Positions 1 to 64,000 of a stretch of 64,000 bases of DNA are shown piece after piece. Under the pieces are notes generated by a model. The model searched no databases, had not been told where the DNA came from, and saw nothing but the letters and a program-made list of their open reading frames with translations. The position numbers were made by a program, and so were the translations under genes. Source of the stretch: Hoplostethus atlanticus (Eukaryota > Chordata > Actinopteri > Trachichthyiformes > Trachichthyidae); NCBI GenBank assembly GCA_034670405.1, contig JAXDDX010000003.1:10692501-10756500 (forward strand), written 5' to 3'. The number at the start of each line of letters is the position of its first letter. Within the stretch, counting starts at the first letter, position 1.

Positions 1-305
1 CAATTAAACTCTTCCCTTTTGATGAGAAAAATGTGTGTGTGTGTGTGTGTGTGTGTGTCGCTCATTAGTTGTGTGCACCTCAGTGGGATGTTTACCAGCT
101 ATCAGGCCAGACGAGGCATCCTGTTGGGATGAGTGTGTTTGAGCGCGTGTGAAGCGCTGCCAAGGCCGGAGTAGCGCTGAGTTAGGAATTCTGGATTGGG
201 AACAGGCCAAGTGAGAGCTGCAGCACCGGAGTAGTGAAACGGCACGTCTGAAACAGGTCTTTACCAGAAAGATACTAGCCTACATATAAAGCCTATAGGC
301 CTGTA

Positions 306-336
<31 letters not shown>

Positions 337-623
337 TGTCTGTGTCTGTGTGTGTGTGTGTCTGTTTGAGAGGTACTGGCGTTCTCTCCGGTTGTTCTCT
401 GAAACAGCAGCACCACCTGCTGGTGAATGTTGGCATTGTCAACACGCAGGGCTTCCTACTTAAATCTTTCACACTTTCGGTTCATCAGCTGACTCCACAC
501 TTTGTGTTAGAGCTCGTGATGATGACACCGAACCTCTTACTGCTGTCTGCTGCTATTTATAAACTTTGTCCCGTGATTAGGAGTGTCGGGGAACAATGCT
601 TGTACTTGCACATACTGCAGGTG

Positions 624-693
624 AACTGCAGGTGATTTTTTTTAGGCGCTGCTATGCCACACAGCAGCACCTAAAAAAAAATCACCTGCAGTT
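624..693. repeat. Foldback (inverted repeat), arms of about 30 bp
   Basis: The left arm starts at 624 (AACTGCAGGTGATTTTTT) and the right arm ends at 693 as its reverse complement, with one C/T difference and one extra A. The loop is about 7 bases (atgccac). A GCAGGTGA motif is also duplicated just upstream. It resembles a small foldback element or the collapsed ends of a MITE. Confidence 0.7.
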
Positions 694-774
694 GTACATG
701 TCTGTCACCTATCAAGTACATTACGTGTCAGGGAAAAAAATGAAGTCCCTGTGACAGCAAGCATCCACTTTACT

Positions 775-875
775 GCAGCATCTTTGAGCAAGACACTGAA
801 TCCCTACCAGCTCGAAGGGAGTTGTCCTGTAGCTGACCCTGTGCAAAAAGAGAAATTTCTCTTTTAGGGATCAAT
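775..875. mobile_element. SINE 3' fragment (teleost, tRNA-derived type)
   Basis: The phrase ttgagcaagacactgaatcc followed by 'ccctgtgcaaaaagagaaatttctcttttagggatcaata' in pieces matches the body of a common fish SINE. A longer relative sits at about 58005-58195 in this window. Confidence 0.5.
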
Positions 876-973
876 ACAGCGTCACACGCAAAAACTATGG
901 AACAGAGAAAGCACGTCAACGAGATAATAGAAAACGCAACCTTAACTGGTTTGTCTCCTGTTTGTGTGTGCAG

Positions 974-2259
974 GCCCAAAAGAATGAGAGGGAGTCCATT
1001 AGGCAGAAGCTGGCCCTGGGCAGTTTCTTCGACGATGGGCCAGGCATCTATACCAGCTGCAGCAAGAGTGGCAAGCCCAGCCTGTCCTCACGGTAAGACC
1101 CATAGCCTGAACTACATGACCACTTCCTGACTACACAGACACACAGCAACACACAGTTCTGTTTTTTACTGTTGTTGTTAAAACTTTTCCTACACAGGAT
1201 GACAGCAGTCATTTGAACTCAAAATAAAATCAATATTATCTGTGCACAAATACTAAGATAGAGATGAAAGGATATAACACTCAACATCCATAGGTACAGC
1301 TCATAGTACTCTGCTTATGTCTGCTGCTGCTTTGTTACCTGCTTCTGCTGTAATGGGGACCTGTGAAGAGGAACATCACATCAGACAGACAGAGAGGAAG
1401 AGAGGCTGACAGGAAGGCACAGAGAGGATTTGTGCAGGGTGATGGGTTAAGCTACATAACCAACTTATGTGGCTGTCACTTCCCAAAAGACACACACACA
1501 CACATAACCCACCACCCTCCTACACTGTACCTTACTGGAACTAGTTGTTGTGAAAACATTCCAGTTAATTCTTGTGATCTGAATCATGTGGACTTATATT
1601 TAGCAACAGTTTGATGACTGTTAAATTCCACATTGATCATTATTGGGAAATTGTCATGTGGCGAGGTGTATGTCTGCTCCGTGTTAAGAAAAGTTAGTGA
1701 ACACTTAAGCAGCTCCCTCACACTAAAAGTTACTAGTTGGGGGAAAAAAATCGACCACTCAGGTTTGATTCAATCGAGACTGATTGGATCTATGCTGTGT
1801 AATCGATCACCTCTCTTCGTAATTACTGCATAAGCAGATTATTGATCCACAGTGGGTTAGATCCACATCTAGCAGGATTCAGCTTCTCTGAGGCTCAAAC
1901 CCCCCCCCACCCCCCCCAAATCCCAGGCCAGATTGGATCAGACCTACCAGATGCATCCACCTGGATCGATCCATATTGAAGACAGGAGGGGAGATGATTA
2001 GAAACACAAGCCCTGATTAAATTTTTCCTAGGCCAGCACTATTCTCTGGAGAGAGCTAGAGGTGAGGGGGGAACAGTAGATGTGTCCGTGTGTTATTTCC
2101 GCTTTGCTTTGGCCTCTCTTTAACACTTTATAGTATGTGTGCAGTACATACACACACACACACGTACTATACGCCAGCTCTGTTGAACTCTTCTCAGGTC
2201 AGTTGTGCAGTAGCGTTGTTTATGACGGAGACTCTAGCGGCATTTACGATGGACTAACT

Positions 2260-2301
<42 letters not shown>

Positions 2302-2851
2302 ACCATCTCCCCAGGCTGCAGAGCGGGATGAACCTGCAGATCTGTTTTGTCAACGACAGTGGCAGCGACAAGGACAGTGATGCAGACGACAGCAAGACAG
2401 AGACCAGTCTGGACACGCCTCTGTCTCCCATGGTATACACTACTGATGCACACACACACACACACACACACACATAGTCGTAGTATTTCTCCAAGTGTGC
2501 AGGAAGGAAAGAAACTAAACTCAAGTCATTGAATTTCACATGATATCATATGCAGGATTCACAGAATATCAATCTGTGATTCACAGTGTAAGTGGCGGGA
2601 TGTGTGTGTGATCACGATCGTGATAGAGGGAGGACAAGAGAGAAAGCGAGAGGAAGGGGGAGGAAGGGGGAGATACACATCAGAGCGATAGCTGTCAGTT
2701 AGTGGGTGTATGAATCTCTTTGTTCACGTTTTCTGGCTTGTTAACCAAACCACCGGCAGCAAATGAGAGGTGAATTGGAATCCACTTGCTATGGCTACGG
2801 ATGACTGGCTGCATTAACCCCCTGTCAGCCTGAGACAAAACAAAGCCAGGG

Positions 2852-2949
<98 letters not shown>

Positions 2950-5089
2950 CCCAGTCTATGACATTCCGGTCAATAAATAAAATCTACACACCAAAATATC
3001 AAGAATGCTTTGACATTAATCGTATCCTTCCCTCCTTCCATGCCCCTTTACCTCTGCTATTGCCCCTTCCACCTTCCTCAACTATTCCTTCTTTTCTCCT
3101 CTATTTTCTCCCCCATTTCCTGTCCTGCTCACTTGTTCTTTCTCCCTCCATCCCACCACCACCACCTCCCTGCAGTCCAAGCAGAGTTCGTCCTACTCGG
3201 ACAGGGACACCACAGAGGACGACTCGGAGTCTCTGGAGGACATGGACTTCTTGAGTCGACAGAAGAAGCTGCAGGCGGAGGCCAAGTTGGCCCTGGCTAT
3301 GGCCAAGCCCATGGCCAAGATGCAGGTGGAGGTGGAGAAACAGAATCGCAAGAAGTCCCCTGTGGCTGACCTGGTAAGTACCAGACTTCTGCTGCTGCTG
3401 TTGCTGCTGTCAGATTGATGGTGTCCATGAAGTCCTCCTCAGAAAATGAGGAAGCCTTGGCTAAATGACTCCTATGTGTTTAGATTTTTACCAGTGCATT
3501 TTCAACAGTTCAACAGGAGCTTTTTCTACATGTGGGCGGCTACGGTTGCTTTCAAATACAACAAAAAAGAATTGGTAATTGATTGATCAGGATTTGTAAT
3601 CTATGATTTTATCGACCTCTATCAGCAACCAAGGAATTGCCAGGTCTCTGACACAGCTTATTTTATTTTGGCCTGTCACAAGATGTCACAAGTCACAAAA
3701 TCACAATAGTAATAATAATACTGCTCTGCTTGAGAACAAAACGCTTTGCAACTCTGGGTGCTCGCTCGTAGCACCGTCCCCCATCTGAAGGTGGGGTGAA
3801 GGGGGGACATCCAATGGGCACAGAGCTTGTCAAGTATGGACCAGGAAGTGACTTTTGAAAGCCAGAAATCTCAGCAGCTGGCAGCGTAATCGTTGAGTCG
3901 TTGGTATTGATCGATAACCCTATCAAACCCCTTCAGATATATTATGGTCATTTCGTGCCAGGGGGCAGTAAAAATCCTACTTATTGCACCTTTAAGCTCT
4001 GGAGAATGTCTCATGGTCTCAGACTCATGGTCAGGAGGACACAGTAAATCAGTGTTAGTGTTGGGTGGGTTGTCATTCAGTACTCTGTGACTGTGTCTGG
4101 GGCCTGTTGAAATGGCAAAACCAGGAACAAACAGAAGATGAGGGCTTAACAAGTCCTATGGATGTTGCCACACGAGTCTTCCCTCTCTTCCTCTGCCCCC
4201 ATTCGGAGGGAGGAAGACGGTCACAACATGTTCATCATTATTTTATCCATTTTTATCTGCCTCACTGCCCCTTCAGCAGCACACACACAGACTTCTACAC
4301 ACCATGTCTCCACCTGGGCTGGCAGGCAGAGCACTTTTACTTATTCAGGGCAGAGAGGGGCGGCTCGGCCCGGCGCCTATCTATAATTCATATGCCGGAA
4401 AGCATTGACTTGAGGTGTTTAGGGATGTAGCGGCGCTCAGCAGTCAGAAGACATCACTGTCACACCAGGAAGGAACGCAAGGCCAGGATGAAGATTGCAT
4501 TACGGACTAGAGCAGCCTACACTGTCCAGAACACCATAGATGCACTGAACTGCACGAGTTACTTGTGCTTTATTCCCTCCTTCAACAATCAATCTGCCAT
4601 TATAGCGCTGTCAGTTAGTTCAGTTCAGTTCAGTTGCAAGAAAATGGAACTGTCCTACTTGTTTTGAATTTGAATTTGGCCAGCAGTGTAAGCCTGTGTG
4701 CTCTCAGAAACAAGAGGGGGAAGTGTCTGTGTGTGTGTGTAGATTCATGACTACAATGTCTTTATTCAGAGTGTGTTCTTCCTCTTTCTAATTATATCTT
4801 GAGTCATTAGACAATACTGGTACTGCACGCTTGGAGGGTATTTTGTTTTGTAACCCGGCCGGTGGTGCCACAGAAACTCACAGCAGTCAGGAGAGACTAG
4901 CCTTTTGAGTCGAGCTTACCACCCCGTCACATCTCTCTCTCTCTCTCTGTCACAGCAGTGGCTTCCCACACTGTGACAGTGAAACTGTGACACACGACAG
5001 AATGGAATCCTGTAGCCTTTATCACAGTTGCATCAGTGCCAATGTGAAAGTGAAATAGGGGTGAGAAATTAGCAAGAAGAGCCAGCCAG

Positions 5090-5142
<53 letters not shown>

Positions 5143-5384
5143 TACAGTGGCACATGTAGACAGTTTGTCAAGATATTACATGGAAGAGAGACAGAAAGCG
5201 GGGGTTAGAAGGTAACCGAAAGAATGAAGACTGGCCGGATTTCCGTGCGGGAGGGGTGGAGGAGGGAAAATCAAAGCACATTCTCTGCCCATGCGAGCCT
5301 GAAAAAAAGCCCATAAAGCTTTGTGTTTTGCTACGGGTGGCTACACACTGGGGTTGACATCAGACTACGGAGCAGCTATTAGAT

Positions 5385-5418
<34 letters not shown>

Positions 5419-7253
5419 ACACATACGCACACACAAAGTAAATTCAGGTTGGAAAACTTTGAAATGTATGTAGGAGGATCACAAAACAAAACGAAACAAA
5501 GCCGAGAGTATTAAAAGAAAATACTGACAAATTAGAAGCTTGGAACTGTATTTGCTTGTCGGAAACAAACAGGTGCTCTTCAGCGGTGGACTCACACTCT
5601 GAACTCACATGTCTAAGTTGCCAAAAGAGCAAACCTCCCGTGGTTTCACCGTCTTAGAACGTGTTCATTGAAAAGTTTCTGTGAAGGAGACCAGTACCGG
5701 AAATGCTCACAGTGGGCGAGGAGTGACAATATTGGCCCCTGCTGGATTCAAGATTCAAGATTCAAGATTCAAGAAGTTTTATTTGTCACATACACACACG
5801 AGGTGTGCAGTGAAATGTAAAGTGGCAATGCTCAGCAGAAATGTGCAAAATAACAGGTTCACACTATTTACAATAAACCAACACAATATTTACAATGTCA
5901 CAGTTTTAAGAGCTCTATATAAAAAACAAGTTTAAACGTCACACTAACAGAGTTCATCAGCTGTTTATTGCATGAAACAGTCTATCATTGTATTTGTAAG
6001 TAATTGTGTCCCTGTGTGTTCATTGGCAGCTTCCCCACATGCCTCACATCAGCGAGTGTCTAATGAAGAGAAGCCTGAAGCAAACAGACCTGAGAGATAT
6101 GACCCTGGGACAGCTCCAGGTCATAGTCAACGACCTGCACTCCCAGATTGAGAGTGAGTTGAACACACACACACACACACACACACACAGTCACTGACCT
6201 CTTCTTTTACTCGCAGAAATGAGCAATAGAGAAAAAGGGGGAAAACACATACTCGATGCTGACCCCTACCCTATGCAGTGGATGTGAAAGTACTTTTAGG
6301 TGTGAAAGTCACTTCACAGAACTGCACCAGTGAACTGCTTCCCCAGAGCTCTTACTGTCACCGTACCTTGAGGACCGTTGATCCTGGTACTGGGGTGTGA
6401 ATAATTTCATTTAGTTCTACATAAAAAAGGTTCCAAAATCCCCATGACTCCAAAATCATCACCTAGTTTTTATCTGCAAAACAAACTTTCCCCAATTTTT
6501 TAGCATTCTTTGGCATTCTTTGGCATAGGACCGTAGTTGGAACTTCTGAAAATACAACACAACAATACCACTGACAGTATTTACTCCTACATGCATGACG
6601 TGAAAACAAAAATGTCAGGTGTTTTCCCATTTTAATCGTGCAAAAATGAATTTTAGAAATGGCAGCATGTGGTCATTTTATAACAATATATTGGGCTGTT
6701 ATATTGACTTTGACTATAGTAACGTCCATCCGTCGGTGGGGGTCACAATAAAATGCATGTTATGGGGTGTAGAGTGTTAACATGTATTTATGATGTTGCT
6801 AAATGACTTACAGTAACCGCCCCCGCGGGTTTTCGCTAGTTTCCAGATTATTTTCACACTACAAGCGTAGTGATGTCCTCTAGCCTGACAGTATTCTTTC
6901 CCTGTCCTCTCGCCTCCAGGTCTGAATGAGGAGCTAGTACAGCTGCTGCTGATCCGGGATGAACTACACATGGAGCAGGATGCCATGCTGGTTGACATAG
7001 AGGACCTCACCAGGTAAGGAAGGACTTCCCAGGGAACTTGTGAAACCTACTCTCCCCCATGCTCACTGGTTTCACCATTTTTCTTTCACTTAGCCGGTGT
7101 ACTTTTCCCAGGCCTTTCCCACATCAAAGAAAGAGCCCCTTTCTTTAAGCAACTGTACATCTGTCACTCCAGTCTTACTGCCTGTTGTCTCTCTTTCTCA
7201 GGCATGCTGAGAGCCAGCAGAAACACATGGCTGAGAAGACCCCATCCAAATGA
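974..7253 (+). CDS. schip1: Schwannomin-interacting protein 1, 3' six coding exons (gene enters from the left edge)
   Basis: Coding exons read at 974-1092, 2315-2432, 3176-3373, 6030-6153, 6920-7013 and 7202-7253 (TGA). All have AG/GT borders and join in one frame to give 234 residues. I recognise the SCHIP1 C-terminal half: the [12 protein letters not shown] opening, a Ser/Asp-rich acidic segment ([17 protein letters not shown]), the [20 protein letters not shown] helix, the [15 protein letters not shown] motif and a final leucine-rich coiled coil ([20 protein letters not shown]). Known for the family: SCHIP1 binds merlin (NF2), and the IQCJ-SCHIP1 fusion form binds ankyrin-G and calmodulin at axon initial segments and nodes. 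The coiled coil mediates oligomerisation. The 5' exons lie outside the window, so the N-terminus and the isoform type cannot be judged. Conservation is high and no break was seen. Confidence 0.95.
2262..2300 (+). repeat. (CT)n tract before a splice acceptor
   Basis: About 38 bp of CT with one G interruption, ending some 14 bases upstream of the acceptor at 2313-2314. It probably serves as part of the polypyrimidine tract of the schip1 exon at 2315-2432. Confidence 0.9.
2851..2947 (+). repeat. (GA)n microsatellite, about 95 bp
   Basis: Almost pure GA dinucleotide with one interruption near 2869, in the schip1 intron between the second and third visible exons. It is one of the longest microsatellites in the window. 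Confidence 0.95.
3374..6029. other. schip1 intron with repeats
   Basis: Intron of about 2.7 kb. It contains a teleost interspersed-repeat fragment near 3935-3995, CA microsatellites at 5091-5136 and 5386-5416, and a second repeat fragment at about 5745-5830 (ttcaagattcaagaagtttt then attgtcac-like sequence). No exon was recognised. Confidence 0.6.
5091..5136 (+). repeat. (CA)n microsatellite, 46 bp
   Basis: Pure CA repeat in the schip1 intron. A second CA array of about 31 bp lies at 5386-5416. Confidence 0.95.
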
Positions 7254-8100
7254 GATGGCCTGCCCCTGCTCCACCCCAGCCCAAGCCAAACTAAGCCCCT
7301 GTTCCACCCTTGTCCAAACCAGACTTTTGCCCCCACCACTCCACCTCTGCCCCACGTCCATCCAAATCCTGCCCCCCCCCCCCCCCCCTTCCCATGTTTT
7401 TCGCTCCTTGCTGCTTCCCCCTTTCCCCATGTCTACCTTCCTGTCCAACCCACTGGTTCCAGTGGTGGCAGCAGCACAGAAGAAGGCCACCCCTTTCATT
7501 TGCTTCTGTGGTTTATCCCAGCGCTAAGGACGGAGAAGAGGAAACTGATTGTGTGTTGTCATGGATACTGTCCCCAGCTTCCTGTGCAGTGATCGGCCTT
7601 GCTTCGCTATTGGTTCTTTTTAACTTTCTACATTCGCCACTAAATTATAACTGTCAGATACAAAAATTGTGGGGAAAAAAATAAAATAATAGTGAAAAAT
7701 TTAGTAGAAAGTCAGTCATGAGAAAAAAAGAAACAACGTTGTATAAAAAACTATGAAAAACTAACTTCTTCAGACCATTTTAAGTTGGACGGTAATTTTA
7801 AAGTATTTCAAAGTCAACCTCTTTTTATTCTGCACAAATGGTAGTTTTCAACTGAGAAATGTTTATTTGAAGGTGCTAAAAGAGTGTAAAGGAAACATGC
7901 CTGCCTTGTAGTGGAGTCGTAGCTTTTGGTAATACGTTCACTCTAATTGCTCTTCAACATTTTGTGAATGTTGATTTTCTGACACAAGTCATTTTAAATG
8001 AATAAGTGTGTTAATATCGTTTTCATCCTATTGTATTCAGAAACTTTATTTGAGGGAAGAAATGTTTATGTACAGATATGTAAAATAAAGAATAAACTTT
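7254..8100 (+). other. schip1: schip1 3' UTR with polyadenylation signals
   Basis: Non-coding sequence follows the TGA. It begins with a C-rich stretch, including a run of C at about 7371-7388, and becomes A/T-rich. Two AATAAA hexamers at 8084-8089 and 8091-8096 are the likely polyadenylation signals. The long reading frames over 7164-7684 are by-products of the C-rich low-complexity sequence. Confidence 0.75.
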
Positions 8101-9330
8101 GTTTCATATAATGTTTGGTTTGTTGTGCAATATGTCCACGCTCTTGATATCGTGCAAAAATGGTTCACCCTTAAAATGAACTTCCTCTTTCTGATGAACT
8201 CACTTTCTGATGAACTCATGAATCTATAGTCACTGATCTGCAGTCAGCAGCAAGCAGAATGTGAAACATTATTCACATTTTCACTAAATGACTCATCTCA
8301 CTAAATTGCCTCAGCACAGCTCTGTGTCTCTCCCTCTCTCAGAGGTTGGTATGGCTCCAATGGGAACTCCAAATTAATTAGGGCCCCCCCTTTTAAAATG
8401 AGCATTAGTAACTCTCCTGTTACTATGAAACATGACAACATGGGGGGGCCCCTTCACTAATGAGTAAAGTACCATTATTGGTAAATACACAATGAATGGT
8501 CATTTGGTGATTGTGGTTCATAGAAGCTCAACATGTAGAGAAATGATCTCACCGCAATATTGATTCTAGTCATATATGACTGAAAGGTTTTGTGATGAGT
8601 GCCGTGTTATTTTTTTCAAGAAATATTCAATAAGCAAACTCTTCTGGGAAGAAGTACCTGGGTGGCTCAGTTATGTCAGAACACTTATTTTTCAGACTCA
8701 TTGTATGTTTCCATATTCTGCTGGTTCTGTTCCCGCCGAGCCCTCACTCACCGCTACAGTACCAGGGAGTGAGGACACTTCTTTCAGAAGCTTCAGAAGT
8801 GAAATGTCCTGAACAGAGAGACGGTGAAGTGGAGGTGAATTCATGTTGTATGTCTTGATTATTATTCCATTTTTTTTTTTATTCCATCTATTTTTGATTT
8901 AATTTACGGATCCTACAGTTCATGCATGAGCACATGTCTGCACTACATGGCATACCTTCTCCCTGACACGGGATTATACTGTGAAACATTTTATCTCTAA
9001 TGCAATTTGTTCACCTCAACCAAGAAAAGGGACGAGAGTGTGTCCAGAGACACTCAAGTGGTTAAATCTTCAGCTCTGGGGCATTTGCGTATCCTGGGAT
9101 CAATCCCTACCATTGCTTTCTTTCTTCTTTCTGCCTTCCCACTGTCTTAATAAAAAAGAAAAGGAACATGCAGCAAAATAGTTTATAGTTTTATGCCACT
9201 ATAAATTAATTCACTAGAAAGTATCCCCATTAGAGACTGTGAGGGTGATTATTCTAATCATAGGTGATATTTGTATACGTTGTATACTTTATTTACTCCA
9301 ATTAGACAAATAGCCTAAACATCTAATTAC
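8101..9330. other. schip1-il12a intergenic spacer
   Basis: About 1.2 kb without recognisable coding exons. A G/C homopolymer pair (ggccccccc at about 8382 and gggggggcccc at about 8441) forms the ends of an imperfect inverted repeat. A stretch near 9040-9115 vaguely resembles a tRNA-derived SINE remnant. Confidence 0.5.
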
Positions 9331-9337
9331 CTCCAGT

Positions 9338-9637
9338 ATTGCGTTACACCGCCGCCAATTCCCTGAACTTTCATTAAACCGGTATTAAGCAAATGCAATT
9401 ATCCGCAAAAAGTTAATGCGTCTGACATAGTTTCGCAATTACATCATTTTTAAGTTCTCGTCTTTCTCTCAAAACATGAAACAACTTCCCTTTTTTTTTT
9501 TTTTTTCCAGTTCGACCATTCAATCCACATGTGGTGAAAGACTCTCGCTGCAGAGCAGAAATTACAGTGACGCTTTAGTTTTCTTTTCGTTCACACTCAC
9601 TGGTGAGGGAATCCCCCACTGGATGCTATACTATAAA
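9338..9637 (+). promoter_or_regulatory. il12a: Putative il12a promoter: C/EBP-like, ISRE-like, kappaB and TATA motifs
   Basis: Motifs seen, in order: C/EBP-like ATTGCGTTAC at 9338-9347 and TTTCGCAAT at 9431-9439; an ISRE-like site at 9577-9590 (reverse strand ACGAAAAGAAAACT, one base off RNGAAANNGAAACT); a full kappaB consensus GGGAATCCCC at 9607-9616; and TATAAA at 9632-9637. The TATA box lies 81 bases before the chosen ATG (9713). Mammalian IL12A is known to be driven by NF-kappaB, IRF and C/EBP factors, so this set fits the gene downstream. The use of these sites is inferred. Confidence 0.6.
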
Positions 9638-9712
9638 TCTCACCACGAGAAGACAGTAAGACACTGCAACTGATTTACTGGCTCAATCAGAGATCTCTGT
9701 CTTATCTGAATG

Positions 9713-11696
9713 ATGGCAAACTTTCATTGGTGTAAGTCAATACTGGGCCGAATGACACAGACTCAGTCAAAATGTCATCAGAAATAACCCGTAGCCTATG
9801 GTTATATTGTGTTCTGTAATGCGACTTTAGAAGAAGTATGTATTGATTGTTATTATTCTCCTGTCATGCAGACCTGAGCTGTGCGCTGCTGCTCGCCGTG
9901 TACTGGCGCACATCCATGGGAAGCCCGGTGCGCGCTCCGCTCAGTCTAGGCGCAGACAAGTGCGCACAATGCTCATCGCTCTCCAAGGAACTCCTGCAAA
10001 ATATTAGAGAGCTCCTGGACAATGTGAGTACAATCTGGATATAACATACTAATCTCTATCTATCTAATCTATTTTATATATTTATCTATCCACCACACAT
10101 ACACAATTTCTGCTTTTGTAATACATTCTTACTGTTACTTTATATTGCAGGAGGACCTGTTTCATGCCGTCAGGTGTTCTGATTGTGATGTGATGACTAA
10201 TTCAGATGAGACCGTGCTGGCCTGCGCACCCATGCTGACACAGGTTATACTTTTTGATGTTCTTAATATAAAGTACGAATGGTCAAATTACAAGCACCGA
10301 GACTGAAGCTCGGTGTTCAAGCTTTAATCTTTTATCAGAATCGTTTCCCAAATTTGTAGGTAAATTCATCTTTGGTCCGTCAACGTAAAATGTTTTGTTT
10401 TTACCCTTTAGAATTCAAGTTGCACAATGCAGAAGAATTCATCCTTCAGCGAGGTAAGCTTTTGTTAAAAATTCCCTTCATAAATGCTCTTTAGACTTAT
10501 CAGACATAAAACATAGATTACATCATAGATTATGCTACCAGTGTCTATTTTACTGAACTAAAAAAGTTTTTCTTAACATTTTTTGTTGATCTGCTATTCT
10601 GTAAGGTTTAACTAGGATATTTGATATTTGTGTCTGAGCTCTTGTTTATTGGCTCTTGTTCATTTGATACACTTATTTGTCTTAGCTCTTGCTTATTTGA
10701 TTCTCTTATTTGTCTCATTTGTTTAAGATATAGTAGGTTGCTAACTTATTGCACTCTTACCTTAACACTAGTTATGCTCTTAGTTGCTTGTTTAGGAAGG
10801 AAATGCACTTACGATTTCTGGTGACTAGTAGTTTTCTTGCCTACCTATGTTGAATGCACTTATTGTAAGTCGCTTTGGATAAAAGCGTCTGCTAAATGTA
10901 ATGTAATGTAATATTTTACACTACACACTCATTGATTCACTCACTCTATTGGCAATTGCAAAGTTGTTTTGTTACAGACAGATGATTGACAGCACATCTC
11001 TCTTGTTTCTCTCCAGAGTGAATGCCTGGGGAACATCATGAAAGATCTGGCACACTATGGCGCTGTTCTTCAGTCCTACCTCGGAGTACCCACACGACTA
11101 AGTGTTGAGGAAAAAACGGCACTACTTAAACCAACACTGGAAATTATACAGAGTCTGCTGAAGGTATGTTAATGTGTGTGTGTGCCTGTGTGGGAAGGGT
11201 GAGAAGAGACAAAATCAAAGACAGAAACAGTGAGAGAGAATCTCCTGGGAAATAACATTTTCAAGTTGCCTCACTAAATCTTTCTTGGTTTACACAGAAC
11301 TGTTCCCTGGTGCCAACTGAAGAGAAAGGTTCCTCAAAGGTATTTTTTTCTATTCCTTGTTTTTGTTCGTTCCCTATTTACTCCTTATCACTCAGTTTGT
11401 AAGTTAGCAAACAAGAATAAAATAGTAAAAAATAAGTGCAGCTATCTAATGTAGAATCCTTGTCAATTGGCGATATTGCTTGCCAATAGCATGTGTTGAT
11501 CAGATGATCAGGTCTTCATTAGCTCATCCATTTCTATCCATGTTGTGTCCTTTCCTGTTGCACCTCCCAGATGTGGGAAGACAACACCTTTGCAAACAGG
11601 CAGAAAATGTATCAGATGATGAAGGGTTTCTATATTCGGGCCATCACCGTCAACAGAGCTATGAGCTACATCTCCTCAGGAGACCACAGGCAGTAA
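9713..11696 (+). CDS. il12a: Interleukin-12 subunit alpha (p35)
   Basis: Seven coding exons: 9713-9731, 9872-10023, 10151-10243, 10412-10453, 11017-11163, 11298-11339 and 11571-11696 (TAA). The total is 621 nt, giving 206 residues with all phases consistent. The short first exon (MANFHW) was chosen because its GT donor restores the frame into the hydrophobic LSCALLLAVYW signal peptide; the ATG at 9847 inside the intron is an alternative. The product is a secreted four-helix-bundle cytokine. It shows family cysteines, the sequon NSS twice (exon 4) and NCS (exon 6), and a last helix FYIRAITVNRAMSYISSG matching the p35 C-terminus (FRIRAVTIDRVMSYLN-type). p35 pairs with p40 to form IL-12, driving Th1/NK interferon-gamma responses, and with EBI3 to form IL-35. 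Its place next to schip1 supports the call. Confidence 0.93.
10862..10912 (+). mobile_element. Teleost SINE/LINE 3' tail fragment
   Basis: The phrase gtaagtcgctttggataaaa, then gcgtctgctaaatg and a short taatg repeat, is the very common 3' tail of fish tRNA-derived SINEs and their partner LINEs. It lies in the il12a intron between exons 4 and 5; the body of the element upstream is not clear. Confidence 0.65.
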
Positions 11697-12245
11697 GGAG
11701 CCATCATCATCACCATCGTGTTCAACATAATCATCATCACTGTTCATGATTCATTTTTAATCATCACCACAACTAGACAAGCTATCACCATCATTCATTC
11801 ACTACCATAATTTGCAACTTTTAACCAAGTAGGGCTCTACACCGGGCATGGATATGTTGGCTCAGCCATAAGCTAGCTGGCTAGACTCCAGCCTCCTGGC
11901 TCAGGGAGAGCTGAATGGGTCATATACATGTTATTATCAGTGGGGGCCATGTTGGCCAATATAAACATCTATGTATGAATGTATTCCAATATTTGGGGGA
12001 AATGTATGTATTTATTTGGTGTTTGAGATCTATTTATTCCATATATTTATTTGATGACCTGTGATGTTATTTATTGAATATTTATTTGAGTATTTATATA
12101 TATTTATATTTATACTATTTATTTAGTGTTGAGGTAGAGGTGATTCTAAATTTAAATGAATACCAATGTAATTATGGATGAGATCAGAAAATGTACTGTA
12201 AAAGAAAATAAGTAAATAAAGACAATGAGATCTTTCTTGAAGAAA
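11697..12245 (+). other. il12a: il12a 3' UTR with AU-rich instability elements
   Basis: Between about 11995 and 12130 there are about nine ATTTA pentamers, several overlapping (tatttattt, ttatttatt). This is the classic class II AU-rich element of short-lived cytokine mRNAs. The polyadenylation signal AATAAA is at 12215-12220. The element is expected to recruit TTP/ZFP36-type decay factors; that is family knowledge, not shown here. Confidence 0.8.
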
Positions 12246-13683
12246 AAAAAGTTGTTTTATTCAGTCTTTGCTGCTTTACCTTTATACCCAGAGTCCTTGG
12301 AGGGACTCAAACCTCATGGCTAATATATCAAGTGCAGCAAGGATGGATTGGAATGTGTGTGGTGAATTGTTTAGGGAAAACGTCCTCTTCTCTAAATGTA
12401 AACATTATTGCATTTAAGTTTTCTACTGGCATGGAACACCCTAGACCACTGAACAGTTCAGATGTCCCCATGTTTCTGCAGCTAATCCCACCTAGTGTTG
12501 CGATGTCTGGTAGCAGTGTGAAACCTTGCAAAGGGTATTTGGAGACTCTAAGTAGCCCTTTCTAGATTACTATATAAATGACAGATATGCCAAGAAAACC
12601 TAAGTGGAGCAAGTGTTTTCTTTACCCACATGCAGTTTTTAAGACCTGGTTGTTCAAACCTCTATAGCAAAAAGTGAGCACTCTTCAAAGAAATGTAAAT
12701 ATTGCCAGGTACTACCTGCCCCTGAAGGATATTTATTTCAATTCAGTCCTGAATTTCAATGTGCATGATTCCTCATTTGAGCAGTGTATACGTTTTTGGA
12801 AAATGAGTCAGTCTTAGTTTACGAACACCAATTGTGCTTCCCAATCTTCCAATCAAGGAATGGATTCATAATTCAAGTTTAACAAAGATATCTCCAACCA
12901 GTTCTACAGGTAGAGTGCTGCCAAGTAATCCATATAAACAAACAATACATACATTACAAAAGCAATCATAGGTTTAAAAAAAAAAAGGAGTAAAAAAAAT
13001 TATATGTACATAGTAGAAAACAAAGGTATGTACAAATGTACAAAAGACATGTATGAGACATATCCAAAATATCCAATCCATTATCCTTTGGTCCATCACA
13101 TGCAAGTAGGCGGTAATGCCCAATAGTTTACAGAAAGTCCCACTAGAATAATAGATCAAAATGAAACAAAGTACACAGGTTGAGAAGACAGTTGGGATTT
13201 TTCCCCCTTTTTGCAGTTTCAACACTGCAGCACCTACATGTACATCAAGAACCAGCTACATATTAGCTACCAAACATCCCAATGACCTCTACACGTTGGC
13301 CATTTCTGCTCTGATAATGCTTAGTATCCACTTCTGGTACCTAGAGGTACCTTAAGTACAGCTTTGTGATCCTGCATTCATTACAGGACTAAGGGACCAC
13401 TTCTGAACATAATATGAAAAATGCCCATTCAAGGTTAAGACAGTGGACCTGTCATGAAATGCAGGGCTGCTAAAAGCCATGACTCAATATAAAAATATAA
13501 AGCCAAGTTGTCTTGGCTCAGAAGAAAGACCTGATGCTAGGGCCTGCCCATGTCCAGCCATCAGCAAACATTTCACACGCTGAGATTCAGTGTTTCAGGA
13601 CCAGTAGTCAACCCTGCCATGCTGTGTTCCTGAGTCTTCCCTTTTTGATGATGGAGCAACAGACATCCAGCGGACAACGAAGG
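12246..13683. other. Convergent 3' region; probable 3' UTR of the FIIND-death-domain gene
   Basis: About 1.4 kb with no coding signal on either strand and few repeats. On the - strand an AATAAA hexamer (complement at 12256-12261) lies about 36 bases from the il12a signal, and a run of A/T near 12975-13000 is present. If the - strand gene uses that hexamer, this whole stretch is its 3' UTR; an earlier polyadenylation site cannot be excluded. Confidence 0.4.
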
Positions 13684-16600
13684 TCAAACCCATTCATTTA
13701 GCCCCTTCATGTCTGGGGATAGAGACAACAGAGACAAGAAACAATGACGTCTTTGAGCCTCTATGTATGTGTGTGTTTATGGATGATTATTATCATGTAT
13801 AAGATCGTATTTATATCTATGGATGGCTGTAGTGTGTTACCCATCAGTGTCTGATGGAACTCGTTCGGCAGGTCCTCCAGATCCTTCAAACTCGTCTGCA
13901 GTTTGAACACGGTGGCCTCTCCCGGCAGCCTTTTTTTCTTCCACTCCACAAGCATCTTATGCTTCTGCATGGTCACGTCCTTCTCTGCTGCCTGGATGTT
14001 ATCCAGGTCCCTAGAGCTCAGATCTAGATGGATGGCCACCTGCTTCCACTCCGTCCCCAGCTTTCTGGCCAAAAGCAGGAGCTGCTTCTCTGAGATGTCT
14101 GGAAAAGACACACAAAACACACAGGTAGTTAAGTTAATTTCTACAATTTCTTGACAGAGGGAAAAATCTAGAAATGGTGCCAAGTTTAGCTGTGGGCTAT
14201 TTTCTGTTCAATTTGAATGGAACAAAACAAAGTTGTAATCAAGCCACAGAGTGGCATTTAATGAAGCCTACAAATTGAAGAGCTTAGAGGACTTGATGAT
14301 CTTCCTTTAAGAATATTACCGCCACATCCAAACTGTTTATGTCATTAATAAAGATGTGGAAGGTCACCTGACACGTCTAGCCGAAGTCTTTTATTGGTCG
14401 CTTCTTCCTCGGATACACTTCTGCTCCTCTTTCTGCCTATGAGAGAGATGGAAGTGTGTGTCAACCAACCCATAGCACTGCCATGGTGAAAAGCCTGCTG
14501 TGGTGTGAAAAACAAAACACTACAAGAGAAACAATAAGCTTACTCTGTGTCCTTTTCACTGTTTTTTCTACTGTGTTGTCCACACAGTCACCTGAGGGGA
14601 GGTAAAAGGTAAGCATCATCACACTATAGTGCACTCCCAATCACAAGCAGATGCACACAAGCTCAAATACAAAAAAACACCCAGGCAATCAAAAAGCCAG
14701 GAAATTGTGTACATGTGTACCTTCTCTAATGGTAGCAGACCATACAGTCTGGTCTGAGTCAGTCTCTATAAGAGACAATTTGAAGGGAGGAGGTTGATCA
14801 AAGAATGCTTCAAAGTAGCCTTTCAGCTTAGTTACTGCAAGGGTAAATGGCAAATCCTGCACAGAGACACAGAAATATTAATAGTTTACTTGTGGAATAC
14901 AAAAATACACAAATGCAAGCTACAAAATAATGCAATCACAATATACACCTTTATGTTACACAATATATGAAGTTGCAATATACACATGCATGCACACAAA
15001 CACACACCTCAGGATTGATCTCCCCTTCTGGCTCGCTCATGAGACGGTACGTCCTCTCATCCAGCTTACAGGTAGGAGGCTTCTCTATCTTCATGTAACG
15101 CTTCTTAGAGCTACGCACCTGCTTGCCTACATCCTAATACACACAAAAGAACAGGAGGACAAAAAAACAGGAAATTGAGTCAGTTCCTTGCAGCCACTGA
15201 GGTGGTAGACTGAAAGGTTATTAATACTCAATATAAACACATTTTCCATTGCGCAGACGTTGGCCAGAGCTCTTCCCTGGTGAGATCAGTGGAGGCTGGT
15301 TCACACACACACTCTGACCACTCTGCTTACCAGATATCATGACTAAGATTACACCCACCAGATGCGGGAAAAAAAACACAAAACGCTGCATTTGAGGAAG
15401 TGATGTGTGATTATTATTGTGGTTTGTAGTATGTAGTATGATTATCATCCGCTGCCTCCTCCCAGAGGCACAGAAACATAACTACATGTGTGCACACGCA
15501 CACGCACACACACACACACACACTTCCTGAGTGACTTCTACCTTACAGTGTGACAGGAAGACGGAACATATTATCACATGTGTATTACATGTATCACACA
15601 CACGTGTTACACTAATAGTAATACACACACCAATGGCATCAGTAATACTTGCCATTATTTTCTCTTCCATCAAGGCCACTGTTTAAAGGTGCAGTAAGTA
15701 AGATTTTAAGTCTTTACCCTCCTCCTCCACCACCACCAGACATTTTGGTCTCAAGACAAAAAACAAATGACAAAGCAGTATTATTTTGCATGGTAACCAA
15801 ACCTTGATGTCAGAGGCGTTGTTGGTGGCCAGATAGATGTGGAAGCTGTTGTTGTTGTTGTTGTTGTTGTTTCCCAGCTCCTTGTAGACCAGGACCACCC
15901 CATGGCGTTCCACAGGCTGGCTGGCCTGGACGATGGGACCAACAGGCGACAGAGAGGACACGCGCCACTTAACATGGCTGCCCGAGTGGTCCACTGTTGG
16001 CTCAATGATTGAACGGTTGTCCTTGATGTGAAGGACACTGAGTGTCATCTCATTATCTGGGTCTGTGGGAGCATGTGGGGGAAGCAGAAGGGAAGGTTTG
16101 ATGGGATAGGATGGAACAGGTTTAAACTGTATATCCATTTTGAGAAAATGTTGCTACTTAATTCCTCAGTCAATAAAAAATATCTCATTCTATTTGTAAT
16201 AAAAACTATTTTGTGAGCAAAGGCCTTACAATGATTCCTTTATTAATAATCCATAAATGTGCTTTACTTTACTACTCTTACATCAGATAAGAGTAGGCAT
16301 ACATTTTTTTAAATGGTGAATATCTCATTTTGGAATAAAAGTTAAAAGTATTTCATCATCACCAAATGAATGTACTAGAATGATGCTCCCTTAGTGTTTA
16401 TTTGTAGCAACATTTCAACCTCTGTTGGTCTTCGTCAGGCTTACATTGCTACAAATAAACACTAAGGGAGCATCATTCTAGTGTGTGGGTATTTTTTTTT
16501 CTTACTCTTTAATTCATGACAATTTTGGGGGGACAAAGATAACAGCCTCCCAGTCTGACAACTTGTCTGCCCATCCAGCCCTGCAGTGTCCAGTTATCTC

Positions 16601-17001
16601 AAACCTGTTAGAAATGCCTGGCGTTCACAGCACTGCTGTATGGGCCAGGAAGTCACCGCAGGAGGCCACCATCTTAATTCACCTTTTCAACGGTCATACA
16701 ATGTTGAACGTGGAAGACGTTTAGCTGAACTGTGAAAATACAGATCTAGCCCAGAGCTAGCCTACGTCCTCACCAGCCAGGCACAGGGAGTGGGGGAACT
16801 GGATGGACTTGAGGACAGACGCATCCTTGTCGACTGTGTCCACGTTGAAGATGGGTCCAGCAAACTTCCAGGAGTCCCGGAGGAACATGTCGAACTTGGA
16901 CCAGGACAGGACTGAATAGCGCACCAGAACCCGCTCTGATGCTTCAAACACCAGGCCTGTGACCGAACACTCGTATGTACCCTCTCCTTCCAGCTGTACC
17001 C

Positions 17002-17041
<40 letters not shown>

Positions 17042-20000
17042 AATGATACATAATGAGTCAATATGAATGAGACTAGACAGATGGAGAGTGGCTGCAGAGA
17101 CAAGCTGTCGATACTCACTGTAAGCGTCCCTTAGAGATCTTCCTGGGGGTAACCAGCTCATTGCCATCGCTCTGTCAAACAAACCAACACATCATTTACA
17201 ATCACCAAGTCATCTGGTTTGTGCAAATCCAGGATATCTGGTCTTCCATAACTCACCGGCTGGATGGCTTTGCATTTTTCACAGCTTAATTTGAAGTGCA
17301 TCATATCTGTGAGGATGAATAACAACAGTTAGGTTGTTGGTTAGAAGAAAACTGGCACTATCTCCAGTTCACAGGTAATGCTGCAACACCTCAGTTAAGA
17401 CTTGCTTGTTAATCTTTTGATGACTGCTTGATCGGTCATACCGTTCTCATTGAAAGCCTCCGCTTCAGGTACAGCGGTTGGCTCTGGAGGGTAAAAAAAA
17501 AAAAAAGAGTCCAACATTATCATATGAATGGGGCTGAAATCATCTGAGCAACTGGCAGATTGAGCATTTTGGCCACCTTTTCTTATGATTTTACCATCAC
17601 AGTTTTCACGTGTGAGCAAATACTTGGCAAATACTTACTACTGTATGACAACAGAACGGGCTGCATCTCACACAGTCTGACAAGGCCGATATCAACATTT
17701 GTACTTGGTTTCCATTGCACTATAAGACATGCAGTAAATGCAAGATCGAGATGAGGTATTCAGTTTGTCCAGACATCATTTTGTTTCATGCATCGTCTCT
17801 CACTCACCATTATCACAATCCACAACATCAGGTTTTTCAGTCGCAGATAAATGAAGTGAAACATTGTTTAACACTGTGCAATCTTTACCTTGTGAAATCC
17901 TCGAGTTTCTGAGACTCAGAGCTCAACAGTAAATTGATTATGGGGTGTTAGTTCTTACCTCCCTGTCCTCCATCCTTCTCATCATAGCCTTCTGCTGAAA
18001 GACAAAAGAGGAGAGGGTTAGAAACAGAGACGTGGAGGTAAGCAGTGAGAGAGAGCGGTACGATCTGTGCTGCTCACCAGAATCCTCGTCCTCCTCTTCA
18101 TCTTCCCCTTCATCTTCCTCTGAGCTCTCCTCTGCGGACGTGCTGGTGTTCTCTGTTAGATAAATCCATATTAGAGGGATGCATGAGAGATTTGAAAACC
18201 TTCCACTGAATTTCTAAGTATTCGGGAGTGAAAGGGATTGATCGCACAAAGTTTGAATGTTACAACAGAAGGGATTCGGGTGTAGTGTGCTGAATACAAA
18301 ATTCATTTTGGACACAAACCAAAAATAACAAATTAAATGTCAGAGGCGCTGAGCTTTCCTGCAGATGACTAAAAGTGTCTGTCTTAAGTTTGCGAATGAG
18401 TTGTGGGGAATGACCGAATGACCTATGGGAATATTACAACACTTCTGCTTACCTGATCCACTGCTGTCGCTTTCAGTCAGATTACCTGCAACAACACAAG
18501 GTTAACCAGTGAGTAATTGTTTTGAGGTTAGTGTTGAGGGGTCAACTCTCGAAATAAGTTCCTCTTTCCATCTTTTCCCTTTGTCCCCTAACAAATGCAG
18601 CTCTCAGGGAGACTTTGTGCATTGGTGGCTTTCAGAGTGTCACACGCTAATCTGTAAAGCTTGTATCTATCTTCACCCACTTACTGTAACCCGACATATT
18701 GCGGAATTATGGCACATTGTGGTGAAGGTGGGAGAATAGAATGCGTATAGAAAATATTTCGGCTGTGTCTGTTTGCGAGCAGAGAAAACCTCAAGTGAAA
18801 CCACATAACAATGTTCTCTACTGATGAACTCATCTGTGCATTACACTTTCCACTGACACTATTCACTCTGAAACTCTGCCCACTTCTTACACACTAATAT
18901 CTGGACTCATCTACACTGCACCCAGTATATGACAGTAGTTTACCTGTGTGTTTATGTGTAACGGTAAACACGTTTTTCCATATTAGTCATCAAAAAGACC
19001 CTCAGTGTGACTGGCTTACACCAATAGGTTTTACTCCCCCCATATATCCGTCATTCCTCAGCATCTGAACTGAGGCACCCTGTAAAGAAGCCTCTGGTAA
19101 GTGCCGGGCATTAACATTCTGGCACATTTATACAGATGGATCCAGGGGAGCTGCTATCCCTTTCTGCCCAGCAGCAGTCAGCGTCCATGGACCAGGCCAT
19201 CTGGCTGAGTGCCTGGCTGGCTAATGGATGGAGCCCATCCTCTCTGGGCTGCAGACTTTTATCTCAGACTAACAAGCAGACATGGCCATCTCTGCTCCAC
19301 TCTCAGCACCTCCCTCATCAATCTCTCTCCTCCACTTCTCTCCATCTGTCTGCTTTACCTCTCTCCCCCATTTCTCTCTCCTTGTCCTCATATGCCTCCT
19401 ATGGCCTATCTCTCTCCCTGCTGCTGCCTCATCCAAGCCAGGAGGCATCCCTCTCCACTCCAGTGCAGCCTCTTTCCTTCATCAGACTGACAAACAAGGC
19501 GGAGAATGCACACACACGTACGCAAGCACACACTCAACATCTTCAACACTGTAGATCTTTTAATGGGTGTTGGCTGCCATCTGCTGGTCTAAACCCAGAA
19601 GCAACTAGAAGAAGGGCTGACCTAGGATATACAGTGAAAAAGAATGAGCTAATGCGGCATCTAGAACCAGGGATGCAAGTGCTTGTATGAGTGTGAATAA
19701 CTCTTCTTCTGTCTTTTAAGGCAAATGATAGGGAAAGTGTCGGGGTAGCGAAGTCAAGAGAGACAAAGAGCAGTAAGAGAGGAAGGAAGAAAAAATAAAG
19801 AAAATGAAAGTAGTGATGAATGATAGTTGGGGATGCACACTTCACGGAAAACAAATATTGAAAGGTGGTGGAGGAGTGACATAGTACGATTGTGTGTAAT
19901 TACATCATATTTTATCAACATGTGTCTATAGGTTTCCTCTGGAAGAAAGTGAAAGGAGAGAGAGCAAGCGACAAAGGGAGGGAAAGAGGGAGAGAAAATG

Positions 20001-22702
20001 GGTTAGTGTTTACCTTTTTCGACAGGGGCAGGGATATCTCCATCTCTGTAGGGTAAAAGAGATACGTTAGAAATACTATATAATTTTAATTATATAGGTT
20101 TCACCAAGGATCAGGCAAGGCCTTCTGAGATGTGAGGATATCTTTGGGAACAGGTTAGAGGAAAGAAGGGAAAGGACTTGTCAAATTGTGCAGCTGCAGG
20201 CCCATCTGTGTCAATGGGAGTACACCGCTTCCACTTTCACAACAGGAACCCACACATACGGTGGGAAGCACAAAGACAGGAAGTCTCATGTTCTCATATT
20301 CCGAAACGCCATCCCAGCCTGCAGTGAGGAAACCTCACCTTGCCCCCAGTTGCCACTCTGACCCACTTGCAGGAGAGTGTTTGATGGAGGTACAGGAAAC
20401 CAGCTGTGGAAAGGTACTGGGTGGATACTCGTGCTATGAAACAAAACCACTTACAAGCATAGAGACTATAACAACCCCTTTCCTGCTGAGCTACTTTCTT
20501 AGCTCGGTGTCACTGCATATCAATATCAATGCCCTCTGGCATAATAACTGCATTACGATTATACTGCAAGTAGATATGTTAGATATAATGATGGAAGACT
20601 ATTTAGCTCTCTGAATCTGTTGTCACATGCCCTTTTAGCTAAGGAAGTGATGATAATAAACAATCAATGGACACAATCCATGTGTCCATCCGCAGGTTGT
20701 ATCTGAGCAGAGGACTGGGGCGACCAACCTGAGCTCCAACAAGTGGCAACAGGTCTGAGATCTGTCTAGAGCCAGAGGGAATACAGAGGGTGCTGTCACA
20801 GAGCCAACTGCACCAGAAGAACAAGTTTACCACCAGCACGCGTGGAAAAGTAGGTCACGTCTCATCCTGTGTTTTGGGATTTTTCTTTTTTTTTCCCTTC
20901 TTTTTACTCTTTCACTCTCAATTGTAAAAGTACAGAGCTGGACGATCAAACGGAAAAGTTATGTGTGTGGAGATAAGGAAACAAATCAAATATTGGCCAG
21001 TTATATGGCCTCTGATAATGATGATAAGCCAGAGCGGTTTCCTCTTGTTTTGAAACATGGAAACACTGTTTATACTATTGAAGGTCATTGCCGGCTGAGA
21101 CAGACAGACATCACAACAAAGCAGTAGCTCATTAGTTGCCATGGTAACTGTTATCTTAAGCAAACAATGCCTCCCTGAGTCCATCCCTCTGACACGCCAT
21201 ACCATGCATATACAAATATACTGTTTGCATGAGTTCGCAGTTTCTCTCGCTGTCTCAATTCTCTCTCATATCACTTTTTTTTCGTCTCTCTCTTCCTCAA
21301 AACACTAACCAAATTTCCTCTAAGGCTCTCGGTCTGTTTCTGGCTGAAAGATAAATCGTTTGGATGTTTCCCACAACTTCACATAAACACAATGAACAGA
21401 GAAAGCCTGTGAGTGTAGAGAAACTACTGTCAGGTGGCATGCAGTCTTTAGTTTAAAACAAGGCTGTTTTCCACAACAGTGCAAAAAACTACAACGCTTT
21501 GATACAGTCACCGATTAATATTAAGACTCACTGCTTTCAGTGCTCTTCATAGCGGGTCATAGACTGCCTTTATTAAAAATGTTTTGGTAAGCTGTTACTA
21601 CTACTCCTACTACTCTGTTGCTCAAATAGAGGCTTTTCATCACACTACTAAAGTAGAGACAGTTCAGCATACACGGACATGGTAGACTTTAATACTAATG
21701 CCACTGTGTATTACTGTAGGGTGTAGTGGTGTCTGGTTCATTCAGGGACTTTTCCAGCCCTCATCACTGATATCCAGGCAACAATACAGTAGCATTCCAG
21801 CTAGTAACACTCACCCCTATCACCTTTCACTGCTTGGTGTGCTTGCCTGTGGTTCTTGTTTTCTCAAAAGCACAACCTATAATTAATATTGTATTAACTA
21901 ACTACTCATGAAAAGGATCTGAAATGATTCTGTTGTTTACAGCAGGAAGCTATATAAAATAATTTAGATTGCAACATCATCCCTAAAGAAAAACTATAAT
22001 ATTCCTATAGGGACTCATAGTGTGTCTGTTGTACTCAATGGTGAGTTCACAGTGACTTTATTGTACTGTCATTTTTACCTCCTGGTTTCAATATATTCCT
22101 ATAGGGGCCTATACTTTTGCGGTAATATTACACTCATAAAACGTATTATAGGGTTACTACAGCTTTTTTCGTAAGGGATAACCTTTATCATTATCAACCA
22201 GCTACATATTTGTAATAAAGTGTCCAAATAGGCTGCAGGAAACAACGACAGGCCAGATGTGTAGTAAACTAGCGACAATGACGCAACACCGTGTACCAAC
22301 ACAGCAGCATGCAGCGCAACAAAGATATCGTGGGGCCTCTTCTTCCTTTCTCTTTAGCTCCATGTAGTGCAATATAAAAGATAACTGCACTAAAGGGGCA
22401 GGTGTTTCTGTTGTGCGGTTGTTTGTTTGTTTTCCTCAACATGCAAAACCAGTTTAACTCAAAGTACAACAACAACAACAGTAACAAAAGATAACGCTTC
22501 CTGTATTTAACTTAAGCGGTTTGGCACTGCACGCCTGGACGCCCATTATTTGTTGTCCATAGTATATAGGCAAGAATATTGCTATAAACCTAGAAGTCCC
22601 TTGCTCGTTGTGCCTCTATTTGTCATAATAATTGCACAAAGCTTACCCTTCCTCTAGGTGACAAGCCGCTCCATGGCTCGCCATCTCAATCATCGTCACC
22701 AT
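13684..22702 (-). CDS. FIIND (ZU5-UPA) plus death-domain protein, NLRP1/CARD8/PIDD1-like
   Basis: Sixteen exons, 5' to 3': 22702-22647, 20045-20014, 18485-18453, 18152-18078, 17994-17959, 17483-17442, 17306-17257, 17171-17119, 17000-16774, 16062-15803, 15133-15008, 14856-14721, 14591-14544, 14436-14368, 14098-13841 and 13712-13684. They sum to 1530 nt (509 residues) in one frame. Residues 1-91 are an acidic, Ser-rich tail with no fold seen. About 92-230 form a ZU5-like half (CSVTGLVFEASERVLVRY, SWKFAGPIFNV). About 231-376 form the UPA half (VVLVYKEL, KRYMKIEKPPTCKL, DQTVWSATI). About 380-412 are basic (QSRKRSRSV, NKRLRL), and 414-499 are a death domain (LARKLGTEWKQVAIHLDLSS, then MLVEWKKK). 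His213 and Ser240 match NLRP1 autoproteolysis spacing. No NACHT, LRR or CARD was found. Three in-frame ATGs (22702, 22693, 22684) could start it. The role in death or inflammasome signalling is inferred. Confidence 0.85.
13841..14098 (-). other. Exon 15: death domain
   Basis: Encodes residues 414-500. The pattern LxxLARKLGxxWKxVAxxL, then LDxIQAAEKDVxMQKHKMLVEW and VFKLQTSLKDL, fits the six-helix death-domain fold with its two conserved Trp positions. It is not a CARD or PYD. The donor at 13840 (GATGG|gtaac) gives a short last exon ending in LNEWV; reading through instead adds about 26 residues with a low-complexity end at 13761. Confidence 0.8.
15683..15790. mobile_element. Teleost interspersed repeat fragment
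   Basis: The opening taaaggtgcagtaagtaaga is a widespread fish repeat terminus. The complement of the same phrase (cctacttattgcaccttta) occurs at about 3977-3995 in schip1. Confidence 0.45.
15803..16062 (-). other. Exon 10: predicted FIIND autoproteolysis centre and poly-Asn run
   Basis: This exon encodes residues 202-288. His213 (codon 16030-16028) and Ser240 (15949-15947) are 27 residues apart, as are His1186 and Ser1213 in human NLRP1. The local motif is SSL|SPVG where NLRP1 has PSF|SPMG. Eight consecutive Asn codons (AAC, + strand gtt repeats at about 15848-15871) then extend the turn between two UPA strands. Confidence 0.75.
16374..16482. mobile_element. Perfect 37-bp inverted repeat around a hammerhead-like loop
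   Basis: The left arm 16374-16410 (starts ACTAGAATGATGCTCCC) is the exact reverse complement of 16446-16482. The 35-base loop, read on the - strand, contains CTGACGA ... GAAA, the spacing of conserved blocks in small hammerhead ribozymes of the type found in Penelope-like elements. The helix between the blocks is weak, so it may be a degenerate copy. It lies in the intron between exons 9 and 10 of the FIIND gene. Confidence 0.6.
17003..17038 (-). repeat. (TG)n microsatellite abutting a splice acceptor
   Basis: On the - strand a TG repeat of about 36 bases runs directly into TTAG|G, the acceptor of exon 9 (16774-17000) of the FIIND gene. It stands where the polypyrimidine tract would normally be. 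Confidence 0.9.
18486..20013. other. Intron 2 of the FIIND-death-domain gene
   Basis: About 1.5 kb. The + strand frame at 19136-19690 is CT-rich low-complexity sequence without a recognisable domain, and I do not regard it as a gene. No repeat family was recognised. Confidence 0.5.
20046..22646. other. Intron 1 of the FIIND-death-domain gene
   Basis: About 2.6 kb between the first coding exon and the exon at 20014-20045. It is A/T-rich with no coding signal or long microsatellite. The CCTATAGG-like palindrome recurs near 22005 and 22095. Promoter-proximal intronic elements are possible but unmarked. Confidence 0.5.
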
Positions 22703-23335
22703 CACCACACCACCGTGTAAGCACCTGGTCCCTTCACAGGAAATTGGATCCGATCATCGGCTTTCAGTGTCTGCTTTGTCTGCGGATGCTCGAGCACTAA
22801 GTAAATATTCGCGCGCTGGTCTTCTTCGCCCTCGTGGTTTAGCAGCTTCTAACTACCACTTGTCCATTCGGGCGAGTCATCCTTTCCTCAGCACAAGAAA
22901 ACGTTTTGGTTGAACAGAAAAAAAACACACACACATAACTACAGCCAAAGAATGCAGCCAACGACCTCTTTTGCAGTGTAAATTTGATACTGTTTACCAT
23001 CAGACAGCTCAAACCTGTGTGCGTGCATAAAAACGCAGATCTTACAATCGTGATTTCCGGTAATGCGCTGCACGCCTCTACAGCAGTGTTGTAGAGATCT
23101 GCGATAGTGCGCAGGTATGGCGCAAACGCAAAGGCGACTTAATGAGCCTAGTGGGCGGGGATGCATCATCCCGCCATTAGTGTGAGCTTCGTAGGGTCAC
23201 TGTGATAATTTAGACCAGGGGTTTTAACTTTATAATATTAGGGACACCCCATTAGATGTACACTAGGCTAGGGACCAACCATATACTGAGAACAGTTTTG
23301 TTGTTAGACAGTATCTGTTCTATTGTTGGTGAAGA

Positions 23336-23429
23336 GATAACAGTGCATAAGAGTGAAACCTATTATTCAAACTTCAAAGGTTTTTATTTGAACTTTCAAT
23401 AATAGGTTTCACTCTTATTGACTGTTATC
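23336..23429. mobile_element. Foldback element, arms of about 40 bp
   Basis: The left arm from 23336 (GATAACAGTGCATAAGAGTG...) pairs with the right arm ending at 23429 with only a few mismatches. The centre is AT-rich. On both sides are pieces of a 'rest of element' type sequence (caggggttttaac near 23217; gaggaccccctggaactcc near 23490), so it may be the core of a palindromic MITE or a nested insertion. Confidence 0.65.
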
Positions 23430-24885
23430 AGAGTAGCAGTAACATATAGAGTACCATATGAAATTAAACCATCCCACATTTTTTTTCTGAGGACCCCCTG
23501 GAACTCCATCAAGGACCCCTAGGGTCTTTAGGAGCTACTGATTTACTTGACTTTTTCTAATCGGCTACACACACACACTCGAAGGTTTCTCCTAAAGGCA
23601 ATTATTACAGTGCAATAAAATGAAAATGTCAAGAGAATGGTTTACTATAATGCAATATTAGTATACAGGCTTTGTAGGTAGGCCAAATAACACATCTGTA
23701 TTAATTGGAGAGGAAATTCTAAATTGCACATAAATACAGACAAACAGTGCAGCCACAATGCCACAGTGCAACTAGGTCACTAAAAGCGGGAAAACGTGTA
23801 CATCAGATTACAAGGCTGCATTACATCCAAGACACCACCAGATGTCACATCAGACAATAGAAAGAAGTAGAATTCACCAGGCTACTTCAACAACGCCATG
23901 CCTCACCAAATTTCTCTTTTGCACCGGAAAACACACAAACAATCCTCCACCATTTAAACTTGAATCGTATATTTGACCGAATGAAGACAGAATATCGCAA
24001 TACCAAGTGGTGAATAATGAAATCTAAATCTAAATTTCAGCCAATATCCATTTTAAACATCTATTTTAAACAATGGCATAAGCTTGCTCAGGCACATGAG
24101 AAGTGAGAGCAAGTGAGGGTGGGAGGGTTTTCTGTGAGTGTCTGTGATGTCCAGTGGGAGGAATGAGTGAAGGATCAAGGGCTTTTCTATTGATCCCCTA
24201 CTCATTGATCTTTTTCTTCTTTTTCCTCTCTCCATCCATCTCTCATGGCTGGATATATAGTTAGTTAACTTATATAGATTGCAATTTGTGTCTTTTTGTG
24301 GGCGGGGGGTGGGTACAGTGAGAGAGAGCCAGAAGACTACAGAGAAATGATCCAAGTCTCAGAGTCTAAAGGGAGAGATCAGCTCCTCGGCACAGGGAGA
24401 GATGACACATCAGGCTGAGGCGAGACTGATACCCCGGGAAATGAGAGGAGATAAACTGAGAGCGAGGATTGGAGGAGAGGAAAAGGGAGAAGAGGACATG
24501 ACTGGACAGGAAAGGTCAGGAGGAGAAGAGAATAGGGGAGGAGAGGAGAGGAAATTTGAGAAAAGATGAGGGGAAAGGGGGGAGAAAGGGAGAAGGAAGG
24601 AGAGGAGAGGAGGAGAAAGGCCTTTAGCTTGTATTTTCATGCTTTAGGTGCACTTAGGAATCACATGATATATTGATTGTCATGTAACCATAAAAAGGTT
24701 GGGCAAAAAGCAGGTCTGAGACTGGGCCCAATGAAACAGCCTTCCTTTGTGTGTGTATGGTGCAGTAGAGTATGACAGGGCTTATTTAGAGATGGACCAA
24801 CCTGTTTGGAAACAGTGATGTCACCTACCCTAGAGGGTTAATATGAGCCCTCATTGTACAGACTCATTATCCATCACACACACGC

Positions 24886-24921
<36 letters not shown>

Positions 24922-26881
24922 ACAAAGGCACACAGGCACACACTCAAGCACACACACTCCCAACCACACACATATAAGGATACATATACTCATGCAGGGA
25001 CGACACCCACACGCACTCTTTATAACATACACACATGCAAGCATTTGTGCACATATGCACGCGCGCACACGAACATGCACACGCACACCCACACCCACAC
25101 CAACACACAGATGCACAAAAGGGATCCTCTTACTCTGGAGATGAGGAACGCCATATCCTTTCAATTTCAATGGGCCATTTTGCCATCCAGGCTTAGTTAT
25201 CACTGGAACGATCCATAGCAACAAAAGAGCCTTTCCTGTTGCAGCCTTGCATAAAGACACCAGATAGAGGTGAACGGGGACAAAGAGCAACACCTTTACA
25301 TAGAGAAGACATGGTCCAGCCAGGGTAGACTTCCCCATTCAATCCCTTACAATGGTATGTATCATGTATAGCGCATGGGACTTAGCAGTTCTCTAAAATT
25401 CCTTACTGTACTTACTAAATGAAACTATTAAAGCATGAAATACAAAAGAGCAGTGTTGTAGTACCCAGATCCAGGGCTGGGATTAATCGTGGGCTACATT
25501 TTTCACCATACGTAACTTGATTTGGATTTAATAGTAGATTACTTCTTGGATTCAACCATTGATGACTTGTGACTTCACCCACTACCACACACTGCCGTTC
25601 CCTATGATCATCATCATTATCTGCATCAGGGCTATTTCAACCTGTTTTATTTCTTTATATTAATTATGAAATCTGAATTATTATGAGCCCCTTGGTGTTT
25701 CTTTGTCTCCACAGTTTGTTCTTCCCTCTTTTTCACTTTATATGTGCAAATCAACTAAACCTAAACCTAAAGATATGCTACACTAGACTTTGCTCTGGAA
25801 TTGGCACCTGGAAATCTTTGTTTGATACTCAATGTTGTATTTTCAACCGTTGCCTTAAGCAAGGAAAGGAAAGCAAGCAGGAAATAAGATTGCAAAATTG
25901 CAAATTAATTTTGCAAATTGCAAAATTATAGGGCCTCCAAGTCTTTTGTTATGGATAACTGCAATAAAGGAAATGAAGCAATAAGTGAACAAGACCAGTA
26001 TTTCCCTTTTAAGCGCGTACAGTTGAAGTCTGACAGTATATCACGTTGTGGTTAAGTCTTTTGCGTGCAGAGATGCTTGCATGGGTTCATTGCAGACGAC
26101 CAGCGTCGGTCCCAAGATCATCTTTAAGTCACGTTTCATATCTCAAATTTGTGTTTATCAAGCTGACTTGTGACATGTGTGTCCCTAGAGTTGTTTGTGT
26201 GGGGATTTGACACCTACACAGGATTACTAAAGAGGCATCTGGACTCTTCAGTGCACCCCCCCCCCCCCACCTCCCACTAGAAGGGACTGGCTTTAATTGT
26301 TGTGCATTTTCACATATTAACAGATTTCCTGTCTCTTGACATCCATAAAACTGGATGGAGAAAAGGAAGCAACAGAGGAATGGGGGCCATAATTTAACCA
26401 AAGGGGGGAAAAGAGAGGCTTGTGTGAGTTCGGCCTCAAGGGAACTTGGATGTGAGTTCCTTCTTCAAAGTACACATTAGTTCACACCCTCCTGTCTCTT
26501 ACACAGACTCTCTGCTTACTGCTCTATGGCATACTGTGAGCGAGCCTGCCAGCGTTTCTGTATAATGCGGGTTGTGTCATGGCCTCCCTCCCTTCTCTCC
26601 CTCTCACTGTTGTTGATTCTTTATTTCTGAGCCCTCGGGAACTCTGTACACAGGCCACAGAGGGATGAGGCCTGGGATGTGATGTGGGCGTTTGCTAGGA
26701 GGGACACGGTTGAAGGCCAAAGTCTAGTCGCTTTGGAGGCCCAGACCCCCCCTTCCATGAGTGAGTCAGTGCAGTAGTGCGGAGGCAGGGGGTCAAAAAT
26801 CCCCCTGCCCTCCGCCTCCAGTCAGAAAGTGCGTGGGAACGGGAAAGCTTTATCCTATATTTAACCTCCAGGTGTCTGGGT

Positions 26882-26882
<1 letters not shown>

Positions 26883-26927
<45 letters not shown>
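26883..26927 (+). repeat. (TG)n microsatellite, 45 bp
   Basis: Pure TG repeat in the desert upstream of the C3orf80 homologue. Confidence 0.95.
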
Positions 26928-26929
<2 letters not shown>

Positions 26930-28055
26930 TACACCCCAGGAACTGAGTCATCTGCAGCTGGGTGTTGGTAGATGGGTTATCTTATAGGGGTAAATGAGGG
27001 TGCCCCTGTTCTCAGGGTTGGTTGGGGGGATTTCAGCACTCCAGGAAAAGCTGTATCTGCCCCCCCACCACTCACCCCCCTATGATGAGAATTTCCCCTA
27101 TTAGATTTGTGTGTGTGTGTGTGTGTGTGTATTAAACTTGTGTCAAATGCTAAACGAAAGAAAAAAGACAGGATTTGCGAGGATGGAAAAAAAAAAAGAA
27201 CTGCAACAAAACACAGCGAGCTGATTGGAGAAGTGAAATGTTATCTTAAGTGCGTCTAATGCAGTCAGCTAGATAGTATCATGACTAAGCGAAAAACAGC
27301 TTCTCCCTTAGAGAATAGAAACTCCTTTCTTAACGTAAACACACGGGGTAACATTAGCCAGGCTTCGTATCAGTGGGGTCATTACTGGGGCAATACAGCA
27401 GGTCAGTATTCCCAACAGGCGACACATTAAAACAATGGGATGAATCTACTTAAATCAACTCATTGGATGTTCTCCATTGTATCACGGCCATAGAAAATCA
27501 TCTCAGGCCAACCTCATACGTACTCCCTGCTATTCGCCGTGGTGTCAAAATAGTCGAGCTCAGCACAAAACCTCCCAACTCATCAGACTCATTGAGAGGA
27601 CTGAGTTGGGATTCCCTTGAGATAGAAAAGGGATTTTACCCTACTCTCTCCCCCGTCAGGATTTCTTGGCCTCTCTGAGCGGGTTTCAGTCTTTCTCCTC
27701 AAAGGAAGTCTGGATACCGATTCATCTCCAAGCCAAGGAACACACAACGCCGGGAGAACAAGCCACATAAAGGTAACAGACGCGCACTTTCCTTCAAACA
27801 CATTTGCTGGTGAACACCTCCTCAGACACTCGTCGAGTTCTGTGGATAAGCACATACAAAGTACATGCTATGCACTAGCGATGCTGTGAATTCATGACCT
27901 ATGTCACATTTCATCCCTCTCTTTTAACATCACTCTCCACTACATATTGTCCAGTAAAGAATAAATGGAAAAAATACTTTTCAAACACACCCACACAGAT
28001 GCACTGAAACGTAAATATAGTTGCCCCATACGTAAAAGTATGCCTCTGCCCCCAC

Positions 28056-28089
<34 letters not shown>

Positions 28090-30660
28090 CATACACTTAG
28101 AAGATCTCGAAGCAAGCAGAGCGATAAGATTAACGGAAGTACGTGGGTGTGAAATAGCTGTGGTGTGGGACTTTCTGGATTCACACAATCTACCCTGACT
28201 GCAGGTCCTGCTTTTTATTAGAGTCCAAGCTGATGGGAATACACAGACGCTGATGACACCCACGCACATATCCTGCAATTCCGGGCTTAATACTGCACAG
28301 ATACAGTACTTACTCACACACACACACAGAAAACACATTACACAAACCAACATAAGGCACTCATTCTACACTACACGACCATTCTTGTACATGCTTACAC
28401 AAACAGCGATGCTTTTCAAACAGACACATAGTGGAAGACCTCTTCAAAGATTTGCTCTAAAAACACGTTCTTTTTTTCCCTTAAATACAGAAACCCAGAA
28501 CTGACAGAGCAGTGAATTGGTCCCAGGTCAGTAACCCTGGAGGTGGCGACGTCTGCTCTGCTCGCAAACAAAGAGAAACCCAGAGTCATCAGTGGATCCA
28601 TTAACAAAGCCCAGGGCCCGACAAGGCTTTCTTTGTTTCATAATTAATGCAAACGTGATAACCGTGACATTGAAGGTTGGGCGGTCCGTGCATCAACGTA
28701 TCTGACACACCGATATGAACGCTGCCATTCATCATTACTCAGGGCTAATGGACCCCATAAGGCTGAATTATTAAGCACAACACAAGAGGCCCTTGTGTCA
28801 GATTAATGGAAGCATGCAGCACAGAACATTTATTACACTAATAGTCAGCGTGTTATAGCTTTAATTGTCAGCCATACAGGAGACTACAACTTTATGCTTC
28901 CAGTTCAGCTAATGTAACAGGAGCGCAGTCCTCTTTGTGTCACTGGTGTTAACAGATTAGTTGTGCTGGTCAGCCTTAATTCCTCCTTACTGGTTCACTT
29001 ATTATCCCAACTGTCTCTCTCTCGCTCTACGTCTATCTATCAGTCTGCCTCTCTCCGCATCAAGGAGTCGCAAATCCCATCATCCCTATTCAATCATGGA
29101 AACGCCACTTTCGGTAAATATAGTAGGACGCATCATTACAGTAAAACATGTCCGGAACACTCGTCCCTTTTCTGTCTCCCAGGGGACTCGGTCTCCAATT
29201 AGTGTGATGAGTTTGCGGAAAGCTCCTTCTAGATGGAGGGAGAAAAATAAAGACAGCGGTAAAGAGAGAATTTAGTCAATCAATATTGCTCAACAAAGAC
29301 CAGCACTTTGTAGTGGGTCGCAGGACAAGAAGGAAAAAGGAGGCACAGACTTGAGGAGGAGAGAACAAGACAAACAAGAAGAAAAGAGGAAACGGAAGGG
29401 GAGTACATCTTAATAAATTGCTGCTAAAAGACTTTAGGAATTATACATTTATACATGACTGTAATCTGAAGAGGAGTCAAGTCAATTATGTTTAAGAAAT
29501 ACTGGATTTTCATGGCTGCTCTCTTTCCAACCATGTGTTTCATGTGGGCTACAAGGCCAAGGGTTTTTAAGGTGTCTATACTGTGGAGATAGCATTTTTC
29601 CATAGAGTGAAGATACTGTAGAGACTCTATACATCTGTCAATAATGTAGCTTACTTCTAGTCGACAGAATAACAGAAATAATGGACTCTAAGGGTCTCCA
29701 GACCCCACCTTCAGAAGCAGCGCCCTAGGCTATTGATTGTGTATTTGTTTATCTAGTTAAAGCAGTATGCCCTGCTATCACATTTCCCTAATAGAGGCAG
29801 ATTACAGGCAGAAATATGATGCTGCATAAATTAAGCTGCATGATGCTCCCCTTCTACTGAATTTCACATCGTAATGCTCTGGTAATTGGATTTGGTACAT
29901 TGTGCATTAGGGCTTGTTTAGGAGAGGAACGAATACAGACTGGCTATTAGCGACAAAAGGTAATGTGAAGACAGACGGAGGGAAAAAAAAAAGGATTCTC
30001 CTCATGATTTACATCATGAAGACTTGACAACAGATTGTCGCGACTATATCTCATCACTAAGACCCTCTTCATTTAAGATGGACTGGCAGGCTGCAGTGTC
30101 TTCTATTCCACCATAGTATCGTAAATCCTATTCACTGGGGAAGAGAGGGCCATAATCTTTTCAGATCCAATCAGGACATAAGGCTTCGAAAAGCGATTTT
30201 AGCCAACCTATAGAACCCTGGTGGTAGAAAATGATTTATGTAGTCATTGATTCATTGCAATACAACAAATTACACAGACTGGCTTACTTCATTCATTCAT
30301 CCATATGAAATACTTCCATAACAGCTTACTGAGCAGTCTGTCATTCTTGGAGGCTATCCATTGGGACATCTTTAGTGTAAATTAACACGTTGAGTGAGTA
30401 TAAGATGGAGATTCAGTTTTATGGTTATGTTCTTTAATGCTGCAGACACATGGTTCTCCGGGGTGATACTGCGCTAATGTGAATCCAGACACTCTTCTAA
30501 TGGGGGCCATTTCAACCCACACTGCAAAATCTATTCATTTTTTATGAGGGGTAGATCTGTTGGCGCCTTGTATCGGGGCCAGCAACCTTACTAGTTACAG
30601 CTGGCACTGTTACCATTCAGGGTTCAGTGAGGCTACGTTTTTAGGATGGTTCAGTCCTTT

Positions 30661-30926
30661 AGGGTTCCCAACGTGAGGTTGGGGACCTCCAGGGGTCCTT
30701 GAGAGGGTTCCAGGGGTCTCCCAGCAAAATACAGATTAGTGTAATTGTTTATTTTTTTTTAGCTATAGCACATTGAGAGAATCTGTGGGTGTGATCAGAG
30801 GTCTCTACTACATCATCTCTAACAACAAAAATCTTCTCGGATGGGGTAGCTTGTGACAAAATCTTATCAGATGGAGTCTAAAGAGTTTGGGGGGGTGCTT
30901 TATGTGAAAAAAAATTGGGAACCTCT
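30661..30926. mobile_element. Probable non-autonomous DNA transposon (hAT-like, about 265 bp)
   Basis: The left end AGGGTTCCCAA (30661-30671) and right end TTGGGAACCTCT (30915-30926) are inverted repeats. The inside includes the 'ggggacctccaggggtcctt' phrase typical of fish hAT-derived repeats. Target-site duplications were not resolved by eye. Confidence 0.5.
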
Positions 30927-31268
30927 TCTCTAAAATCATCTGACGGGACAGTTCAGATGAGGTTAGATTTGTCAATTTGAACCAATCAGTGGCATCCACT
31001 TTGCATTGGACAAAGTGGGAACTGAAAAATGGATACAACCTAATAATGTTGTAAGATATTCCCACCGGACAGCATGTGAGGGGGCTTCTCCTCCACTCCT
31101 GTCACCAGTCCAGCAGACAGGGTGTCCTCAGTGAGAAGCCCGGTGGGGGGGCACCTGCTGTCCCGCTCCGCTCTGCAGTGTCTGGGAGAGCGGAGGAGAG
31201 CGCAGGATTAGTGCACAGCTGGGGGAAAAGGCAGACCTGTAACACCTTAACGGACTTTACAACAATAG

Positions 31269-31991
<723 letters not shown>

Positions 31992-32210
31992 TGGAAAGTA
32001 AAAAATTGGCACAGCTACAGAGACAAATAATATTCTTATTTTAATATCAGCAGGGTAATGATCTCGCAGAGTATAAACTCAAGTGCAATTATAATGCTGA
32101 ATGTTTAGAATAAAGGAGGGAACTGAGAAAATGTGCGTGTTTTATAAGATTAGAGGGGATTATTCGCCTTTTGTATGCAAACGCGCGCTTGGGTTGAATA
32201 AAGGAGATAA
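31992..32210 (+). other. 3' UTR of the C3orf80 homologue
   Basis: A/T-rich sequence after the TGA, with AATAAA at 32109-32114 and again at 32197-32202. Either could end the transcript. Confidence 0.55.
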
Positions 32211-35200
32211 TGAAGTAAGAGCGAGCTGCTGAAACTGACGCTCTTTGTGTCTCAGACAGCTAATTTGGCTCCGGTACAATCGCATTATGTTTTACTTCAG
32301 CGCCTCAATTTCACATGGCACCGTGAGACAGCCTCTCTTCTCTCAATTCCTCTTGTCCTTTCTTACTCGGGATCCTAAATCTTGGGACACGGATAGTCTG
32401 CCGGGCCTGAAATACCCTCTATTCTTTTTTTTTATTCTATTCTTTATTGAATTTGCACCCAGTTACAGAGGAAAAAATGTGTACATTGTTTCTTGTAGCC
32501 TTAAATGTCAGCTGAAAAGGCAATAGTGTCACGGATGTTGGTGTGAATACACATTTCAAAACTTTAAGTGGCACACACTTTTTAAGTTAATATACCCAAT
32601 ATAGGTTATCAGCATGAAAGCAATATTCCCTCCACACACACACTCACTTTCCTGAGAGCTGAAAGATGAGTGTGTTTCTCCAAAAGCTGAGGCAGCAGCA
32701 AATAAGTACCATTTTCAAAGTGCTCTGAAAACCTGAGGGGCCTTTCTGCCTAAAGCATATATCAGTGTCTCCCAGGTTCTGGATTCAAGAAGACAAGGGC
32801 AGAGATTACAGCTGGCATATTGATATGGTGTAAACTGCCACCAAACAAAGTTGTATGTTGATGATTGAAAGCATGTCAGACAAGAGCACCACTGCTGACC
32901 CGGTAGCATTGTAACGCTCCACAGCACAGACAGCACAAGAAAAAAGACCGACAAGGGGACAACTGACAGGAAACAAGGATGAGACAGACACAGCAGGCTC
33001 AGACAGTGGGCTCAGAGTACACAGTCATTCCTTTGGACCCTGACAGAGTGAGAGTGTACATACCGAGTACATACCAGTGAATATGTATGGATCTACTTGT
33101 ATTGGTGATGTTGATAATCAGTGTTTAACTGTTCCATGTTGATCCGTTCCTGACTAATGGCCAAGCAGGAGACAAGTTGAAGCCCAATTGACCCCTACGC
33201 GCACTTCAGAGCAATAGTGGCGCTTGTTTCCCTGGACTGAAGCTAGGCATTAATTGTTATTGTCCATTAAAATGTCTCATAATGCTACAGTATTAAAAAG
33301 GCTCAATTCGGTATTAGGCATCACTTTGCCATTAATTGTGTGTGTGGTACACAGTCACACTTGCCACATCCTCTCTCCAGCCCAGCCCCGAGGGAGAAAT
33401 GTTACCATATCATTAGTTCCTAGCCAACAGAGAAGCAGACAAGTCCATTACAGAGAGAACATCTATCCACCAGAACAAACAAATCTATCTACCCAGGGAC
33501 AAACAAACAGACTCATTTATTTACCTGAAAGGAAAAAGTGTACCAGGGTTGATAGGATATGTGCTGTCCAGCTTTAATCACCTATCCTTTCTTCACTGGT
33601 TCTGGTATAATCCATAATGTCTGAGCAGGTCTAAAGCCATCACGGAGCACCACCCCCACCCCCACCTCACCAGATGAACTAAACTGACTTATATGAAGAG
33701 CTTCAAAGTGTTTATCAGCCATTCGAAAAAACAATGGATACTTATGGCATTGGATTACCAGGCAGTATATCCCAGCATTCTTCACCTCACCAGAGTTAAG
33801 TAGCACATCGCTTTCCGTCAACTATTTTACTATTAAATGAGGAGCAAAGAGAGTTACGTCAAGCCACATGAAGAACGTCTGATGTTGAAGCAGCTGTATT
33901 TGCAAAACTACATATGACCGTACAAAGGAAGACCTGGAGTTTTTCTATTGCTACAAACAGTGAAAGTCTGTCTGAGTGTGATTTTAGTGGCTTGTGTAAT
34001 CCAATACTTTCAAGCCATGATGGTAGAGCCAATAGTGAACACCACTGATGGCTTTCCTTGCAAGAGGGGAAATTTGTGGATGGGTGGAGTTTGCACTTAG
34101 AAGCATTAAATCCACGCTTAACCCACTGATGGATAGATGGGGTTTAGCATGTGACACCAAGATGCATCAAATATTGGCCGTGGGTGAGTGCTGTCTAAAC
34201 CATAAGAGGTGTGAATGTTAGGTTCCCCCCCTCTCTCTCTCTCTCTCTCTCTCCTTCACAGCCACTGTAGTTCATCGAGGACATCCAGCTCCTCTGTCTA
34301 AGCTGTGAGAGTGGGTTTGGGGGCCGAGGGCATAACCAGCCTTCTAGAGTTCCCAGCATTAAACTTTAATCAGATGGTGTAAAGCTGGGGCAGTCTAAGC
34401 TTGCAGGAGTCCCTGGTAGTGGATAGGACAGCGATACAGAGGTTTCCCTTTACATCAAATGCGCACAAATACAAACATACACGTGCACCGAGACACATGC
34501 AGAAACACACACACGGACAAAAGCACAGATGCACACACACAAACATCGAGACAAATACACTAACACACACACACACACACACACATAAAATGGATTTGTC
34601 TAAGCAACATTATAATTTGTGCCAATAGTGCAGTTATTCTTTTGCTTACTGGACCAAACAGCAGAGAAACTAAGGTCCAATCAATGAGCATTACCTTCCT
34701 CATAAACCAGGAAGTGTATTTTTAGGAGAGCTGCATTGTTTGCCGGTCTATAAATATATACGTATCTACAGCATTACACTTTATAAGTGTCTATTGAGTG
34801 TCTTGAGTGTATACCCAGTCCAATTTCAAATATATTGAATACTTAACACAGTTCACTCCATTGTTCAAATTGACACCACTGAGAGTCCCCCGACTCACAT
34901 GACTTCTGACAGGGCTCATAACATCGAGTATTGCTAAAAATGAAAGCTATACAAGCTTAAAATGTATTTAAGTGTCATATTCAATGTGTACATAATGGTT
35001 TTGGTTTTATAAATGAGAAGAAAATAGACTTTTTTGTGTTACAAAAGGATGGAAAAGCATTATTTTATGTCCATGAGTCCTGCTTTTCAGGAATCTGGAG
35101 ATATACACCAATATGCTAAAAAAAACATTACTGTGGTAAAATGGGCAGTGTGTATATTAGTGTATGGCCAAAGAGGAAATGCATCCACATTTCATACACC

Positions 35201-35947
35201 GTTTCAATGAATGTGCAGCCTCTCTATAGTGGTAATGCATGTGAAACCTGACTCCTCGCTGATAAGACTTCTCTTGGATGAAGGATGAGGGGTGCACTTC
35301 CAGATGACCATGGTTTATCACACAGTAAATGAAGAGGCTGAGAAATAGATGGGAAAAGTGGAGTTGGAGAGAGGGAGAGAGAGAGAGAGAGACTCTGTGC
35401 AAGTGAACTGGTAAAACAGAGCTATGGGGAGAGAGAATGAACCCATTGATAGATTTTCCTACACCCATTCTGTTGTTCTCTGATGTTTTAGCATCTGCGG
35501 CCACTCACAGTTTCAGGGATTAGGCCGATCAGTTTCTACCATATCGGCACACATCTCTGCGATATGGTCTAGCAGTTGTTCCTGGACAGTCGTGAGACAA
35601 ATCTTCTCTCTCATTTGTCCCTCCTGGGCCACTAGAGGAGATGGATAGGCTATAATGGTCCACTGATGTACTGGCCTTCTGCCAACCAGGGGGTGGAGCT
35701 GCATGGCAAGTAGTTGGTTTCACACCTCAGCAAAGAAGGAAATACACAAATAACTCACAAAGAAGCACTTAGACAGAATGCACAAAAACACAAGGATAGA
35801 GACTATGATAAATAGAAAACACATATAATATAATATAAGATATAATCCATAATGCACTAAATAAAACTGATAAAGCAACAGGAAGACACTACAGCAATAC
35901 CAACAAGGCAAAACACATTTTTAGTTGAATATATATTTAACATGTCT
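32211..35947. other. Spacer between the C3orf80 homologue and ift80
   Basis: About 3.7 kb without coding signal. It contains a short CT tract at about 34232-34253, a CA array at about 34562-34585, a GA stretch at about 35370-35392, and mostly unique A/T-rich sequence. I see no further feature. Confidence 0.5.
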
Positions 35948-36488
35948 TTTATTAACTAATCATTACAGCTTTTACAGAGGGAGAGGCTTTTAAGTTATAC
36001 ATGGTAAAAATATCTATCCATATAAAAACACATGTACATGATATATATATCTATATAGTGTACATGAGACTGATCATACAGAGCTGATTTTGATCAGATG
36101 ATTTATGATCAGCTTTGAACTCTGAAACACACTGAAAGCTCTGAATGAGAAGCTGATATGACAGAAGCCATATTGGTTTCACAGAGAAATATGGACGTTC
36201 TTATTGAACTTCCATGAGTCACATCAGCCTTAGTCTGCGTACACAGTAACAGAATGTGAAGAATAATGTTGTTGTGTAAGTGTGCTATATACACGTGTCA
36301 TATACCACAAGATAGTGTTAAGACTACACTGTCATTTCCTTTTTTTAAATTTGATGGCAGACATTGTCCCTCGTTTACAGAAGATGTTTCATTATCCTGA
36401 GATTGAGCCTAACCACAATATATCCACCAAATGTCAAAAAGGCTTTTCTGCGAAGCTGACTCTGTAGAGAAGAAGGGTGCCCCGAACA
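35948..36488 (-). other. ift80: ift80 3' UTR with polyadenylation signal
   Basis: On the - strand the sequence after the stop codon runs through A/T-rich DNA to an AATAAA hexamer (complement TTTATT at 35948-35953). Confidence 0.6.
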
Positions 36489-63475
<26,987 letters not shown>

Positions 63476-64000
63476 CTGGAACGAACACACACACTTGTTA
63501 TTTATTCTCAAAGATCAACTGGTAGGCTTTAATTCATATATAGTAGTTTGACTCTGCTTTGAGAAAATATTAGTCAGAGGGATGCGGATTCATTGTGTGT
63601 GCCAATTTCTCCATCTTTCTCTCTTTCTCATCCACACAGAGGGTTGGTGTGAACAATAGGTCAAAGATACAGCAGTGCTAATTTCTCCTCTCAGACAGTG
63701 TCATATTCCCTTAGAGAGCTCGCCTCATTCAGCCTACAGAATGACACTTAGCTTGTAGGTATCCAGCAAACTACCAGCTGAGCAAACCTGCCTTAACTCT
63801 ATGAGCGAGAGTGTATGTGAGTGAGACAGAATGTGTGTGTGTGAGTGTGCATATGTGTGTGTGTGTGTGTGTTGTGGTGGGGGTATGTGCGTGGAGGTGG
63901 GGGACTGACATTTAACCCCACTCCAGGTGCATGTGGTTTCTCACAAATGCCAAGCAGTCACATGATCTGAAGCTGACAAAGGCAATGAGAGGTTGAAACA

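Follow-up and report, generated by a model that had tools for sequence, protein, structure and literature searches.

To our knowledge, detailed work on FIIND is confined to NLRP1 and CARD8, where the domain serves to release a CARD. The order ZU5, UPA and death domain is found in UNC5CL, as it is in PIDD1, UNC5b and ankyrins. Mutation of Ser297, His270, His252, Glu279 or Phe296 in CARD8 affects self-cleavage, mutation of Ser295 does so slightly, and the F296H variant is severely defective (PMC3210808). The same study describes the SFS motif as fully conserved, within an alignment limited to mammalian sequences, and places a Leu of UNC5b (Leu677) at the Phe296 position. For Nlrp1b, the V988D substitution abolished cleavage (PMC3334886). 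FIIND has also been described in a fusion with a SAMD9 STAND-like core (PMC5445408) or with TRADD-N (PMC8195603), and piscine NLRP1 carries FIIND-CARD (PMC9978379, PMC12436146, PMC11508797). The SAMD9-family and TRADD-N proteins resemble the gene discussed here in joining FIIND to other death-superfamily or apoptotic domains, and the portions of those two papers available to us do not describe a simple FIIND-death-domain protein. No description of a stand-alone FIIND-death-domain protein was found in the literature searched, as far as its accessible portions go; one may still be in print or sit in a database as an unnamed entry.

The 64,000-nucleotide stretch of Hoplostethus atlanticus DNA analysed here (the window) holds, judged from its sequence, a real protein-coding gene of just this layout. 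Our preferred reading, to which we give a probability of about 45%, is that it is a FIIND gene of the NLRP1/CARD8 family with a death-domain effector, whose product cuts itself and frees a UPA-death-domain fragment. A FIIND joined to a death domain would show one release module driving a different pathway, and the gene has a bearing on the kinship of the inflammasome FIIND proteins with PIDD and UNC5.

In the 547-residue version of the product, Pfam FIIND matches residues 176-305 (1.1e-33, 116.1 bits, cut-off 25.8), UPA-FIIND residues 309-427 (1e-23, 84.5 bits, cut-off 27) and Death residues 457-526 (4.7e-7, above its curated cut-off). No further Pfam family, including ZU5 and UPA of the UNC5/ankyrin type, matches this model up to E 10. 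A scan of the minus strand from 13600 to 31200 in three frames, with stops read through, returned no NACHT, LRR, PYD or CARD at E <= 0.05; the sole row beyond the gene's own domains was a sub-threshold MlaE match. NCBIfam, whose models cover bacteria and archaea, gave no match for the product, and no relative of the gene was found on viral contigs. The FIIND half finds rat NLRP1 in the PDB at 6.4e-10, human NLRP1 at 7.6e-7 and CARD8 at 6.3e-6. A profile of this FIIND with NLRP1 and CARD8, which thus contained those two proteins themselves, retrieved seven PDB sequences at E <= 10, all NLRP1 or CARD8, with no UNC5, PIDD or ankyrin among them. An earlier sequence-only reading had described a stand-alone FIIND with a death domain and without NACHT, LRR or CARD, had called the FIIND half most like NLRP1, and had proposed a profile search as a check; all three domains lie above their curated cut-offs, the strand scan between 13.6 and 31.2 kb agrees with the layout, and rat NLRP1 is the best PDB match.

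Set beside the known systems, the product shares with CARD8 a stand-alone FIIND that follows a disordered N-terminus and precedes a death-fold effector, together with five residues around the cleavage site. It differs in having a death domain rather than a CARD, Leu rather than Phe before the cut, and only 21% identity in the FIIND; no CARD match occurs on the minus strand at 13600-22750, and the death domain stands in its place. With NLRP1 it shares a post-cut sequence that starts with SP, but it lacks the PYD, NACHT, LRR and CARD. PIDD1 has the same ZU5-UPA-death-domain order, and its death domain heads the PDB matches, with THOC1 next; the product, however, has no LRR, reads SLS where PIDD1 has HFS, and carries ZU5-UPA of the FIIND type rather than the PIDD type. 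The order is also that of UNC5b, UNC5CL and the ankyrins, and UNC5b likewise has Leu where CARD8 has Phe296, yet the product lacks Pfam ZU5 and UPA of their type.

The gene was modelled from genomic sequence as 17 candidate exons on the minus strand, running from an ATG at 22702 to a TGA at 13684 with the frame open throughout and GT-AG at every proposed internal border (Table 1). Splice sites were ranked with a simple score built on textbook frequencies, with all AG and GT dinucleotides of both strands of the window as the reference. By this measure 15 of the 16 acceptors stand at or above the 81st percentile, the exception being that of E6 at the 44th, and all 16 donors stand at or above the 84th; the E7 acceptor is at the 92nd. 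The protein has 547 residues with both E6 and E7, 520 with one of them and 493 with neither. Because the E6 acceptor is poor and that of E7 middling, the chain most likely comprises 15 or 16 exons and 493 or 520 residues. The start, stop, strand and domain order of the sequence-only reading, which had joined 16 exons, are retained in this model, while its 509-residue product was not reproduced (493-547 residues here). Homology backs E9-E14 and E16: the end of E9 and E10 align with CARD8 from residue 160, E10-E14 with FIIND/UPA, and E16 encodes the death domain. For E1 the backing comes from the CpG peak at and just upstream of it, and E2-E8, E15 and E17 were placed by splice sites and frame only. 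Residues 1-108 of the 493-residue model have a pI of 4.1, with 33 Asp and Glu against 5 Lys and Arg.

Table 1. Positions in the window of the gene's candidate exons, its probable promoter and the neighbouring genes
Feature	Position	Strand	Basis
SCHIP1	3020-3418		PF10148
IL12A-like exons	about 9.9-11.7 kb	+	read by eye; joined, Pfam IL12 2.1e-5, 24.5 bits, just under cut-off 25
Exon 17, final codons (DMKGLNEWV) with the TGA stop	13684..13712	-	frame; acceptor 99th percentile
Exon 16, death domain	13841..14098	-	Pfam Death 1.5e-8 on exon alone
Exon 15, basic linker RKRSRSVSEEEATNKRLRL that by eye looks like a bipartite nuclear localisation signal	14368..14436	-	frame and splice sites
Exon 14, UPA end	14721..14856	-	Pfam UPA-FIIND
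Exon 13, UPA segment, 42 aa, phase 0/0, IEKPP motif of UPA-UPA interface	15008..15133	-	flanking donors coincide with those of the FIIND genes on C391, C251, C256
Exon 12, ZU5 end with possible self-cleavage site (SSL/SPVG), UPA start, Asn8 run	15803..16062	-	Pfam FIIND/UPA-FIIND; NLRP1/CARD8 alignment
Exon 11, first part of ZU5 (FIIND) subdomain	16774..17000	-	Pfam FIIND
Exons 9-10 (17306-17257, 17171-17119), lead-in to ZU5 subdomain	17119..17306	-	CARD8 alignment from residue 160; FIIND profile match starts in E10
Exons 2-5 and 8 (20045-20014, 18485-18453, 18152-18078, 17994-17959, 17483-17442), acidic low-complexity N-terminal part	17442..20045	-	splice sites and frame only
Optional exons E6 and E7	17888-17808, 17719-17639	-	splice sites and frame
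Exon 1, start ATG (MVTMIEMASHG...), then two further in-frame ATGs	22647..22702	-	frame; donor 99th percentile; edge of window's CpG o/e maximum
CpG-rich probable promoter region	22400..23200		CpG o/e 0.82-0.94 in 500-base windows starting 22401-22801; window mean 0.34
Gene taken to be C3orf80	31269-31991		PF15843
IFT80	37-44 kb		PF23387 and PF23335

The 633-Mb assembly that includes the window contains at least nine FIIND stretches at no fewer than five loci, the studied gene among them. The other four were scanned on the FIIND-coding strand, C264 over its frame. At three of these four (C264, C391 and C256) a CARD lies downstream of the FIIND, and at the fourth, C251, a PYD. C264 is a single open frame of 735 residues with a long N-terminus, FIIND, UPA-FIIND and CARD (L009:5837-8041; G000:C264:269837-272041), a single-exon gene of CARD8 layout that may be retroposed and whose cut site reads F-S. 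For the remaining three, flanking domains were placed by genomic position rather than by a transcript shared with the FIIND: C391 (L011; G000:C391:46582-52122) has LRR, PRY-SPRY, FIIND and UPA-FIIND with a CARD downstream; C256 (L013; G000:C256:99292-105000) has a 970-residue frame in which a STAND NTPase matches below threshold, and after it FIIND and CARD; and C251 (L015/L016; G000:C251:100762-107127) has CARD and PYD upstream and the PYD downstream on the same strand, with no CARD downstream of the FIIND in the 97-107 kb scanned. C256 resembles the SAMD9-FIIND combinations outlined in the accessible part of PMC5445408. The strand scans of C251, C391 and C256 found no death domain. At least 28 death-domain matches occur in the assembly, one of them the studied gene; none of the 28 found lies on the contigs of the four other FIIND loci, and because the other 27 are all absent from those contigs, the death domain appears as an exception among the FIIND genes of this genome. 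Here a FIIND-UPA-CARD gene of CARD8 layout (C264) coexists with the FIIND-death-domain gene, so the latter is not simply a local stand-in for CARD8.

Intron positions speak to the origin of the FIIND half. Donor positions were read off the genomic sequence at places picked by eye where similarity stops. Two phase-0 donors within the FIIND are common to all four intron-bearing loci (the studied gene, C391, C251 and C256), following ...SDIK, VPLQE, VSIPE or PALQQ at one position and ...INPE, IQPK, IQPE or ICPE at the other. A phase-1 donor in ZU5 is common to three of the four, C256 being different, and C264 has no introns at the FIIND donor positions. Because donor position and phase are common to the four intron-bearing loci, the FIIND is, on sequence grounds, of true FIIND descent. 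It stands on an old branch, with an identity of 21-28% to the six other FIINDs compared. A tree of the seven groups C264, C391 and C251 (100/99) and NLRP1 with CARD8 (99/99) and leaves the studied FIIND on a long branch of its own; with a midpoint root, used for drawing only, this branch lies in the half of the tree occupied by C256 and the mammalian genes. Exon 13 corresponds, by alignment and by a residue range (1262-1305) that we take to be that of human NLRP1 exon 14 and used to match the borders, to that human exon. It encodes 42 residues against 44 for exon 14, which is skipped in DEFCAP-S (PMC7370280, in the portion available to us).

Whether the product would cut itself depends on the ZU5-UPA junction. 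In the alignment, the residues equivalent to CARD8 His252, His270, Glu279, Ser295 and Ser297 are all kept, and the catalytic Ser and activating His (Ser297 and His270) are invariant in it. Just before the cut, Leu takes the place of Phe296, giving SL/S rather than SF/S. Across the genome's FIINDs the cut-site dipeptide is L-S in the studied gene and C391 and F-S in C264, C251 and C256. A Pro lies four residues past the Ser, at what counting makes the Nlrp1b Val988 position. We would put self-cleavage at SL/S, judged from these residues, at somewhat better than even; a cut there is predicted to leave a C-terminal fragment of 254 residues, about 29 kDa, beginning with Ser-Pro. The gene offers a natural case in which to ask whether FIIND self-cleavage tolerates Leu at the Phe position. 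It had earlier been proposed as a CARD8-like sensor, and of that proposal the layout of FIIND plus death-fold domain stands, while the self-cleavage it implied is weakened by the Leu and a gene of CARD8 layout already exists in C264. The Leu, matching UNC5b Leu677, and the Pro could also be read as marks of a FIIND protein that lost self-cutting or never had it, a closed ZU5-UPA-death-domain switch like that of UNC5b in which a binding event would open the chain without proteolysis; that C391, a second FIIND locus, also has Leu-Ser fits this account. A protein that does not cut, however, would need neither the nucleophilic Ser nor the two His and Glu279, all of which are kept, and Leu, being hydrophobic, might occupy the pocket that takes Phe. 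We consider the non-cutting switch improbable, although it deserves more weight than the other alternatives below.

The effector half has mixed affinities. Its closest death domains in the PDB are those of PIDD (1.7e-5), THOC1 (5.3e-5) and CRADD (4.5e-4). Among the 27 other death-domain matches listed for the genome, L017 is the closest (1.8e-10) and itself matches human THOC1 at 4.9e-19; L032 (3e-6) and L021 (6.9e-6) come next. L032 groups with human CRADD in the death-domain tree at 95/96, and L021 is presumably a RIPK1-like death domain. With the human PIDD death domain as the query, L021 scores 3.3e-9 and the studied gene 6.7e-9. The tree places the studied gene without support, where long branches meet. 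No PIDD1 stood out among the 28 death-domain matches. PF10461 (Peptidase_S68) has no match in the product; the search of the genome with this family found nothing anywhere, controls included, and so says nothing on a separate PIDD1. A misread PIDD1 is rejected on the absence of an LRR on this strand from 13.6 to 31.2 kb, the FIIND-type ZU5-UPA and the FIIND intron positions. The kinship with PIDD and THOC1 in the PDB, the THOC1-like L017 as nearest relative in the genome and an exon 15 linker that resembles a bipartite nuclear localisation signal would suit a regulator that acts in the nucleus, in DNA-damage or RNA-processing stress, and not in immune sensing, but the FIIND half is of the NLRP1/CARD8 type, no LRR lies on the strand between 13.6 and 31.2 kb and the tree gives the death domain no supported placement, and we find such a role quite unlikely. 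It is very improbable that two genes, or a decayed one, have been misjoined and the FIIND and death-domain exons belong to separate transcripts: E15 does join them by frame only, but frame, phase and strand fit across E14-E15-E16, both introns are shorter than 300 bases, there is no stop or frameshift, and UPA is followed by a death-fold domain at C264, C391 and C256 as well.

We return to the self-cutting FIIND-death-domain protein. At the UPA-UPA interface, for which residues have been named in rat NLRP1 (PMC8081665), two of the four named residues are kept (P1034 and P1035), while N1032 is replaced by Glu and V1037 by Cys. The observed domains, shared introns and active-site residues can be placed in a model whose release steps are borrowed from the work on NLRP1 and CARD8, as given in the accessible portion of the same paper. 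At rest, the ZU5 half would be packed on the UPA strand, keeping UPA and death domain silent. The chain would make its own cut, though perhaps at a slow rate, at the Leu-Ser that separates ZU5 from UPA, and both parts would stay associated until cleavage or degradation of the acidic, disordered N-terminal half frees the C-terminal fragment. The freed fragment would oligomerise via UPA, and the clustered death domains might then engage an adaptor or effector that itself has a death domain, in the place of ASC and caspase-1; CRADD, acting with caspase-2, is a candidate. The overall working would be CARD8-like with a different output. Speaking for it are the domains above cut-offs, the active-site residues, the shared introns, P1034 and P1035, the CARD8 layout and a CRADD-like death domain (L032) in the genome. 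Speaking against it are the Leu before the cut, the Pro at the Val988 position, the changes at N1032 and V1037, a weak model of the death domain from a single sequence (pLDDT 61) and a nearest death domain in the genome that is THOC1-like and not CRADD. Because a CARD8-like layout ends in a death domain and not a CARD, the arrangement suggests a sensor module wired to a different death pathway. A wider claim, which we hold doubtful, is that the gene represents a third class of FIIND output: a tripwire of the CARD8 kind in which the UPA ring, once freed, would nucleate death-domain signalling (through CRADD-caspase-2, FADD or RIPK1) rather than ASC-caspase-1, in an old lineage beside the FIIND-CARD genes that bridges PIDD-type ZU5-UPA-death-domain proteins and the inflammasome FIIND proteins.

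The gene had been placed between IL12A and C3orf80, and the PF15843 match on one side and the IL12A-like exons on the other support this; the name C3orf80 for the former is our assumption, in line with the sequence-only reading. That reading described the gene as inserted in this interval; a loss in mammals would fit equally well. Two or three p35 genes occur in teleosts, and grass carp has both of its copies close to schip1 (PMC8481787), so that the locus may be one of two such p35/schip1 blocks. No counterpart of the FIIND-death-domain gene is named in the portion of that account available to us.

The window's highest CpG o/e (0.94) falls at 22701-23200, at and just upstream of exon 1, with 0.90 at 22601-23100, and some 950 bases past the stop codon there is a candidate AATAAA. 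An (AAC)8 repeat at 15847-15871 encodes the eight Asn in the UPA subdomain of exon 12, a coding microsatellite whose length may vary. A plus-strand open frame of 191 residues (19115-19690) lies within intron 2 and has a low-complexity look. A pure (AC)17.5 repeat (17004-17038) abuts the exon 11 acceptor, and the polypyrimidine tract there therefore reads, on the coding strand, as repeated GT.
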